64,000 nt of DNA from Alphaproteobacteria bacterium (GTDB lineage: Bacteria; Pseudomonadota; Alphaproteobacteria; Micropepsales; Micropepsaceae): positions 1-64,000 of the forward strand of contig CANIHD010000001.1 of the NCBI GenBank assembly GCA_947467345.1, written 5' to 3'. The position numbers were made by a program, and so were the translations under genes. Shown one piece after another: positions 1 to 64,000 of this stretch. Each line of letters begins with the position of its first letter. The first letter of the stretch is position 1. The notes under the pieces are model-generated. The model searched no databases, was not told the DNA's origin, and saw only the letters and a list, made by a program, of their open reading frames with translations.

Positions 1-271
1 AACGTGACACGTTTCCGACCCGCTGAAAACTGCATTAACAGATTGATTATAATGAAGTTCTATGTGGCGGGGCGGCTAAATTTGTCCACCTTTTCCCGCG
101 AAGAGCCTCAAAATTGTCAGCCATCGCGCGAAACTCAACCTTTCCGGGTTTTCCAATCGACGAAGCGGTGGCTTGTATCAAACAACCTCGCCGATCTCCA
201 AGCGGGCAAAGCTTTCCATTCCCAGGTTTGAGATGATGGCGGGCGCCAGGCCAAGGACCTAAGCCGAACGC
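1..271. other. Gene-free left edge
   Basis: No gene is supported here. A 75-codon open frame on the plus strand (4-231) shows no recognisable domain and no ribosome binding site. Positions 1-13 form a perfect inverted repeat, AACGTG-A-CACGTT, which may be part of an operator cut by the window edge. A TATAAT hexamer lies at 48-53 without a convincing -35 partner. Confidence 0.4.
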
Positions 272-1225
272 CTATCCGGGCCAAGAATTCAAAAGAGGCC
301 TGTCGCCGAGGAACCGTTCCAGATTCGCTGCGAACAAGGCACGGTGTTCCTGGTACCCGCTCGCGCCTGCCCCTGCGCTATGAGGCGAAACAGTCATTTG
401 TGGCAGATCCCAAAGCTGGCTCGAGGGCGGCAGCGGCTCGGTTTGTTGAACGTCGAGTCCGGCGCCCGCCAGCCGGCCGGACACCAAGGCATCGATCAGC
501 GCGCCCTCATCCACGAGGCTTCCGCGCGCCACATTGACGAGGACAGCACCGGGCTTCATCGCCGCCAGTGCCGGGCCATCGATCAACGCCTGCCTGCTCC
601 CGTCGGCCGATGTGGCAATAATCACGGCATCGGCAAGTCCCAGCGCCTCGTGAAGCCGGATCCGTGAATAGACGGCGGCGACACCGTCGCCGGCAACGCC
701 CGCGCGCGAAACGGCAATGGGGACGGCGTCAAAGGCGCGTAATTTGCGGGCAATCTCGCGTCCGACATGTCCAAGACCGACAATGCAGGCGGTCGTGCCC
801 GCGAGCGAACCCATTGCCGCACTGATGTCTTCGCGGCGCCAAAGATGCTGGCGCTGGTCCAGCAGAATATCCGGCAGCCGGCGCCGCAACGCCAAAAGCA
901 GTGCCAGCGCATGTTCGGCAACCGAGGCGGCCTTGACGCCTGCCGCATGGCTGATCGCCACATGCGTGGGCAGGCCCATGGCGATGGCATTGTCCATGCC
1001 CGCTGTCAGGAAATGAATCCATTTCAACGCGCTCGCGCGCGTGCGCAATATCTCGCCCAGCTCTTTGGTGCAGGCGCGGTTGGTGATCAGAAGAATATCG
1101 GCATCAGGAATGTGGTGCGCGAAATCCTCGAGCCGGTCCGAAAGCGCCCATTCGTGCTCGGGAAACGACGCGGCAAGAGCGGGATGCCAATCTTCCCGCA
1201 TGATGTGATGGACAAGGATTTTCAC
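272..1225 (-). CDS. D-2-hydroxyacid dehydrogenase (NAD-dependent)
   Basis: A predicted cytoplasmic oxidoreductase that interconverts 2-hydroxy acids and 2-keto acids using NAD(P)H. The Rossmann motif IVGLGHVG is clear. It is followed by the family's catalytic Arg (NVARGSLVDE), Glu (QQTEPLP) and His (SPHSAG). Length of about 317 residues fits this family (glyoxylate/hydroxypyruvate reductase-like). The open frame runs further upstream to 1393, but that part overlaps the protease gene. I chose the GTG at 1225, which gives the native-looking start VKILVHH one base after the protease stop at 1227; ATG at 1201 is an alternative. The tight spacing implies co-transcription with the protease. The exact substrate cannot be told. 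Confidence 0.87.
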   Translation of the reverse strand: MKILVHHIMREDWHPALAASFPEHEWALSDRLEDFAHHIPDADILLITNRACTKELGEILRTRASALKWIHFLTAGMDNAIAMGLPTHVAISHAAGVKAASVAEHALALLLALRRRLPDILLDQRQHLWRREDISAAMGSLAGTTACIVGLGHVGREIARKLRAFDAVPIAVSRAGVAGDGVAAVYSRIRLHEALGLADAVIIATSADGSRQALIDGPALAAMKPGAVLVNVARGSLVDEGALIDALVSGRLAGAGLDVQQTEPLPPSSQLWDLPQMTVSPHSAGAGASGYQEHRALFAANLERFLGDRPLLNSWPG

Positions 1226-1226
1226 G

Positions 1227-3578
1227 TCAGAATGCGCGCTGCACCGAGAGAAGCGCCGACGTTTCTTGCTTTCCGGCAATATGGCCGGCGTCGAACCGAT
1301 GTGCCATCGCGACAGACGCGGACCACGCGCCAAATCCCATGCGATACGAAGTTTCGAACGCTTTCTCGCGGCCCGACGGTACCAGGGAGGCACTTTCGTG
1401 TTCCGTGCCGGCGCCGGACAGAAACCTGACGTCCCCCGACTCGACGCGCAGTCTTTGCGTCACGGCAATGGTCCACACATCGCCCTCGGAAATGAGATTT
1501 GCGCGCGCCACACCTAAAGAAAATTGACTGGCCATAATTGGCGCCACATCAGCGAAAAGACTTTGCGCTGGCAGGTCGGCGCTGCTGCGGGCCAGTGTCG
1601 CGGTCGCTTTGATCGACCACATCGGCGCGAGCGAGGCTTCCGCGGCGATGCTCGTCCATAATGTTTGGGATTTTTCCGCCAGACCAAGCCCGCCGGACGA
1701 CAGCGTGCCGAGAAGCGCGCCCTCTTCCCACGCCGAACCGATTTCAACATTTACGCGCGCCGCTTCGAGCGTGTGATCGTAACGCAAAGCCGCCATGCGC
1801 ATGTTGCGCCGCGCTGCTTGCGCGGCAATGGGACGAAAATCGTTGTGATCGCCACCCTCGGACAGCGCGACCGAAAGCGTATCGCCGTCATTCACCGTGA
1901 ATTGCAACGCCGCGAAAACATCAGGCGCCGCATCCAGCGCCGGAGCAAAGGCACGCGTCAACGGCGCGAAACCAAACCGCCCCGCTCCATCGACGGCATC
2001 ACTGACATGAACGCCGTTGCCGGCGCTCCACGAAAATGCTTCGGTGGAACCGGACAGCCTGACTTGCGCCTGCGGCGCCCGCGCGGTTTCGAGTCCATTG
2101 TCGTCGTGGAATGCAAAAACAGAATCGTCATGAAAGCTGAAGGCGACACGCCCGAATTCCAGCGGTACTTCGGTGACGTGCCAACCCATTTCCTGTTTGA
2201 CGACGCCGAGAATGTTGATGTTGGCGGGTCGCGCCAAGGTCAGCTTGGATGCATCGAAGCGAAAATCGCGGCCAAAGCCGTCGAATATGGCAACGCCATT
2301 CAGTGTCGCGCGAAGAGCCGGCGCGTCGCCGAATGCCGGCCCCAGCACAATGGCAGACGACGTAACGGCGCCGGTGACGCCCGGTGCTGCAAAGCTCGTG
2401 ACACCAAGCGGCTGCAATGCGGCGGCGACATTGAGAAGTCCGTGGCCAAAAATAGCGTCGACGCCGGGCGCACCAAGATCGGTGGCGCTGGCAAATAATA
2501 TGTCTGCGACTTGCCGTGCCGTCAGCGTCGGCCAGCGCTCCATGACCAAAGCTGCGGCGCCAACAACAAGCGGCGCCGAAACCGATGTGCCGCCGACATA
2601 ATAGAGTTCGCCGTTAAAGGGCGCGACGATATCGACGCCCGGTGCGACCATGAAATTGTTGCGGGCGATTCCCGCGCGGTTGGAGAACGACGCCATCTGC
2701 TTATTTTCGTCAACCGCGCCGACGATGATGTAGGCACCCGGGCCGTTGGTCAGCCCTTCGGCGGCGATGTCTTCAAGTGTGTCGAGATTCGAACGGATGG
2801 GATCCGCACCGCCGCTCGCACCACGCCCGAAATTATTGCCGGCGGACGCAACGAGAAGTGCGCCATTGGCAATTGCGGCGACCGGCAGTTCAAGCACATA
2901 GGCGTCCGTCGGCCGCGGCATGCCCGGCGGAGGATCGGGAATGAAATCTTCGTCGTCGTAACCGAAGGACTCTCCGATCACGCGCACGCCGCGAGAGGTG
3001 AGGTAAGTCCATGGATCGGAGACGTGGTAGGTCACACCCTGATAGAGAAACGTGTCCGGGTTGACGTTGGAGAAATAATCGACCGCAAGAACGCCGGCGT
3101 TAAAGGCCACGCCGTGAATGCCGTTATTGTTCTTCACACCCGCGGCGATGCTGGCGACCATGTGGCCATGGGTGTCGGTGTCCGGCGCCTCGCCGATTCG
3201 CGCTGTGTACCAGGCAACGGCCTGCGCATTGGGACCGCGACTGGCCAAATTGTAGCGCACCTCAGAACTGCTCAATTGGAAATTGAAATCGACGAATCCC
3301 ACCGTGACGCCGTTTCCGGTGGGACCTTGCGCATAGGCTTCGGCGCTGTGAATGGCCTCGAGCGCCCAAGACCTCTGATATTCGGCTGTGCGAAATTCCG
3401 CAGCCGATGGCCCCGAAGGCGGTGGCGGGGGCGGATTGACCGGCGGGTTCGGCACGGAAGGCTGCGAACTTCCGCCGCCCCCAGCACAGGCAAGTAGCGC
3501 AAGCGCAAGCGCGCTGACGCCGGCACGCAACGGCAATTGCAGCCACCGGCTGCGGCGAAAAGATTTCCCCACCGTCAC
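1227..3578 (-). CDS. S8 subtilisin-like serine protease, autotransporter with lipoprotein signal
   Basis: Secreted protease of 783 residues. The N-terminus is a basic, hydrophobic signal ending in a lipobox-like LLAC (Cys31), then a Gly/Ser- and Pro-rich linker (residues 33-58). The S8 domain shows catalytic Asp97 (VGFVDFNF), His137 (DTHGHMVAS), oxyanion Asn248 (SAGNN) and Ser332 (GGTSVSAP). The C-terminal part of about 300 residues is rich in alternating polar/hydrophobic strands and ends in Phe, as type V autotransporter barrels do. The domain order matches subtilisin-type autotransporters. A lipidated N-terminus is unusual for such a passenger and would tether it if cleavage does not occur. 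The hydroxyacid dehydrogenase follows directly. The substrate is unknown. Confidence 0.88.
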   Translation of the reverse strand: MTVGKSFRRSRWLQLPLRAGVSALALALLACAGGGGSSQPSVPNPPVNPPPPPPSGPSAAEFRTAEYQRSWALEAIHSAEAYAQGPTGNGVTVGFVDFNFQLSSSEVRYNLASRGPNAQAVAWYTARIGEAPDTDTHGHMVASIAAGVKNNNGIHGVAFNAGVLAVDYFSNVNPDTFLYQGVTYHVSDPWTYLTSRGVRVIGESFGYDDEDFIPDPPPGMPRPTDAYVLELPVAAIANGALLVASAGNNFGRGASGGADPIRSNLDTLEDIAAEGLTNGPGAYIIVGAVDENKQMASFSNRAGIARNNFMVAPGVDIVAPFNGELYYVGGTSVSAPLVVGAAALVMERWPTLTARQVADILFASATDLGAPGVDAIFGHGLLNVAAALQPLGVTSFAAPGVTGAVTSSAIVLGPAFGDAPALRATLNGVAIFDGFGRDFRFDASKLTLARPANINILGVVKQEMGWHVTEVPLEFGRVAFSFHDDSVFAFHDDNGLETARAPQAQVRLSGSTEAFSWSAGNGVHVSDAVDGAGRFGFAPLTRAFAPALDAAPDVFAALQFTVNDGDTLSVALSEGGDHNDFRPIAAQAARRNMRMAALRYDHTLEAARVNVEIGSAWEEGALLGTLSSGGLGLAEKSQTLWTSIAAEASLAPMWSIKATATLARSSADLPAQSLFADVAPIMASQFSLGVARANLISEGDVWTIAVTQRLRVESGDVRFLSGAGTEHESASLVPSGREKAFETSYRMGFGAWSASVAMAHRFDAGHIAGKQETSALLSVQRAF

Positions 3579-3674
3579 AATTCCCGCTTAGGCCAGCCCC
3601 CCTGGGCATGATCTTGACCGCGCCGATAAAGCGCGTCCAGGGGGAAATCCGCCTGACAGGCGCATGCAGTGCGT

Positions 3675-5345
3675 TCAATCCGCGCGGCTGATATCGCGGT
3701 CTTTGGTTTCGGGTAGAAAAATCATGCCGATGACAAATGTAATGAGCGCGACAGCGACGGGATAATAAAGACCCGAAAAAATATTCCCATTGGCTGCAAC
3801 GATGGCGAATGCCGCGGGCGGCAGAAACCCGCCGAACCAGCCATTGCCGATGTGATAGGGCAGCGACATTCCGGAATAGCGGATACGCGTGGGGAAAAGC
3901 TCGACCAAAAGCGCCGCAATCGGCCCGTAAACCATTGTCACATAGAGAACTAAGACGGTGAGTATGGCGATGGTGAGCGGCATGTTGATGCGGGCGGGGT
4001 CTGCCGCGGCGGGATAGCCCGCATCGCGGATCGCTTTCGTCGCTGCATCATTAAAGGCTGTGGTGCGGGCTGCGGCATCGGCGCCGGCCGCACGCGCATC
4101 GAAGGATTCCATTTCCACCGTGCCGATGCGAATGCGCGCAAGCGTGCCAGGCGCACCTTGTTCGTTTTCATAATTCACCGCATTGCGCGCCAAAAAGGAT
4201 TTCGCGATGTCGCAGGAACTGGTGAAGCTGGCCGTGCCCACCGGGTTGAATTGAAACGAACATTCCGCCGGATCGGCGATGATCGTGACGGGGGCGCGCG
4301 TTTGCGCCGCCACCAATTCCGGATTCACAGCGCTCGCCAGAGCATGAAATAGTGGAAGATAGGTCAGTGCCGCGATCAAACACCCGGCCATGATGATGGG
4401 CTTGCGCCCGATGCGATCGGACAGCCAGCCGAACACGATGAAGAACGGTGTGCCGATCAAAAGCGAAGCAGCGATTGCGATATTCGCGGTCGCGCCATCC
4501 ATCTTCAATGTCTGGGTGAGGAAGAACAGCGCGTAGAACTGCCCCGTGTACCAGACCACAGCTTGCCCGGCTGTGGCGCCGAACAAAGCGATCAACGCGA
4601 TTTTCAGATTCTTCTTCGTGCCGAAAGCTTCCCGCAGGGGCGCTTTCGATTGCGTGCCCTCAGCCTTGATCTTCAGGAATGCCGGCGATTCCGCGAGTTG
4701 CAAGCGAATCCACAGTGACACGCCAAGTAGGAAGATCGAAATCAGAAACGGCACTCGCCAGCCCCAGGCGGCGAATTCTTCCGGCGTCATGTTTTGGCGC
4801 AATACCAGAATGACAATGAGAGAGAGAAACAGACCCAAGGTCGCGGTGGTCTGAATCCAGGCGGTGTAATACCCCCGCCGCCCCTCAGGCGCGTGCTCGG
4901 CCACATAGGTAGCAGCGCCGCCATATTCACCTCCAAGCGCCAGACCCTGCAGCAGCCGGCAGGCGACAAAGGCAATGGGTGCGGCGATGCCTGCAACGGC
5001 GTAACCCGGAATAAGCCCGACGGCGAAGGTGGCGAGACCCATCACTGTCATGGTGACGAGGAAGGTGTATTTGCGTCCCACCAGATCGCCGAGGCGTCCG
5101 AACAGAAGCGCACCGAATGGGCGCACGGCGAAACCCGCCGCGAAGGCCAATAAGGTAAATATGAATCCGGCGGTCGGGTTCACGCCGGAGAAAAAGCTGG
5201 CGTTGATATTCGCCGCCAGCGAGCCGGCCAGATAAAAATCATACCATTCGAAAATAGTGCCAGCCGACGAGGCGACAATGACTTTGCGCTCCTCGGGGGC
5301 CATGGGCCGGTGTTTGGGTGTGCTGGAGGCTGCGGTCATGGTCAC
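3675..5345 (-). CDS. MHS-family MFS transporter with a periplasmic insert
   Basis: Inner-membrane proton symporter of the metabolite:H+ symporter family (relatives ShiA, ProP, KgtP), 556 residues. MFS signatures are visible: GRLGDLVGRK after TM2, RLLQGLALGGEYGG in TM4 and SDRIGRKP between TM8 and TM9. The family usually has about 430-450 residues. The excess is an insert at residues 340-455 between TM9 and TM10, on the periplasmic side, with two cysteines (362 and 378). The same insert occurs in the transporter at 44438-46099, so the two are paralogues. The substrate is probably an organic acid but cannot be assigned. It stands alone, with the adjacent genes separated by about 100 bases or more. 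Confidence 0.85.
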   Translation of the reverse strand: MTMTAASSTPKHRPMAPEERKVIVASSAGTIFEWYDFYLAGSLAANINASFFSGVNPTAGFIFTLLAFAAGFAVRPFGALLFGRLGDLVGRKYTFLVTMTVMGLATFAVGLIPGYAVAGIAAPIAFVACRLLQGLALGGEYGGAATYVAEHAPEGRRGYYTAWIQTTATLGLFLSLIVILVLRQNMTPEEFAAWGWRVPFLISIFLLGVSLWIRLQLAESPAFLKIKAEGTQSKAPLREAFGTKKNLKIALIALFGATAGQAVVWYTGQFYALFFLTQTLKMDGATANIAIAASLLIGTPFFIVFGWLSDRIGRKPIIMAGCLIAALTYLPLFHALASAVNPELVAAQTRAPVTIIADPAECSFQFNPVGTASFTSSCDIAKSFLARNAVNYENEQGAPGTLARIRIGTVEMESFDARAAGADAAARTTAFNDAATKAIRDAGYPAAADPARINMPLTIAILTVLVLYVTMVYGPIAALLVELFPTRIRYSGMSLPYHIGNGWFGGFLPPAAFAIVAANGNIFSGLYYPVAVALITFVIGMIFLPETKDRDISRAD

Positions 5346-5469
5346 TTGTGTCGATCAAATGAAGCCGGGATTGATACCGGCCGGCGGGAACCGCCGAAGC
5401 CCCAGGGAACTGGCCCAAAAATACTAGGCAAAGCCCCGAGGCCAGGCAACGCTTGGAATTCGCCTCGGG

Positions 5470-5511
5470 CATGGTTCGAGACGGCGGCTTCGCAGCCTCC
5501 TTACCATGAGG
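5470..5511 (-). repeat. REP-like palindromic element, copy 1
   Basis: Read on the minus strand, this starts CCTCATGGTAAGGAG and ends CGTCTCGAACCATG. It has the same layout as the element at 5524-5566, with compensating changes in the outer stem (CATGG/CCATG here, CATCC/GGATG there). Such compensation indicates a conserved hairpin. The two copies face in opposite directions 12 bases apart. Elements of this type are common between genes in Bradyrhizobium-like genomes. Confidence 0.7.
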
Positions 5512-5523
5512 GCGGTTACAATT

Positions 5524-5566
5524 CCTCATCCTGAGGAGCGCCGAAGGCGCGTCTCGAAGGATGAGG
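5524..5566 (+). repeat. REP-like palindromic element, copy 2
   Basis: A 43-base element starting CCTCATCCTGAGGAGCGCC and ending GCGTCTCGAAGGATGAGG. The outer arms CCTCATCC and GGATGAGG are perfect complements and GCGCC/GGCGC forms the inner stem. It lies in the 376-base gap between the MHS transporter start (5345) and the next gene (5723). Nothing else is recognised in that gap. Confidence 0.78.
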
Positions 5567-5722
5567 ACTGGGGGCACGAAAAGCCGCAAGCTCCCGGACT
5601 AGCCGGGCGGCGACCGCATGCTATAAGCGGCGCGGTTTTTGGCCTCGAATGGCCGATGAGTGCCGAGAGGCAGGGTGTTGGACCCTGGGGCAGTACGCTA
5701 CCGGGGCTTACGGGAGGATTTG

Positions 5723-6718
5723 ATGGGACGGACCAATTTACGGCTTACGATCGCGACCACCGATTACGATCATTTTCGCGACTTCCGCACCGGCGCGGTC
5801 AACGCCGAAGGCATCGACCATATCTGGCTGACGCATGGCCACCACGAGGTCTTCGCCCGTTTCACGCTGAACCGGGAATGGGACGTCTCCGAACTTTCCT
5901 TCGCGAAATTCACCACCCAGATCACGCGCGACAATTCCGACATCGTCGGTCTGCCGGTGATCTGCTCGCGTCTGTTTCGCTTCGGCTCCTTCTACATCAA
6001 CAAGAAAAGCGGCATCAAAACAGTCCAGGACCTGAAGGGCAAAAAGATCGGCTCGCCGGAATGGGCACATTCGGCCGCCGTCTATATGCGCGGCTGGATG
6101 CACAACGAGCAGGGCGTGAAGCTGCAGGACGTGCATTGGTACCAGGCCGGCGCCAATGATCCGGGCCGCGTCGAGAAGGTTGAGCTGAACCTGCCGGAAG
6201 GCGTGAAGCTGACCCGCGTCAGCGACAAATCGCTCTCCGAGATGCTTGCCTCCGGCGAGATCGATTGCGCCATCATTGCGCGTCCGCCCACCTGCTTCCT
6301 GCAGGGGCATCCGGACATCGTTCGCCTCTATCCGAACTTCGTCGAGATGGAAGAAGAATATTTCAAGCGCACCAAAGTCTATCCAATCATGCACATCATC
6401 GCCGTGCAGAAGCACATCATCGATGAGCATCCGTGGGTCGCGCGCAATCTCTACAACGCGTTTCTGGAATCCAAGAAGCGCAGCCTCGAACGCCTGCTGG
6501 ACCCCGCAGTGTCGCGCTATCCGCTCGCGTGGCTGCCCGCCTATGCGCGCAAAATGCGCGACATGTTTGACGGCGATCCGTTCCCATACGGCATCGAGGA
6601 AAACCGTCCGACCTTCGAGCAGATGGCGCTGTACACCTATCAGCAGGGCATCGCGCACAAGCACATCGATATCGATAAGTACTTCCCTAAGGGGATCATG
6701 ACCAAGATCGTGATCTAG
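5723..6718 (+). CDS. 4,5-dihydroxyphthalate decarboxylase-like / ABC substrate-binding-fold protein
   Basis: A 331-residue protein with the periplasmic-binding-protein (NMT1/SBP-like) fold found in annotated 4,5-dihydroxyphthalate decarboxylases. Family traits seen are the N-terminal LRLTIATTDYDHFRDF strand, SELSFAKF, DLKGKKIGSPEW and PIMHIIAVQK. No signal peptide is present, so it is probably cytoplasmic. The frame extends upstream to 5660, but ATG 5723 has a GGGAGG ribosome site at 5712-5717. A distant paralogue lies at 21829-22803. The FAH-family gene follows 93 bases downstream, fitting an aromatic-acid route. True decarboxylase activity is unproven; most relatives are only annotated by similarity. 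Confidence 0.78.
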   Translation: MGRTNLRLTIATTDYDHFRDFRTGAVNAEGIDHIWLTHGHHEVFARFTLNREWDVSELSFAKFTTQITRDNSDIVGLPVICSRLFRFGSFYINKKSGIKTVQDLKGKKIGSPEWAHSAAVYMRGWMHNEQGVKLQDVHWYQAGANDPGRVEKVELNLPEGVKLTRVSDKSLSEMLASGEIDCAIIARPPTCFLQGHPDIVRLYPNFVEMEEEYFKRTKVYPIMHIIAVQKHIIDEHPWVARNLYNAFLESKKRSLERLLDPAVSRYPLAWLPAYARKMRDMFDGDPFPYGIEENRPTFEQMALYTYQQGIAHKHIDIDKYFPKGIMTKIVI

Positions 6719-6736
6719 TTCGCCTATCGGTTAGCG

Positions 6737-6764
6737 TCCCGGACTGCTCGAAAGCGGTCCGGGA
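6737..6764 (+). terminator. Strong hairpin after the decarboxylase-like gene
   Basis: TCCCGGAC pairs perfectly with GTCCGGGA, with a further GCT/AGC stem and a CGAA tetraloop, giving a stem of about 12 pairs including one T-G pair. There is no T-run after it. It sits 19 bases past the stop at 6718 and before the FAH gene, so it may terminate transcription or protect the upstream mRNA end. Confidence 0.55.
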
Positions 6765-6811
6765 TCGGAGCCCACACTGAAACATCAAAATTCAACCGCA
6801 GAGATTTCCCG

Positions 6812-7666
6812 ATGCGCCTCGCGACTTTCAAGGTGAACGGCAAAGAGACCTATGGCGCAGTCATCGACGACGGCGTCGTCGATCTGGGCAAAACGCTCGG
6901 CGCCAAATATCCGAAACTGATCGACCTAATCCGCGCCGGCGCGCTGGCAGAAGCGAAGACTCTCGCAAGATCCCCGGACCACAAGCTCAGCGACGTCGAA
7001 TTTTTGCCGCCAGTGCCGGGCACGGAGAAAATTCTCTGCGTCGGTATCAACTACCCGGAGCGCAACGCCGAATATAAAGACGGCCGCGAGAAGCCGAAAT
7101 ATCCCAATCTCTTCGTCCGTTTTCCCGGCTCCGTCGTCGGACACGAACATCCCATCCTCCGGCCCAAAGCGTCGGAGCAATTCGACTATGAAGGCGAGAT
7201 CGTCATCGTCATCGGCAAAGAAGGCCGCAACATTCCGCGTGAGAAAGCGCTCAGCCATGTGTTTGGCTTGACGCTCGGCAACGAAGGCAGCGTGCGCGAT
7301 TGGCTACGCCACGGCACGCTGAACGTGACGCAAGGCAAAAACTTCGACAATTCGGGCAGCATCGGCCCGTGGATTGTTACCTCGGACTCGCTCGATCCCG
7401 GCGCGGATTTGCATCTGATGACGCGCGTCAACGGCGTGCTGCGCCAGGACGACCGCACCAGCCGCCTGACCTGGGATTTCGCCGAGCTGATCCGCTACAT
7501 CTCGATGTTCACGACGCTCAAGCCAGGCGACCTTCTGTTCACCGGCACACCCACCGGCGCCGGCGGACATCAGAAGCCGCCACAATGGCTGGTTCCGGGC
7601 GATGTCGTCGAAGTCGAAGTCCCGCAAATCGGCGTGCTCAGCAACACCGTCGCCGACGAAGCCTGA
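6812..7666 (+). CDS. Fumarylacetoacetate hydrolase family protein
   Basis: A 284-residue cytoplasmic enzyme of the FAH superfamily, which hydrolyses or isomerises beta-diketone-type products of aromatic ring cleavage. The metal site is visible in FDYEGEIVIVIG. The typical LTLGNEGSVRDW and GDLLFTGTPTGAG segments and the C-terminal GDVVEVEVPQIGVLSNTV are also present. Length is normal for the single-domain bacterial type. Its placement behind a dihydroxyphthalate-decarboxylase-like gene suggests a shared catabolic role. The reaction could also be 2-keto-3-deoxy sugar-acid or oxaloacetate chemistry, which this family also performs. Confidence 0.88.
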   Translation: MRLATFKVNGKETYGAVIDDGVVDLGKTLGAKYPKLIDLIRAGALAEAKTLARSPDHKLSDVEFLPPVPGTEKILCVGINYPERNAEYKDGREKPKYPNLFVRFPGSVVGHEHPILRPKASEQFDYEGEIVIVIGKEGRNIPREKALSHVFGLTLGNEGSVRDWLRHGTLNVTQGKNFDNSGSIGPWIVTSDSLDPGADLHLMTRVNGVLRQDDRTSRLTWDFAELIRYISMFTTLKPGDLLFTGTPTGAGGHQKPPQWLVPGDVVEVEVPQIGVLSNTVADEA

Positions 7667-7675
7667 TTTTCGCTA

Positions 7676-7699
7676 TGCTCCCGCGTAAAGCGCGGAGCA
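7676..7699. terminator. Bidirectional hairpin between convergent genes
   Basis: TGCTCC pairs with GGAGCA and GCG with CGC, with one bulged C and the loop TAAAG. It lies exactly between the convergent stops at 7666 and 7711. Confidence 0.55.
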
Positions 7700-7710
7700 A
7701 TTGCTGAGAT

Positions 7711-8085
7711 TTACTCGTAACCCTCTTCGCCCATGGTCTTGCCGTTGGGCAATTTTACGACGACCAGCGAGCCGCCGGGATTGCCGTCCTTCAACGGATG
7801 GATCGTCACGGTGACCTTATCACCGGGAAGAATTGTCTTCGGGCGCCAACCGCCGCGCGAAAGCCCCGCCGGTGATCCCATTTCAAGCGACCATTCCTTG
7901 GTGACGCCGTCTTTGGTGACCACAACCTGCAACCAGCTATGCGGGTTGGTCCATTGGAATTCCTTCACCGTGCCTTCCATGACGATTTTCTGCGTATCGT
8001 CGAACATGGAGTGGGAGTGATGCGCGAACGCGGGCACCGCAAAAATCGCGGCGGCGATGGCAGCAAAACCGACAATGTTCTTCAT
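7711..8085 (-). CDS. DUF6152 family exported protein
   Basis: A 124-residue secreted protein with a clean signal peptide ending AVPAFA and mature start HHSHSMFDD. The DUF6152 hallmarks are the HHSHSMFD start, EGTVKEFQWTNPHSWLQV and the GDKVTVTIHPLKDGNPGGSLV tail. The function of the family is unknown; the His-rich start of the mature protein suggests metal contact, but that is inference. A second copy lies at 56500-56871. The hairpin CCTATTC-AGC-GAATAGG at 8104-8120, between this gene and the patatin gene, may end the patatin transcript. Confidence 0.85.
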   Translation of the reverse strand: MKNIVGFAAIAAAIFAVPAFAHHSHSMFDDTQKIVMEGTVKEFQWTNPHSWLQVVVTKDGVTKEWSLEMGSPAGLSRGGWRPKTILPGDKVTVTIHPLKDGNPGGSLVVVKLPNGKTMGEEGYE

Positions 8086-8103
8086 GGCGTCCTCCGGTCA
8101 TTG

Positions 8104-8120
8104 CCTATTCAGCGAATAGG
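8104..8120 (-). terminator. Short hairpin between patatin and DUF6152 genes
   Basis: CCTATTC and GAATAGG form a perfect 7-pair stem with an AGC loop. It is downstream of the patatin gene and upstream of the DUF6152 start, both leftward. It could be a terminator or a leader hairpin. Confidence 0.35.
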
Positions 8121-8238
8121 TGGAGGGACCATAACATGAACTTTAATCTCGAAGTATCAGCCGGAGCCGAGCCTAAGCCGCACGAATGCTTGAGAAAATA
8201 CGTCCTCACGAGGAGTTGTCCGCCCCAATGCGGAAACT

Positions 8239-9411
8239 TCACTGCGTCTGCGCGCGCAAAAATTGGTCGGCGGTCTGCCACACACGGCCTGTTTCGCCGA
8301 GGGTGAGGCCTTGGGCAAACAGCGCTTCCATGGTGGCGCGGTTGAAATCGAGCGGACCTTCGGTAACCAAATCCGCCGGCACGCGGGTGAACTGAAACTG
8401 CATGCCGTTGCGCTCGGCGAAATTGACCGCGACGGCAAGCGAGTCACGCGTCTGGACGATCTGATTGATCTCAAGGCTTCGCGCCAGAATCGGAATGCTG
8501 TTGCGCGGCGTCTGGGTTGCCGGCGGCTCAAGCTGGCCGTTGACGATGACGAAAGCATGCGCGCCGCGAAGCTGGGCCTGCGGAGCGCGCAGCAGAGATT
8601 CCATGTCCGGCAGCAGGAAGAACGGCGTGGCGACGCCGCCATCGACATGCATTTCCTGGAAGCGCGTGCCGCCCGATTCCACCGAGATCATCACCGGAGG
8701 GAAGAACGCTGGCACGCTGGCAGACGCGAGAAGAACATCACGAAACAGGCGGAGTGCCGGTTCACCGCGCCGGGCGATAGCCCCCATGTCCCAAATAACG
8801 GCGTCACCGCTGTCGAGATTGGTTGTGCCCACTAAGAGCAGGCGCCCGCGCGCATCTTCGCGTGCAATTGCGGCTAGAAGCTGAGGCGTCACGAAGCGGT
8901 CGATCATCGCAATCAGAGGTTCGTTGCGATAGAGCCCCGGCCAAAAGAGCGCACCCAAGCCGCGCGAGAGCAAGAACCCGCCGGTCGGCTGCTCCGTATA
9001 GGCTTCCGTTAGAAGCGCGTCCCATTCGGGCCCCAGAAACGCGAACGGGGCGATAAGCGCCCCGGTGCTGACGCCGGTGACGATCTCATATTGTGGCCGC
9101 ATCTTTGCGCGCGTTAGGCCGACCAGCACGCCGGCGCCGAAGGCGCCGCCCGATCCGCCGCCCGACAGCGCCAGAATATCGACCGAGCCGTCCGCCGCCG
9201 CGGTGAAACGGGAGATAATCCGCGCCGCGTTTTGTGTGCTCTCGGGCCCGGCGCCGTCAATCATGCGAATGTCGGCTGGGAAACCGACCGGCGCCAAGCC
9301 CGCGAGAGCTATTGGCGGTGCATTAATGCGCGGCGGGGTGATGCAGGACGCCAGCGCAAGCGCCAGCATTGCCGAGGGCAGAACCCGAAATAGAATTTTT
9401 GAGAGGATCAT
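8239..9411 (-). CDS. Patatin-like phospholipase lipoprotein
   Basis: Predicted envelope lipid acyl hydrolase of about 390 residues. The signal has a lipobox-like LALASC. The patatin set is complete: the oxyanion loop GGGSGGAFGAG, nucleophile elbow GVSTG and the Asp of HVDGG. The catalytic dyad is therefore Ser and Asp. A GTG at 9423 also opens the frame, but ATG 9411 gives a signal peptide start of usual form. The substrate may be membrane phospholipid or a storage lipid. No partner gene is evident in the neighbourhood. Confidence 0.86.
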   Translation of the reverse strand: MILSKILFRVLPSAMLALALASCITPPRINAPPIALAGLAPVGFPADIRMIDGAGPESTQNAARIISRFTAAADGSVDILALSGGGSGGAFGAGVLVGLTRAKMRPQYEIVTGVSTGALIAPFAFLGPEWDALLTEAYTEQPTGGFLLSRGLGALFWPGLYRNEPLIAMIDRFVTPQLLAAIAREDARGRLLLVGTTNLDSGDAVIWDMGAIARRGEPALRLFRDVLLASASVPAFFPPVMISVESGGTRFQEMHVDGGVATPFFLLPDMESLLRAPQAQLRGAHAFVIVNGQLEPPATQTPRNSIPILARSLEINQIVQTRDSLAVAVNFAERNGMQFQFTRVPADLVTEGPLDFNRATMEALFAQGLTLGETGRVWQTADQFLRAQTQ

Positions 9412-9521
9412 AGGCGCGGGCACTCCGGTGCGAAGGCTTGCCCGCGTCCGACGTATGGCGCAAGCCCGCTGATGCGCGCAGGCCCGCCAGAAACCGTGCC
9501 ATTACATATCTTTATAAGGCC

Positions 9522-10478
9522 TCAGGGCTGAAGACTTGCTGCATAGGCGGCGAGCGCCACCATGTCGGCGACATCCAATTTGGCGACCACGGGCTGCATC
9601 AACGCTGCCGTTCCGCCGCGCTTGCCGCTCTGCATGTCGAAGAGTTGGCGGACGATAAAGCTGGGCGAACGGCCAGCGATGGGTGGCACATCGCCCAGCC
9701 CCTTCAAATCTGGCCCGTGGCAGATCGTGCAGGGAATCGTTTTCCCATTGGCGCCGGTAGCCGCCATATCCGCGCCGCGTTTGATGCTGCCGATTGGCAC
9801 ATAGGCGGTGAAGGGCGTTTTGGAATCGCGATGTTCGAAACGCTCCACGGTTTCCGGCACCTCGACGATGCGGTTGCCGAGCGGTTCCGTGCCGCCTTCG
9901 GGCAGACGCGCCAAAATACTTCCGGTGACGAAGGTTTTCGGCGCGGTCGCGGATTCGACGACACGAACATAGGAAACAGGTTTGATCTTCGCGTAATAGG
10001 CAGCCGCCTCGTCGATCTCGGCATCGGTGACCAATTTGGAAATCTCGAGCATTAGATTCTGCGGATTGCGGTTTGCTTCGGATCCTTGCCGGTGCCCATC
10101 GCGGAAATTGTGGACCTGCTGTTTGAAATAATTCGGCGTCAGACCCGTGAGGGCGGCGTTTTCCGGACGCCCCGCGCCACTCGGCATATGGCAATAGGCG
10201 CAGGCCCGCATCGGGTTTCGCCCGTTAACAACCACCGGTGGCATTTTCGGATGTTCGCCCGGATACCAGTCGACCACCTTGAAACGGTCGAGAATCTGCG
10301 TGAGCGTGAAGGCGCTCGTGCTCCCCGGCAGTTTGATTTGAACGCCGTTTTCCGGCGGCGCCGGTGGCCCCGGTGGCGACACTGGAAAGGCCCAGGCCGG
10401 AATTTCGGCAGACGCGGCGGGCAATATGCATGCAACGGCGCCCGCCAGCGCGAGCGCACACACGGCATGTATTCTCAT
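9522..10478 (-). CDS. Dihaem c-type cytochrome
   Basis: A 318-residue exported protein with a signal ending AASA. Two haem-binding motifs are seen, CAYCH at residues 93-97 and CTICH at 250-254. Each is followed by the usual cytochrome c pattern (LTGLTPNYFKQQVHNFRDG; PPIAGRSPSFIVRQLFDM). The N-terminal part is Pro-rich. It resembles cytochrome c553/FccA-like or alcohol-dehydrogenase-type electron carriers that work in the periplasm. No partner dehydrogenase is adjacent, so its donor is unknown. Confidence 0.88.
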   Translation of the reverse strand: MRIHAVCALALAGAVACILPAASAEIPAWAFPVSPPGPPAPPENGVQIKLPGSTSAFTLTQILDRFKVVDWYPGEHPKMPPVVVNGRNPMRACAYCHMPSGAGRPENAALTGLTPNYFKQQVHNFRDGHRQGSEANRNPQNLMLEISKLVTDAEIDEAAAYYAKIKPVSYVRVVESATAPKTFVTGSILARLPEGGTEPLGNRIVEVPETVERFEHRDSKTPFTAYVPIGSIKRGADMAATGANGKTIPCTICHGPDLKGLGDVPPIAGRSPSFIVRQLFDMQSGKRGGTAALMQPVVAKLDVADMVALAAYAASLQP

Positions 10479-10566
10479 GGCACTCCCCTTTTTTTATCGA
10501 CAGTTTCCTGGGCGTCCGGGGTGCATTGAGGATGGAACTGCGGCGCGTCTCTGGCAAGGTGTTGGA

Positions 10567-11034
10567 ATGGACAATCGACTGCGTGACATCGCCGATTTTC
10601 TAATAGGGCTAAAAGATTCCTCGGAGTTCAGCCCTGCCCGAATCGGCTCAAAGCTTCTGCCTTATCTCTTCATCCTGGACGTTGAACGCGATCCGCTATC
10701 GGATGCTATCCGTCTACGCATCCAGCTGATCGGCACCTCCATCGATCAGTTTTTTCGTCGCCCCTTGCGGGATCGCATGTTGGGAGATTTCATCCACGGC
10801 CCGCGTGGCCGCGATGTGATGGAGGCCTTTCACCACACGGCGGAAACGCATGAGCCGTTATGGATGCGGCAGATCATGCAATTGGATGGGCGCCCGCCGC
10901 GCTTCGTTGAAGGCGTGTGCATCTATCTGGAGCCGAACCGCATCTATGGCGGCTTGGTGATGGGCGATACGGCGGAAAACGTCACGGCGGGCTTTGAGCA
11001 GGTCTCGCTGTCAAAGACACCGCCTTCGTCATAG
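10567..11034 (+). CDS. PAS-domain protein (PAS_5 type)
   Basis: A 155-residue cytoplasmic protein consisting of little more than one PAS-like domain of the type common as stand-alone genes in Alphaproteobacteria. The pattern seen is FILDVERDPLSDAIRLRIQLIGTSIDQ, then FIHGPRGRDVMEAFHH and PRFVEGVCIYLEPN. The open frame extends upstream to 10426 over the promoter of the divergent cytochrome gene; ATG 10567 has an AAGGTG-like site and gives a normal domain start. Signal and output partner are unknown. Confidence 0.7.
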   Translation: MDNRLRDIADFLIGLKDSSEFSPARIGSKLLPYLFILDVERDPLSDAIRLRIQLIGTSIDQFFRRPLRDRMLGDFIHGPRGRDVMEAFHHTAETHEPLWMRQIMQLDGRPPRFVEGVCIYLEPNRIYGGLVMGDTAENVTAGFEQVSLSKTPPSS

Positions 11035-11082
11035 CGCGCTAGAGGCTTAATATACCCCTTCGGCGCAAGGAACCGCATTTCC

Positions 11083-12177
11083 GTGGAGCAGGGACAGACG
11101 CGAAAAATCATCCATGTCGATATGGATGCGTTTTATGCCTCGGTCGAACAGCGCGACGATCCCACATTGCGCGGGCGCCCTGTCGCGGTCGGCGGCTCAC
11201 GGGCGCGCGGCGTGGTGGCCGCGGCGAGCTACGAGGCGCGTAAATTCGGCGTGCGGTCGGCCATGCCGTCGGTAACGGCCCTTAGGCAGTGTCCGGAACT
11301 CATTTTCGTCAAGCCGCGCTTCAATGTTTACAAAGAGGTATCGGGGCAGATCCGCGCGCTCTTTCTGGAATATACGAATCTGGTCGAGCCGCTCTCGCTG
11401 GACGAGGCCTATCTCGACGTGACGGAAAATCTCAAATCCCTGCCGTCGGCCACCGCCATTGCGCGCGAGCTGCAGGCGCGGATTTTTACTGAAACAAAGC
11501 TCACCGCGTCGGCTGGCGTGTCCTACAACAAACTGCTGGCGAAGCTCGCTTCCGATTACCGCAAGCCCAATGGGCTCTATGTGATCACGCCGGAACGCGG
11601 CCCCGCTTTCGTGGAAACGCTTGCTGTCGGAAAATTTCACGGCGTTGGACCCAAGACCGCAGCGAAAATGAACGGACTGGGGATTTTCACCGGGTTGGAT
11701 TTGCGCGGGCAAACGAAAGAGTTCTTGCAACGAAATTTTGGGAAAGCCGGCTCCTATTATTTCGGAATGGCGCGCGGGCTCGATGTGCGCCCCGTTATTG
11801 CCGACCGCGTGCGCAAATCGATCGGCTCGGAAACCACCTTCGCGAATGATCTGACCACCGGCGGTGAAATGATTGCGGCCCTTGCCGATCCTCTCGATTC
11901 CGTCTGGACCTATTGCGAAGCAAGGCACGTCGCTGCCCGCACCGTAACCGTGAAAGCGAAATATGCCGATTTCACTTTGGTCACGCGGGCACGCACATTG
12001 GCTCATGTCATTCCCAACCGGACGGCGTTGGAGAGCGTGGCGCGGGAATTGGTCGCCTCGCTCCTTCCGTTGGAGAAAGGCGTGCGTCTTCTCGGCGTCA
12101 CGCTTTCCAGCCTTTCATTTCCGGGTGAGGCCTTGGCCGAGAATGCGGCGACGCCGCAATTGACGCTGGCGCTATAA
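11083..12177 (+). CDS. dinB: DNA polymerase IV (Y family)
   Basis: An error-prone translesion polymerase of 364 residues. The first catalytic carboxylates lie in IIHVDMDAFYASVEQRDDP and the second set in SLDEAYLDVT. The helix-hairpin-helix region (GVGPKTAAKMNGLGI) and the little-finger domain follow. The start is a GTG at 11083. The length is slightly shorter than the alphaproteobacterial form with a long C-terminus, and it ends TPQLTLAL, resembling the beta-clamp-binding motif QLTLxL/F. It is a single gene with no LexA-box that I could identify. Confidence 0.93.
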   Translation: MEQGQTRKIIHVDMDAFYASVEQRDDPTLRGRPVAVGGSRARGVVAAASYEARKFGVRSAMPSVTALRQCPELIFVKPRFNVYKEVSGQIRALFLEYTNLVEPLSLDEAYLDVTENLKSLPSATAIARELQARIFTETKLTASAGVSYNKLLAKLASDYRKPNGLYVITPERGPAFVETLAVGKFHGVGPKTAAKMNGLGIFTGLDLRGQTKEFLQRNFGKAGSYYFGMARGLDVRPVIADRVRKSIGSETTFANDLTTGGEMIAALADPLDSVWTYCEARHVAARTVTVKAKYADFTLVTRARTLAHVIPNRTALESVARELVASLLPLEKGVRLLGVTLSSLSFPGEALAENAATPQLTLAL

Positions 12178-12251
12178 CGGGCCTTCGCCCGCCCTGGACA
12201 GGCCGGGGTGATCTCATGAAGATGGCGGCCGCTCGCATAAGGGAGTTGCCG

Positions 12252-13163
12252 ATGAAGCCGCATTCCGCATTGATCGCGGCAGGCGTGGTTTGCGCTCTAA
12301 GTTTCGCAGCTACCGCCGAAGCTCACGCCCAAACCGCGATACCGGATTTCTACAATGGCGGCCTGACCTGGACGTCTCGCCAAGCCAATGTCATGCCGCC
12401 TATGCCTGGTTCGCCTGGCGCGCGCGGGCCGATTGGCGACCATCCGCGTTTTCCGCACTACGCCAATAATAGCGGCCGTCCACCCACTTTGCGCATCGGC
12501 AACGACGTTAGCCCGCTTCTACTACCTTGGGCAGCAGCGAAAACGCGCGAGGCCAATGAGAAAGCGTTGGCCGGCGCTGTGCCGTTTACGGCGGCCAATC
12601 GCTGCTGGCCACCGGGCGTACCTGGCATTCTTGGCTTCACCGCTGAGCCGGTGCTGTTCCTGCAAACGCCGACGGAATTGACCATTCTCTACCAGCGTGG
12701 CCAGATCATTCGGCGTATCCATCTTAATGAAAAACACCCCGAAAATCTGAAGCCCTCCTGGATGGGCCATTCCATTGGCCGTTACGAAGGCGACACGCTG
12801 GTGGTCGATACAATCGGCCTCAACGACAAAACCTATATGGACAATTTCCCGATCCCGCATTCGGATCAAATCCATGTGATCGAACGCTATCGCATTGTGC
12901 CGGGCTCGCCCGATCTCATCACCGATGGACCGCGCCCGCGCGACGACGAGCGCTATTACACCAACCCGACCAAGCAAGTGTTGCAGGTGATCGCGACCAT
13001 CGAAGACCAAGGCGCCTTCACCGCACCATTCTCGGTGATGCAACTTTACGAGAAGCTCACCGAGAAAGACCCCTTCGAAGAATCGATCTGCCAGCAAAAC
13101 AGCGACGACAAGCTGGATCAGGGCCTCGTTCCGGTCCCGACCGCGGCAAAAGCAGATTTCTAG
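12252..13163 (+). CDS. Exported protein of unknown function
   Basis: A secreted protein of about 303 residues. The signal peptide ends around AEAHAQT. Conserved-looking blocks are WPPGVPGILGF, MGHSIGRYEGDTLVVDTIGLND and HVIERYRIV. These match a family of unnamed exported proteins seen in soil bacteria such as Acidobacteria, for which no function is known to me. ATG 12252 is chosen over 12216 because an AAGGGAG ribosome site lies upstream at about 12239. The secreted hydrolase gene follows after 33 bases, so the two are likely co-transcribed. Confidence 0.7.
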   Translation: MKPHSALIAAGVVCALSFAATAEAHAQTAIPDFYNGGLTWTSRQANVMPPMPGSPGARGPIGDHPRFPHYANNSGRPPTLRIGNDVSPLLLPWAAAKTREANEKALAGAVPFTAANRCWPPGVPGILGFTAEPVLFLQTPTELTILYQRGQIIRRIHLNEKHPENLKPSWMGHSIGRYEGDTLVVDTIGLNDKTYMDNFPIPHSDQIHVIERYRIVPGSPDLITDGPRPRDDERYYTNPTKQVLQVIATIEDQGAFTAPFSVMQLYEKLTEKDPFEESICQQNSDDKLDQGLVPVPTAAKADF

Positions 13164-13196
13164 AATTCAAACATCATAAAGATCAGGGAGAGAAAC

Positions 13197-14513
13197 ATGG
13201 CGTGGCAGAGCATTACATCGGCGTGCATCGCGACCGCAATTTCATTGGCGGTTGCCCTGCCCGCAGCGGCGCAAGTTGGACCGCGCCTGGTGCAGCTTGG
13301 CCCCGCAAGCGCAGCGGTGCATATGCCGGCTGGTGGACCCGCCCCGCATGTCGCGTTCCTCGTGTCGCACCGCGTCGCCAATGTGCTCAACAACAATGCC
13401 TGCCGTGAATTGGCGCAGCGCGGCTTCATGGCGCTCTGCTTCAACACCCGCTTTGTGAACAACGAGCCTGCGGTCAAATGGGAAGAGATCGGCCTCGACG
13501 TGAAGGCGGCGGTCGAGTTTGTGCGCAGTCAGCCTGGCATCACCAAAGTCGTTCTGTTCGGTCATAGCGGCGGCTCGCCGATGATGACGCTCTATGAAGG
13601 CGTGGCGGAAAACGGCACCGGCTTCTGCAAAGGCGCCAATAAGCTGACACAATGCGGCGAAGAGCTGGCGGGCGTGAAGGCGGCGGACGCACTCGTTCTG
13701 GCCGACGCGCATCCCGGCAACGGCGTGAATGTGATCCGCAACATCAACCCGGCGATTTCGCTGGTGAACAACAAAGTCGTGGTCGATCCCTCGCTCGATC
13801 CCTTCGATCCCAAGAACGGATTTAATCCGAAGGGCAATTCGAAATATTCGGCGGAATTCCGCGACCGTTATTACCGCGCGCAATCGCGCAAAATGAATGA
13901 GCTGATCGCCGAGGCGCAGAAAATCCAAGCGTCCATGAAAGCCGGCACGCATCGCTTCCCCGACAACGACGTGTTCATGGTGCCGTTCAGCGAGCAGGAA
14001 GGCTCCGCGCTTTTGGGCGCCATGGATCCCGCATCGCCGGAAACGATGATGACGGCGAGCCCGCGCAAGCTCTTGAAGAATGACGGCACCATCGTGACGC
14101 GAATCGTCAAAGGCGTTTCGGTCGGGCAATATGATCACGCCCGCACCAACCTCACCTTCGAAGACGGCAACAGATTGCTTTCGGTGCAGGCTTTCCTCAG
14201 TGCCAATGCCGTGAAATCGACCCACGCCATTACGGGTGTCGATCACTGCTCCAGCAACAATTCCACCACCTGCGGCGTGCGCTCCATCAAAATCCCCACG
14301 CTCGTAGCCGCCATGGGCGCGTATAATTTCATCCGCGATCAGGAGATCATGTACGAGACCTCCGCCGCGACCGACAAAGACTACATCGTCATCGAAGGCG
14401 CGCTGCACGGTTACAATGGCTGCCGCCCTTGCGAAACCACGCCCGGCCAATATGCCAACGCGACCAAGAATCTGTTCGACTATGTCGCGAAATGGACGAA
14501 TGAGAGGTTTTGA
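13197..14513 (+). CDS. Secreted alpha/beta hydrolase
   Basis: A 438-residue exported protein. The signal peptide ends LPAAAQ. The nucleophile elbow GHSGG puts the serine at residue 124, after a beta strand KVVLF. The start has an AGGGAGAG ribosome site. It is longer than a typical single-domain hydrolase; the region after residue 150 includes an insert rich in Asn, Asp and Lys. The catalytic His may be in IEGALHGYNG near the C-terminus, where a Cys pair (CRPC) also occurs. The substrate is unknown. It follows the exported protein of unknown function, suggesting a two-gene secreted unit. Confidence 0.72.
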   Translation: MAWQSITSACIATAISLAVALPAAAQVGPRLVQLGPASAAVHMPAGGPAPHVAFLVSHRVANVLNNNACRELAQRGFMALCFNTRFVNNEPAVKWEEIGLDVKAAVEFVRSQPGITKVVLFGHSGGSPMMTLYEGVAENGTGFCKGANKLTQCGEELAGVKAADALVLADAHPGNGVNVIRNINPAISLVNNKVVVDPSLDPFDPKNGFNPKGNSKYSAEFRDRYYRAQSRKMNELIAEAQKIQASMKAGTHRFPDNDVFMVPFSEQEGSALLGAMDPASPETMMTASPRKLLKNDGTIVTRIVKGVSVGQYDHARTNLTFEDGNRLLSVQAFLSANAVKSTHAITGVDHCSSNNSTTCGVRSIKIPTLVAAMGAYNFIRDQEIMYETSAATDKDYIVIEGALHGYNGCRPCETTPGQYANATKNLFDYVAKWTNERF

Positions 14514-14529
14514 GGGCTAAGAAGCAATT

Positions 14530-15402
14530 TTAAAGGCGACTGCCAAATTCCTGAGCGAGAGTCCTGTTCGCAAATTGCTCGACCAATGTGGCGAACACAT
14601 CGGGATGTTCGAGATACATTAGGTGGGCCGTATCGCGCACGACAATCCGGTTTGCGCCTAGGATCAGGGCTTCGGCTGCGCCCGCCTGGGCATGATTGTC
14701 GGCGATGTCGTATTCGCCGATGAGGATGAGTGTTGGCGCCTTGATCGAAGGCAATAGCGGCTTCGCAACAGGCGCGGGACGGGCAGGATCTTCATGATTC
14801 AGGTCTTGAGGATTCGCAATCAGTAAGGCGACTGCTCGTTTCAGCGCCGCCTCATGTCCCGGCGCGAAGGCCCAGCTGTCGCGCAGGGCGCCCTCTAAAT
14901 CGCCTTGTTGTATGCGCCGCCCCATCGCGTCCACGCGATCTCTAAAATATTGCGATTGGGCCAAGTCCGAAATGGCAGGTCCGACGAGAACCATGCGTTC
15001 TACGGCTTCCGGATGTTGCAACGTGAAATCCACCGCGAGTCCACCGCCCGAGGAACTGCCGACCAGCACAAATTGATCGAGGCCTGCCGCGCGTATTACT
15101 GCTGTAACGTCATCTACCGGAGAATAGTGCGCGGTCGCGGCAGGTGAGCGCCCGAAACCGCGGCGGTCGAAGCGAACCACACGAAAATCCTTGCACAGGA
15201 TTGGCCATACGTCATCCCAGACGGCGGAATGCAGAACGCCGTCGTGGATCAACACGATGGCTTTAGGCCCAGAGCCCCAGGTCTGGTACCAGACCTGCCC
15301 ATTTTCGACGGCAATGAAGGTGCCGGACGTGGGTTGAGCTGCCACCGCCGCGACCAATGTCGGGAGCAGAGAAAGCACAAGAATGAAGACTGAGCGCACC
15401 AT
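14530..15402 (-). CDS. Secreted alpha/beta hydrolase fold protein
   Basis: A 290-residue exported hydrolase. The signal peptide ends VAAVAAQ. The oxyanion turn is LIHDG, the nucleophile elbow GSSSG (Ser117), the acid lies near GEYDIAD and the His near DTAHLMYLEHP. These give a complete catalytic triad. The pattern RFDRRGFGRS is typical of the epoxide hydrolase/haloperoxidase-like branch, so esterase, lipase or C-C hydrolase activity are all possible. It converges with the preceding hydrolase 16 bases away. Confidence 0.8.
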   Translation of the reverse strand: MVRSVFILVLSLLPTLVAAVAAQPTSGTFIAVENGQVWYQTWGSGPKAIVLIHDGVLHSAVWDDVWPILCKDFRVVRFDRRGFGRSPAATAHYSPVDDVTAVIRAAGLDQFVLVGSSSGGGLAVDFTLQHPEAVERMVLVGPAISDLAQSQYFRDRVDAMGRRIQQGDLEGALRDSWAFAPGHEAALKRAVALLIANPQDLNHEDPARPAPVAKPLLPSIKAPTLILIGEYDIADNHAQAGAAEALILGANRIVVRDTAHLMYLEHPDVFATLVEQFANRTLAQEFGSRL

Positions 15403-15489
15403 GCCAGGGAATCTCCGGAACGCACTGGCTACGCTACGCCATCATCCGGTGCCCGTAACCTAGGAAAACGGAACCGCATGGGCCGCCAC

Positions 15490-15543
15490 TTGACAAACAG
15501 TGCATTGTCTTATTGTATGAATATATTCATACAATAAGACAAT
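15490..15543 (+). promoter_or_regulatory. Promoter with a perfect 40-bp palindromic operator
   Basis: Positions 15504-15543 are a perfect 40-bp inverted repeat with half-site ATTGTCTTATTGTATGAATA and no spacer. A consensus -35 TTGACA lies at 15490-15495, with a possible -10 (TTGTAT, 15513-15518) 17 bases later inside the left arm. The palindrome ends three bases before the GntR start codon (15547). A dimeric regulator bound here would block the promoter, fitting autorepression. The RNA of this stretch would also fold into a long hairpin next to the start codon, and no Shine-Dalgarno sequence is visible. Confidence 0.8.
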
Positions 15544-15546
15544 CAA

Positions 15547-15921
15547 ATGCTGAAAGACCTTCGCCTCCAGGACAACGGAATTCCCATTTACGTGCAGCTG
15601 CGCGACCAGATTCTCGCGGCGGTTGGGCGCGGAACGCTGGCGCGCGGCGCGCAATTGCCCACCATGCGTCAAGTCGCGGTGGACTTAAGGATTGATCTCA
15701 ATACGGTACAGCGCGCTTACGCCGAGCTGGAACGTGAGGGTGTCCTGACCACGACGCGTGGGCGCGGCAGCTTTGTCGCCGACGTGCCACGCGCGCCGCG
15801 CAACAAGCGCAAAGATGCGCATGAATTGGCACTCCGGGTCGCAGCCCAAGCGCAAGCTCAAGGCATCGCGTTGGAAGATTTAACCGCCGCTCTGCTCCAC
15901 CTCAAAAGGGACGCGGCGTGA
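15547..15921 (+). CDS. GntR-family transcriptional regulator (YtrA type)
   Basis: A 124-residue DNA-binding protein. The winged helix-turn-helix is clear: IPIYVQLRDQI, GTLARGAQLPTMRQVAVDL, NTVQRAYAELEREGVLTTTRGRGSFVA. Only a short C-terminal helix pair follows. The lack of a large ligand domain marks the YtrA subfamily, which usually controls adjacent membrane-protein genes. The slipin gene starts 40 bases downstream, so it is the probable target together with the regulator itself, through the 40-bp palindrome in front. The ligand is unknown. Confidence 0.88.
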   Translation: MLKDLRLQDNGIPIYVQLRDQILAAVGRGTLARGAQLPTMRQVAVDLRIDLNTVQRAYAELEREGVLTTTRGRGSFVADVPRAPRNKRKDAHELALRVAAQAQAQGIALEDLTAALLHLKRDAA

Positions 15922-15961
15922 CGTACCATCACCCAAAGTAGTCAGACAGGAGACGCATTTG

Positions 15962-16831
15962 ATGAACCCCATTAGCATCGCGCTCATTCTGGTTTTTCTT
16001 GCCGCGGCAACGCTTTCATTCCTCATGCATTTACCGCCTGCCGTCGGCATTGTCCTGATCGCGGCCGGAATCTTAGCCGGCACGTCCCTGAAAATGGCGC
16101 AGCAATGGGAGAAGGCCGTCGTTCTGCGCGCCGGAAAACTTTCGGGCATCAAAGGGCCTGGGCTGTTCTTCATCGTGCCCGTCGTCGACACAATTACGTC
16201 TTGGATTGATCAACGCATCCGCACCACTGCGGTCAACGCCGAACAGGCGCTTACCAAGGACACTGTTCCCGTCAACGTCGATGCCATCGTGTTCTGGATG
16301 GTGCATGACGCCGAGCGCGCGGCGTTGGAGATCGCGGATTACGCCAGCGCTGTGCAGCGTGTTGCGCAAACAAGCTTGCGCGAAATGATCGGGTCTTCGC
16401 TGCTGTCGGAGCTTTTGTCCGAGCGTAAGTCCGCGGACGAAACGCTTAAGTCGGTTATCGGTGTCAAAACCGGAGAGTGGGGTGTTACCATCAATTCCGT
16501 GGAAATTCGCGACGTGGCAATTCCCGCGACATTGCAGGATGCGATGAGCCGCCAGGCTCAGGCGGAACGCGAAAAGCAGGCGCGCGTCACCTTGGGTTCG
16601 GCGGAAGAGGAAATCGCGCAGAAATTTTTCAACGCGGCGAAACTCTACGCCCACAACCCCGAGGCGCTTCAGCTGCGCGCCATGAACATGATCTACGAAA
16701 CCACGAAGGAACGCGGCGCCACCATACTCATGCCTTCCAGCATGGTAGACGCCATGAACCCTGGCGCGATTTCCTTCGCCTTGAACATGGCCCGGAACGA
16801 TGCGCCGAGACCGCTTCCGCCACTCTCGTGA
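15962..16831 (+). CDS. Slipin (SPFH/band 7 domain) membrane protein
   Basis: A 289-residue stomatin-like protein. Two hydrophobic stretches near the N-terminus form a hairpin anchor, followed by the band 7 domain (WEKAVVLRAGKLSGIKGPGLFFIVPVVD, QALTKDTVPVNVDAIVFW). The C-terminal helix is rich in Gln, Ala and Glu (SRQAQAEREKQARV), as expected of the oligomerising coiled coil. It probably organises membrane microdomains. No NfeD-type partner is adjacent; the GntR gene is its only neighbour in the operon. ATG 15962 has an AGGAGA site at 15949. Confidence 0.9.
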   Translation: MNPISIALILVFLAAATLSFLMHLPPAVGIVLIAAGILAGTSLKMAQQWEKAVVLRAGKLSGIKGPGLFFIVPVVDTITSWIDQRIRTTAVNAEQALTKDTVPVNVDAIVFWMVHDAERAALEIADYASAVQRVAQTSLREMIGSSLLSELLSERKSADETLKSVIGVKTGEWGVTINSVEIRDVAIPATLQDAMSRQAQAEREKQARVTLGSAEEEIAQKFFNAAKLYAHNPEALQLRAMNMIYETTKERGATILMPSSMVDAMNPGAISFALNMARNDAPRPLPPLS

Positions 16832-16900
16832 AGGCCTGCGCCTCGTCATCTAATCTCACCCGCCGCACACTTGCCGCACACCAGCCACGAACCTGCCATA

Positions 16901-16921
16901 GAGGCTTGTCAAAGAAGCCTC
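16901..16921 (+). promoter_or_regulatory. Hairpin just before the comM start
   Basis: GAGGCTT (16901-16907) and AAGCCTC (16915-16921) form a perfect 7-pair stem that ends one base before the comM ATG at 16923. It could hide the start codon region. Its importance is doubtful because the gene behind it is broken. Confidence 0.35.
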
Positions 16922-16922
16922 C

Positions 16923-17031
16923 ATGGCACTGGCTCGAATCTACAGCGTGGCGTTCGAAGGCATGGACCCGCGCGAGGTGGACGTGCAGGTGCATATCGCG
17001 CCCGGCTCTCCCGTGTTCTCGGTGGTCGGGA
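16923..17031 (+). pseudogene. comM: comM/yifB, N-terminal remnant
   Basis: The frame starts MALARIYSVAFEGM and runs through VDVQVHIAPGSPVFSVVG. This is the start of the Mg-chelatase-like AAA+ helicase ComM/YifB, which helps branch migration in natural transformation. Similarity stops at about residue 36; the expected next block (LPDxAVxESRERVR) is missing. The frame then reads through unrelated DNA to a stop at 17129. The Walker A and B regions are lost entirely, so the gene cannot make an active helicase. Confidence 0.82.
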
Positions 17032-17206
17032 CTTGGCGCGGAGCTATCTCATCCAGATCAATGTCCGGCGCGAAGATGCGGAGAGTCGCCTCGACGTTAT
17101 CCAGCGCGAGAACGGACTCGCGAACTTGACTCTGTAGATGTTCGATGAGTCCTGCCAGTTCGGCGCGCTTCTTTACGAGCGCTGTTACTACATGCGGATC
17201 GGCCAT
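17027..17206 (-). pseudogene. Truncated small hypothetical gene inserted in comM
   Basis: Starts MADPHVVTALVKKRAELAG and runs through NVEATLRIFAPDIDLDEIAP. This resembles the first half of a small protein common in Rhizobiales-like genomes, of unknown function. After about residue 60 the frame runs into the antisense of the comM remnant and ends at 16940, so the original C-terminus is missing. Upstream of its ATG (17206) is the short palindrome TTTGATTATCAAA. The fragment must have come from elsewhere, so the comM deletion was accompanied by an insertion. Confidence 0.6.
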
Positions 17207-17297
17207 GCGGGACTATTTGATTATCAAAGTGTCCCATATACCTTCCATTGGTCGGTAACGGTGGCGATACCAATTTAGGTGTGGTTGCTACCTAATA

Positions 17298-17906
17298 CCG
17301 GAATTCGCGCGGCCCGTTCTCGATTCGTTACGCCAGCCCGTCGAGACCGGCGCGGCCGTCATCGCGCGCGCCAACGCGCATGTGCGTTTCCCCGCACGCT
17401 TCCAATTGGTGGCAGCGATGAACCCGTGCCGCTGCGGACATCTCTCCGATCCCGCGCAAGCCTGCGGCCGCGCGCCGAAATGCGGCGCGGACTATCAAAC
17501 GCGAATCTCCGGGCCCCTGCTCGACCACATCGACATTCATGTCGATGTCGCTGCGGTTTCGGCGGCAGATCTCGCTCTGCCGCCGCCATCGGAAGATAGC
17601 GCAGTCGTCGCCGCGCGCGTCGCGCGCGCCCGCGACATTCAGCGCGCACGGTATGAAACGAGCACGGCGACGGTGCGCACCAATGCTGAAGCCGAAGGCG
17701 AGCTTCTGGACAGCGTCGCGAAACCCGATGCGGGCGGGCAGCAGTTGCTCACCGACGCCGCCGAGCGCATGAAGCTCACCGCGCGCGGCTATAGCCGCGT
17801 GCTTCGCGTGGCGCGCACCATTGCCGATCTTTCCGGCGCCGATGGCGTCGGCCGCGCCCATATCGCGGAGGCACTGAGCTTCCGGCGGCTGGTTCATGCG
17901 GGGTGA
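17298..17906 (+). pseudogene. comM: comM/yifB, C-terminal remnant
   Basis: From PEFARPVLDSLRQPVETG the frame follows ComM closely: ARANAHVRFPARFQLVAAMNPCRCG, then ISGPLLDHIDIHVDV and the C-terminal bundle ending ALSFRRLVHAG. It covers about the last 203 residues and lacks Walker A and B. No start codon or ribosome site belongs to it. Together with the 5' remnant it accounts for less than half of a normal ComM of about 500 residues. Its last 36 bases recur at 19228-19263. Confidence 0.85.
17871..17906 (+). repeat. Direct repeat of comM 3' end, copy 1
   Basis: Encodes ALSFRRLVHAG and the stop TGA. It matches 19228-19263 in protein sequence, with base changes at three third or first codon positions and in the stop codon. 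Confidence 0.75.
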
Positions 17907-18027
17907 AGTCGCGTAGTCAATGGAATATTGTCCCAGAACCGGGTCATCAGGACGTTTCATATTGTTCAGTGCCTGGGAACTAAACTGTAAGATGTAGGGG
18001 ATTGCGCCAGCGCAGGGAGAGCGCGCC

Positions 18028-19179
18028 ATGAAGGATTGGTTTCAGGCGTCTTTGACTTATGTTCGGGAAATAGTGCGGCTGCCTGTTCTCGGGTTGGTGC
18101 TTGCTGGGCTTCTGGCATCACCGCAAGCGGCTCATGCGGCCGAAGATGCCCCGTTTATCAGTGCTGCAAATGAGGCCGTGGATCGCATCGCACGCGAAGA
18201 CGGATTTTCGGGCGTAATCCTGATGGCCCGCGGAGACGAAGTGTTGTTACGGAAGGCGGCGGGACTTGCCGACCGGGAAAAAGGCATCGCGATCACACCC
18301 GAAACCAAATTCTCGCTCCAGTCGGTCACCAAACAGTTCACCGCAGCGGGGGTTATGTTGCTCGTTCAAGACGGTAAACTTTCTGTCGACGACCTCGCAT
18401 CGAAATACTATCCGGGCATTCCGCCAATTTGGAGAGATATCACGATCAAGCATCTCCTCACGCACAGCTCAGGCATCGCTGACTTCGATAGCGATGACGA
18501 TCTTCGATTTCGGACGTACGAAGACGCCGTGACGATTGCGGTAGGACTTCCTGCACTTTTCAGTCCCGGTGCACGCTACGAATACAACAACGCAGGCTAT
18601 GCGCTACTTGCGGCGGTGATAGAGCGCGTCTCAGGTCAGCGATATGGGGATTTTCTACGCAATCGCATATTTGCACCGCTTGGAATGCGAAACACCGGAT
18701 ATGGCGCTATCCCCGGCGATGTTATTCGAGGGTATATGCGCTCAATTGCTGGGGAATGGCAGCGCGGTCGATCAATAGACTTCGACGTTTTGGGCGGCGA
18801 GGGCGGCATTTATTCCACGCTCGACGACATGCTTATTTGGAGCAATGCGCTGGCGCGCGACCAGATACTTGCGCCGTCTTCTCGAAACAAGATGTGGACC
18901 GACTATGGCTACAATTACGGCTTCGGCTGGAGATTTGCCACAAAACATGGGCAACGACTGATTTGGCATACTGGAAATTTTACCGAGGCAGGCTTCGCCG
19001 CGATCTTTGATTACTTCCCAGATGAAGCACTTACTGTGATTCTGATGACGAACAACACGGGGCTCACAAACTCCACGGCCACATTGGTGATCGGTGGGCG
19101 AGAGACTACATTTCCGGCCAACTCTGCTCGAAAAGTGGTGGAGTATGTAGAAAACCTCTATTTCACTGGCATGCCGTAA
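18028..19179 (+). CDS. Serine hydrolase, class C beta-lactamase family
   Basis: An exported 383-residue enzyme of the beta-lactamase/D-aminopeptidase/esterase family. The N-terminus has a hydrophobic signal ending AAHAAE. The active-site motifs are SVTK at residues 99-102 (Ser nucleophile and Lys), YNN at 186-188 and HTG at 314-316, the equivalent of KTG. Most relatives act as esterases or peptidases, and antibiotic resistance should not be assumed. The gene is visibly richer in A and T than its neighbours and stands between two copies of the comM 3' end, both of which point to acquisition. Confidence 0.88.
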   Translation: MKDWFQASLTYVREIVRLPVLGLVLAGLLASPQAAHAAEDAPFISAANEAVDRIAREDGFSGVILMARGDEVLLRKAAGLADREKGIAITPETKFSLQSVTKQFTAAGVMLLVQDGKLSVDDLASKYYPGIPPIWRDITIKHLLTHSSGIADFDSDDDLRFRTYEDAVTIAVGLPALFSPGARYEYNNAGYALLAAVIERVSGQRYGDFLRNRIFAPLGMRNTGYGAIPGDVIRGYMRSIAGEWQRGRSIDFDVLGGEGGIYSTLDDMLIWSNALARDQILAPSSRNKMWTDYGYNYGFGWRFATKHGQRLIWHTGNFTEAGFAAIFDYFPDEALTVILMTNNTGLTNSTATLVIGGRETTFPANSARKVVEYVENLYFTGMP

Positions 19180-19227
19180 GGCAACTCAACTCCACTAACC
19201 AATGTCGCCTTTGGGTTAGAAGCAGAC

Positions 19228-19263
19228 GCGCTGAGCTTTCGGCGGTTGGTTCATGCGGGGTAG
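19228..19263 (+). repeat. Direct repeat of comM 3' end, copy 2
   Basis: A 36-base remnant encoding ALSFRRLVHAG and stop TAG, with no further comM sequence before it. Against 17871-17906 it differs at five of 36 bases, and all changes are silent or in the stop codon. It therefore derives from a different comM allele, not from a recent tandem copy. It lies 48 bases past the serine hydrolase stop. Confidence 0.72.
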
Positions 19264-19371
19264 CCCCTCCTCTCATCTCCGTGAATTGCAAGTTGCACAC
19301 GTACGCCCGTTCTATGGGCCGGGCCGCACGCGGAAAAAACCCGCGGCGAAATCACAAACCGGGGAAAGCTC

Positions 19372-20463
19372 ATGGATCACCGCGCGATGGATCGCCGCCA
19401 TTTTCTGGCAGGCGTAGGCGTCACTGCACTTTGCGGGTATATCGCGGCGACAATGCCTGCGTTGTCCGCTGCTGCTGCGCCTCAGCGCAAAATCATCACC
19501 GTCGCGGGTCGACGCATGCGCGTGGTCGATATCCATGCCCATTGCATGGTGCCGCGTGTCGCCGAGATTGTGCGCGGGACAAATATCGATCCCGGAAACT
19601 TCAACGCAAACCAGGTTCTAAATCCGATGCGCACACCTGAGCGCCTCGCCGCGATGGACGCGCGCGGTATCGATGTCGCCGTGCTCAGCATCAACGCCTA
19701 TTGGTGGTATGACGCGAACCGCGATCTCGCGGCGCGGATCGTGCGCACGCATGACGAAGGCGTTGCCGCTACGTGCAAAGAACATCCCGACCGTTTCGTC
19801 GGTCTCACCTCGGTGGCCTTGCAACATCCCGATCTCGCGGCGGAGCAGCTTGAATATGCTGTGAAGACTTTGGGCTTTCGCGGTGCGTCAGTGGGCGGAC
19901 GCATCGCCGGCGAAGTGCCATCAACCGAGACATACGATCCCTTCTGGCGCAAAGCGCAGGAGCTGCAGGTTCCGGTGTTCATGCACCCGAACAAAGCCGA
20001 TGGGCTGGTGAACGAAACCATATTCGAAGGGCGTGGCGATCTCGGCAACATTATCGGCAATCCCGCCGAGACCACTCTATTTCTGTCCAAGCTGATATTC
20101 GACGGCACACTTGATCGTTTCCCTGGCCTCAAGATTTGCGGCTCGCATGGCGGCGGCTATCTGCCGTCCTATTTCGGGCGCACCGAAGTGGCGTGCGACG
20201 TGCGGCCCAATGCCAATTGCACCAGCAAGAAGCCAGCGCGTGAATATCTGCGCAACCAGATCATGGCGGACTCGATGGTCTTCACGGATGAGGGCCTGCG
20301 CCATCTAGTGGCCGAGATGGGCGCGAGCCAGGTGGTCTACGGTTCGGACATGCCCTTCAACTGGCCGGACACGATCGATCTGGTGGCGAATGCAAGCTAT
20401 CTAAGCCCCGCCGAGAAGGAAGCGATACTGGGCGGCAATCTCATCCGCCTGCTGAAACTCTAG
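19372..20463 (+). CDS. ACMSD-like amidohydrolase with Tat signal
   Basis: A 363-residue metal-dependent hydrolase or decarboxylase. The N-terminus carries a twin-arginine-like signal (DRRHFLAGVGV) and hydrophobic stretch. Metal ligands are seen in VDIHAHC (His55, His57), HPNKADG, SHGGGYLPSY and YGSDMPFNW. This layout is typical of the amidohydrolase_2 group, which includes ACMSD, gamma-resorcylate decarboxylase and 4-oxalomesaconate hydratase. An exported form is unusual for the decarboxylases. ATG 19372 has a GGGGAAAG site; ATG 19387 is the alternative and would keep the Tat motif. Confidence 0.82.
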   Translation: MDHRAMDRRHFLAGVGVTALCGYIAATMPALSAAAAPQRKIITVAGRRMRVVDIHAHCMVPRVAEIVRGTNIDPGNFNANQVLNPMRTPERLAAMDARGIDVAVLSINAYWWYDANRDLAARIVRTHDEGVAATCKEHPDRFVGLTSVALQHPDLAAEQLEYAVKTLGFRGASVGGRIAGEVPSTETYDPFWRKAQELQVPVFMHPNKADGLVNETIFEGRGDLGNIIGNPAETTLFLSKLIFDGTLDRFPGLKICGSHGGGYLPSYFGRTEVACDVRPNANCTSKKPAREYLRNQIMADSMVFTDEGLRHLVAEMGASQVVYGSDMPFNWPDTIDLVANASYLSPAEKEAILGGNLIRLLKL

Positions 20464-20502
20464 CCCGCCCTTTCGCCTTGGCCGCCCGGTCTTGGCCATC
20501 AC

Positions 20503-20520
20503 CCCATAGGATAGTATGGG
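20503..20520 (+). terminator. Hairpin after the amidohydrolase gene
   Basis: CCCATA and TATGGG pair perfectly around a six-base GGATAG loop. It lies 40 bases after the amidohydrolase stop, without a T-run. Confidence 0.35.
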
Positions 20521-20569
20521 AAGGAGTGAAGCCGCCTCTTCCCGCTAGGCTTCGACGCTCCTTCAGCAG

Positions 20570-21832
20570 GTGAGAGTTTTGCGCGTTCTCAAGCTTCTCT
20601 ATGTCCAGGTACTGATCGGCGTCGCACTCGGCATTCTCGTCGGCATTTTGTGGCCGACCGTCGGGGAATCTTTGCGCCCGCTCGGCGACGGATTTGTCGC
20701 GCTGATCAAGATGATCATCGCGCCGGTCATTTTCTGCACCGTCGCCACCGGCGTCGCCCATATGGGCGATTTGCGTAAATTCGGCCGTGTTGGGGGCAAG
20801 ACGCTGATCTATTTCGAGGTCGTGTCTACGGCGGCGCTCGCCATCGGCCTCGTGGTCGGCAATCTTGTGGCGCCGGGTTCCGGTCTCAACATTGATGTCG
20901 CGGCGCTCGATCCCACCATCGCGCAAGGCTATGCGCACGGTGCCGAAGTGGCGCCCTCTTTTGTCGAGCATGTGCTGCGCATCATTCCGACCACGTTTCT
21001 GGCCGCGCTCACCGGCGGCGACCTTTTGCAAGTATTGCTGATCGCGCTTCTAACCGGCTTCGCCACATCGCGCATGGGCGCAACCGGCGAAACCATCATT
21101 CACGGGTTGGACCTGGTGGCGCAGCTTTTCTTCGGCATCATCCGCATCATCGTGCGCTTGGCACCGATAGGCGCGTTCGGCGCCATGGCCTTCACCATCG
21201 GCCGCTACGGCGTCGAAACTCTGTGGTCTCTGGGCGCGCTGATCGGCACCTTCTACATCACGGCGGTTCTGTTTGTCCTGCTCGTGCTCGGTGCCATCGC
21301 CAGGGCCGCTGGTTTTTCGATCTTCAAATTCATTTCCTATATTCGCGACGAGCTTTTCATCGTGCTGGGCACGTCCAGTTCGGAATCGGTTCTGCCGCAG
21401 CTGATGCAGAAATTGGAACGCCTCGGCGCCTCGCGCTCGGTCGTGGGTCTCGTCATTCCGACCGGCTACAGTTTCAATCTGGACGGCACCAATATTTATA
21501 TGACGCTGGCCATGCTGTTCCTGGCGCAGGCGACGAATATCGATCTCACGCTCACACAACAGCTCACCATCCTGGGCGTTGCGATGCTGACATCCAAAGG
21601 CGCCAGCGGCGTCACCGGCGCAGGGTTCATCACGCTGGCGGCAACATTGACCATCGTGCCGGACATACCGCTGGCGTCACTCGCCATTCTTGTCGGCATC
21701 GATCGCTTCATGAGCGAATGCCGCGCGCTGACCAACGCCATCGGCAATGGCGTCGCCACATTGGTCATCGCGAAATGGGAAGGCGAGCTGGATACGGCCA
21801 AACTGCACCGCGAACTCGCGGCCGGCGCCTAA
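20570..21832 (+). CDS. Dicarboxylate/amino acid:cation symporter (DAACS family)
   Basis: An inner-membrane Na+ or H+ symporter of 420 residues, related to DctA, GltP and GltT. Diagnostic elements are the serine-rich hairpin ([11 protein letters not shown]) and the TM7 unwound region ([14 protein letters not shown]), followed by [12 protein letters not shown] and the HP2/TM8 part ([19 protein letters not shown]). The start is a GTG at 20570. Substrate choice between C4-dicarboxylates and Glu/Asp cannot be settled by eye. It overlaps the convergent gene by four bases. Confidence 0.92.
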
Positions 21833-22803
21833 ATCAGGGCTGCGAACAATTCTTCGGGCGCCACACGTCGCGGCGCAAGGCCCTGCTCGTGCACATAGCG
21901 GCACAAAGCCTCCAGCGATTTGCGGTTCGGCTCCAAGCCGTACGCCCAATAATCCTTGCCGAAGAAACGCCACGTCTCTTCGATATGATCAAGGAGCCAC
22001 GGCAGCCCGACGGCCAGCGCGTCGGTGTCGTAAAGCGGCGACAGCGCCAAAGCGCGCGCGCGGCAAAACGCATCGAATATGGATTTTGCGGCCCAGGGGT
22101 AATCGCGGATCACGTCGTTCCGCAACACCACCATATGCATGATCGGGAATATGCCGGTGCGGCGGAAATAATCCTGCTCAATTTGTTTGAAATTCGGGAA
22201 CAGCCGCTTGATGCGCGGATTGCCATCCAGAAATATTTTCGGAAAATAAATGGAGAACAGCGCATCGAGTTCGCCGTCCAGAAGCATCGCTTCCAAGGTC
22301 TGTCCCGGCGGCAGAAACGTAAGATCCACATTGGCCGGCAGGTTGAGCGGAATCAGCGGCGCTTCCATGGGCGCCGAAAGCCCGCCGACAAACCATGACA
22401 TCTCATGCGGCGCCACACCGTATTCGTCGTGGATCATACCCTTCATGTAGACGGTCGCCGTGGCGCCATATTGCGTCGTGCCCACGCGCTTGCCGCGCAA
22501 ATCCTCCGGCCTCTCTATGCCGGCGCCCTCCCGCACATAGATGCAGGAATGGCGGAAGATTTTCGACAGCGCGACCGGAATGGCGGTGAATTTGTTTTGC
22601 CCACGCGCCACGAGCGACGCATAAGACGCCAGGGACATTTCGCTGATTTGGAATTCCTGATGGTCGAGCATGCGCGGAAACAATTCGCGCGGCTTGATCC
22701 GCTTGATGTCGAGTGTGATGCCTTCGGGCCTCACGCGCCCGTCGAACAACGCGCGGCAGCGGTCATAGTCGTTGCAGGCGAGAGAAAGTCTTACGTCGGA
22801 CAC
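21829..22803 (-). CDS. 4,5-dihydroxyphthalate decarboxylase-like protein, second copy
   Basis: A 324-residue protein of the same fold and family as 5723-6718. Shared traits are the start [12 protein letters not shown], the RVRPEGI region, [38 protein letters not shown] and the C-terminal [11 protein letters not shown]. Identity to the first copy is low, so the two are probably not redundant. No signal peptide is seen. It is two bases from the acyltransferase stop, giving a leftward pair of unrelated-looking genes. The catalytic role is unproven. Confidence 0.8.
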
Positions 22804-22804
22804 G

Positions 22805-23758
22805 CTATCCGAAGCGGCGGCGGAAGGTCGCGTCCAGGCGCGAGACGGGCAAATAGATCAGCACATCGGTAGTGCCGAATTGGCGATCGACCACCGCGCC
22901 CTCGCCGATAAAGGTGCCAGAGCGGACATAGCCTTTGATCAGCGGCGGCAGTGCGCGCAAGGCAGCCTTTGGGTCGATGTCCTCTTTCGCCATGCGGTTC
23001 ATATCGACACATAATTCCGAGCGCGCGCGGATGCGGATATTGTCCGGGCACGGATGAAAATGGTGCAGATAGGAAAGCGGCAGCGCCAATTCGTCGAGAT
23101 CCGTTCCGGGCAACGAACCGCAGCCGAACATCACGTCGATGGAATGGCGGTTCACATAAGCCATGATGCCGCGCCACAGAAGCTGCATGGTCATGGTCTT
23201 GGTGCGGTAGGTTTTCAGCACGCAAGACCGGCCCAATTCCAGGAAGCGCGTTCCCGGCGGATTGCCGTCCAGCATCGACGTCAAATCGAATTCGGATGAG
23301 GTGTAATAGCCGCCATGCAGCGCGGCGACTTCGCCGCGCAAAAGCCGGTAGGTGCCGACAACCGCGTCCAATCCATCCGGGCCGCGTGTGTCGCGGTCAA
23401 CGACCAGAAGGTGGTCGCAAAAATCGTCGTATTTGTCGAAGTCGCGCCGCTGCGCCCGCATTTGCGGCGAAGGTATCGCGGACATTTCTTCGTAGAAGAC
23501 GTGATAGCGCAGCTTCTGTGCTGCCTCGATTTCACGACGGCTTTGCGCAATGCGCACTTCCAGCGAACCAGACGATGCAAGAACGGGCCACGTCTGACGC
23601 GGGCGCGGCGCTTCTGCCGGCGCGGTTACAGTTTCCTGTTTGGGGCGCGTGCCGAAACGCGGGCGACGCGGCACGATCATGTGATGGCGCGAAAAACCCC
23701 AGCGCCGACCCGCATTGCGCAGACGAAGACTGAAACCGACGCGGCGTGCACTTGCCAT
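22805..23758 (-). CDS. OlsB-like N-acyltransferase (GNAT/hemolysin-like)
   Basis: A 317-residue protein matching the L-ornithine N-acyltransferase family, which makes the lyso form of ornithine lipids at the inner membrane from acyl-ACP. Family traits are AAQKLRYHVFYEEM, DFDKYDDFCDHLLVVD, GTYRLLRG, FLELGRSCVLKTYR, MFGCGSLPG and PPLIKGYVRSG. A basic N-terminal extension of about 65 residues precedes the domain. No olsA is in the window. In some relatives the substrate is glycine or glutamine, so the head group is uncertain. Confidence 0.83.
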   Translation of the reverse strand: MASARRVGFSLRLRNAGRRWGFSRHHMIVPRRPRFGTRPKQETVTAPAEAPRPRQTWPVLASSGSLEVRIAQSRREIEAAQKLRYHVFYEEMSAIPSPQMRAQRRDFDKYDDFCDHLLVVDRDTRGPDGLDAVVGTYRLLRGEVAALHGGYYTSSEFDLTSMLDGNPPGTRFLELGRSCVLKTYRTKTMTMQLLWRGIMAYVNRHSIDVMFGCGSLPGTDLDELALPLSYLHHFHPCPDNIRIRARSELCVDMNRMAKEDIDPKAALRALPPLIKGYVRSGTFIGEGAVVDRQFGTTDVLIYLPVSRLDATFRRRFG

Positions 23759-23983
23759 TTCGCGTATGTCCTATGACCTGTGCGGTTGGTCCACTGCGAC
23801 GCGGGGGCTGGCCGATCCTACGATCCGGGCCGCGCTGCCCGCGTCCTTGTTGGTAGATTCTTAGCACAATGGTCAATCCATTTCACATCAATTCGCGAGG
23901 AGCGCTTCAGATGCCAACATCCTGAACGGGCGGCAAATCTCGAGGAAACACCGGTTGGTTCGGGCGTTGCCGAAAATTTGTGC

Positions 23984-25438
23984 TTATGCCGCCGGATTAA
24001 ATTTTTGCTCAGGCTTCGGTTCCCGCCGCCATAGCCACCAAAGAAGACCGAGACCGGGAAGCGCCAGCACAGTTCCTATTATGTAATAGGTGACCCACCC
24101 GAGTTCCGCCGCCACAAATCCGGACGGTGCGGCGAGCGATACGCGGGCTTGCGCGGCGAATGACGAGAGCAACGCATATTGCGTTGCGGTATAGGCGCGG
24201 TTTCCGCACAGATGTGACAGATAGGCGATGAAGATGACACCGCCGAGGCCCGTCGCGAATTGCTCGAGCGCGATTGTTCCGGCCATGGATGTCGTGGCCC
24301 AGAACGCAAGGTCGCCACCATTCTGCAACGCGCCGAATGTGAGTTGCTTCACACCTGCATCGTTGGCCACGCCGATCTCGGCGGTGATCTCCGGTAAAAT
24401 AAGCGCGGGCCAGATGAACACCAGATTGGTCAGCATCTGCGAAATGCCTGCAATCCACAGCGCGCGCATCAAGCCGAATCGATAGGCGATGAAGCCGCCG
24501 GCGAAACCGCCGACCAGCGCCGAGAAAAACGCGAAGGGCCACTGGATGGACGCATAGGCCGCGCGCTCGAAACCCATCGTGAGAAAAAACGCCGTTCTGA
24601 GTTCCGATGTGAAGGCATCGCCGAGTTTGAACAGAATGACGAACAGAAGAATGACCCACCACAAATCCTTGCGGATGAATTCGCGGAATGGCTCGAGCAC
24701 CGCAGTGCCGAAACGCTTCGCCGTCGCCTTCTCGAAACGAACGCGTTGCTGCGCCCAATCCTCGCGCGCCAGTAGCGTGCCCAATATGCCGACACCGATC
24801 AGCGCGCCCATCAAGGCGTAGCCCGCGCTCCACGCTTCGCGCTGGGTCATACCGCCGGCTTGGCACCAGGTGACGAAGGCAACTCCGCCGGTAAAAGATA
24901 GTAGCAGCGCCACGCGGTAGGCCGCCGAGTAATTGGCCGTACCCGCCGCCAATTCGCTGTCATCGAGGGATTCGATGCGAAACGCATCGACCGCGATGTC
25001 TTGCGACGCCGCTAGGAACGCTACGATCACCGCCATAGCGGCGACAGCAACAGGTTCCGTAGCTGGATCGAACCTTCCCAACGCGACAATGGAAATCATC
25101 AGCGCGATCTGGATGAGCAGAAGCCAGGAGCGCCGGTGTCCCATCAGGCGGGAGAGGCCGGGAATGGCGATGCCGTCGATGGCCGGCGACCACAGGAATT
25201 TCCAGCCATAAGAGAGACCGACAAGGCCGAACAGGCCGATATTCTGCAGCGACACGCCGCTTTCGGTGAGCCAGGCCTGCATCAACGAGCCGGTACCGAC
25301 GAGATATAATGGCAGGCCCGACGAGAAGCCGAGCAAGATCATCACCGCCACGCGGGGGCGCAAATACACGCTCCACGTTCCTTTGGCCGCGCTCTGCTCG
25401 GAATTGCTCGGCTTCGTGGAATCGGCGGATGTGGTCAT
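23984..25438 (-). CDS. ampG: AmpG-family muropeptide MFS transporter
   Basis: An inner-membrane permease of 484 residues that imports anhydro-muropeptides for cell-wall recycling. Family traits are LGFSSGLPLYLVGTGSLMQAWL, GLVGLSYGWKFLWSPAIDG, GHRRSWLLLIQIAL and ASQDIAVDAFRIE. Fourteen hydrophobic segments appear possible. It starts 36 bases after the sensor kinase stop and is likely co-transcribed with it. No AmpC, AmpD or AmpR gene is close, and the class C-like hydrolase at 18028 is separate. Confidence 0.9.
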   Translation of the reverse strand: MTTSADSTKPSNSEQSAAKGTWSVYLRPRVAVMILLGFSSGLPLYLVGTGSLMQAWLTESGVSLQNIGLFGLVGLSYGWKFLWSPAIDGIAIPGLSRLMGHRRSWLLLIQIALMISIVALGRFDPATEPVAVAAMAVIVAFLAASQDIAVDAFRIESLDDSELAAGTANYSAAYRVALLLSFTGGVAFVTWCQAGGMTQREAWSAGYALMGALIGVGILGTLLAREDWAQQRVRFEKATAKRFGTAVLEPFREFIRKDLWWVILLFVILFKLGDAFTSELRTAFFLTMGFERAAYASIQWPFAFFSALVGGFAGGFIAYRFGLMRALWIAGISQMLTNLVFIWPALILPEITAEIGVANDAGVKQLTFGALQNGGDLAFWATTSMAGTIALEQFATGLGGVIFIAYLSHLCGNRAYTATQYALLSSFAAQARVSLAAPSGFVAAELGWVTYYIIGTVLALPGLGLLWWLWRREPKPEQKFNPAA

Positions 25439-25474
25439 CGAATCGTCTTACAGGAACGCACGCGCGGCGGAAAG

Positions 25475-27670
25475 TTAAGCGGCCACGCCAGAAGCCACCT
25501 TACTGCCAACCTGCGCGAGGATTGCATCAATTTCGGCGGGGTCGACGGGCTTGGTCAAAAACCCATCCATGCCGGCTTCCAGACATGCTTTGCGCCCGCT
25601 TTCTAGCGCGTCGGCGGTGAGGGCAAAGATCGGCAACCGAGGCATCTGCGATGTTTTCTCGGCGTTCCGTATGCGTCGTGTCGCTTCAATGCCGTCCAGG
25701 CCGGGCATGTGGAGATCCATGACCACCATATCGAAACGGTTGCGGGCGCAGGCATCGACCGCGGCTTCGCCCGTCGTTACCTCATACACAGTGTGGCCAC
25801 GCCGACGCAGCAATTCGCGCGCCAGCAACGCGTTCACCGGATTGTCCTCCGCCAAAAGCACGGCGAGCGCTTTGCGCCCCGTCCGGCGTTCGCCGGATGT
25901 TTGCAGGAGTGCGGGTTCAAGCGAATCGTCGCCGCGCAAGACGGCAGCGAGGCGGGTCTCCAGTGAGGCCTGCCGCACCGGCTTGGTGAGATATCCGCGA
26001 ATGCCTCTTTCTCGTAGCGTGGACAGCATGCCGCGATATTCAGGCGACGCCAGGGCGACGGTGGGAATGCTCAGGCTCCTGACATCGGGCAAAATGCCGT
26101 TGTCCCCAGTCGCCACATCGAGGATCAGAAGATCGCACGAGGCCGCGTGCAGTTTCACGGGGTCGAGCTCTTCGCTCTCGTACATCTCCGCGCCGCACGC
26201 CTGCAATTGCAGCCGCAATCCGGCCCGCAAGATTTGGGATGTGGAAATAACGGCAATGCGTTTGCCGGCAAGCGCGCCTTTATGAGGCTCCGCGATTTCG
26301 CCCGGCAAAGGCAGATGCACCCAGAAAACGCTGCCGCGGTCCGGCGCATCGGTAATCCCGATCTCTCCGCCCATGGCGTCCACCAGGCGTTTTGATATGG
26401 CCAACCCTAAGCCCGTGCCTTCGAACCGGCGCGCATAAGACGAATCCGCCTGAACAAAATCCTCGAATATTTTTGCGTGTTTGTCTTTGGCAACGCCGAT
26501 GCCTGTGTCACGCACCGATAGCATCAGCATCATCCCGTCCGCCCTGGGTTCAACCATGGCTGAGATATGGACGCCGCCGTTCTCGGTGAACTTCACCGCG
26601 TTGCCCACCAGATTGGTGAGCACCTGACGCAACCTTGTTGCATCGACATGGATGGTCGGCGGCACATTCGCTGCAATCGACGTAACGATGTCGATGCCTT
26701 TGGCATGGGCGCGGGTCGAAAGAAGCTCGGACACGCCCTCCACAAGCGGACGCAACGGAACGTCGGAGGCTTCGATAGCCACCGCGCCGGATTCGATTTT
26801 GGAAAAATCCAGAATCTCTTCGATCAACGACAGCAGCGAAAGGCCCGATTGGCGGATCGCCTCCGCGTAAGTTTTCTGATCGGGCGCCAGATTGGTTTCC
26901 AGAATAAGCCGCGCCATGCCCAGCACACCATTCATAGGTGTGCGGATTTCATGGCTGATCGTGGCTAGAAATTGCGACTTGGCGTGATTGGCTTCCTCGG
27001 CGCGGTCGCGCGCTTCCACCAGTTCGGCTTCAAGCCGTTTGCGCTCGGTGATGTCGCGCCCGACGCTTTGAATCTCGACCAGCCGCCCCTCGCCATCGCG
27101 GATGGCGTAATCTTCCCATACGATCCAGCGATAACCGGCGACAGTCTTTACGTGCTGATCGTAGGAGACGCGTTCTTGCCCCAGCTCGCGGCCAGCGAAC
27201 CGCCCGGTGACGGGCGGCGGCGATTCCGGATGCGAGGACGGACGGAACATCGTTCCCAGCGTCTCGTCAGCGGTGATTCCGAAAAACCGGAAGAAAGATT
27301 GATTGGCGTACGTTACGCGGCCAGCCGGCGTGCGGCGGACAATCGCGTCTCCTTGCGCATCCACCAATCCTTTGTACCGCTCCTCGCTGGCGTTGAGGCG
27401 CTTGTTCGTCGCTTCCAATACGGAGATTGAAAGCTCGAGTTCGCCGGTCAGGGCGGCCAAGCGGTCGGCCCGTATTTCGGAATCGGCGGCACGGCCTCGA
27501 TTCTCCAGTACGCCGAAAAGGAGGTAACCGACGCTGACGAGAACAACCCCAATCAAAGCGACCGGGTGAATAAATGTCATACGCCCATGCAACAGCACAT
27601 CGCCGACCGCGATGAGCGGCAGCGCGAACGCCAAGGCAGCAAAGGCAGTGAGACCAGCGCGCTTAAACAT
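25475..27670 (-). CDS. Hybrid sensor histidine kinase with two receiver domains
   Basis: A 731-residue membrane kinase. Two TM helices (about 8-55) leave almost no periplasmic loop. A coiled linker and PAS domain (95-210) follow, then HisKA with His240 (FLATISHEIRTPMNG) and the ATPase domain (NLVGNAVKFT, RDTGIGV, GTGLGLAI). The first receiver (470-580) keeps Asp518 and the KP motif but has STSQ where the acidic pair is expected, so it looks degenerate. The second receiver (600-720) has EDN and Asp652. No separate regulator is adjacent. The signal is unknown; the phosphate porin is divergent and AmpG follows. Confidence 0.9.
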   Translation of the reverse strand: MFKRAGLTAFAALAFALPLIAVGDVLLHGRMTFIHPVALIGVVLVSVGYLLFGVLENRGRAADSEIRADRLAALTGELELSISVLEATNKRLNASEERYKGLVDAQGDAIVRRTPAGRVTYANQSFFRFFGITADETLGTMFRPSSHPESPPPVTGRFAGRELGQERVSYDQHVKTVAGYRWIVWEDYAIRDGEGRLVEIQSVGRDITERKRLEAELVEARDRAEEANHAKSQFLATISHEIRTPMNGVLGMARLILETNLAPDQKTYAEAIRQSGLSLLSLIEEILDFSKIESGAVAIEASDVPLRPLVEGVSELLSTRAHAKGIDIVTSIAANVPPTIHVDATRLRQVLTNLVGNAVKFTENGGVHISAMVEPRADGMMLMLSVRDTGIGVAKDKHAKIFEDFVQADSSYARRFEGTGLGLAISKRLVDAMGGEIGITDAPDRGSVFWVHLPLPGEIAEPHKGALAGKRIAVISTSQILRAGLRLQLQACGAEMYESEELDPVKLHAASCDLLILDVATGDNGILPDVRSLSIPTVALASPEYRGMLSTLRERGIRGYLTKPVRQASLETRLAAVLRGDDSLEPALLQTSGERRTGRKALAVLLAEDNPVNALLARELLRRRGHTVYEVTTGEAAVDACARNRFDMVVMDLHMPGLDGIEATRRIRNAEKTSQMPRLPIFALTADALESGRKACLEAGMDGFLTKPVDPAEIDAILAQVGSKVASGVAA

Positions 27671-27754
27671 GGATTCCGCTCGTAGAACCCAATTTTGACG
27701 GAACCGCCGTTGAGAAAGGCTTAACCACCGCCAGATCTCTCAAGCCCGCCTGCA

Positions 27755-27794
27755 CTGTCATGTAATCGTCATATTGCTGTCGCCTGACCGTCAC
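27755..27794 (+). promoter_or_regulatory. Pho box array upstream of the porin gene
   Basis: Four heptamers occur with an exact 11-base period: CTGTCAT (27755), TCGTCAT (27766), CTGTCGC (27777) and CCGTCAC (27788). The PhoB consensus is CTGTCAT repeated every 11 bases, and one Pho box needs two repeats, so this is a double site. It lies 113 bases or more before the porin ATG, between the porin and the divergent kinase gene. Confidence 0.78.
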
Positions 27795-27906
27795 GCGGCG
27801 CTGGAAAGAGGGGGGATGGGTCCGACTCGCGCGGGCCCAAGCGTGATGTGGATGCAACAGGTAAGCGGCACAACGCGCTTTCGTCACAGAGATAGGAGAC
27901 GGGTAT

Positions 27907-29532
27907 ATGCGCAGATCGGCCATCGTTTCGGGCAGCGCCCTCCTGCTGACTTTAGGGAGCCTGGTCCCGGCCGCCGCGCAAAATCCGGCCGCTCCTATAT
28001 CTCTTGAGGAACGCGTGCGCCGGCTGGAAGAATTATTAGCCGCCCGGCCCGCTCCTGTTCAGCAACCTGCACTCCCCGCTGAACAAATAGCGCCTGTCGC
28101 GCAAATTCCGGCCGCAGAACCGGCCTTCCTTCCCGCCCAGCAATCGGATGCTCCCACCGCCGTTGCCGCCGAGCCTTCGCTGGATGAACGCGTGCGCCAG
28201 CTTGAAGCCGAGCTCGATGTGGCGCGCGACAATGAAATGGCCCTACGCACCCGCCTCTCGACACTCGAGCAGTCAACGGCCGATGCGTCGTGGATTTTCG
28301 ACTACAACCGCGCCAGCGTGCGTACCGCCGATGGCCGCTTCGTTCTCACCTTGCGCGCGCGCTTCCAGTTCGATGCCGGTTCCTTCTTTCAGGACGGAGA
28401 TTTGCCGGCCGCCGTGAACGTCGGCCGCGATTTGCACAACGGCACCTATTTCCGCCGCGCACAAATCGGCTTCGAAGGCCGCGTGTACCGCGATTTTCTC
28501 TATGAGATGGTGTTCGATTTCGGCAGCTCCGGCACAGAACGCGCCGGGCAAATCTATCTCTTGCGCGTCGCCTATGTCGGCATTCCGGATTTCACCTTCA
28601 ATGTCGGCGCTATCCAACCGAAATTCTCGATGGATGATTCCACGTCGTCCGCCGACATCACCTTCCTAGAACGCGCCTCAATCGTGAACACGATTTTGGA
28701 TCCGTTCGGCGGCAGTGATTCACGCCGCGGCGCGGAAATTCTTTACAACAAACAGGGCTTTCTTTTCGGCAGCGACAATCTCTTGATTTCTGCCGCCTAC
28801 ACAGGCGAACGCATCGCCACGGTGAAGAACGACGACGAAGGCACGCAAGTCTTGGGACGCGTCGCCTATCGCTTCTTTTCCGACGAGGAGTCGAACTACC
28901 AAATTGGCGTCAATGCGGCGCGCATTCTCAACAAACCCAATCGGCAAATGTCCATTAGCGACCGCCCTGAATCGCGCGTCGACGGACTTCAGCTTGTGGG
29001 CTTCGGACCCACGGGCCTAGCCGCCGCCGTAAACGCGCAAACGGCATGGGCGTGGGGCGTTGAAGCGGGAATGAATTACGGGCCGTTTTATATGGCGGGC
29101 GAATATTTCCGCTACGGCCTCGACCGGACGGACGACACGCTGAAGGACCCGGAATTCGACGGCTGGTATGCGCAGGCTTCTTATTTCCTCACCGGCGAAA
29201 TGCGGCCCTATGTTCCCGCATCGGCCGCGTGGGGTTCCCCGCCCAGCAACAATCCCTTCGCACTCGACGCCGATTCCTGGGGCGCTTGGGAAGTAAAGGC
29301 GCGTTACAGCGTCAACGACTTCGACGCCTTCATATCTGATCCGGTGTCGGCGAACCGCGTGCGCGGCGGCGAACAACGCATCATCACTGCCGGCATGAAT
29401 TGGTATTTGAACCGCAACCTACGCTGGATGTTCGATCACATGTGGGTGGATGTCGATCGCTTGAACAGCACCGGCGCGCAAGCTGGTCAAAAGTTCAACG
29501 TCTTCGCCACGCGGCTGCAGTTTTCCTATTAG
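27907..29532 (+). CDS. OprP/OprO-type phosphate-selective porin
   Basis: An outer-membrane porin of 541 residues. The signal peptide ends VPAAAQN. The mature N-terminus has two coiled-coil-like segments (LEERVRRLEELLAA, LDERVRQLEAELDVA) for trimer formation, separated by a Pro/Ala-rich linker. The barrel follows with FVLTLRARFQFDAG, FRRAQIGFEGRVYRDFLYEMVFDF and a terminal aromatic pattern ending in FSY. Pho box repeats upstream and pst genes downstream support phosphate or polyphosphate uptake under starvation. Confidence 0.88.
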   Translation: MRRSAIVSGSALLLTLGSLVPAAAQNPAAPISLEERVRRLEELLAARPAPVQQPALPAEQIAPVAQIPAAEPAFLPAQQSDAPTAVAAEPSLDERVRQLEAELDVARDNEMALRTRLSTLEQSTADASWIFDYNRASVRTADGRFVLTLRARFQFDAGSFFQDGDLPAAVNVGRDLHNGTYFRRAQIGFEGRVYRDFLYEMVFDFGSSGTERAGQIYLLRVAYVGIPDFTFNVGAIQPKFSMDDSTSSADITFLERASIVNTILDPFGGSDSRRGAEILYNKQGFLFGSDNLLISAAYTGERIATVKNDDEGTQVLGRVAYRFFSDEESNYQIGVNAARILNKPNRQMSISDRPESRVDGLQLVGFGPTGLAAAVNAQTAWAWGVEAGMNYGPFYMAGEYFRYGLDRTDDTLKDPEFDGWYAQASYFLTGEMRPYVPASAAWGSPPSNNPFALDADSWGAWEVKARYSVNDFDAFISDPVSANRVRGGEQRIITAGMNWYLNRNLRWMFDHMWVDVDRLNSTGAQAGQKFNVFATRLQFSY

Positions 29533-29670
29533 GCCCGTCCCGATTTGAACCGGGTTCCAGTGTGACATTCATTGGACGTCGGCGATCCTAGGGGTGCGAT
29601 AGGCGCCAAACGTGCTAATCTCGGCTCCAAGGGGAGCAAACTCCCTTGGCGTTGGAATATGGAGGACACG

Positions 29671-30057
29671 ATGCAAACAAAATGGTTGTGGACGGCTGGA
29701 TTGGCCCTCGCCCTCACGGTGAGCGGCGCGATGGCAGCGGAGTTTAACGCGCCGGGCGGCGTGAAAGTCGCCAATGGCAATCTGGTCAATGCCGCCGGGC
29801 TGACGCTCTACACCTGGGACAATGACAAAGAGGCCGGTAAATCGGCCTGCAATGGCATGTGTCTGATGAATTGGCCGGCTTTGATGGCCAATGCCGGTTC
29901 GGGAAATATGGGCGATTGGACCGTCATCACGCGCGACGATGGCGGCAAGCAATGGGCCTATAAGGGCAAACCCCTGTATACATTCCGCATGGACGCCAAT
30001 CCCGGTGATGTGACCGGCGATGGCCGCGGCATGACCTGGCATATCGCCAAGCCGTAA
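29671..30057 (+). CDS. Exported COG4315-type repeat protein
   Basis: A 128-residue secreted protein. The signal ends GAMAAE. It contains the COG4315 pattern with paired short repeats: GLTLYTWDNDKEAGKSACNG followed by NWPAL, then KPLYTFRMDANPGDVTGDG. These match the YxxxxD motif family of predicted envelope proteins. The function is unknown. ATG 29671 has GGAGG five bases upstream; the in-frame ATG at 29659 overlaps that site and is less likely. It sits between the porin and pst genes, with its own terminator. Confidence 0.82.
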   Translation: MQTKWLWTAGLALALTVSGAMAAEFNAPGGVKVANGNLVNAAGLTLYTWDNDKEAGKSACNGMCLMNWPALMANAGSGNMGDWTVITRDDGGKQWAYKGKPLYTFRMDANPGDVTGDGRGMTWHIAKP

Positions 30058-30092
30058 GCCTGCGATTACCTGACGGTTTCTTGAGAAAATCA

Positions 30093-30123
30093 GGGCGTGT
30101 CCGATGCCGGGCGCGCCCTTTTT
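30093..30123 (+). terminator. Rho-independent terminator before pstS
   Basis: GGGCG (30093-30097) pairs with CGCCC (30114-30118), followed directly by TTTTT. It separates the exported repeat protein from pstS. Confidence 0.6.
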
Positions 30124-30182
30124 CTTACCCCTCGCGGGGCGCCAGAGCCCGGCCCGTCGGATGTAACGTGGCCGACGCGCAA

Positions 30183-30200
30183 CTGTCATAAATCCTTCTT
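30183..30200 (+). promoter_or_regulatory. pstS: Weak Pho box candidate upstream of pstS
   Basis: A perfect CTGTCAT at 30183-30189 is followed 11 bases later by CCTTCTT, which matches only four of seven positions. It lies 97 bases before the pstS ATG. PhoB control of pst operons is the rule, which supports the site beyond its sequence. Confidence 0.5.
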
Positions 30201-30285
30201 CGAACCGTGGCAGTTGTTGCGCGCTTTTCCAGTGTCCTGCCATCCGGGCAGAACACCCACCAGGCTGAACGAAAAAGGGGCACGC

Positions 30286-31320
30286 ATGACAGTCTCGACG
30301 AAATTTCTCTCCGGTCTTTTCGCGGGCATCGCCGCTTTTGGCGTGGCAACTACCGCCCTGGCCGTGACCATCTCCGGCGCCGGCGCCACCTTCCCCTTCC
30401 CGATCTATGCCAAATGGGCCAATTCCTATCGCAGCGCGAGCGGCAATGCGCTGAACTATCAATCGATCGGCTCCGGCGGCGGTATCGCCCAGATCCGGGC
30501 CAAGACCGTCACCTTTGGCGCAACCGACATGCCCCTGACCGTGGCCGAGCTGACCCGCTATGGCCTGGTTCAGTTCCCTACGGTGATCGGCGGCGACGTG
30601 CCGATCGTGAACATCCCGGGAATCACGGCTGGCCAGCTCGTCCTTGATGGGCCCACGTTGGCGAACATCTTTCTCGGCAAGATCGGCAAGTGGAACGACC
30701 CGGCGATCAAACGCCTCAATCCCACGGTCAGTCTGCCGGATATGGCCATTGCGGTGGTCCATCGTTCCGACGGATCGGGAACGACCTTCATTTTCGCGGA
30801 CTACCTCTCGAAGGTGAGCCCGGAATGGAAAGAACGCGTTGGCGCTTCAACCGCGGTCGATTGGCCGACCGGCATTGGTGCCAAAGGCAATGAAGGCGTG
30901 GCCGGCAATGTGCGCCAGACGCGCGGGGCCATCGGCTATGTCGAATATGTCTACGCAACACAGAACAAGCTCGCGCATACCAAAATGTTGAACGCCGCCG
31001 GCAAAACCATCGAGCCGTCATTGGCGAGCTTTGCCGCCGCCGCGAACGGCGCGGCCTGGGACGCAAGCCAGGGCTTCGCCTCGATCATCACCAATCAGGC
31101 ATCGCCTGAAGCCTGGCCGATGGCCGGCGCCACCTTCATTCTCGTTTACAAGCAGCCCACCGATCCGGCGATGACCGCCGAGGCCCTGAAATTCTTCCAA
31201 TGGGCGTACAAGAACGGCGACCAAGCGGCGCAGGACATGCATTTCGTTCCCTTGCCCGATGCCGTGACCCAGAAGATCGAGGCCAGCTGGACCCAGGTTC
31301 AAGGCTGGAAGGCAAACTAA
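30286..31320 (+). CDS. pstS: Phosphate ABC transporter substrate-binding protein
   Basis: The periplasmic high-affinity phosphate receptor, 344 residues. The signal ends TTALAV and the mature protein begins ISGAGATFPFPIYAKW, the first phosphate-binding loop. The other ligand loops are IGSGGGIAQIRAKTVTFGATDMPL and HRSDGSGTTFIFADYLS. The start at 30286 has the ribosome site AAAAAGGGG; the frame opens earlier at 30097 but that would cover the promoter. It is followed by a hairpin and then pstCAB. Confidence 0.95.
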   Translation: MTVSTKFLSGLFAGIAAFGVATTALAVTISGAGATFPFPIYAKWANSYRSASGNALNYQSIGSGGGIAQIRAKTVTFGATDMPLTVAELTRYGLVQFPTVIGGDVPIVNIPGITAGQLVLDGPTLANIFLGKIGKWNDPAIKRLNPTVSLPDMAIAVVHRSDGSGTTFIFADYLSKVSPEWKERVGASTAVDWPTGIGAKGNEGVAGNVRQTRGAIGYVEYVYATQNKLAHTKMLNAAGKTIEPSLASFAAAANGAAWDASQGFASIITNQASPEAWPMAGATFILVYKQPTDPAMTAEALKFFQWAYKNGDQAAQDMHFVPLPDAVTQKIEASWTQVQGWKAN

Positions 31321-31382
31321 AAACGCTGCAGCGCAAGGACCAAAAGCCGCCTTCGCAAAGCTTACACAATTGGCGAATATGG

Positions 31383-31420
31383 GAGCGGGAGGGGCCGCCA
31401 TCGGAAGTGGCCTCCCGCTC
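31383..31420 (+). terminator. Hairpin between pstS and pstC
   Basis: GAGCGGGAGG (31383-31392) and CCTCCCGCTC (31411-31420) pair perfectly over ten bases, with T-rich TTGGTTTTT just after. It looks like an attenuating terminator that would make pstS mRNA more abundant than pstCAB mRNA, as the periplasmic binder is needed in excess. Confidence 0.72.
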
Positions 31421-31455
31421 TTGGTTTTTGTGGCATTCCATCCTTTCCGAATCTC

Positions 31456-32448
31456 ATGGTCGCTGGTCCCTTGAGCCTTGATGCGCCCCCTCAGTTCAGT
31501 TCGGCGATCATCCGCCGCGCGCATCGTCGCGACTGGATGTTCCATCGCGTAACGCAAGCGAGCGCGCTTGCCGTGCTGGCGATCTTCCTCGGCATTATGT
31601 GGTCGCTGCTGTCCGGCGCCTGGCCCGCCATGGCCGCCTTCGGCTTTGGCTTTCTCTGGACGGAAAGCTGGAATCCAGTGCGCGAAGTGTTCGGCGCGGC
31701 GGCGCCGATCTATGGAACGCTGGTCACCTCGGCCATCGCCATGGCCATCGCCGTTCCGGTCGGCATCGGCATCGCAATCTTCCTCACCGAACTTTGCCCG
31801 CGCCAGCTGCGCCGCCCCATCGGGGTGGCGGTGGAATTGCTCGCCGGCATTCCCAGCATCATTTACGGCATCTGGGGCCTTTTTATTTTGGCGCCGTTCC
31901 TGCAGCAAAATGTGCAGCCCTGGGCCATCGACGCCTTCGCCGGCATTCCCGTGCTTGAGGATCTGTTCGCCGGGCCGCCTTACGGCATCGGTATTTTCAC
32001 CGCCGGCCTCATTCTCGCGATCATGACGCTGCCCTTCATCTGCGCCATCACGCGTGACGTGTTCGAGACCGTGCCGCCGGTCCTCAAGGAAGCAGCTTAC
32101 GGCCTCGGCGCAACGACCTGGGAAGTGTTGTGGAAAGTTGTGCTGCCGTATGCGCGCGGCGGCGTCGTTGGCGGTATCATGCTGGCGCTCGGCCGTACCC
32201 TCGGGGAAACCATGGCGGTGACCTTTGTCATCGGCAACGCACACCGGATTTCGGAATCGCTGTTCGCGCCGGGCACCACCATCTCGGCGGCTATCGCCAA
32301 TGAATTCACCGAAGCGCTCGGCGACCTTTACGTCTCATCGCTGATCGAGCTCGGCCTCATTCTCTTCTTCGTAACATTCTGCGTATTGGCGGCGGCGCAA
32401 TACATGCTCTACCGCCTTGAGCAACGCGCAGGCGGAGCCCGCGCATGA
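31456..32448 (+). CDS. pstC: Phosphate ABC transporter permease PstC
   Basis: An inner-membrane permease of 330 residues with six TM segments after a short cytoplasmic start. PstC traits are [33 protein letters not shown] and the EAA loop [46 protein letters not shown]. It pairs with PstA to form the phosphate channel. Its stop overlaps the pstA start by four bases (ATGA). Confidence 0.95.
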
Positions 32449-33290
32449 ACACCGGAATTTACGCGCGGCGGCGATTTATCAATCGCATCTTCCTCGGGCT
32501 TTCCGTGGCGGCGACCGCTTTTGGCCTGGGCTGGCTCGCGCTCATTCTGGGCGTGCTGGTCTATCAGGGCTTCTCGGGGCTCGATCTTGCCCTGTTCATG
32601 GAATCGACGCCGCCGCCCGGTCTCACAGGCGGACTTCTGAACGCCATTGTGGGCAGCCTGTTCATGTCCATTGTCGCTGTCGCCGTCGGTACGCCGATCG
32701 GCATTCTTGCCGGCACCTATCTCGCGGAATATGGACGCTACACGCGCCTCGCCTTCGTACTGCGTTTCGTGAACGACATTTTGCTGTCGGCGCCGTCCAT
32801 CGTGATCGGCCTGTTCATCTACGAAGTCATGGTGGTGAGCATTGGTCATTTCTCGGCCTGGGCCGGCGCGACGGCCCTTTCCGTCATCGTCATTCCTGTG
32901 GTGGTGCGCACCACTGAAGGCATGCTGCTGCTGATCCCCAACACGTTGCGCGAAGCCGCCGCCGCCCTTGGCGCGCCGCGCGCCCATGTCATTCGGACCG
33001 TGACGTGGCGCGCCGCGCAGACCGGCATGGTCACCGGCGTATTGCTCGCCGTGGCGCGCATTTCCGGCGAGACCGCACCGCTTCTTTTCACCGCGCTGAA
33101 CAACCAGTTCTTCAGTGTCGATCCCAATCAACCGATGGCGAGCCTTCCCGTCGTCATCTTCCAAATGGCCATGAGCCCTTATGACGATTGGCACCGCCTG
33201 GCATGGTCGGGCGCACTTCTGATCACCATGACGGTGCTGGTGCTCAGCATAATCGCGCGGACGTTAGAGTCGCGATCGGAGCAGAAATAA
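32445..33290 (+). CDS. pstA: Phosphate ABC transporter permease PstA
   Basis: The second permease subunit, 281 residues, six TM helices. Visible are [33 protein letters not shown] and the EAA loop [50 protein letters not shown]. Start codon overlap with pstC and a TAATG junction with pstB show translational coupling of the three genes. Confidence 0.95.
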
Positions 33291-34051
33291 TGTCCGACAC
33301 AGTGAAGGTTGCGATCAACAAGCTGTCGTTCTTCTACGGCCAATTTCAGGCGCTGAAGAAAATCACGCTGCCGCTTTACAGGAACAAGGTCACCGCCTTT
33401 ATCGGACCCTCGGGTTGCGGCAAGTCCACGCTGCTGCGCGTTTTGAATCGCATTTACGAGCTCTATCCGCGTCAGCACGCCGAAGGCGAAGTGCTCTTGG
33501 ACGGCGTCAATATTCTATTGCCGTCGCAGGACCTCAACATCTTACGCGCCAAAGTCGGCATGGTGTTTCAAAAGCCGACGCCGTTTCCAATGACCATTTT
33601 CGACAACATCGCCTTCGGCTTGCAGCTTTACGAAAAGCTTCCGCGCAGCGAGTTGGAAGCGCGCGTGGAAACCGCTTTGCGCCGTGCCGCGCTCTGGGAC
33701 GAGGTCAAAGACAAACTCAACGCCAGCGGCACTAGTCTCTCCGGCGGGCAGCAACAGCGCCTCTGCATTGCGCGCTCGGTTGCGACCAAGCCGGAGCTCA
33801 TCCTTTTGGACGAGCCCTGTTCGGCGCTGGATCCGATCTCGACCGCGAAAATCGAAGAGCTGATCTACGAACTCACCAACGACTACACGATCGTCATCGT
33901 CACCCATAACATGCAGCAAGCCAGCCGCGTGTCGGACCACACCGCCTTCATGTATCTGGGCGAGTTGGTGGAGTTCGGTCTCACCGAGCAGATTTTTACC
34001 ACACCCGGCAATAAGCGTACTGAGGACTACATCACCGGCCGCTTCGGCTAG
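33290..34051 (+). CDS. pstB: Phosphate ABC transporter ATP-binding protein
   Basis: The ATPase of the Pst complex, 253 residues. Walker A is GPSGCGKST, the Q-loop lies in [20 protein letters not shown], the signature is [16 protein letters not shown], Walker B is [13 protein letters not shown] and the H-loop is VTHNMQQA. The ATG overlaps the pstA stop by one base (TAATG). No phoU or phoB follows, which is unusual because pstB-phoU is a very common pair. Confidence 0.96.
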
Positions 34052-34172
34052 TTGCAACGGACCGCGCGCCTGCGATAGATTTCGCTTCGGGGACGCAGAC
34101 TCCCCTTCAGACGGCCCCTCGTCCAAGCTCTGCTTCAAACGCGGCCCTTAAGGTTAGCGGAGGAGCGTTGAC

Positions 34173-35588
34173 GTGGCCGATTTTGTGAACCCAAGTAAAG
34201 ATTCTCCCACCGACGCAGGCGCGAACGCTGTTCCATTCGCGGAGGCGTTACGCGTCTGGATGCGCATCGCGGCCTTGAGCTTCGGCGGACCCGCCGGACA
34301 GATCGCCGTGATGCATCGCATCCTGGTGGAAGAAAAGCGCTGGATCGGCGAGCGGCGTTTTCTGCACGCGCTTAACTACTGCATGTTGCTGCCGGGACCC
34401 GAAGCGCATCAGCTTTCCGTCTATATCGGTTGGCTCTTGAACCGTACCTGGGGCGGCATCGCGGCGGGCACATTGTTCGTGCTGCCGGGCCTCATCGCGC
34501 TCGGCATTCTCAGCTGGATCTACGCCGTTTACGGTGATGTCGGCCTGGTCCAGGGAGTGTTCTTCGGATTGAAAGCCGCTGTGCTCGCCGTCGTTCTCGA
34601 AGCGGTGCAACGCGTCGGTAGGCGCGCACTCAAGGGGACTGCCGCCTACGCCATCGCCGCCGCTGCCTTTATCGGAATCTTTTTCTTCGCGGTACCATTT
34701 CCGCTGATCGTCGCTGCCGCGGCCTTGGTGGGATATGTCGGCGGACGGATGGACGCGAAACTCTTCTCTGCCGGCGGCGGCCACGGCAAGGCGTCCGGCA
34801 CGCGCGATGATTCCGAAGCCGTCATCGACAAATTATTCGCGCACGGAACGCCGGAGCATGTGCGCCCGTCGCTGGCGCGGGCCATCAAAATCGCGGAGAT
34901 CGGAGCCGTTCTGTGGCTCGGACCTTTGCTGATTCTGTTTGTCTGGCTGGGCCCTTCGAATGTGTTCACCGCCATCGCCGCCTTCAACAGCAAAATGGCG
35001 GTGGTGACCTTTGGCGGCGCCTACGCGGTTCTCGCTTATATGACTCAGCAAGCGGTCGAGAACTATGGCTGGCTGCAACCCGGCGAAATGCTGGTGGGCC
35101 TCGGCTTCGCCGAAACGACACCGGGACCGCTTATCAGCGTCGTCGAGTTTGTGGGCTTCATGGCTGCCTTTCGCGCGCCCGGCCCGCTCGGTCCGCTTGT
35201 CGCCGGTGCGCTCGGCGGCTTCCTCGCAATGTGGTCCACCTTCGTGCCGTCCTTCCTCTGGATATTTCTCGGCGCGCCCTATGTCGAGGCGCTGCTGGGC
35301 AACCGCGCGCTCACCTCGGCGCTTTCCGCCGTCACTGCCGCCGTCGTCGGGGTCATTCTCAACCTCGCCGTCTGGTTCGGGCTGCACGTGCTGTTCGGCC
35401 AGGTGCATGAAATCGCGTTTGGCCCGATGCGCCTTTTTGTTCCCGTGCTGGAAACGGTCGATTACGCCGCCCTGATTTTATCGGCGGCGGCGATGATCGC
35501 CATCTTCCGGTTGAAAATCGGCATGTTGTGGGCACTCGCAAGCTGTTCGCTTGCGGGGCTTCTGATGCGCGCTGCGATTACATTCTAA
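34173..35588 (+). CDS. chrA: ChrA-family chromate transporter
   Basis: An inner-membrane exporter of 471 residues with two homologous CHR domains. The first has SFGGPAGQIAVMHRILVEEKRWIGERRFLHALNYC and the second VTFGGAYAVLAYMTQQAVENYGWL with GLGFAETTPGPLISVVEFVGF. Each precedes a bundle of TM helices. The long form exports chromate by proton exchange in characterised relatives. No chrB regulator is adjacent. It ends seven bases from the convergent metal operon. Confidence 0.91.
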   Translation: MADFVNPSKDSPTDAGANAVPFAEALRVWMRIAALSFGGPAGQIAVMHRILVEEKRWIGERRFLHALNYCMLLPGPEAHQLSVYIGWLLNRTWGGIAAGTLFVLPGLIALGILSWIYAVYGDVGLVQGVFFGLKAAVLAVVLEAVQRVGRRALKGTAAYAIAAAAFIGIFFFAVPFPLIVAAAALVGYVGGRMDAKLFSAGGGHGKASGTRDDSEAVIDKLFAHGTPEHVRPSLARAIKIAEIGAVLWLGPLLILFVWLGPSNVFTAIAAFNSKMAVVTFGGAYAVLAYMTQQAVENYGWLQPGEMLVGLGFAETTPGPLISVVEFVGFMAAFRAPGPLGPLVAGALGGFLAMWSTFVPSFLWIFLGAPYVEALLGNRALTSALSAVTAAVVGVILNLAVWFGLHVLFGQVHEIAFGPMRLFVPVLETVDYAALILSAAAMIAIFRLKIGMLWALASCSLAGLLMRAAITF

Positions 35589-35595
35589 CAGCGAA

Positions 35596-36261
35596 CTACT
35601 CCGGCGTGGGGCCGAAAGCTTCCGCTGCTGGAACATTGGCGATGATGCCGGCTTCATTCCCCGCTTCGCAGCAGGGAATGAGATCGTAAAACCCGCTGAG
35701 CTTCACCTTCACCACGACGGGCCCGACCGACTGGTTCTGGAAATACCAGCCATGCACGCCGTCGAACGGCGCGATCAACGTGCCGTTCGCAGTGATGCCA
35801 GTCGCCTTCTTATAATACGCGACCGTCATCGCTTCTTCGTTTTCGGTCAGCGTGTGGCCGTGAAACTCGGTGTAAAATTCTTCCGGGTTGGAAATGCCTT
35901 CGACGGTCCACGAATAGATCAGCGTCGCGCCCTTCTTCATCCGCACTTTGTATTCGAGTTCATTGCCGCGGCGGCGGTCGTCGCCGCTCGCCAGCGGAAT
36001 CTCGACCGTGTCGCTGCGGAAGGGCATGTCATATTCATGGGTCAGCGAAACGCCGCTATTCGCGACATCAAGCTCAACTTCCGGCGGCGCCCACAAACGG
36101 CTGAGACCCGTTATGCGGCCAAGGCCCAGCGGGTCCTGGTTGAACTCCGCCGGCAGAATGGCACCGAAGACGATCAGCGTTGCCGCGATCAGTCCACCGG
36201 CCGTCAGTAGCAGAACCTTGCCTGCGGATGGCGGCCTCGCCATGCGTCCTTCATCGGCCAT
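35596..36261 (-). CDS. Membrane-anchored protein of a metal-efflux operon
   Basis: A 221-residue protein with one N-terminal TM helix (about 14-36) and a periplasmic domain. The domain holds YDMPFRSDTVEIPLASGD, LEYKVRMKKGATLIYSWTVEG, EFHGHT and a Cys pair, CCEAG, near the C-terminus. Relatives are annotated as transmembrane anchor proteins and often lie beside HupE/UreJ genes and RND metal pumps, as here. The role is unknown; the HGH and CC residues could bind metal. It is the last gene of the operon, one base after hupE. Confidence 0.72.
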   Translation of the reverse strand: MADEGRMARPPSAGKVLLLTAGGLIAATLIVFGAILPAEFNQDPLGLGRITGLSRLWAPPEVELDVANSGVSLTHEYDMPFRSDTVEIPLASGDDRRRGNELEYKVRMKKGATLIYSWTVEGISNPEEFYTEFHGHTLTENEEAMTVAYYKKATGITANGTLIAPFDGVHGWYFQNQSVGPVVVKVKLSGFYDLIPCCEAGNEAGIIANVPAAEAFGPTPE

Positions 36262-36262
36262 G

Positions 36263-36982
36263 TCAAACCATTCCTTCGTTGAAGTAACCGGCGATCTGAT
36301 ATTCCGTCAGCACAAAGCCGGCGGTGAGAATCGCGACATTCGCCGCAATCGCCATGCGGTGAAAACTTTCCGTCCGGCGCCACAACACCATGACCGCCAG
36401 AATGATCGAGAGCGCGATAAGCTGTCCGATCTCGACGCCGATATTGAAGCCGATCATGTTGGTGACTAGACCATTCTCGTTCAAATCGAGCGCTTGCAAT
36501 TTCGTCGCTAGGCCAAAGCCGTGAATGAGACCGAAACTCGCAACCGCGACCCTGTTGTTCGGCTCGAAGCCGAACAACGATTTGAAACCGCCGAGATTGT
36601 CGAAGGCTTTGTAGACGACCGACAGGCCGATCACGGCATCGACCAGAAAGGGGTTCACGCTGATTTCCATCAGCACGCCAGCCAGAAGTGTCGCGCTGTG
36701 GCCGAGCGAGAACAAAGTCACGTAAATGGCGACGTCGCGCATACGATATAGGAAAAAGATCACACCGACGATAAAGAGCAGATGGTCGTAGCCGGTGACC
36801 ATGTGCTTGGCGCCGAGATACATGAACGGCAAAATATCTGGCCCGTCCGTCGCCGCCACGAAGGCAGCATCCTTTCCGCCTATTGCGTGTGCGAAGGCGG
36901 AAGGCCCGAACACGATGCACAGCAAAGCGGTGAGAGCGAATAAAAGCCAGTGTCCCTGGTGTTTTTGCATATACGTGCCCAT
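36263..36982 (-). CDS. HupE/UreJ-family membrane protein
   Basis: An integral membrane protein of about 240 residues in the HupE/UreJ_2 group, whose members are linked to nickel or other metal movement. After a signal-like start, LGAKHMVTGYDHLLFIVGVIFFLY carries the family's His-x4-Asp-His signature, followed by SLGHSATLLAG and SFGLIHGFGLA. Starts at 36982 or 36970 are both possible; the frame opens at 37048 without support. There is no hydrogenase or urease in the window, and the place behind czcA suggests metal handling. Confidence 0.82.
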   Translation of the reverse strand: MGTYMQKHQGHWLLFALTALLCIVFGPSAFAHAIGGKDAAFVAATDGPDILPFMYLGAKHMVTGYDHLLFIVGVIFFLYRMRDVAIYVTLFSLGHSATLLAGVLMEISVNPFLVDAVIGLSVVYKAFDNLGGFKSLFGFEPNNRVAVASFGLIHGFGLATKLQALDLNENGLVTNMIGFNIGVEIGQLIALSIILAVMVLWRRTESFHRMAIAANVAILTAGFVLTEYQIAGYFNEGMV

Positions 36983-37094
36983 GGCTGCGCGGTTCGTTTC
37001 AAGGCTTCTAGCATCTACCCTTAGGCAGCGCTCTGCGACAGTGCCCACCTCACGGCATTCTGACTAAATATAACGCGTGGCGGTGACGTATCCC

Positions 37095-40277
<3,183 letters not shown>

Positions 40278-41513
40278 CTAGTGATCGTGCGTCGCGCCGG
40301 ATTTCTCGACGTCGGCGCGAATGAGAAAAGCATTTTCGGTCACGTATTCCGTGCCGGGCTCCAATCCGCCAAGCACTTCAGTCCATTCTGGCGTCTGGCG
40401 TCCAAGCTGCAGCATGCGCACTTCGTAGGTGTCGCCGACACGGGCATAGACGACCATGAAGTCGCGAAAGCGCTGCAGGGCATTCGTGCGCACAGCAAGC
40501 GGAATCTGCTGCGTGTCGATGGTGACCACGCCTTCGATGCCCATGCCGGGGCGCCAATTTCCATCGCCCGGCAGGTCGACGTGAGCGGCGAGGGTCTGCA
40601 CCGATCCGTTCGCCTGCGGCAAAATCGATTCGATTTTCAAATCCGCGCGCAGCGTGCCGGCAAGATTGCGAATCTCCACCTTCTGTCCGGCGCGAACCCT
40701 GTCGGCTTCTTCGGGATGAATATGCAGATCAGCGTGCAGACGGCGCAGATCGGCAATGACGTAAAGCGCTTGCCCCGCCGCGACGTCGCCGGGATTGCTG
40801 ACGCGTTCGAGCACCACTCCGGACATCGGCGCTGTCACAGTGTAGGTTTGCAGGCTTTCGCTGGAACGAATGCGCGCGATCACTTCACCACGCGTAACGT
40901 TCTGACCGAGAGCTTTGGTCATTTCGAGAATCGGCCCGGGATAGATGCCCCGCACTTCGACACGCGCTTCGGGTTGAATTTCAACGCGCCCGGAGAAATC
41001 CAGCGCCTCCTCCATCTCCGCCGGACCTGCCGTTTCCACCTTCACGCCGGCTTCGTCGGCCGCCGCACGCGCAATGGTCGTGCGGCCTTCATAGGTCGCG
41101 TAGCTCCACATGGATGTCTGATTGCCGTGCGCCGCGTTGACGCTGACATCGAAGGAATGCGGCTCGACCACCGAGCTCGTTGCCTTCAGAAATTCGCCCT
41201 GCGGCTGGAAAGCAAAGCGGTCGACTCTACCGCCGAGGCGCGACACCGCCATGGCTAAGCGCACGCCGGCTGGATCAACGGCCTCGTTCGCGACATAGGG
41301 ATAGAGGCGAAATTCCGGCGGCACGCCTTCTTCGTAGATCGTGATTTCCAGCGCGAAATCGCCATCGCGCAGCATTCGTCCGTTGTGAGGACCGCGCTCG
41401 AAATCCGCCGCGGTGACTTCTGCATGTTCACCTGCCGCTTCTGGCGGGGGTGCGTTGCAACCCACAGCAAGGAGAAGAACGGTGCCGAGCACAGCGATAT
41501 GTTTCGTCATCAT
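40278..41513 (-). CDS. czcB: Heavy-metal RND periplasmic adaptor, CzcB type
   Basis: A membrane-fusion protein of 411 residues, anchored by a lipobox-like LLLAVGC (Cys about 19). The barrel-sandwich hybrid is seen in VEVRGIYPGPILEMTKALGQNVTRGEVIARIRS and MSGVVLERVSNPGDVAAGQALYVIADL. An extra N-terminal domain (residues 40-150) is present as in CzcB. It links the CzcA pump to the TolC-like channel. Its start overlaps the czcC stop by four bases. Confidence 0.9.
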   Translation of the reverse strand: MMTKHIAVLGTVLLLAVGCNAPPPEAAGEHAEVTAADFERGPHNGRMLRDGDFALEITIYEEGVPPEFRLYPYVANEAVDPAGVRLAMAVSRLGGRVDRFAFQPQGEFLKATSSVVEPHSFDVSVNAAHGNQTSMWSYATYEGRTTIARAAADEAGVKVETAGPAEMEEALDFSGRVEIQPEARVEVRGIYPGPILEMTKALGQNVTRGEVIARIRSSESLQTYTVTAPMSGVVLERVSNPGDVAAGQALYVIADLRRLHADLHIHPEEADRVRAGQKVEIRNLAGTLRADLKIESILPQANGSVQTLAAHVDLPGDGNWRPGMGIEGVVTIDTQQIPLAVRTNALQRFRDFMVVYARVGDTYEVRMLQLGRQTPEWTEVLGGLEPGTEYVTENAFLIRADVEKSGATHDH

Positions 41514-42790
41514 GGCAGTGACTCCGTGGCGGGAGGAATGAGATCGGCATAGCGATCGGTAAGCCGATCGAGCGCCGCACGTTCGGTGTGGAATGATTTG
41601 AGAATGGCGATGCGGTGAGACTGCGTCTCGATCACCGCCCGCTGGGCATCGATGATGTCGATATAAGAGAAGCCGCCTTGCCTGTATCCGTCGCGGACGA
41701 GGCGCAACGTCTCCTCTGCCCGCGGCAAAATCTCAGCGTCCAGCCGGCGTACTTCGGTGATGTTCGCTTGCAGGCGCGCCCGTAGCCGAACGACCTCGCG
41801 GTCGCGCTGGACACGCGCCGCCGCGATTTCGCGTTCCACCGCCACGCGTTCGGCTTCGGCGCGTTCGATATTGCCGCGATTGGTGTCGTTGGTCCCGAGC
41901 GGCATCGAACCGCCGACGACCAGCGCAACCTCATCGCCGATGCCGAAACTACGCAACCCGCCGCGAACAGTCGCGTCCGGACGGGCCCGAACCTGCTCCA
42001 CGCGAATGCGCGCCGTAGCGGCATCACGCTCGCGTTCCAGTAGTGCAAGATCGGTGGTGAGAGCGGGTGTCGCGGCGAGCGGCGCGGTCAGATCGCCCAA
42101 CGCGGCGGGATCGACGCTGAATGTGCCAACGCCGAGATAGGCGCCCAAGGCCGCGTTGGTGTTTTCCGCCGCGATCTCGGCTTGTGCCAGCGCGATTTCG
42201 GCCTGCGACACTTGCATCTCCGCGCGCTGGCCGGCGAAGAGCGGATCGCGCGCTGCCTGCACGCGGCGATTGACGTCATCGCGAAGCGCTTGCGCCACGC
42301 CTAATTGATCACGTGCGATGCGAACCGAAGACGAAGCCGCTACCGCCTCGGTCCAGGCAAGCTGCACCTGACGGAAAAGATCCAAGGCGCGAATGTTCCG
42401 GCGCAGCCGTGCAATGTCGATCTCGACATTCGCGGCACTGACGCGGGCAATGCGTTTCTCGCCGCGCTCAAGCTGCTGCTCGTAATAGAATGTCGCCTCG
42501 ACCTGATCGACGAGACCGTGGGCGCCGGTAGCCGCAAAATTCTCGACATCCACCCCGACGACAGGATTGGGCTTCACACCCGCCTGCCGCACCGCGGCGG
42601 CAGCGGCAGCGGTGCGGGCATCGCCGGCCGGAAGGCCAAGATCGCGCTCCGCGGCCAGCGACAAAGCCCGTCCCAGAGTTAAAGTCTGTGCCGATGCGCC
42701 GGGCGTCGTCAGGCCAAACAAAAGTACTGCAACGACGCACGCCGCGGCGGCACGCCACGCAGGCGTGCGCGCGCCATAAATCATACCCAT
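41510..42790 (-). CDS. czcC: TolC-family outer membrane factor, CzcC type
   Basis: The outer-membrane channel of the exporter, 426 residues. The signal ends GASAQT. Two OEP repeats are visible as long Ala- and Arg-rich helices with typical turns, KPNPVVGVDVENF and RPDATVRGGLRSFGIGDEVALVVGGSMPLGTNDTNRGNIERAEAER broken at the strand. It lies first of the three pump genes and behind the His-rich gene by about 50 bases. Confidence 0.9.
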   Translation of the reverse strand: MGMIYGARTPAWRAAAACVVAVLLFGLTTPGASAQTLTLGRALSLAAERDLGLPAGDARTAAAAAAVRQAGVKPNPVVGVDVENFAATGAHGLVDQVEATFYYEQQLERGEKRIARVSAANVEIDIARLRRNIRALDLFRQVQLAWTEAVAASSSVRIARDQLGVAQALRDDVNRRVQAARDPLFAGQRAEMQVSQAEIALAQAEIAAENTNAALGAYLGVGTFSVDPAALGDLTAPLAATPALTTDLALLERERDAATARIRVEQVRARPDATVRGGLRSFGIGDEVALVVGGSMPLGTNDTNRGNIERAEAERVAVEREIAAARVQRDREVVRLRARLQANITEVRRLDAEILPRAEETLRLVRDGYRQGGFSYIDIIDAQRAVIETQSHRIAILKSFHTERAALDRLTDRYADLIPPATESLP

Positions 42791-42838
42791 GATGATCTCT
42801 CGAAAGAGGTTTGGGCCGCGCGGGTTACGCGCAGCCGT

Positions 42839-43309
42839 TCAAGCCAGGCTTTCGAGCTGGGATTTGGGTGGTCGTTCGCGGCGCCAAGTGGCGGCGTCGG
42901 GATGGGCCCCGATGCTGTGGCCGTGCACCACAGCTGGGACGGACTTCATCGTGACATCGATGGAGGCCGATACGATCCAAGGAACAAACACGCCGCCGCC
43001 ATGATGATGATGCGCGACCGGCTGTCCATCATCCGGAAAGCTTTCGTCTTGATGATGGTGCCCCAGCGACTGGTCATGGTCGGACAAACCGTCATCGTGA
43101 TGATGCGGCGCAGACCATTCATCGGCGTGATGATTTTTGTGGCCGAGATCGAATTCGCCCGCGAGAATATTCGGCGCGTGTTGGATACCGAACGCATGCT
43201 GCAGACGTTCCAGCATGGCGATGCTCAGCTGGGCGCAGAGCGCAAGGCAGAGTGCCGCGCAGAACAGCGCAACGCGTCTTTTTGCAACTGCAATGTTGCT
43301 GCCAAGCAT
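42839..43309 (-). CDS. Histidine-rich exported protein of the metal operon
   Basis: A 156-residue protein with an N-terminal hydrophobic segment (VALFCAALCLALCAQLSIA). About 14 histidines fall within residues 57-103, in HHH and HHHH clusters mixed with Asp, giving a likely metal-binding loop in the periplasm. No known domain is recognised. ATG 43309 has GGAGGGTG just before it; GTG 43315 is the other option. It heads the czcCBA operon and may buffer or hand over Zn, Ni or Co, or be a sensor; this is inference from composition and place. Confidence 0.72.
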   Translation of the reverse strand: MLGSNIAVAKRRVALFCAALCLALCAQLSIAMLERLQHAFGIQHAPNILAGEFDLGHKNHHADEWSAPHHHDDGLSDHDQSLGHHHQDESFPDDGQPVAHHHHGGGVFVPWIVSASIDVTMKSVPAVVHGHSIGAHPDAATWRRERPPKSQLESLA

Positions 43310-43420
43310 GGGCACCCTCCGCCGCTGACCATAATCGCGCCGGTTCCGGCCCGCAACGGGCGGGTGTTGGAGTTAACCAGATACGAGCATTCCCAACCGA
43401 ATGTTGATATACGCCGCGGC

Positions 43421-43434
43421 AAGGGAAATCCCTT
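43421..43434. promoter_or_regulatory. Inverted repeat between czc operon and CDF gene
   Basis: AAGGGA-AA-TCCCTT lies midway in the 180-base divergent region. It could be an operator for a metal regulator, but no regulator gene is in this block and the arms are only six bases long. Confidence 0.3.
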
Positions 43435-43489
43435 AGAGGCGCCCTGACGACGAAGACGGTAAAATGTTCCGCCGGTAAGGATTCGAGCA

Positions 43490-44431
43490 TTGGCGCATAG
43501 TCACAGCCATAGTCACGGACATCATCACGGCGCGGGCGCGAAGAACGAGCAGCGCCTCGCGCTGACGCTTGGGCTTACCAGCCTCTTCGTTGTTGTCGAG
43601 ATCGCGGCCGGTATCTTCAGCGGAAGTCTAGCGCTGCTTTCCGATGCCGCCCATATGTTCAGCGATGTTGCAGGTCTGACGATTGCACTTCTGGCCATGA
43701 AAATCGGCAAACGTCCGGCCAATGCGCGCAAAACCTATGGCTATTATCGGTTGGAGATCTTGGCCTCGGCCTTCAACGCCATCCTGCTGTTCCTGGTCGG
43801 CATCTACATCGTGTACGAAGCTTGGCGGCGCTTCGCGGAGCCTGCGGAAATCCATTCACTCCCCATGCTCATTGTTGCCGCGCTCGGGCTCATCGTCAAT
43901 TTCATCGGCATGCAGCTTCTCGCTGACGGCAAAGAGCAGAGCCTCAATATGAAAGGCGCTTATCTGGAAGTATGGAGCGACTTTCTGGGTTCGGCGGGTG
44001 TGATCGTCGCAGCGCTTATCATCATGGCGAGCGGCTGGCTTTGGGTGGATTCGCTTGTTGCCGTTCTGATCGGTATTTGGGTGTTGCCGCGCAGCTGGAC
44101 GCTGCTGGGCGAAAGCGTGAATATTCTTCTGCAGGGCGCGCCGAAAGGCATTGCCGTTTCGGAGATTGAAATGGCGCCGCTGTCCATCTCAGGCGTGAGC
44201 GAGATTCACAATCTGCATGTCTGGTCGCTGACCAGCAGCCGCAACGTCATCACGGCGCATATCGTCACCAAAACACCCGCGGAGCGCTTTGCCGGAATTC
44301 GCAAAGACATCGAAAAGCTTTTGGAGGAACGTCACGATCTTCATCTCTCCACAATCCAGATCGAAGACGAGAGCGAAGCGTGCAAAATCGGCGCCGGCCA
44401 TGCACATGGCCAGGCGCACGAACATCCTTGA
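43490..44431 (+). CDS. czcD: Cation diffusion facilitator (CzcD type)
   Basis: An inner-membrane metal/proton antiporter of 313 residues. It begins AHSHSHSHGHHHGAG, a metal-binding N-terminus usual for CzcD/ZitB. TM2 carries SDAAHMFSDVAGL with the Asp/His metal site, TM5 has WSDFLGSAGVIVAA, and the cytoplasmic C-terminal domain has IHNLHVWSLTSSRNVITAHI. The start is a TTG at 43490 with a TAAGGA site upstream; a stricter start would lose the His-rich segment. It is divergent from the czc operon. Confidence 0.92.
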   Translation: MAHSHSHSHGHHHGAGAKNEQRLALTLGLTSLFVVVEIAAGIFSGSLALLSDAAHMFSDVAGLTIALLAMKIGKRPANARKTYGYYRLEILASAFNAILLFLVGIYIVYEAWRRFAEPAEIHSLPMLIVAALGLIVNFIGMQLLADGKEQSLNMKGAYLEVWSDFLGSAGVIVAALIIMASGWLWVDSLVAVLIGIWVLPRSWTLLGESVNILLQGAPKGIAVSEIEMAPLSISGVSEIHNLHVWSLTSSRNVITAHIVTKTPAERFAGIRKDIEKLLEERHDLHLSTIQIEDESEACKIGAGHAHGQAHEHP

Positions 44432-44437
44432 GCCCGC

Positions 44438-46099
44438 TTACAGCTTCTCAATATCGCGCTCAAAAGTTTCCGGCAGATAGAAAAATGCAAACGCCGCCGA
44501 GAAACTGGCGATGATGACGATGTACCAAATCCAGCTGAAAATATCGCCGGTCGCCGCCATTGTCGCGAGCGCGATAGCGGGCGTGAATCCGCCAAACCAG
44601 CCATTGCCGACGTGATAGGGCAGCGACATGGCGGTGTAGCGGATGCGCGACGGAAACAATTCCACGAGCACCGCGGCCAGCGGGCCGTAGATCATGGTCG
44701 CCAGCACCATCAGAACAATCAGAATCAGAATGATGCTGGTGGCATCGACGCCTCCCGAATTGGCCGCAGTCGGATAGCCGGCGCCGACCAAAGCCTCTTT
44801 CAGGCGCGCGTCGAGTGCGGCGCGCAGCGGCGCCAATTCTTCGCGCGACAGGCCGCGCCCTTCCACGCTCGGGATGACGATGTCGCCGATCCGCACCTCC
44901 GCCAGAGCGCCCGGCGGCGCAGCAATGTTTCTGTAGCCAATGCCGCTGGTCGCCAAAATGTTTTTGGCGATATCGCAGGAGGTGACGAACTGCTCAGCAC
45001 CAACGGGATCGAATTGCAGCGAACACGCGCTCGAATCGGCAATGACGGAAACTGGTGATTCCGCTTGCGCGATGATCAGCGACGGATTGGCTGAAACCGC
45101 CATCGCTTTGTAGAGCGGAAAGAACAGCAGCGCCGAAAGAGCGATGCCCGCCAGCATGATCGGTTTGCGTCCAATGCGATCGGACAGCCAGGCGAAGAAA
45201 ATATACAGCGGCAGGCTGACGATGACAGCCACGATCAGAATATCGCTCACGGTCGCGCCCGGAACTTTGAGAACGCGTTCCAAAAACACCTGCGAGTAGA
45301 AGTGGATCGAATACCAGATTACCGCATGCGCAGCCATGAAGCCTGCCAGCGCGATAAAGACATATTTGAGATTGGCCCAATGCGCGAAAGATTCCGCAAT
45401 GGGCGCACGCGAGAGCGTGCCCTGGCGTCGCATGCGCTCGAACACCGGCGATTCTTCCAGCCGCATGCGCATCCACAGCGAGATGGCGAGAAGAACCAAA
45501 GAAATCAAAAATGGAATGCGCCAACCCCACGCAGCGAAGGCTTCTTCGCCCAGCGCTCGCCGCGTCAAGATCACAACGGCCAAAGCGGCAACCAAACCCA
45601 TCGAAGCCGTCGCCTGCAGCCAGCCGGTGTAGAGACCGCGCTTTCCCGGCGGCGCATGCTCGGCCACATATACAACCGCGCCGCCATACTCGCCGCCGAC
45701 AGCGAAGCCCTGAAGCAACCTCATCGAAACAAGAAGTATCGGCGCTAAAATTCCGACTTGTGCGTAGGTGGGCAAGAGTCCGATAGCGAAGGTCGCCGCG
45801 CCCATGATCGACATGGTGATCAGAAACGCTTTTTTGCGGCCCAAGCGGTCGCCGATACGGCCGAAGACCAGAGCACCTAAAGGGCGCACCGCGAAGCCGG
45901 CGCCAAACACGAGCAGGGCAAAAATATAGGCTGCGGTTTCGTTCAACCCGCCAAAGAATTGACGCGAGATGATCGCGAGGATCGAGCCATAAATATAAAA
46001 ATCGTACCATTCGAACACGGTGCCCGCCGCCGCAGCAGCCACCAATGTTGCGAGATTGCGGGACGATTCGACGCGCGCGCCCTTCACCTTAGCCGCCAT
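44438..46099 (-). CDS. MHS-family MFS transporter with a periplasmic insert, second copy
   Basis: A 553-residue paralogue of the transporter at 3675-5345. It keeps GRIGDRLGRKK, RLLQGFAVGGEYGG and SDRIGRKP. An insert of about 110 residues again follows TM9 (PVSVIADSSACSLQFDPVG to DAGYPTAAN-like end), with two cysteines in the same positions (SSACSLQFDPVG and TSCDIAKN). The shared insert shows common descent and a constraint on this extra domain. The gene ends six bases from czcD, but a metal role is not implied. The substrate is unknown. Confidence 0.85.
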   Translation of the reverse strand: MAAKVKGARVESSRNLATLVAAAAAGTVFEWYDFYIYGSILAIISRQFFGGLNETAAYIFALLVFGAGFAVRPLGALVFGRIGDRLGRKKAFLITMSIMGAATFAIGLLPTYAQVGILAPILLVSMRLLQGFAVGGEYGGAVVYVAEHAPPGKRGLYTGWLQATASMGLVAALAVVILTRRALGEEAFAAWGWRIPFLISLVLLAISLWMRMRLEESPVFERMRRQGTLSRAPIAESFAHWANLKYVFIALAGFMAAHAVIWYSIHFYSQVFLERVLKVPGATVSDILIVAVIVSLPLYIFFAWLSDRIGRKPIMLAGIALSALLFFPLYKAMAVSANPSLIIAQAESPVSVIADSSACSLQFDPVGAEQFVTSCDIAKNILATSGIGYRNIAAPPGALAEVRIGDIVIPSVEGRGLSREELAPLRAALDARLKEALVGAGYPTAANSGGVDATSIILILIVLMVLATMIYGPLAAVLVELFPSRIRYTAMSLPYHVGNGWFGGFTPAIALATMAATGDIFSWIWYIVIIASFSAAFAFFYLPETFERDIEKL

Positions 46100-46172
46100 G
46101 CTATCCCCCTATTGGCCGCTTTCGGGCCTTGGGTGCATTGGCGCATTGTCCTGCGCCCTCGGCAAGTCCCGG

Positions 46173-47141
46173 CTATTTCTGCGAGGTCAGCGTGAACCAG
46201 CCGACGCCCGCCAACACCAGAATCGTTCCCAGTATCGCGATGACCGAAAGCTCCTCGCCCAGAACAATGGCCGCCAGAATGATCGTCACCAATGGGCTGA
46301 GTGTGCCGATCGCGCCATTGGCCGCCGCCGAGATGCGATGCAGCGCTGCGCTCATAAAGAACGACGGAAGCACGGTGGAAAAGACCGCGATGAGAAACCC
46401 GTAGCCCAAGACGGGCGGACTTACGGCCAAAGCGGAAAGGTTGTGCGTCAATCCAAATTGCACAAAGGCGCCGAGCGACGCCGCAATCATCGCGATGCAG
46501 GTGAACATTCTTGGGCCGGTTTCGGCGATCGCGTTCTTGGCCAGCAGCTGATAGAGCGCGAAGGAAATCGCCGAGCCCAGAACGAAGGCAGAGCCCAGCG
46601 TCACGTTCTCGCCCTCAAGCTTGAAATTCTCACCGAAAATAAGCGCGAGACCGAGATAGCTGACGATGACCGATAAAATGACGCGGCTATGAACGCGATA
46701 GCCGAACAGAAGCGCACCCATGATCACCACGAACAGCGGATAGGTGAACAGGATCAGGCGCTCGAACTGGGCCGAGATATATTGCAGTCCGATAAAATCC
46801 GTGTAGCTGGCAACCCAATAACCAATTAGCCCGATGATACTGGCGCGCAGCAAATAGCGGTACGAGGGAAGCGCGACGCCGCGCTTCTGGCGATCCGCCA
46901 CCGCCAAATAGCCGATGAAAAGATAGAAGGGCAGCGACAGACCCATGCGTAAAGCCAGCAGCGTTTCCGCATCCACCGCTTCCGCATAAGCGAGCTTGAC
47001 GAATATCGCTTTGGTGGAAAACAGAACGGCGCCTACCGCCGCGAACACATAGCCGATCTGCGTTTCGCGTTTGAGCCTTGCAGCCTCCAGCGCAGATGGT
47101 GCCGGCAGAGTCGGCAGCGGTGATGCGGGTTCGGATTCCAT
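46173..47141 (-). CDS. DMT-superfamily EamA transporter
   Basis: A 322-residue inner-membrane protein with ten TM helices in two EamA repeats. The first repeat begins GYVFAAVGAVLFSTKAIFVKLAY and the second TLGSAFVLGSAISFALYQLLAKN, ending in AAANGAIGTLSPLVTIILAAIVLGEEL. Relatives export amino acids or other metabolites. It starts nine bases after xerC and so belongs to the same leftward unit. Confidence 0.88.
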   Translation of the reverse strand: MESEPASPLPTLPAPSALEAARLKRETQIGYVFAAVGAVLFSTKAIFVKLAYAEAVDAETLLALRMGLSLPFYLFIGYLAVADRQKRGVALPSYRYLLRASIIGLIGYWVASYTDFIGLQYISAQFERLILFTYPLFVVIMGALLFGYRVHSRVILSVIVSYLGLALIFGENFKLEGENVTLGSAFVLGSAISFALYQLLAKNAIAETGPRMFTCIAMIAASLGAFVQFGLTHNLSALAVSPPVLGYGFLIAVFSTVLPSFFMSAALHRISAAANGAIGTLSPLVTIILAAIVLGEELSVIAILGTILVLAGVGWFTLTSQK

Positions 47142-47150
47142 GAAATGAAT

Positions 47151-48074
47151 CTACCGCTTGGCCATCGCACGAGGATGCGCCGCTTGATAGACAGCAAGAA
47201 CCCGCGCGCCTTCTACCTCGGTATATTTCTGCGTGGTGGAGAGCGACGCGTGTCCCAGCAATTCCTGTACGCTGCGCAAATCCCCGCCGTTCTGTAAGAG
47301 GTGCGTGGCGAAGGAATGCCGCAAGGCATGCGGCGTCGCGCTGGTGCCGAGACCAAGACGTCCACGCAGACGCTGCATCAGGCTTTGCGCATCGCGCGCG
47401 CTCATCGGATTGCCCCGCCGCGACACAAAAAGTGGGCCGCTTCTGCCCGGATCGTAAGGGCAGATTTGCGCGTAGCGCGAAACCGCCTCGCGCACCGCCG
47501 GCAGCACCGGCACGGCACGCTCCTTGGAGCCCTTGCCGAGCACGGTCAGCGACTCGCCCAAAGGCGTGTCGCCGCGTTTCAAACTCAGCGCCTCGGAAAT
47601 GCGCAAGCCCGTGCCGTAGAGCAACGTGACCAATGCCGCGTCGCGCGCCGCGATCCACGGCTCTTCGTCTTCACCCGCCTCATGAATGGTGCGCGCGGCG
47701 TCCGTTTCGCTCAAGGGGCGTGGCAGCGTGCGCGGCAATTTGGGCGAGCGCACGGATTTCAGCGCTGCACCTTCAGCAATGCCTTCACGTTCGAGGTAAC
47801 GATAAAAAGAGCGCATGCCCGCCAGCGCACGCTGAATGCCGCGGGCACCCAAGCCTTCGCCACGGCGCAAGGTGAGAAACGCGCGAATATCGCTAGGCGC
47901 GATTTTGTTCAGCCCGGCCGCGCTGATGCGTTGCCTGCCGCGATGCTCGCCAAGAAAGCGGACGAAGCGCTTTGCGTCGTCGCCATAGGCGCGCAGCGTG
48001 TGCGGCGAGGCACGGCGTTCATGCGCCAGCGATGCCAACCAGGATGTAATCAGCGCTTCGGCGGAACTGGCCAT
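47151..48074 (-). CDS. xerC: Tyrosine recombinase XerC
   Basis: A site-specific recombinase of 307 residues that resolves chromosome dimers at dif with XerD. The N-terminal SAM-like domain has ERRASPHTLRAYGDDAKRFV-type sequence. The catalytic set is Arg in TGLRISEALSL, Lys in GKGSKERAVP, His-x2-Arg in HALRHSFATHLL, His in LGHASLSTTQ and the Tyr in KYTEVE. ATG 48074 is preferred to GTG 48080 because the AAGG ribosome site abuts the latter. It follows fsa by 22 bases. Confidence 0.93.
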   Translation of the reverse strand: MASSAEALITSWLASLAHERRASPHTLRAYGDDAKRFVRFLGEHRGRQRISAAGLNKIAPSDIRAFLTLRRGEGLGARGIQRALAGMRSFYRYLEREGIAEGAALKSVRSPKLPRTLPRPLSETDAARTIHEAGEDEEPWIAARDAALVTLLYGTGLRISEALSLKRGDTPLGESLTVLGKGSKERAVPVLPAVREAVSRYAQICPYDPGRSGPLFVSRRGNPMSARDAQSLMQRLRGRLGLGTSATPHALRHSFATHLLQNGGDLRSVQELLGHASLSTTQKYTEVEGARVLAVYQAAHPRAMAKR

Positions 48075-48096
48075 GCGCACCTTACGAAAATAAGAT

Positions 48097-48750
48097 TCAC
48101 AAAATCGATTGGCCGCTGCGCTTCCAGTCTTCCATGAAGGCGGCGAGGCCCTTGTCGGTCAAAGGATGCTGAATGAGGCTCCGGAAAAGAGCGGGTGGCA
48201 GCGTGGCAATATCGGCGCCCGCCATCGCGCAGGCCCGCACATGCGTGGCATGGCGAACCGACGCCGCAAGAATCTCGGTGCTGAAACTGTAATTGTCATA
48301 GACAAGCCGAATCTCTCGGATCAAATCCATCCCATCATGTCCGGCATCGTCCAACCGCCCAATGAAAGGCGAAATATACGTCGCGCCCGCTTTCGCCGCC
48401 AAAAGCGCCTGATTGGGCGAGAAGCACAATGTGACATTCACCGTGTGCCCGGCGCCCGACAAATGTTTGCAGGCCATCAGCCCGTCCCATGTCAGCGGCA
48501 CTTTGATGGTGATGTTCGACGCGATCTTGGCGAGTTTCTCGCCCTCGGCGATCATCTCCTTGGCGGTAAGTGCTGTCACTTCGGCACTGACGGAACCGGG
48601 GACCATTTCGCAAATCTGGCGCAAGGCATCGAAGAGTGGCATGCTCGTCTTGGCAGCCAGCGACGGATTGGTGGTCACACCGTCAATCAAGCCGGTGGCC
48701 ACAAGAGCCGCAATTTCCTTCGGATCCGCGCTATCGAGAAAAAGCTTCAT
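48097..48750 (-). CDS. fsa: Fructose-6-phosphate aldolase / transaldolase-like
   Basis: A cytoplasmic aldolase of 217 residues. It begins [13 protein letters not shown] and has [11 protein letters not shown], the Schiff-base Lys in [13 protein letters not shown] and [14 protein letters not shown]. The short form could act as either transaldolase or FSA; alphaproteobacterial copies are often annotated transaldolase (tal). The fsa-xerC-priA grouping recurs in this class. It is divergent from priA with 65 bases between. Confidence 0.9.
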
Positions 48751-48815
48751 ACCCGTCCCTGTTCGCTATGTTCGCGGCGCTTGCCAATTGACGCGCGTCC
48801 GCGAAAGTGTAGCCG

Positions 48816-51020
48816 ATGAATTCCGCGATCCCTAGCCCCACAGATGCCGCTTCGGCAACAGGCGCGTTGCCGCGCGCTGCCGTTTTGCTGCCGCTGCCGC
48901 TTGCGGGCGCCTATGATTATGCGCTCGCCGGTGCCGAACCGCAGCGTGGGCTTGTGGTGCGCGCGCCGCTGGGAAAGCGCGAAATGCTGGGCGTTGTTTG
49001 GGGCGCGGCCGAGGGCGGCGTAGCGGAGGCAAAACTTCGCATCGCCGCGCCGATGCCACATCATCGCGTGCTTCCCGCTTCGTTATGCGATTTCGTGGAT
49101 TGGGTCGCGCGCTACACACTGGCGCCGCCGGGCGCGGTTCTCGCCCAGGCCTTGCGTGTGCCCGCCGCCTTCGATGAAGAAATTTTCAGACCCGCATTCG
49201 GAAGAGGGGCGGGCACACCCGACCGCCTCACACCGGCGCGCACCCGCGTGCTCGCACTCATGGATGACGGGCTGGTTCGCACCGCATCCGACATCGCGGA
49301 ACAAACATCGGTTACACCAAGTGTCGTGCGCGGCCTCGCAGATTCAGGCGCACTTGTCTCCTCGCCTTTGCCGGAATTTTCTCCGCTGCCTCTTCCTGAT
49401 GGGGCATTCGACAATGTCACGCTCTCGTCCGATCAATTTCGCGCGGCGGAGCATCTGCGCGAAGCGGTGAAAAGCCACGAATTCTCGGCGCATCTTCTCG
49501 ATGGCGTCACCGGCTCCGGAAAAACCGAAGCCTATTTCGAAGCCGTGGCCGAGGCGATAGCCGGCGGCGGCCAAGTGCTGATCCTGCTGCCCGAAATAGC
49601 GTTGACGGTGCAGTTCCTCGAACGCTTCGCGGCGCGCTTCGGCTGCCGTCCTGCCGAATGGCATTCCGATCTTACACAACGCGCACGTAAACAGGTGTAC
49701 CGCGCCGTGATGAGCGGCGAAGCGCGTGTAGTGGCTGGCGCGCGCTCGGCGCTTTTCCTGCCGTTCCAGGATTTGCGCCTCATCGTCGTCGATGAAGAAC
49801 ACGAACACGCCTACAAGCAGGAAGAGGGCGTCATCTATCACGCGCGTGATATGGCGGTGGTGCGCGCGCGCCTGGAGCATTGCCCGATCATTCTTGCCAG
49901 CGCCACGCCGTCGCTGGAAACCTATATGAACGCCAAGAGCGGGCGCTACGATTGGCTTCGCCTCGACTATCGTCATGGTGTCGCCGAAATGCCGCGTGTC
50001 GAACTCGTCGACATGCGAAAGGATTCGGAACCGGGACGCTATCTGTCGCAAGCTCTGCGCGGCGCGCTGCAACACGTTCTGGAGTCGGGCGAGCAGGCGC
50101 TTCTGTTTCTCAACCGTCGCGGCTACGCGCCGCTGACTCTGTGCGCCGCTTGCGGCCACAAAGAGACGTGCAAAAACTGTTCAGCCTGGCTGGTGGAGCA
50201 TCGCTTTCGCGGCCGCCTCGTCTGCCACCATTGCGGCTTTGAGACTCCAACGCCGGTCCACTGCTCGCAATGCGCGGCGGAACAATCTCTTACGGCCTGC
50301 GGGCCGGGCGTCGAACGCGTCGAGGAAGAATTCCGCGCAGCCTTTCCCAATGCGCGCGTTGCCGTGGCATCGAGCGACACGTTTTCCGGTCCCAATGAAA
50401 CGCAGGCTGCCATCCGCGCCATGAGCAAAGGCGAGATCGATGTTTTGATCGGCACGCAGATTGTCGCGAAAGGCCATCACTTCCCGCAATTGACGCTGGC
50501 CGGCGTGGTGGATGCCGATCTTGGTGGCGGCGCCGGCGATCCGCGCGCGGCGGAACGCAGCTTCCAGCTTTTGCATCAGGTTTCCGGGCGTTCGGGCCGC
50601 GCTGACAAACCGGGATTGGTCTTGCTGCAAACACGCAACCCCGAAGATCCGGTAATGCGCGCTTTGGTGGCCGGAACACGCGATGCGTTTCTCGAAGATC
50701 AGATCGTCACCCGAGAGCGTAGTCAGACGCCGCCTTTCGGGCGACTAGCCGCTCTCATTCTTTCAGGCACCGAGGGAGATGCTGTGCGCGAGACTGGCCG
50801 CTTGCTGGCAGCGTCAGCGCCAAAGGCACGCGGCGTAACCGTGTGGGGGCCAGCTCCCGCGTTTTATCAAATGTTGCGGGGTCGCACACGCGAACGCCTA
50901 CTGGTGCAAAGCGGACGCAATATCGACATTCAGTCTTATGTGCGCAGCTGGCTTGCGGACGTGAAGATTCCGTCTTCCGTCCACCTCGCCATCGATATCG
51001 ATCCGGTCAGTTTTTTCTGA
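48816..51020 (+). CDS. priA: Primosomal protein N' (replication restart helicase)
   Basis: A 734-residue DNA helicase that reloads the replisome at stalled forks. Walker A is GVTGSGKTEAYFE, the DEEH box is VVDEEHEHAYKQEEG, and the zinc-binding strand-separating region has CAACGHKETCKNC, CHHC and CSQC. The C-terminal helicase motifs include GTQIVAKGHHFPQLTLAGVVDAD. All expected elements are present in normal order. It is a single rightward gene. Confidence 0.96.
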   Translation: MNSAIPSPTDAASATGALPRAAVLLPLPLAGAYDYALAGAEPQRGLVVRAPLGKREMLGVVWGAAEGGVAEAKLRIAAPMPHHRVLPASLCDFVDWVARYTLAPPGAVLAQALRVPAAFDEEIFRPAFGRGAGTPDRLTPARTRVLALMDDGLVRTASDIAEQTSVTPSVVRGLADSGALVSSPLPEFSPLPLPDGAFDNVTLSSDQFRAAEHLREAVKSHEFSAHLLDGVTGSGKTEAYFEAVAEAIAGGGQVLILLPEIALTVQFLERFAARFGCRPAEWHSDLTQRARKQVYRAVMSGEARVVAGARSALFLPFQDLRLIVVDEEHEHAYKQEEGVIYHARDMAVVRARLEHCPIILASATPSLETYMNAKSGRYDWLRLDYRHGVAEMPRVELVDMRKDSEPGRYLSQALRGALQHVLESGEQALLFLNRRGYAPLTLCAACGHKETCKNCSAWLVEHRFRGRLVCHHCGFETPTPVHCSQCAAEQSLTACGPGVERVEEEFRAAFPNARVAVASSDTFSGPNETQAAIRAMSKGEIDVLIGTQIVAKGHHFPQLTLAGVVDADLGGGAGDPRAAERSFQLLHQVSGRSGRADKPGLVLLQTRNPEDPVMRALVAGTRDAFLEDQIVTRERSQTPPFGRLAALILSGTEGDAVRETGRLLAASAPKARGVTVWGPAPAFYQMLRGRTRERLLVQSGRNIDIQSYVRSWLADVKIPSSVHLAIDIDPVSFF

Positions 51021-51032
51021 CCGGATTTTCGC

Positions 51033-52925
51033 TCAGCGCGTCGTGCTGCCTTTTGAGAAATATTTGGTGGTGAACTCGAACGGCACCAGCAAGAAAGCCG
51101 TGTTCGAGGTATCGCCCCAATCGGGGTCGGCAACGGGATGCGGATTTTTCACCACGATCTTACGCTTGCCGGCATTGGCCAATTGCGCGGGATCCAGCGT
51201 CACGCGAATCGTGTCATGTCCGACGATTTCCACGGGCGCCAATTTTCCGTCCACCAGAACAAGACTGCCCTTCACGAAACTGAAGCCCTTCAACGTCACC
51301 ACGGCCCCCTGCGTGAGGCGCGGAATCGTATGTGGCGTTAGCGAAACAATACCTGGTGTTGGTGAGATGCGCGGAGACGGTGCAGGAGCCCCGGCAGCAA
51401 AGCGGTCGCGCGCCGGAATCGTTCCCTTCAGCGCTTCCGCCCAGGCCTGACCGCCTATAACGGCGCGGTCGTCATTCTGCATCGAATTGGCAAACAGACT
51501 GCCGCCATAATCGGCGTGATAAAGTCGCACTACGACCTTGCCGTCTTTCAGCACCATGTGGATCTTGCGGGTGTTCATGATGTCGATCAGAGGATCGGCA
51601 TCGAGAATCAGAATGTCGGCAAATTTTCCTGGCTCGACCGATCCGACGTCGTGCAAACGATGCGCATCAGCGCCCCATTTGGTGGCGGCCTGAATGATCT
51701 TCATGCGCGGCATATGCACGTCTTCCTGCATGATCGCCATTTCCTGATGCACGCCGATGCCGGGCGCGGCCTGCGTGATGTCGGACGACGCGACAACTTT
51801 TCCACCGGCCTCAACAAAACGGCGAATGAAATCCGCCTTCTTCTTGAAGCCTTCCGAACGCTCCGCAATCGTTGCGGCCGTGAGATATTCCGACGGCTCG
51901 CGCACATTGTCGTAAAGATCGAACAGGCTGAAATCCGAATAATATTTCCGCAGCGACGGATCATTGAACTGGCTGTGCGCTTCCGCACGTACGCGCGCCG
52001 CGCTTGAATAAAAGCCGCGATCCAGTGCGACAAATTCCGGCGAGATAAAGGTGTTGTTGGCGACGAGTGTGCGGATCGCCTCCGGCACTTTTACTTCGTC
52101 CATGGTGGCGAATGCGTCCGACGTCCCCGTGGGTTCGGGACCGCCGCGTCCCGTATTGCCGGCATCTTTCCAGCGTTCGGGATCTGTGGTCAGCGCGGAA
52201 CCGAGATTGCCGGCATGCACCAGCACATCGATGCCCATGCGCGAGGCTTCAAGCCCGCGCGTTTGCGGGCCCATGCAGCGGCAGGAAACGGCAAGCCCGG
52301 CGCGGTGCGCTTCTTCCACCGCAGGCGCCCACAATTCCGGCGGGCCGTCGCCATCGCCGAGCACGATGAAGTCGGCGCCCGCCGCGATGATGTCGCGCGT
52401 GAGCTGGCGCGTCTCTTCCGGCGTATACGGAATAATATCGCCGGCACCTGGCTCGTAGCTTTGCCGCCGATTGAGCATGGGGCCGGGACCGCGCAATCCG
52501 AGAACGGTTTGATACAGACGCGGGCCTGCGAAAATCCCGTGATTAATGGCATCGCGGTCGGCATTGCCTTGATCGTTGCGCCCGCCGCTGACGATGGCGC
52601 CGGTGACGCCCCAGATCAGATAGGCTTCGCCATATTGGAAATTCCAATTCGATTTGGAATCGATCAGGCCGGGAAGAATGAACTTGCCCGCGGCTTCGAT
52701 CGTCTGCGCGCCTGCCGGAATGGCGACACCCGCACGAGGACCAGCGGCGACAATGCGATTGCCCTGGATGACGATGGCGGAATTTTCCACCGGTGCGCCG
52801 CCCAGCCCGTTGATCAGCGTGCCGCCGACGATCGCAATCGCCTGCGGACCTTGGGCCGCGTGCGGCGCTTCAACTCCGAATACAGCCACGGCTAAAGCAG
52901 CGGCGACGACAGCGCGAATTTTCAT
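51033..52925 (-). CDS. Amidohydrolase-like protein lacking metal ligands, with TIG-like C-terminus
   Basis: An exported 630-residue protein of the imidazolonepropionase-like amidohydrolase family. The start gives a signal ending APHAAQ, then VGGTLINGLGG and the family turn ILPGLIDS. The metal motif HxH is replaced by K91-S-N93, and the HAHG block by SCRCMG; only LVHAG and ASSD keep the usual His and Asp. It probably lacks the usual binuclear metal centre. Residues 525-620 form an IPT/TIG-like Ig domain (LTQGAVVTLKGFSF, HDTIRVTL, KIVVKNP). Such a fusion suggests binding, not catalysis. It is a single gene. Confidence 0.78.
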   Translation of the reverse strand: MKIRAVVAAALAVAVFGVEAPHAAQGPQAIAIVGGTLINGLGGAPVENSAIVIQGNRIVAAGPRAGVAIPAGAQTIEAAGKFILPGLIDSKSNWNFQYGEAYLIWGVTGAIVSGGRNDQGNADRDAINHGIFAGPRLYQTVLGLRGPGPMLNRRQSYEPGAGDIIPYTPEETRQLTRDIIAAGADFIVLGDGDGPPELWAPAVEEAHRAGLAVSCRCMGPQTRGLEASRMGIDVLVHAGNLGSALTTDPERWKDAGNTGRGGPEPTGTSDAFATMDEVKVPEAIRTLVANNTFISPEFVALDRGFYSSAARVRAEAHSQFNDPSLRKYYSDFSLFDLYDNVREPSEYLTAATIAERSEGFKKKADFIRRFVEAGGKVVASSDITQAAPGIGVHQEMAIMQEDVHMPRMKIIQAATKWGADAHRLHDVGSVEPGKFADILILDADPLIDIMNTRKIHMVLKDGKVVVRLYHADYGGSLFANSMQNDDRAVIGGQAWAEALKGTIPARDRFAAGAPAPSPRISPTPGIVSLTPHTIPRLTQGAVVTLKGFSFVKGSLVLVDGKLAPVEIVGHDTIRVTLDPAQLANAGKRKIVVKNPHPVADPDWGDTSNTAFLLVPFEFTTKYFSKGSTTR

Positions 52926-53055
52926 AATGCCTCCCCGGAAGACCGTTGGTTCGGCCTCTATGATCCGATCCTAGCGGAGGGATAGATGACGGGCGAGAGC
53001 GCCTCTAGTATTGCGGTTCTGAGATTCGCAGCGGGCGAATTTCAGAATCGGGACA

Positions 53056-53241
53056 CTAGTGCCCATTTATGTAGAGCACGAGCATGATGATGATGATGGC
53101 GATGAGCTGGGCGACGACGCGAAGGCGCATCAGTCGGTTGGAGAGGTTCGGCCTTCCCCCGCGGATCATTACCACCAGACCCGCCAGCAGGATGAGCAGA
53201 ACGGCCCCTAGAGCTAGGGCGACAAAAATCGATCCGTTCAT
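53056..53241 (-). CDS. Twin transmembrane protein (HIG1-like)
   Basis: A 61-residue membrane protein, MNGSIFVALALGAVLLILLAG then a basic loop (RGGRPNLSNRLMRLRVVAQ) and a second TM helix ending LYINGH. This is the twin-transmembrane/HIG1_N-like layout common in Alphaproteobacteria. Relatives of the Hig1 type associate with respiratory supercomplexes, but this link is not shown for the short bacterial form. ATG 53241 has an AAGGAG site; the longer frame to 53310 is rejected. Confidence 0.78.
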   Translation of the reverse strand: MNGSIFVALALGAVLLILLAGLVVMIRGGRPNLSNRLMRLRVVAQLIAIIIIMLVLYINGH

Positions 53242-53438
53242 GGAGGCTCCTTGATAGGCCAGCGGCGATAACCACCCGCGCATAGCACGATCACGCCTTG
53301 GTGCGTCCAATGTCCACCGTCGCGCGTTTCCTAGAGGTTGGCCATGATGGCACCCCCGCGCGGGTTTGAAGTTCCCTTATGCGAATGCCATGGTGCCGCC
53401 TGAAAATTTCAGCTCTTGCGAACCGGGAACACCAGACG

Positions 53439-54011
53439 ATGAACCACGATATTCACCGCACCGGCCTTGCCGCCCTGGCAGTAGCTTCGCTTCTTCTGGC
53501 AGGCGCGGCTCCCGCTCCTACGCCGGCTGCCCCTGCCCCGGCAGCTCCGGCACCTACTTTGCCCGCCACTCCGGATGCAGCTGCCCGCGAGGCCACCGCC
53601 GCCGCCAATGCCGCCAAGGCGAATATCGAGGTGGGCGAAGCCTGGACGCGCGCCAGCCCTGCGAATGCCACAACCGCCGCCGTTTATTTGCGCATTTCCA
53701 TCGTCAAAGACGCGGACCGCCTAATCGGCGCTAAGGTGTGGAACTCCGACAAAGCCGAAATTCACAACACGACGACCGTGAACGGCCAGGCGAAAAAGGC
53801 GCTGGCTACGCCGCTGGCCATTGCCGGCGCTAGCCGGGTGGCCTTCGCGCCGGGCGGGTTGCACGTCATGCTGACCGGGCTGCGGGCGCCGCTGCGCCAG
53901 GGCGATTCTTTCCTAATTGCGCTGGAATTCGAAAAAGGTGGCACCCAGACGACGGCGGTTCGGATCGCCGCCGCGAACGCCAATGCCGCCCCGCCGCCGG
54001 TTGAGCGCTAA
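53439..54011 (+). CDS. PCuAC-domain copper chaperone-like protein
   Basis: An exported protein of 190 residues with a signal and a low-complexity Ala/Pro linker (residues 22-60), then a PCuAC domain (VGEAWTRASPANATTAAVYLRI). The family binds Cu(I) by an H-M-x(n)-H-x-M set and loads cytochrome oxidase. Here the first His (H109, AEIHNT) and the HVM pair (H142, M144) are present, but the internal Met-x-Met (residues 118-122) is NGQAKKA. It may bind copper weakly or differently. ATG 53439 is chosen for its signal peptide; no SCO gene is adjacent. Confidence 0.8.
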   Translation: MNHDIHRTGLAALAVASLLLAGAAPAPTPAAPAPAAPAPTLPATPDAAAREATAAANAAKANIEVGEAWTRASPANATTAAVYLRISIVKDADRLIGAKVWNSDKAEIHNTTTVNGQAKKALATPLAIAGASRVAFAPGGLHVMLTGLRAPLRQGDSFLIALEFEKGGTQTTAVRIAAANANAAPPPVER

Positions 54012-54023
54012 GCAGACAGCCAC

Positions 54024-54230
54024 CTAAAAGTCGGAAACGATGCCTTTGCGTTCCCAATCGCCGTAGCGCGTGGGTTCCAGCCCCCTCGGGCCGTTAACTT
54101 CCTTGGTGACGGTTTGCGGCGGGTTTTGCGCGGCTTGCCGGCGGCGCTCCTCGGCTTCCGCCAAAGCGCGGCGGGCTTCGGGCGGAAGGTCGCGATTTGG
54201 TGACGGATCGGGTTTCGGGCTTTCGCTCAT
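54024..54230 (-). CDS. DUF1674 / SdhAF4-like protein
   Basis: A 68-residue protein that ends VNGPRGLEPTRYGDWERKGIVSDF, the conserved tail of DUF1674 and of the mitochondrial succinate dehydrogenase assembly factor 4. The N-terminus is Pro- and Lys/Arg-rich and probably disordered. It likely helps flavinylated SdhA during complex II assembly. It is alone and divergent from htpX. This gene supports an alphaproteobacterial origin. Confidence 0.88.
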   Translation of the reverse strand: MSESPKPDPSPNRDLPPEARRALAEAEERRRQAAQNPPQTVTKEVNGPRGLEPTRYGDWERKGIVSDF

Positions 54231-54308
54231 GTTCCCTTTTTCTAAGGCCTTCCATCACCTACATAAAGGCCAGCCAGGAATGATGGCTAGAGATTCGAGG
54301 TCTTGAGA

Positions 54309-55166
54309 ATGAGCATTATGCGCACCGGTTTGTTGATGGCGGCATTGACCGGCCTGTTCGTGACGGGCGGATTTCTGCTCGGCGGCCAGAGCGGCATGGT
54401 GCTGGCCTTCCTGATGGCGCTGGGCATGAACGCCTTCGCCTACTGGAATTCCGACAAAGTGGTTCTGCGTATGTATGGCGCGCATGAGGTCGACGAGACC
54501 ACGGCGCCTGATCTTGTCCATATGGTCCGCCGCCTTTCGGAAAACGCCGGCATCCCCATGCCGAAAGTCTATTATTCCGAGAACCCGCAGCCGAACGCCT
54601 TCGCGACCGGGCGCAGCCCGAGCCACGCCGCCGTCTGCGTGACCACGGGCCTGATGCAGCAGCTTTCGCAGGAAGAAGTCGCCGGCGTTCTGGCGCACGA
54701 GCTGGCGCATGTGAAAAACCGCGACACGCTGACGATGACTATCGCCGCAACAATCGGCGGCGCTATTTCCATGCTGGCGAATTTCGCCATGTTCTCCAAC
54801 ATGACCGGCAACCGCCGCGAGAGCCCGCTCGGTGGCATCGGCGTTATCCTCGTTATGCTGGTGATGCCGTTCGCCGCCATGCTGATTCAAATGGCGGTCA
54901 GCCGCACCCGCGAATTCGAGGCCGACCGCATCGGCTCGGAAATTTCCGGGCGCCCGCTTTGGCTGGCGTCGGCGCTCAGCCGCATCGAGCAGGCGTCGCA
55001 GCGCGTCGGCAATGCACAGGCTGAGCACAACCCGGCCACGGCCCACATGTTCATTATCAATCCTTTGCATGGCGGTGGCATGGCCAGCCTGTTCTCGACC
55101 CACCCAACAACCGCCGCCCGCGTGGCGCGTCTGCAGAGCCTCGCGGCCGAGCTCGGGCAGCGTTGA
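54309..55166 (+). CDS. htpX: Protease HtpX (M48 zinc metalloprotease)
   Basis: An inner-membrane heat-shock protease of 285 residues. Two N-terminal TM helices ([22 protein letters not shown], then [18 protein letters not shown]) precede the catalytic domain with [11 protein letters not shown] (HExxH) and the third ligand Glu in [10 protein letters not shown]. Two more TM helices lie between. It degrades misfolded membrane proteins with FtsH. ATG 54309 is preferred to the TTG at 54303. The methyltransferase start overlaps its stop. Confidence 0.93.
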
Positions 55167-56503
55167 ACGGGCGCCGGGCGCCGTCGCGGGCGCCTGCTCC
55201 CAACAGGAAAACTGACATCGCCGGTTTGGGTGCGCGCCGCGCAGCGCTCGCCGCCATCTCTGATGTGCTGCGCAAACGTAGGCCGCTCGATGTCGCGTTG
55301 GAGCAGGCGCTGGCGGTAGCGAAATTGGACACGCGCGATGCCGGCTTCGCGCGCGCCATCGCCACCGAAACGCTGCGCCGCTTCGGCCAGCTCGATTCCA
55401 TCTTGCGCCATTTTGTTCCCAAATCGCCGCCACCGCACAAGGCCGGCACGACGATGGAAATTCTGCTCGCCGGCGCATGCGAACTTTTATTCCTCGACGT
55501 CGCACCGCACGCCGCTGTCGACGCCGCCAATCATCTGGCGCAGGACGATTCCAAGGCCGTCCATTTCAAGAGTCTCATCAATGCGGTGCTGCGGCGCGTA
55601 TCGCGCGAAGGCAAAGCATTGGCCGAAACCACCGACCAAGCGCTTAACACGCCGGATTGGCTGTGGCGGCGCTGGCTCGCGGATTTCGGCGCGGAGGGCG
55701 CCGGGTCGATTCAAACAGCTCACCTCTCCATTCCGCCGCTCGATCTCGTGCTGAAGAGCAATGATGCAGCCACATTATTTCCGGATGCCGTTGCGCTCGC
55801 GCCTGGCCGCTTGCGCCTTGGCAATTCCGGCAATGTCGAAGCGCTGCCGGGATTTCACGACGGGGTTTGGTGGGTGCAGGATTTCGCCGCCAGTCTGCCC
55901 GCGCGCCTCTTAGGCGATGTTGCGGGCGCGCGCGTAATCGATCTTTGCGCGGCGCCCGGCGGCAAGACCGCGCAATTGGCGGCAGCGGGCGCGAGCGTGA
56001 CCGCCGTGGATTTGGTGCCCGAGCGCCTTCGCATGGTCGAAGAAAATCTCGCGCGGTTGCGTTTGAACGCCGAATGCATCGCCGCCGATGCGCGCGATTG
56101 GCGTCCCACTTCGCCGGCACCCTTTGTTTTTCTCGATGCGCCATGCACCGCGACAGGCACGATACGCCGTCATCCCGATTTGCCCTGGATCAAAAGCGCC
56201 GCCGACATTCCCGCCTGCGAATCGCTACAGAGCGAGCTTCTATCAGCGGCGGCAGATATGACCGCGCCGGGCGGCACGCTGGTATATGCGGTGTGCTCGC
56301 TGGAGCCGGAAGAGGGCGTGGACCAGATTGAGGCGTTTCTCCGTACAAGAACGGATTTCACGCGCGTGCCGATCACGGCAGATGATGTTTTCGAGTCCGC
56401 CTTCGTGTCATCCGCGGGGGATTTACGCACGCTGCCATATTATTGGCACGACAAAGGCGGCATGGATGGATTCTACGCGGCACGCCTAAAGCGCAGCCTC
56501 TAA
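55163..56503 (+). CDS. rsmB: RsmB/NOP-family RNA cytosine-5 methyltransferase
   Basis: A 446-residue enzyme that methylates C967-type cytosine in 16S rRNA with SAM. An N-terminal NusB-like domain (residues 25-160) is followed by the Rossmann domain with [32 protein letters not shown] (motif IV, with Cys) and the second Cys motif [12 protein letters not shown]. The frame begins at a TTG overlapping the htpX stop (four bases), so translation may be coupled; no clear ribosome site is seen. A narrow alternative start within the next 60 bases is possible. Confidence 0.9.
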
Positions 56504-56871
56504 TTGCCGTCGAATTCTTTGCCGTCGAGTTTCAACGTGCCAAGAAGTCCGCCGCCGTTGCCATCCCGCAACGGATGCACATCGGCAGTGACATTGTCGC
56601 CCGGCTTGAAACTATTCGCTGCCCAGCCGCGTCGCGACAGCGTGGCCGGTGATCCGCCTTCCAATACCCATTGCACCGGCGTGCCGCTGGCGTCGCGCGT
56701 TTCCAAATAGACCCAGACATGCGGGTTCATCCAATGAAACGACACGATCGTTCCGGTGAGCGCGACATTCTTACTGGTGTCGTACATCGCGTGGGAGTGA
56801 TGCGCCCATGCCGCCGGCGCAAACATGCAGACCCCGAGCAACGCGGTGCCGATGCGAAAGCGGATCATCAT
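56500..56871 (-). CDS. DUF6152 family exported protein, second copy
   Basis: A paralogue of 7711-8085, about 123 residues. The signal ends APAAWA and the mature start is HHSHAMYDTSK. It keeps GTIVSFHWMNPHVWVYLE, EGGSPATLSRRGW and GDNVTADVHPLRDGNGGGLLGTLKL. The family's role is unknown. It overlaps the convergent methyltransferase by four bases. ATG 56871 has a CCGGAGC site; the frame to 56892 has none. Confidence 0.85.
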   Translation of the reverse strand: MMIRFRIGTALLGVCMFAPAAWAHHSHAMYDTSKNVALTGTIVSFHWMNPHVWVYLETRDASGTPVQWVLEGGSPATLSRRGWAANSFKPGDNVTADVHPLRDGNGGGLLGTLKLDGKEFDGN

Positions 56872-56901
56872 GCGCTCCGGAATATCTCTCAAGCCTAAAG
56901 C

Positions 56902-59715
56902 CTATTCGAGGCGTCCCAGCGCATAGGCGACAGCAAGATAGATTTTTCCGGTGTCTGCACTCAGTAACGATGACGCCAACAGGCCGCCGCGATCGCCATC
57001 ACGGGCGCGTGTGAGAAGCGTTTCGAACTCCGCCAAATAAGCGTCGGCTGCTTCGTGAAAGCACGTGTTGTCGCGATATAGCGCCGAAATGCGATCGACA
57101 ATCTCCGGCCCGATGGAACCGGCGAGCCGGCGTGCGAACACGCCTTTGTCACCGTCGAGATAGCTCCGCCACATTTGCGGATTCTCGGTGCCGCTCATCG
57201 CGGTGTCGAGATCGACTGCGAGATCCGCGAGCGCCGATTGCAATTGGCCGAGCGCGGCGGTCGCGCCGGATTTGAGACGCGGCGCGGAATCGCTTGCCTC
57301 AGCAGCAGCGAGAACATCGGACAACGCATAGCTGCCGCGGCCCTGCCGCATATCGGGTTTCTCATCGACGCGGCGCTTGGGCGCGGTCATGCGACGGGCT
57401 AACCCACGCAGGCCCTCGCTTTGCGGCTCTACCGAAACCGCCGGTGTTTCGTTGCTGGAGTTATCATCGATGGTTTGCTTGACGCGTTGGCCCGACGAGC
57501 GCGTTTGCATGGTTGCCAATGCGCGCGCCGAAATATCGAGCATGCGCTCGGTTTCATTGCGCAGGGCTTCGCGCACGCGCTCGGCTTCCTGCGCCGCGAC
57601 GCCGGGGATTTTCACAATGTGGCGTTCCGCTTCATCCGCGGCCTTCGAAAGCGCGGCACGGGCCTTTTCCGCTTCCTCGGCAACCGTGGTCGCGGCGCGC
57701 AGCAATTGATCGCATTGCCCCATCGCCTCGCCGACGAAATCTTTCGCGTGGCGTTTCGCGTCGGCGGTGGAATCCGCGATTAAAGCTTGGGCGCTGGTTG
57801 TGGCTTCGCGCAGTGACTCGACCAGACGTGCCATCGCCGCCGAGGCACCGTCGGAGGCTTCCTTCACGCGATCGGTCTCGCGTCCGAAACCCGCCGCGAG
57901 CTGCGCGGTGCGCGCCGAGGCCAAACCCATCGCAGCTTCAAGCCGCTTCAAACCCTGATCGCTCAACTCGTCCAGGCGCTGCGATTCTTTCGCGAGCTGC
58001 GTGGTGGCGCGCTCGAGCGCACTGCTCTGAGACACCAAAATCGTTTCGAGGCTGCCGGATTCGTCCTTCAACCGCGTGAGAAGTTCCTGCATCGCCTGGC
58101 GTTGACGTTCTTGGCGCGCCAGCACGAACTCGGCCCGCGCCACTGCCGTGTCGGCAACGCCTTCGATGAGCTTGGATTGCCGGTCGAGTTCAACCGCCGC
58201 CGCATGCGGTGCGCCGGCGGCGCGCTCGGCTGCTTCGGTGAAATGGTGGCTTTGATCTTCAAGCAATTGCCCGGCGGCGCGCAATTCGCCCGCCGTCGCT
58301 TCAATCATCGCCTTCAACTGGGCACCGCGTCCGGCCAGCGTTTCAGTGGCGCGTGCGAGTGTTTGCTCGAACGCTTCGGCAATTTGCTGCGTCGAGCCGC
58401 GGAGTTCGCCGGTCGAGGAATCGATATTGGCGCGCAGCTGCCCGGCGCGCCCGCTCAGCATTTCGGCGGCCTGTGATGCCGCCTGCCCGATATCGTCAAC
58501 CAATTGACGCGCCGACGCGCGCATCTCGCCGCCGGCGTTTTGCAGCGTGGCCTTGAGCGCGCTTTGATGGCCTGAGAGATCACCGGAAGCCTGCGTAGCC
58601 GCCTGACTCAAGTCGGTCGCCGCTTTCTCGGAAGCGATCCGAACCTCGGCGCTGGCCAGATGAATCGTAGCCCGAAGTTCTTCGCTGTGACCGACCAAAG
58701 TCTCCGCCGTTTGCAGCGCTGCGAGATCGAGGGATTCAGCAATTTTCTTCGTGGTGGCGTGCAGTACGTCGCCGGTGCTTTCGATGGAAAGATTCAGCTC
58801 TGCGCTATGCCCGGCCAAGATTTCCGACGCCCGCGTGGTAGCCGCCTCAAGGGACTCGGTAATTTTCTTCGTGGTGGCCTGCAGCGCGTCGCCGGTGCTT
58901 TCGACGGAAAGCTTCAGCTCGGTGCTGTGCCCCGCCAAAGTTTCCGATACGCGTGCGGTCGCCGCATCCAGCGTTTCGACAATGGTCTGCCCGGTGGCAC
59001 GAAGCTCGTTGCCGCTGGCATCCATGCTTATCTTAAGCTGAGCACCGCGCGTCGAAAGCGTGTCGGCGGCGCGCGATGCCGCTTGTTCAAGCCCAGCAGC
59101 CATCTGTTCAATGCCGTCGCGCTCTTCGCGCAAGCGCTGTGCAATCGCATCCGTCTTCACACCGGCGCGGGCGCCAGCCTCGTCCAATTGCGCGATCCGT
59201 TCCTCAAGAACTTTCTCGATTGCGCGCATGCGGCCATAGGCGGCGTCCAATCCTTGCGACAGCGCGTCGAGTTCGCGCCGCACCGCGCGGCCCAAGCGCT
59301 GCGCACTCGCGACGGCGCTGTCATCGGCAACCATCAAACGTTCGGACGCGAGGGCCAGGCGCCGCGCCACTTCGCCCATCGCCTGTGCCCGAACCAAGGC
59401 ATAGGCGGAGGCGATGAAAAGGAAGGGCGGAAGGAAAGCGATCGACGCCGCGAAGGCGAGAATATGCGGACCCAAGCCCACCAAGCCGGCCGGACCGAAA
59501 AAGCCGAACAGGAACGCGGCGGAAGCGCCGATCCAGAAGGCGGAAAGAATGGCGGCAAAAGCGAACGCCATGCGTCCGCTGCGAACCGGCGGCTCGGATT
59601 CGATCCGGGGTAAAGGCGCAACACCGGCGCCTTCGCGCACTGTATCGCTGTTGACCATCAGAACGGGTTCGCCTGGGTCAGGCCTGCCGGTAAGTTCTGC
59701 GCGAAGCGACGCCAT
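56902..59715 (-). CDS. TipN-like membrane-anchored coiled-coil protein with seven 40-residue repeats
   Basis: A very long protein of about 937 residues. Two TM helices lie near the N-terminus (about 49-72 and 86-108), then a helical region rich in Ala, Glu, Gln and Ser. Residues 212-491 hold seven exact-length 40-residue tandem repeats with the core TLAGxxxELKxxxxxTGxxL. A further coiled region and a C-terminal globular part (LSDVLAAAEASD to the end) follow. The layout matches the cell-pole landmark TipN of Caulobacter (two TM helices, long coiled coil). A TipN role is inference. ATG 59715 is preferred to GTG 59721. The divergent gene encodes an Hpt protein. Confidence 0.66.
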   Translation of the reverse strand: MASLRAELTGRPDPGEPVLMVNSDTVREGAGVAPLPRIESEPPVRSGRMAFAFAAILSAFWIGASAAFLFGFFGPAGLVGLGPHILAFAASIAFLPPFLFIASAYALVRAQAMGEVARRLALASERLMVADDSAVASAQRLGRAVRRELDALSQGLDAAYGRMRAIEKVLEERIAQLDEAGARAGVKTDAIAQRLREERDGIEQMAAGLEQAASRAADTLSTRGAQLKISMDASGNELRATGQTIVETLDAATARVSETLAGHSTELKLSVESTGDALQATTKKITESLEAATTRASEILAGHSAELNLSIESTGDVLHATTKKIAESLDLAALQTAETLVGHSEELRATIHLASAEVRIASEKAATDLSQAATQASGDLSGHQSALKATLQNAGGEMRASARQLVDDIGQAASQAAEMLSGRAGQLRANIDSSTGELRGSTQQIAEAFEQTLARATETLAGRGAQLKAMIEATAGELRAAGQLLEDQSHHFTEAAERAAGAPHAAAVELDRQSKLIEGVADTAVARAEFVLARQERQRQAMQELLTRLKDESGSLETILVSQSSALERATTQLAKESQRLDELSDQGLKRLEAAMGLASARTAQLAAGFGRETDRVKEASDGASAAMARLVESLREATTSAQALIADSTADAKRHAKDFVGEAMGQCDQLLRAATTVAEEAEKARAALSKAADEAERHIVKIPGVAAQEAERVREALRNETERMLDISARALATMQTRSSGQRVKQTIDDNSSNETPAVSVEPQSEGLRGLARRMTAPKRRVDEKPDMRQGRGSYALSDVLAAAEASDSAPRLKSGATAALGQLQSALADLAVDLDTAMSGTENPQMWRSYLDGDKGVFARRLAGSIGPEIVDRISALYRDNTCFHEAADAYLAEFETLLTRARDGDRGGLLASSLLSADTGKIYLAVAYALGRLE
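58243..59082 (-). repeat. Seven 120-bp coding repeats (40 residues each)
   Basis: The seven units are in frame and without gaps. Units 2 and 3 are nearly the same at DNA level (58741-58860 against 58861-58980), with about 120-base periodicity, while outer units have diverged. Unit ends are marked by a conserved Thr/Ser-Leu-Ala-Gly turn. This is internal duplication in a coding frame and not a CRISPR or satellite. Confidence 0.8.
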
Positions 59716-59864
59716 AAGCACCCCACTGCCAGCCTCGCCACAGAATTGGCGAACCGGCGCAAATTCGCGGTTGTGGCGCGGCGCCTTAAGGCCCCGCGGT
59801 CTATTAAGGATAAACCATTTTCCCCGGCCTGTGCAGCTGCACCATGTCGGCTAAGGCCCTCACA

Positions 59865-59879
59865 TTAACCCGGCTTTGA
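59865..59879 (+). promoter_or_regulatory. CtrA-like half-site pair upstream of the Hpt gene
   Basis: TTAA-N7-TTGA lies 42 bases before the Hpt gene start. The CtrA consensus is TTAA-N7-TTAA, so seven of the eight defined positions match. Single sites of this sort occur by chance, and the match is presented as a candidate only. Confidence 0.35.
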
Positions 59880-59921
59880 ACCGCCCACGTCAGAATAAAG
59901 AAGAGACAAAGAGCCGAGATC

Positions 59922-60314
59922 ATGCCCCGCAGCGCGCGCCGTCCCGTCGATATCGATCACCTCAACCGCTACACGGGGGGCGACCACGCGATCAACGAAG
60001 AGGTGCTTCGGCTCTTCGAGACATCTTGCACGAACATCGTCGCGGAATTGGAGCGCTTGGCGGAGTCGTCCAAATTGCCGCAACCGGCGCCAGAACCGGC
60101 CCCCGAATCCGCTAAAGCCTGGGCCCATGCGACGCATACGCTGAAGGGAGCCGCCCGCAGCGTGGGCGCGTTTGAACTGGCGGATGTCGCGGAAGAAGCG
60201 GAAAAATGCGGGCCGGCGGATCGCCTGGCTGCCATCGCGGCCATTCAGAAATTAAAGGGCCAGGCTGAAATGGTGCACCGCTTCATCGCGGACTTTCTCC
60301 GCGCTCCCGCCTAA
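59922..60314 (+). CDS. Histidine phosphotransfer (Hpt) domain protein
   Basis: A 130-residue protein consisting of one Hpt four-helix bundle. The phosphorylated His is at residue 72 in THTLKGAARSVG, with KG and AA around it as usual. A Pro/Glu-rich stretch (residues 52-63) precedes the motif. It may relay phosphate between a hybrid kinase such as 25475-27670 and a response regulator, but no link is shown by position. It is divergent from the TipN-like gene. Confidence 0.85.
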   Translation: MPRSARRPVDIDHLNRYTGGDHAINEEVLRLFETSCTNIVAELERLAESSKLPQPAPEPAPESAKAWAHATHTLKGAARSVGAFELADVAEEAEKCGPADRLAAIAAIQKLKGQAEMVHRFIADFLRAPA

Positions 60315-60408
60315 AGATAAAGCATAGGCGCTTTTGGCCATTGCGGCGCTCGCCGATTTTACATATGAAATTGGCGAGAATAAAATTTCCCACACTAAAG
60401 ATATGTGA

Positions 60409-61449
<1,041 letters not shown>

Positions 61450-61480
61450 ACATCCCGCCTCACACGCATTCGAGAGAACC

Positions 61481-61789
61481 ATGAAAATCATCGCCACCGA
61501 CCGCAAAGGCAAGATTCACGAAATCGACGGCAATGACGGCTGGACGGTGATGGAAGCTTTGCGCGATGCCGGTCTTCCCATCGCCGCCGAATGTGGCGGC
61601 GCCTGCGCCTGCGCCACCTGCCATGTCTATGTCGATGGCGAGTGGTTCGAGAAACTTCCTAAGCAGCGCGCCGAGGAAACCGACATGCTGGACATGGCTG
61701 TTGCGGCGGAGTCGAATTCGCGTCTCTCCTGTCAGATCACCTGCACGCCGACGCTAGATGGGCTCAAGGTAACGCTGGCGCCAGAGTAG
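61481..61789 (+). CDS. Adrenodoxin-type [2Fe-2S] ferredoxin
   Basis: A small electron carrier of 102 residues. The cluster ligands are C38 and C44 with C47 (AECGGACACATCHVYV, spacing C-x5-C-x2-C) and C84 (RLSCQITCTP). Further cysteines at 42 and 88 are probably not ligands. It likely receives electrons from the reductase just upstream and may supply Fe-S assembly or a cytochrome P450. It overlaps the convergent TauE/SafE gene by 26 bases. Confidence 0.92.
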   Translation: MKIIATDRKGKIHEIDGNDGWTVMEALRDAGLPIAAECGGACACATCHVYVDGEWFEKLPKQRAEETDMLDMAVAAESNSRLSCQITCTPTLDGLKVTLAPE

Positions 61790-62546
61790 AAGCCAGCGTC
61801 GGCGCAAGAAACAGAAACGCCGCCTGCGCCAGGAATACCAGTCCGAAGCCGGTGACGATCCAGCGCGTCCATTTCAGAAAATTCGTGTCGCTCATCAGAT
61901 CGAGCGCATAGCCGCCGAGCACCGCGCCCAGCATCGCCAACGGCGCCGCCACCGCGAAGAACCACAGCGGCGGCATGCCGGTTAGGCCGGTCATTGTCAG
62001 TAGCGGCGCGCCGTAGAAAATCACTTTCACACTATGCGCGAAAGTCTGCGTCGCGGCCTTGGTCGCTACGATGCTGTGGCGTGTCATGCCGGTACGCACA
62101 AAGAATACGTCTATCAATGGGCCCGACACGCCTGCGGCCACGTTCATGCCGCTGACCAGAAAGCCGCATAGAATCGCATCCGGCCGCCGTGCCGCATCCA
62201 AATGCAGCCTTCTCTTCGGTATCCACGCCGTTATCGGCGCCAGACCGAGCCAAAGATAGACCCACGCTTTTGTCGGCTGATAGGTGACGATCACCAATAT
62301 AAGAGCGGCCAGCGTCGACCCAATGGCGTAGTGCCCGACGATGCGCCAGCTGACATGGCGCCGGTGCAGAATGGCGCGCCAGCCATTGGAAACGAATTGC
62401 ACCGCGCCATGCGTGACCATGGCAGCGGAAACCGGCAGCGCATATGCCAGCGCGCCCATCAGCACCATGCCGCCGGCCATGCCGAACACGCCCGACAGCG
62501 TCGAGGCGAAGAGCACAACAAACAGAAGCGCGAAATATGTGGCCAA
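61764..62546 (-). CDS. TauE/SafE-family sulfite/organosulfur exporter
   Basis: An integral membrane protein of 260 residues with seven or eight TM helices in two halves. The family halves are GMAGGMVLMGALAYALPVSAAMVTHGAVQFVSNGWRA and GFLVSGMNVAAGVSGPLIDVFFVRTGM. The start is a TTG at 62546, chosen because the next Met would remove the first helix. The substrate (sulfite, sulfoacetate or other) cannot be told. Confidence 0.87.
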   Translation of the reverse strand: MATYFALLFVVLFASTLSGVFGMAGGMVLMGALAYALPVSAAMVTHGAVQFVSNGWRAILHRRHVSWRIVGHYAIGSTLAALILVIVTYQPTKAWVYLWLGLAPITAWIPKRRLHLDAARRPDAILCGFLVSGMNVAAGVSGPLIDVFFVRTGMTRHSIVATKAATQTFAHSVKVIFYGAPLLTMTGLTGMPPLWFFAVAAPLAMLGAVLGGYALDLMSDTNFLKWTRWIVTGFGLVFLAQAAFLFLAPTLASTLAPALP

Positions 62547-62564
62547 GCCCGATGTGCTTTCCGA

Positions 62565-62987
62565 TCAATCCAGGCTTGGCTTGGAGCGCGCTTTTTTCAA
62601 CGTTCCGCGCGCGGATTTCCGTTCCAGATGGCGGCGCTTGCTGGCTTTCGACGGACACGTGGGAATGCGCGGCGCTTCTATCTTGGCGGCCTCTGCTACC
62701 AATTCCGCCAGGCGTTCGCGGGCATCGGCACGGTTGCGTTCCTGCGTGCGAAAGCGCCTGGCATCGATCACCAACACGCCGTCTTTGGTGAGGCGCCGTC
62801 CGGCCAACATCATCAAGCGCGTGCGCACATAATCGGACAGCGATGGCGAACGCATCACGTCGAAGCGCAATTGCACCGCCGTGGCGACTTTGTTGACGTT
62901 CTGCCCGCCGGGACCGGACGCGGTGATAAAGCGCTCTTCAAGTTCGCGTTCGTCGATAGCGATATTTAGCGCCGAGTCACCCGGCAT
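62565..62987 (-). CDS. arfB: Ribosome rescue factor ArfB (YaeJ)
   Basis: A release-factor-like peptidyl-tRNA hydrolase of 140 residues that frees stalled ribosomes. The GGQ motif lies in TASGPGGQNVNKVATAVQLRFDV, and the basic C-terminal tail (KRRHLERKSARGTLKKARSKP) enters the mRNA channel of the ribosome. All regions are intact. It precedes the TauE/SafE gene in a leftward group. Confidence 0.92.
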   Translation of the reverse strand: MPGDSALNIAIDERELEERFITASGPGGQNVNKVATAVQLRFDVMRSPSLSDYVRTRLMMLAGRRLTKDGVLVIDARRFRTQERNRADARERLAELVAEAAKIEAPRIPTCPSKASKRRHLERKSARGTLKKARSKPSLD

Positions 62988-63010
62988 CGGTCGCGCTCAC
63001 AATGTCCCGC

Positions 63011-63862
63011 TTACAATTTCTCAAACGTATCGCAAGCGGCAGGATCGGCCGCTTGATAGCCGCGGCGTAGCCACATCACGCGTTGTTCGCTGCTGCCATG
63101 GGTGAAGCTGTCCGGCACAACACGGCCTTGGCCTTGACGCTGCAGCGTGTCATCGCCGATGGCGGCGGCCGCAACCAAGCCCTCTTCCAGATCACCAGCT
63201 TCCAGTGCGATGGCGCCGCCGGAAACAGTGGCCGCATTCGCCGCCCACACGCCGGCAAAACAATCCGCCTGAAGCTCCAAAGCAACCGAGTAGCGATTGG
63301 CTTCCGCTTCGCTGCCGGCGGCTTGCTGTGCGCGGCGCACTGTGGCCGCCGTACCCAGGAGGCCTTGCACATGATGGCCGACCTCATGCGCGATGACATA
63401 GGCTTGCGCGAAATCGCCCGGCGCCGCGAAGCGGCTTTCGAGTTCACGGAAGAACCCGAGGTCGAGATAGATGCGCTGATCGCTCGGGCAGTAAAACGGC
63501 CCCATCGCCGCTTGGCCGGTGCCGCAGCCCGTGCCGGTGGCGTTCTCGTAGATAACGAGGGATTTCGGCGGCTCGTAGGTACGGCCCATGCGCTGAAACG
63601 CGGCGCGCCAAACATCCGTTGTGGAGCTCAGGATCGTATCCAGGAATTGGCCGGCCTGATCCTCCGGCGTTCCCTGGCGTCCCTGCTCTTGCTGGGGCGC
63701 GACCTGATTCACCGCCTCCATGATGGTCAGCGGATTGATGCCGAAAATAAAATAGCCAAGCAGGCCAAGCGCCAGCGCGCCTATGCCACCGCCGGCGAAT
63801 TTGCCGCCCATGCCGCGCCGGTCTTCAACGCCGCCATACCGATTGCCGCCTTGCCACCGCAT
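63011..63862 (-). CDS. ypfJ: KPN_02809/YpfJ-family neutral zinc metallopeptidase
   Basis: A 283-residue membrane-attached protein. A Gly-rich basic start and one TM helix (GIGALALGLLGYFIFG) precede the domain with the zinc motif HEVGHHVQ. The third ligand is expected in the EAEANRYSVALELQADCFAGVWA region. Typical family markers such as GCGTGQAAMGPFYCPSDQRIYLDLGFF are seen. The function is unknown in most bacteria. It ends 23 bases before the arfB start. Confidence 0.9.
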   Translation of the reverse strand: MRWQGGNRYGGVEDRRGMGGKFAGGGIGALALGLLGYFIFGINPLTIMEAVNQVAPQQEQGRQGTPEDQAGQFLDTILSSTTDVWRAAFQRMGRTYEPPKSLVIYENATGTGCGTGQAAMGPFYCPSDQRIYLDLGFFRELESRFAAPGDFAQAYVIAHEVGHHVQGLLGTAATVRRAQQAAGSEAEANRYSVALELQADCFAGVWAANAATVSGGAIALEAGDLEEGLVAAAAIGDDTLQRQGQGRVVPDSFTHGSSEQRVMWLRRGYQAADPAACDTFEKL

Positions 63863-64000
63863 TGTTCAAACTCCGCTGGTCTCAGACGAGACAACGCCAG
63901 AAATGGCCATTCGCCGCACAACTCCACGACATATGTGGCAGACGGACAAGAATATCCAGCATCTTAGCCGCCCCCTACCGGCCTCGCCGCTATCACTGGC

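Follow-up and report, generated by a model that had tools for sequence, protein, structure and literature searches.

A perfect 40-bp palindrome before a gntR-slipin gene pair, a probable operator for a YtrA-type regulator

Introduction

A 40-bp palindrome without a single mismatch precedes a gene for a GntR regulator (gntR) and a slipin gene in the window (the whole stretch of DNA analysed, 64,000 nt from an alphaproteobacterial contig of the family Micropepsaceae). This raises the question of what so long a palindrome serves, and whether it belongs to the gene pair behind it. Two roles were proposed for it in the preliminary description: a DNA operator for a YtrA-type dimer, and an RNA hairpin next to the start codon. 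Bacterial slipins are widespread and, to our knowledge, little is known about what turns them on. The features discussed are summarized in Table 1, and the loci compared are identified by L numbers.

Results

A palindrome beyond chance expectation

The repeat search showed a gapless palindrome with two arms of 20 nt, 100% complementary and separated by a loop of 0 nt (15504-15523, ATTGTCTTATTGTATGAATA, and 15524-15543, TATTCATACAATAAGACAAT). Three bases lie between its end and the gntR ATG, and there is no Shine-Dalgarno-like purine run ahead of this ATG; the preliminary description was accurate on the perfection of the palindrome, its distance from the start and the missing Shine-Dalgarno sequence. 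No other gapless palindrome of the window reaches this length, the runner-up (10-bp arms, 15278-15297) being half as long. The 40 bp are poor in GC (20% vs. 60% for the window). The longest arms in 30 first-order Markov simulations of the window were 7-10 bp, and 20-bp arms are expected about 1e-7 times per 64 kb at the composition of the window (5e-6 times at 75% AT), so that chance is far exceeded. One half of the palindrome has no second copy in the rest of the 2.49-Mb genome, allowing up to 3 mismatches; a repeat or mobile-element origin was rejected because the half is unique and the inner core precedes gntR across families. The runner-up, a second perfect palindrome (CAGGTCTGGTACCAGACCTG), lies within the divergent hydrolase gene located 5' of gntR (14530-15402, minus strand).

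Table 1. Sequence features around the palindrome (positions in the window; empty cells, no strand assigned).
Feature	Position	Strand	Basis
TTGACA, candidate -35 hexamer	15490-15495	+	Sequence; also in L004 and L125/L042; TTGACG in L126
Perfect 40-bp palindrome without loop	15504-15543		Made up of the 24-bp core operator and two outer arms of 8 bp
Left outer arm ATTGTCTT (ATTGT, found again in the core half-site 8 bp away; possible secondary half-site)	15504-15511	+	Repeat search, comparison with L004
Core operator ATTGTATG-AATATATT-CATACAAT, predicted GntR-dimer site	15512-15535		Conserved before orthologous gntR-slipin pairs
TTGTAT, candidate -10, weak match, 17 bp from TTGACA, within the left half-site	15513-15518	+	Sequence, inferred
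TACAAT, alternative -10, part of the right half-site	15530-15535	+	Apparent -10 of 12 of the 14 loci in the family, as TACAAT or with one base changed
Right outer arm AAGACAAT	15536-15543	+	Comparison with the nearest relative
gntR, 124-aa YtrA-type GntR regulator	15547-15921	+	PF00392 8.9e-12; AlphaFold2 model; Foldseek
AGGAGA, Shine-Dalgarno-like, 8 nt 5' of the slipin ATG	15948-15953	+	Sequence
Slipin (stomatin-like SPFH/Band 7 protein), 289 aa	15962-16831	+	PF01145 7.8e-37; PDB stomatin chains, E 2e-40

The regulator and the slipin

The regulator showed a GntR winged-helix domain (PF00392, 44.9 bits vs. a cut-off of 27), and its AlphaFold2 model (pLDDT 84.8) consisted of a winged helix followed by two C-terminal helices (residues 87-104 and 109-123). 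The best Foldseek matches were short GntR regulators (4ham, 3neu, 3by6, 4r1h, 6sbs, 2ek5/2du9; moderate TM scores of about 0.6-0.7), including the Sulfolobus YtrA (6sbs) and a C. glutamicum protein (2ek5). Several characters of the YtrA subfamily were present: the GntR domain, a length of 124 aa with a two-helix C-terminal domain, YtrA-type proteins as the nearest folds, and a conserved putative operator of 24 bp, ATTGTATG-N8-CATACAAT, with GT/AC far from the centre. An operon with an ABC transporter, usual though not universal in the subfamily, was not found, the partner here being a slipin. No NCBIfam equivalog cut-off was reached by the regulator.

The slipin gene starts 40 bp behind gntR. 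Its product was assigned to the slipins (SPFH1) by a Band_7 domain close to stomatins (PF01145, 127 bits; best PDB matches, stomatin chains) and by N-terminal hydrophobicity, with hydrophobic segments near residues 4 and 28. No NfeD gene was seen among the 7 scanned neighbouring genes of the relatives or among the scanned neighbours in the window, a subset of all neighbours. The longest slipin frame overlapped the gntR stop by four bases in 11 of the 22 loci examined, a sign of a single operon. Some slipins are longer: in L034, L035, L036 and L043 the frame starts at the gntR stop and encodes additional N-terminal sequence, which in L035, L036 and L043 carries an added hydrophobic segment that the window slipin does not have.

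Distribution of the pair

Orthologues of gntR were found in 15 of the 96 genomes of the family at E<=1e-18, having first appeared among 40 of 96 matching at a looser 1e-8. A sample of 385 genomes from the class contained 13 carriers, three of them members of the family, and in a sample of the phylum, where 8 of 398 genomes matched at 1e-14, the orthologue is represented by L135 and L136. An order-level search for a nearer relative found none, its 96 genomes containing just the 15 carriers seen in the family. Scanning named genomes gave 80 loci, 30 of them with a slipin (L033-L061 and L097): alphaproteobacterial bins, many Gluconobacter and Brytella, the firmicute Lucifera butyrica and one planctomycete were included. 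These sets overlap (L033 and L004, for example, are one locus). A slipin was present on the same locus as gntR in 15/15 (L003-L017), 12/12 (L125-L136) and 30/30 cases (L033-L061, L097), and a tblastn search for slipin partners of more distant GntR matches found none (0/15 for L018-L032, 0/50 for L062-L112 without L097, and 0/5 for L137-L141).

The GntR of Lucifera butyrica matched 26 in a sample of 300 genomes from its class, and 11 loci (L154-L163 and L169) were retained by an open frame shorter than 180 aa and an identity of at least 48%. Nine of these 11 carried a slipin; the locus L169 ends at gntR, and L161, with the core site described below, lacks a slipin in the 1.5 kb that follow.

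With the slipin as query (E<=1e-55), 14 of 372 genomes of the class matched, 13 of which were gntR genomes, as were 14 of the 17 matching genomes among the 96 of the family. Four close but unpaired slipins (L200, L213, L214 and L215) had neither a gntR-like gene on the locus nor the core site (best 9/14) in 4/4 cases. A tree of 41 paired slipins (from the class, the class of Lucifera and the planctomycete) and 6 unpaired SPFH proteins showed the two groups on opposite sides of a branch with 99/99 support; the unpaired sample was small, some branches were long and the four close unpaired slipins were left out, so the paired slipins may not strictly be one clade. Taken from gene order and homology, the gntR-slipin pair appears to be a conserved, tightly coupled, cross-phylum operon. 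The pairing, which the preliminary description had called unfamiliar, proved to be real and conserved across relatives; it is also apparently undescribed, as a literature search found no paper treating slipin and GntR together or describing such an operon, and the papers mentioning both SPFH and GntR appear to be proteomic or transcriptomic surveys.

Conservation of a 24-bp core

The core (T/G)TGTATG-N8-CATACA(A/C) was found just 5' of the gntR start in each of the 14 loci of the family whose upstream DNA could be read (L003-L016, among them that of the window; L017 is cut). It occurs either as TTGTATG-N8-CATACAA or as the symmetric GTGTATG-N8-CATACAC, L004 and L007 each deviating by one base. 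It ends 7 nt before the gntR start in 12 of the 14 (taking an in-frame upstream ATG as the start in L010 and L016), and it precedes gntR despite differing upstream gene arrangements among genomes. Among the loci L125-L136, the core was present at 11 or more of 14 matching positions in 10 of 12 (10 in L128 and L135), several of them with a C...G variant, CTGTATG-N8-CATACAG. The inner TGT/ACA pairs were invariant in 26/26 upstreams, and the pair outside them was complementary in 22 of the 26 (T-A in 13, C-G in 6, G-C in 3) and broken in 4; cores were placed by best match, which somewhat inflates the symmetry, though second-best placements reached only 7-10/14 in those loci.

In a whole-genome pattern scan allowing up to one mismatch, 12 of the 96 family genomes matched (5 of 96 for the reversed control). 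Eleven of these 12 carry gntR and have one site each, immediately ahead of that gene and exact in 9, and the remaining one had its match elsewhere; the 4 of 15 gntR genomes that were missed corresponded to three G...C variants and one cut contig. At this stringency the core site accompanies the gntR regulator and nothing else in the 96 genomes. The genome of the window itself contains one core site, none more at 1-2 mismatches, and 12 at 3 mismatches (17 for the reversed control); a wider regulon was rejected on these grounds.

Farther away, the core is imperfect in Gluconobacter (11-12/14), where it overlaps the gntR ATG, and it was not found in the planctomycete locus L061 (Planctomycetota; best 8/14). 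A related core with the same spacing, TTGTA[CT]T-N8-AATACAA, was present at 13-14/14 before 5 of the 11 gntR genes retained as relatives of the Lucifera butyrica gene; the other 6 upstreams had none within 350 nt, their scores of 7-10/14 being taken as background. In the same class, palindromes of 34 bp (L165) and 40 bp (L168), both with 6-nt loops, precede GntR genes without a slipin.

The regulator wing varies with the operator in one clade: a motif RGVG (instead of RGRG) accompanies the GTGTATG / G...C operators in 3/3 family rows. These proteins form one clade and therefore represent one event, and L135, with a GTG left half yet RGRG, runs contrary to the pattern; coevolution of regulator and operator is thus suggestive, for one clade.

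Looking for the palindrome before orthologous pairs had been proposed as a check of its function: the inner 24 bp were indeed present, but the full 40 bp were absent from every relative examined. Compared with the nearest relative (L004), the right outer arm was identical at 8 of 9 bases (counting the preceding base) and the left at 5 of 9 (counting the next base), while a longer left flank shared 7 of 18. As judged from these comparisons, only the outer 8+8 bp seem unusual for a YtrA-type site, and they are not conserved.

Candidate promoters

A strict sigma-70 promoter scan of positions 15300-17000 gave no match, and the window promoter proposed here is a reading of the sequence without support from that scan. 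In 12 of the 14 family loci (L003 and L004 are the exceptions), promoters read by eye have a -10 supplied by the right half-site (TACAAT in 8, TACACT in 3, TACATT in 1) and a TTG at the -35 place, with a spacer of 17 bp (9 loci), 16 bp (2) or 18 bp (1). The gntR transcript in these 12 loci would be leaderless, starting at or next to the ATG; leaderless mRNAs occur in alphaproteobacteria, at 5% in Gluconobacter oxydans (PMC5756330). The layout differs in the window and L004, where TTGACA lies 17-18 bp before the TTGTAT of the left half-site and TACAAT has no -35 at 16-18 bp. The promoter of the window is thus ambiguous, the TTG-N16-18-TACAAT layout of the 12 relatives being absent there. Both promoter readings would place the start within or after the palindrome, so that the whole hairpin would not be transcribed.

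Discussion

The conservation of the core, its symmetric covariation and its co-occurrence with gntR, but not with a slipin alone, agree in pointing to the first role proposed for the palindrome, a DNA operator for a YtrA-type dimer. Very probably it is the operator of a self-repressing gntR-slipin operon. GntR would bind the core as a dimer, overlapping the promoter, and would thereby keep both gntR and the slipin gene behind it from being transcribed; repression by promoter blocking and autoregulation are suggested by the position of the site over the candidate promoter and by the YtrA precedent. A signal loosening the dimer would release both genes and, by analogy with YtrA-type regulators, might be a membrane-active or amphipathic compound, though both this signal and the task of the slipin are guesses.

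Two other uses of the site were considered. The palindrome lies in a divergent intergenic region, and could serve the hydrolase gene or another regulator; we regard this as very unlikely, as the site precedes gntR whatever the upstream gene arrangement, stands at a constant distance (7 nt) from the gntR start codon in 12 of the 14 loci of the family and is absent where a slipin occurs without gntR. The RNA hairpin beside the start codon, which would control gntR translation as a second function of the same element, finds some encouragement in a folding energy of about -21 kcal/mol for the whole palindrome as RNA and in the missing Shine-Dalgarno sequence of gntR. The promoters, as inferred from sequence, speak against it: those of 12 of the 14 family loci (TTG-N16-18-TACAAT/TACACT/TACATT) would give transcripts beginning beyond the palindrome, at the ATG or beside it; TTGACA-N17-TTGTAT in the window would place the start near the palindrome centre; in both cases the left arm would stay outside the RNA; in leaders predicted to begin at 15519 or 15525 the palindrome part is unpaired; and no read-through is expected from a divergent upstream gene. 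With the two arms not in one RNA, this part of the preliminary description was not upheld and a hairpin role seems most improbable.

The reason for the full 40 bp has to be sought in the outer 8+8 bp, probably a local addition consisting of extra half-sites, of one template-switch mutation, or of both, as the two readings are compatible. All 40 bp may be functional, the ATTGTctt/aagACAAT arms being secondary half-sites which recruit a second dimer or strengthen binding, as in YtrASa of Sulfolobus acidocaldarius. ATTGT is directly repeated 8 bp outside each core half-site, eight extra perfect pairs would arise by chance with a probability of only 2e-5 to 9e-5, and GntR-type sites commonly have flanking half-sites at a distance of 7-12 nt (PMC4494728); in YtrASa the outer parts of a 32-bp inverted repeat duplicate the half-sites and contribute to binding (PMC6746942). 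The outer arms, however, are not conserved in other family members, the right one being common only to the nearest relative, and we would call this reading possible without calling it likely. A by-product of replication is possible to the same degree: a template switch may have copied the right outer arm onto the left, so that an imperfect operator became perfect though no function required it. The flank shared with L004 on the right (8/9) and not on the left (7/18) is what a right-to-left switch would leave, and such quasipalindrome correction has been reported in E. coli (PMC7202029), but the ancestor cannot be reconstructed from one relative and selection for secondary half-sites would look alike.

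With either origin of its arms, the palindrome is best read as a YtrA-type operator of the ordinary kind whose extension is unusually perfect. It had been described as far longer than usual for a GntR operator, which is true against typical GntR sites but not against YtrA motifs, typically about 24 bp (PMC6746942) with reported flanking half-sites (PMC4494728). The regulator resembles the YtrA subfamily (Bacillus YtrA; 3neu, 4r1h, 2ek5) in size, in its two-helix C-terminal domain, in a long palindromic operator with distant GT/AC, and in a single-site operon containing the regulator gene; most members accompany ABC transporter genes (PMC4494728), whereas here the partner is a slipin, and exceptions paired with membrane proteins are in print (PMC6746942). 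YtrASa (6sbs) is likewise a small YtrA regulator, whose very small regulon includes the operon that it forms with a membrane-protein gene, and with a core plus extra direct-repeat half-sites giving a longer inverted repeat over the transcription start (predicted here); it differs in being archaeal, in its 14-bp core (24 bp here) and in a membrane protein of no predicted function (PMC6746942), the counterpart here being a slipin. PmtR of Staphylococcus (NF047563) was among the best NCBIfam relatives of the length of GntR, though its 69 bits are well below the 200-bit cut-off and by name it regulates an ABC exporter. The slipin is stomatin-like as in the SPFH1/slipin-NfeD operons (PMC2636767), but no NfeD was found beside it and the operon partner is a GntR regulator. 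This kind of operator is thus already known, while a lasting gntR-slipin partnership across distant bacteria seems undescribed.

Tentatively, the pair could be a dedicated two-gene membrane module, in which a slipin clade has kept its own repressor and operator from the Alphaproteobacteria to the class of Lucifera butyrica (possibly also in the Planctomycetota), and the scaffold is made only when a repressor sensing the membrane state or a compound lets go. Bacterial slipins would then have a transcriptional switch dedicated to them. The defined operator and its conserved repressor offer a handle, as whatever releases the repressor would tell the purpose of the slipin, and the presence of the pair in Gluconobacter strains that can be grown makes a test practical. 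The operators with their matching regulator variants also form a clean small data set on DNA reading by YtrA-type proteins.

Some observations concern the surroundings of the pair. A Pfam scan of 7 neighbouring genes revealed no common third partner beyond EF-G-like translation GTPase genes, which adjoin the pair in 3 loci (L035:4296-5369, L041:4175-5371 and L042:110-2125). A pesticin/phage-lysozyme-like gene lies directly 3' of the slipin gene in the nearest relative (L033:3959-4630, minus strand). In the window, a Mg-chelatase-like gene at 16923-17906, which we take to be of the ComM/YifB type, appears broken: the 68-aa frame at 16923, without a Pfam match, presumably resembles its N-terminus, and the C-terminal part (17382-17906) matches Mg_chelatase and Mg_chelatase_C.
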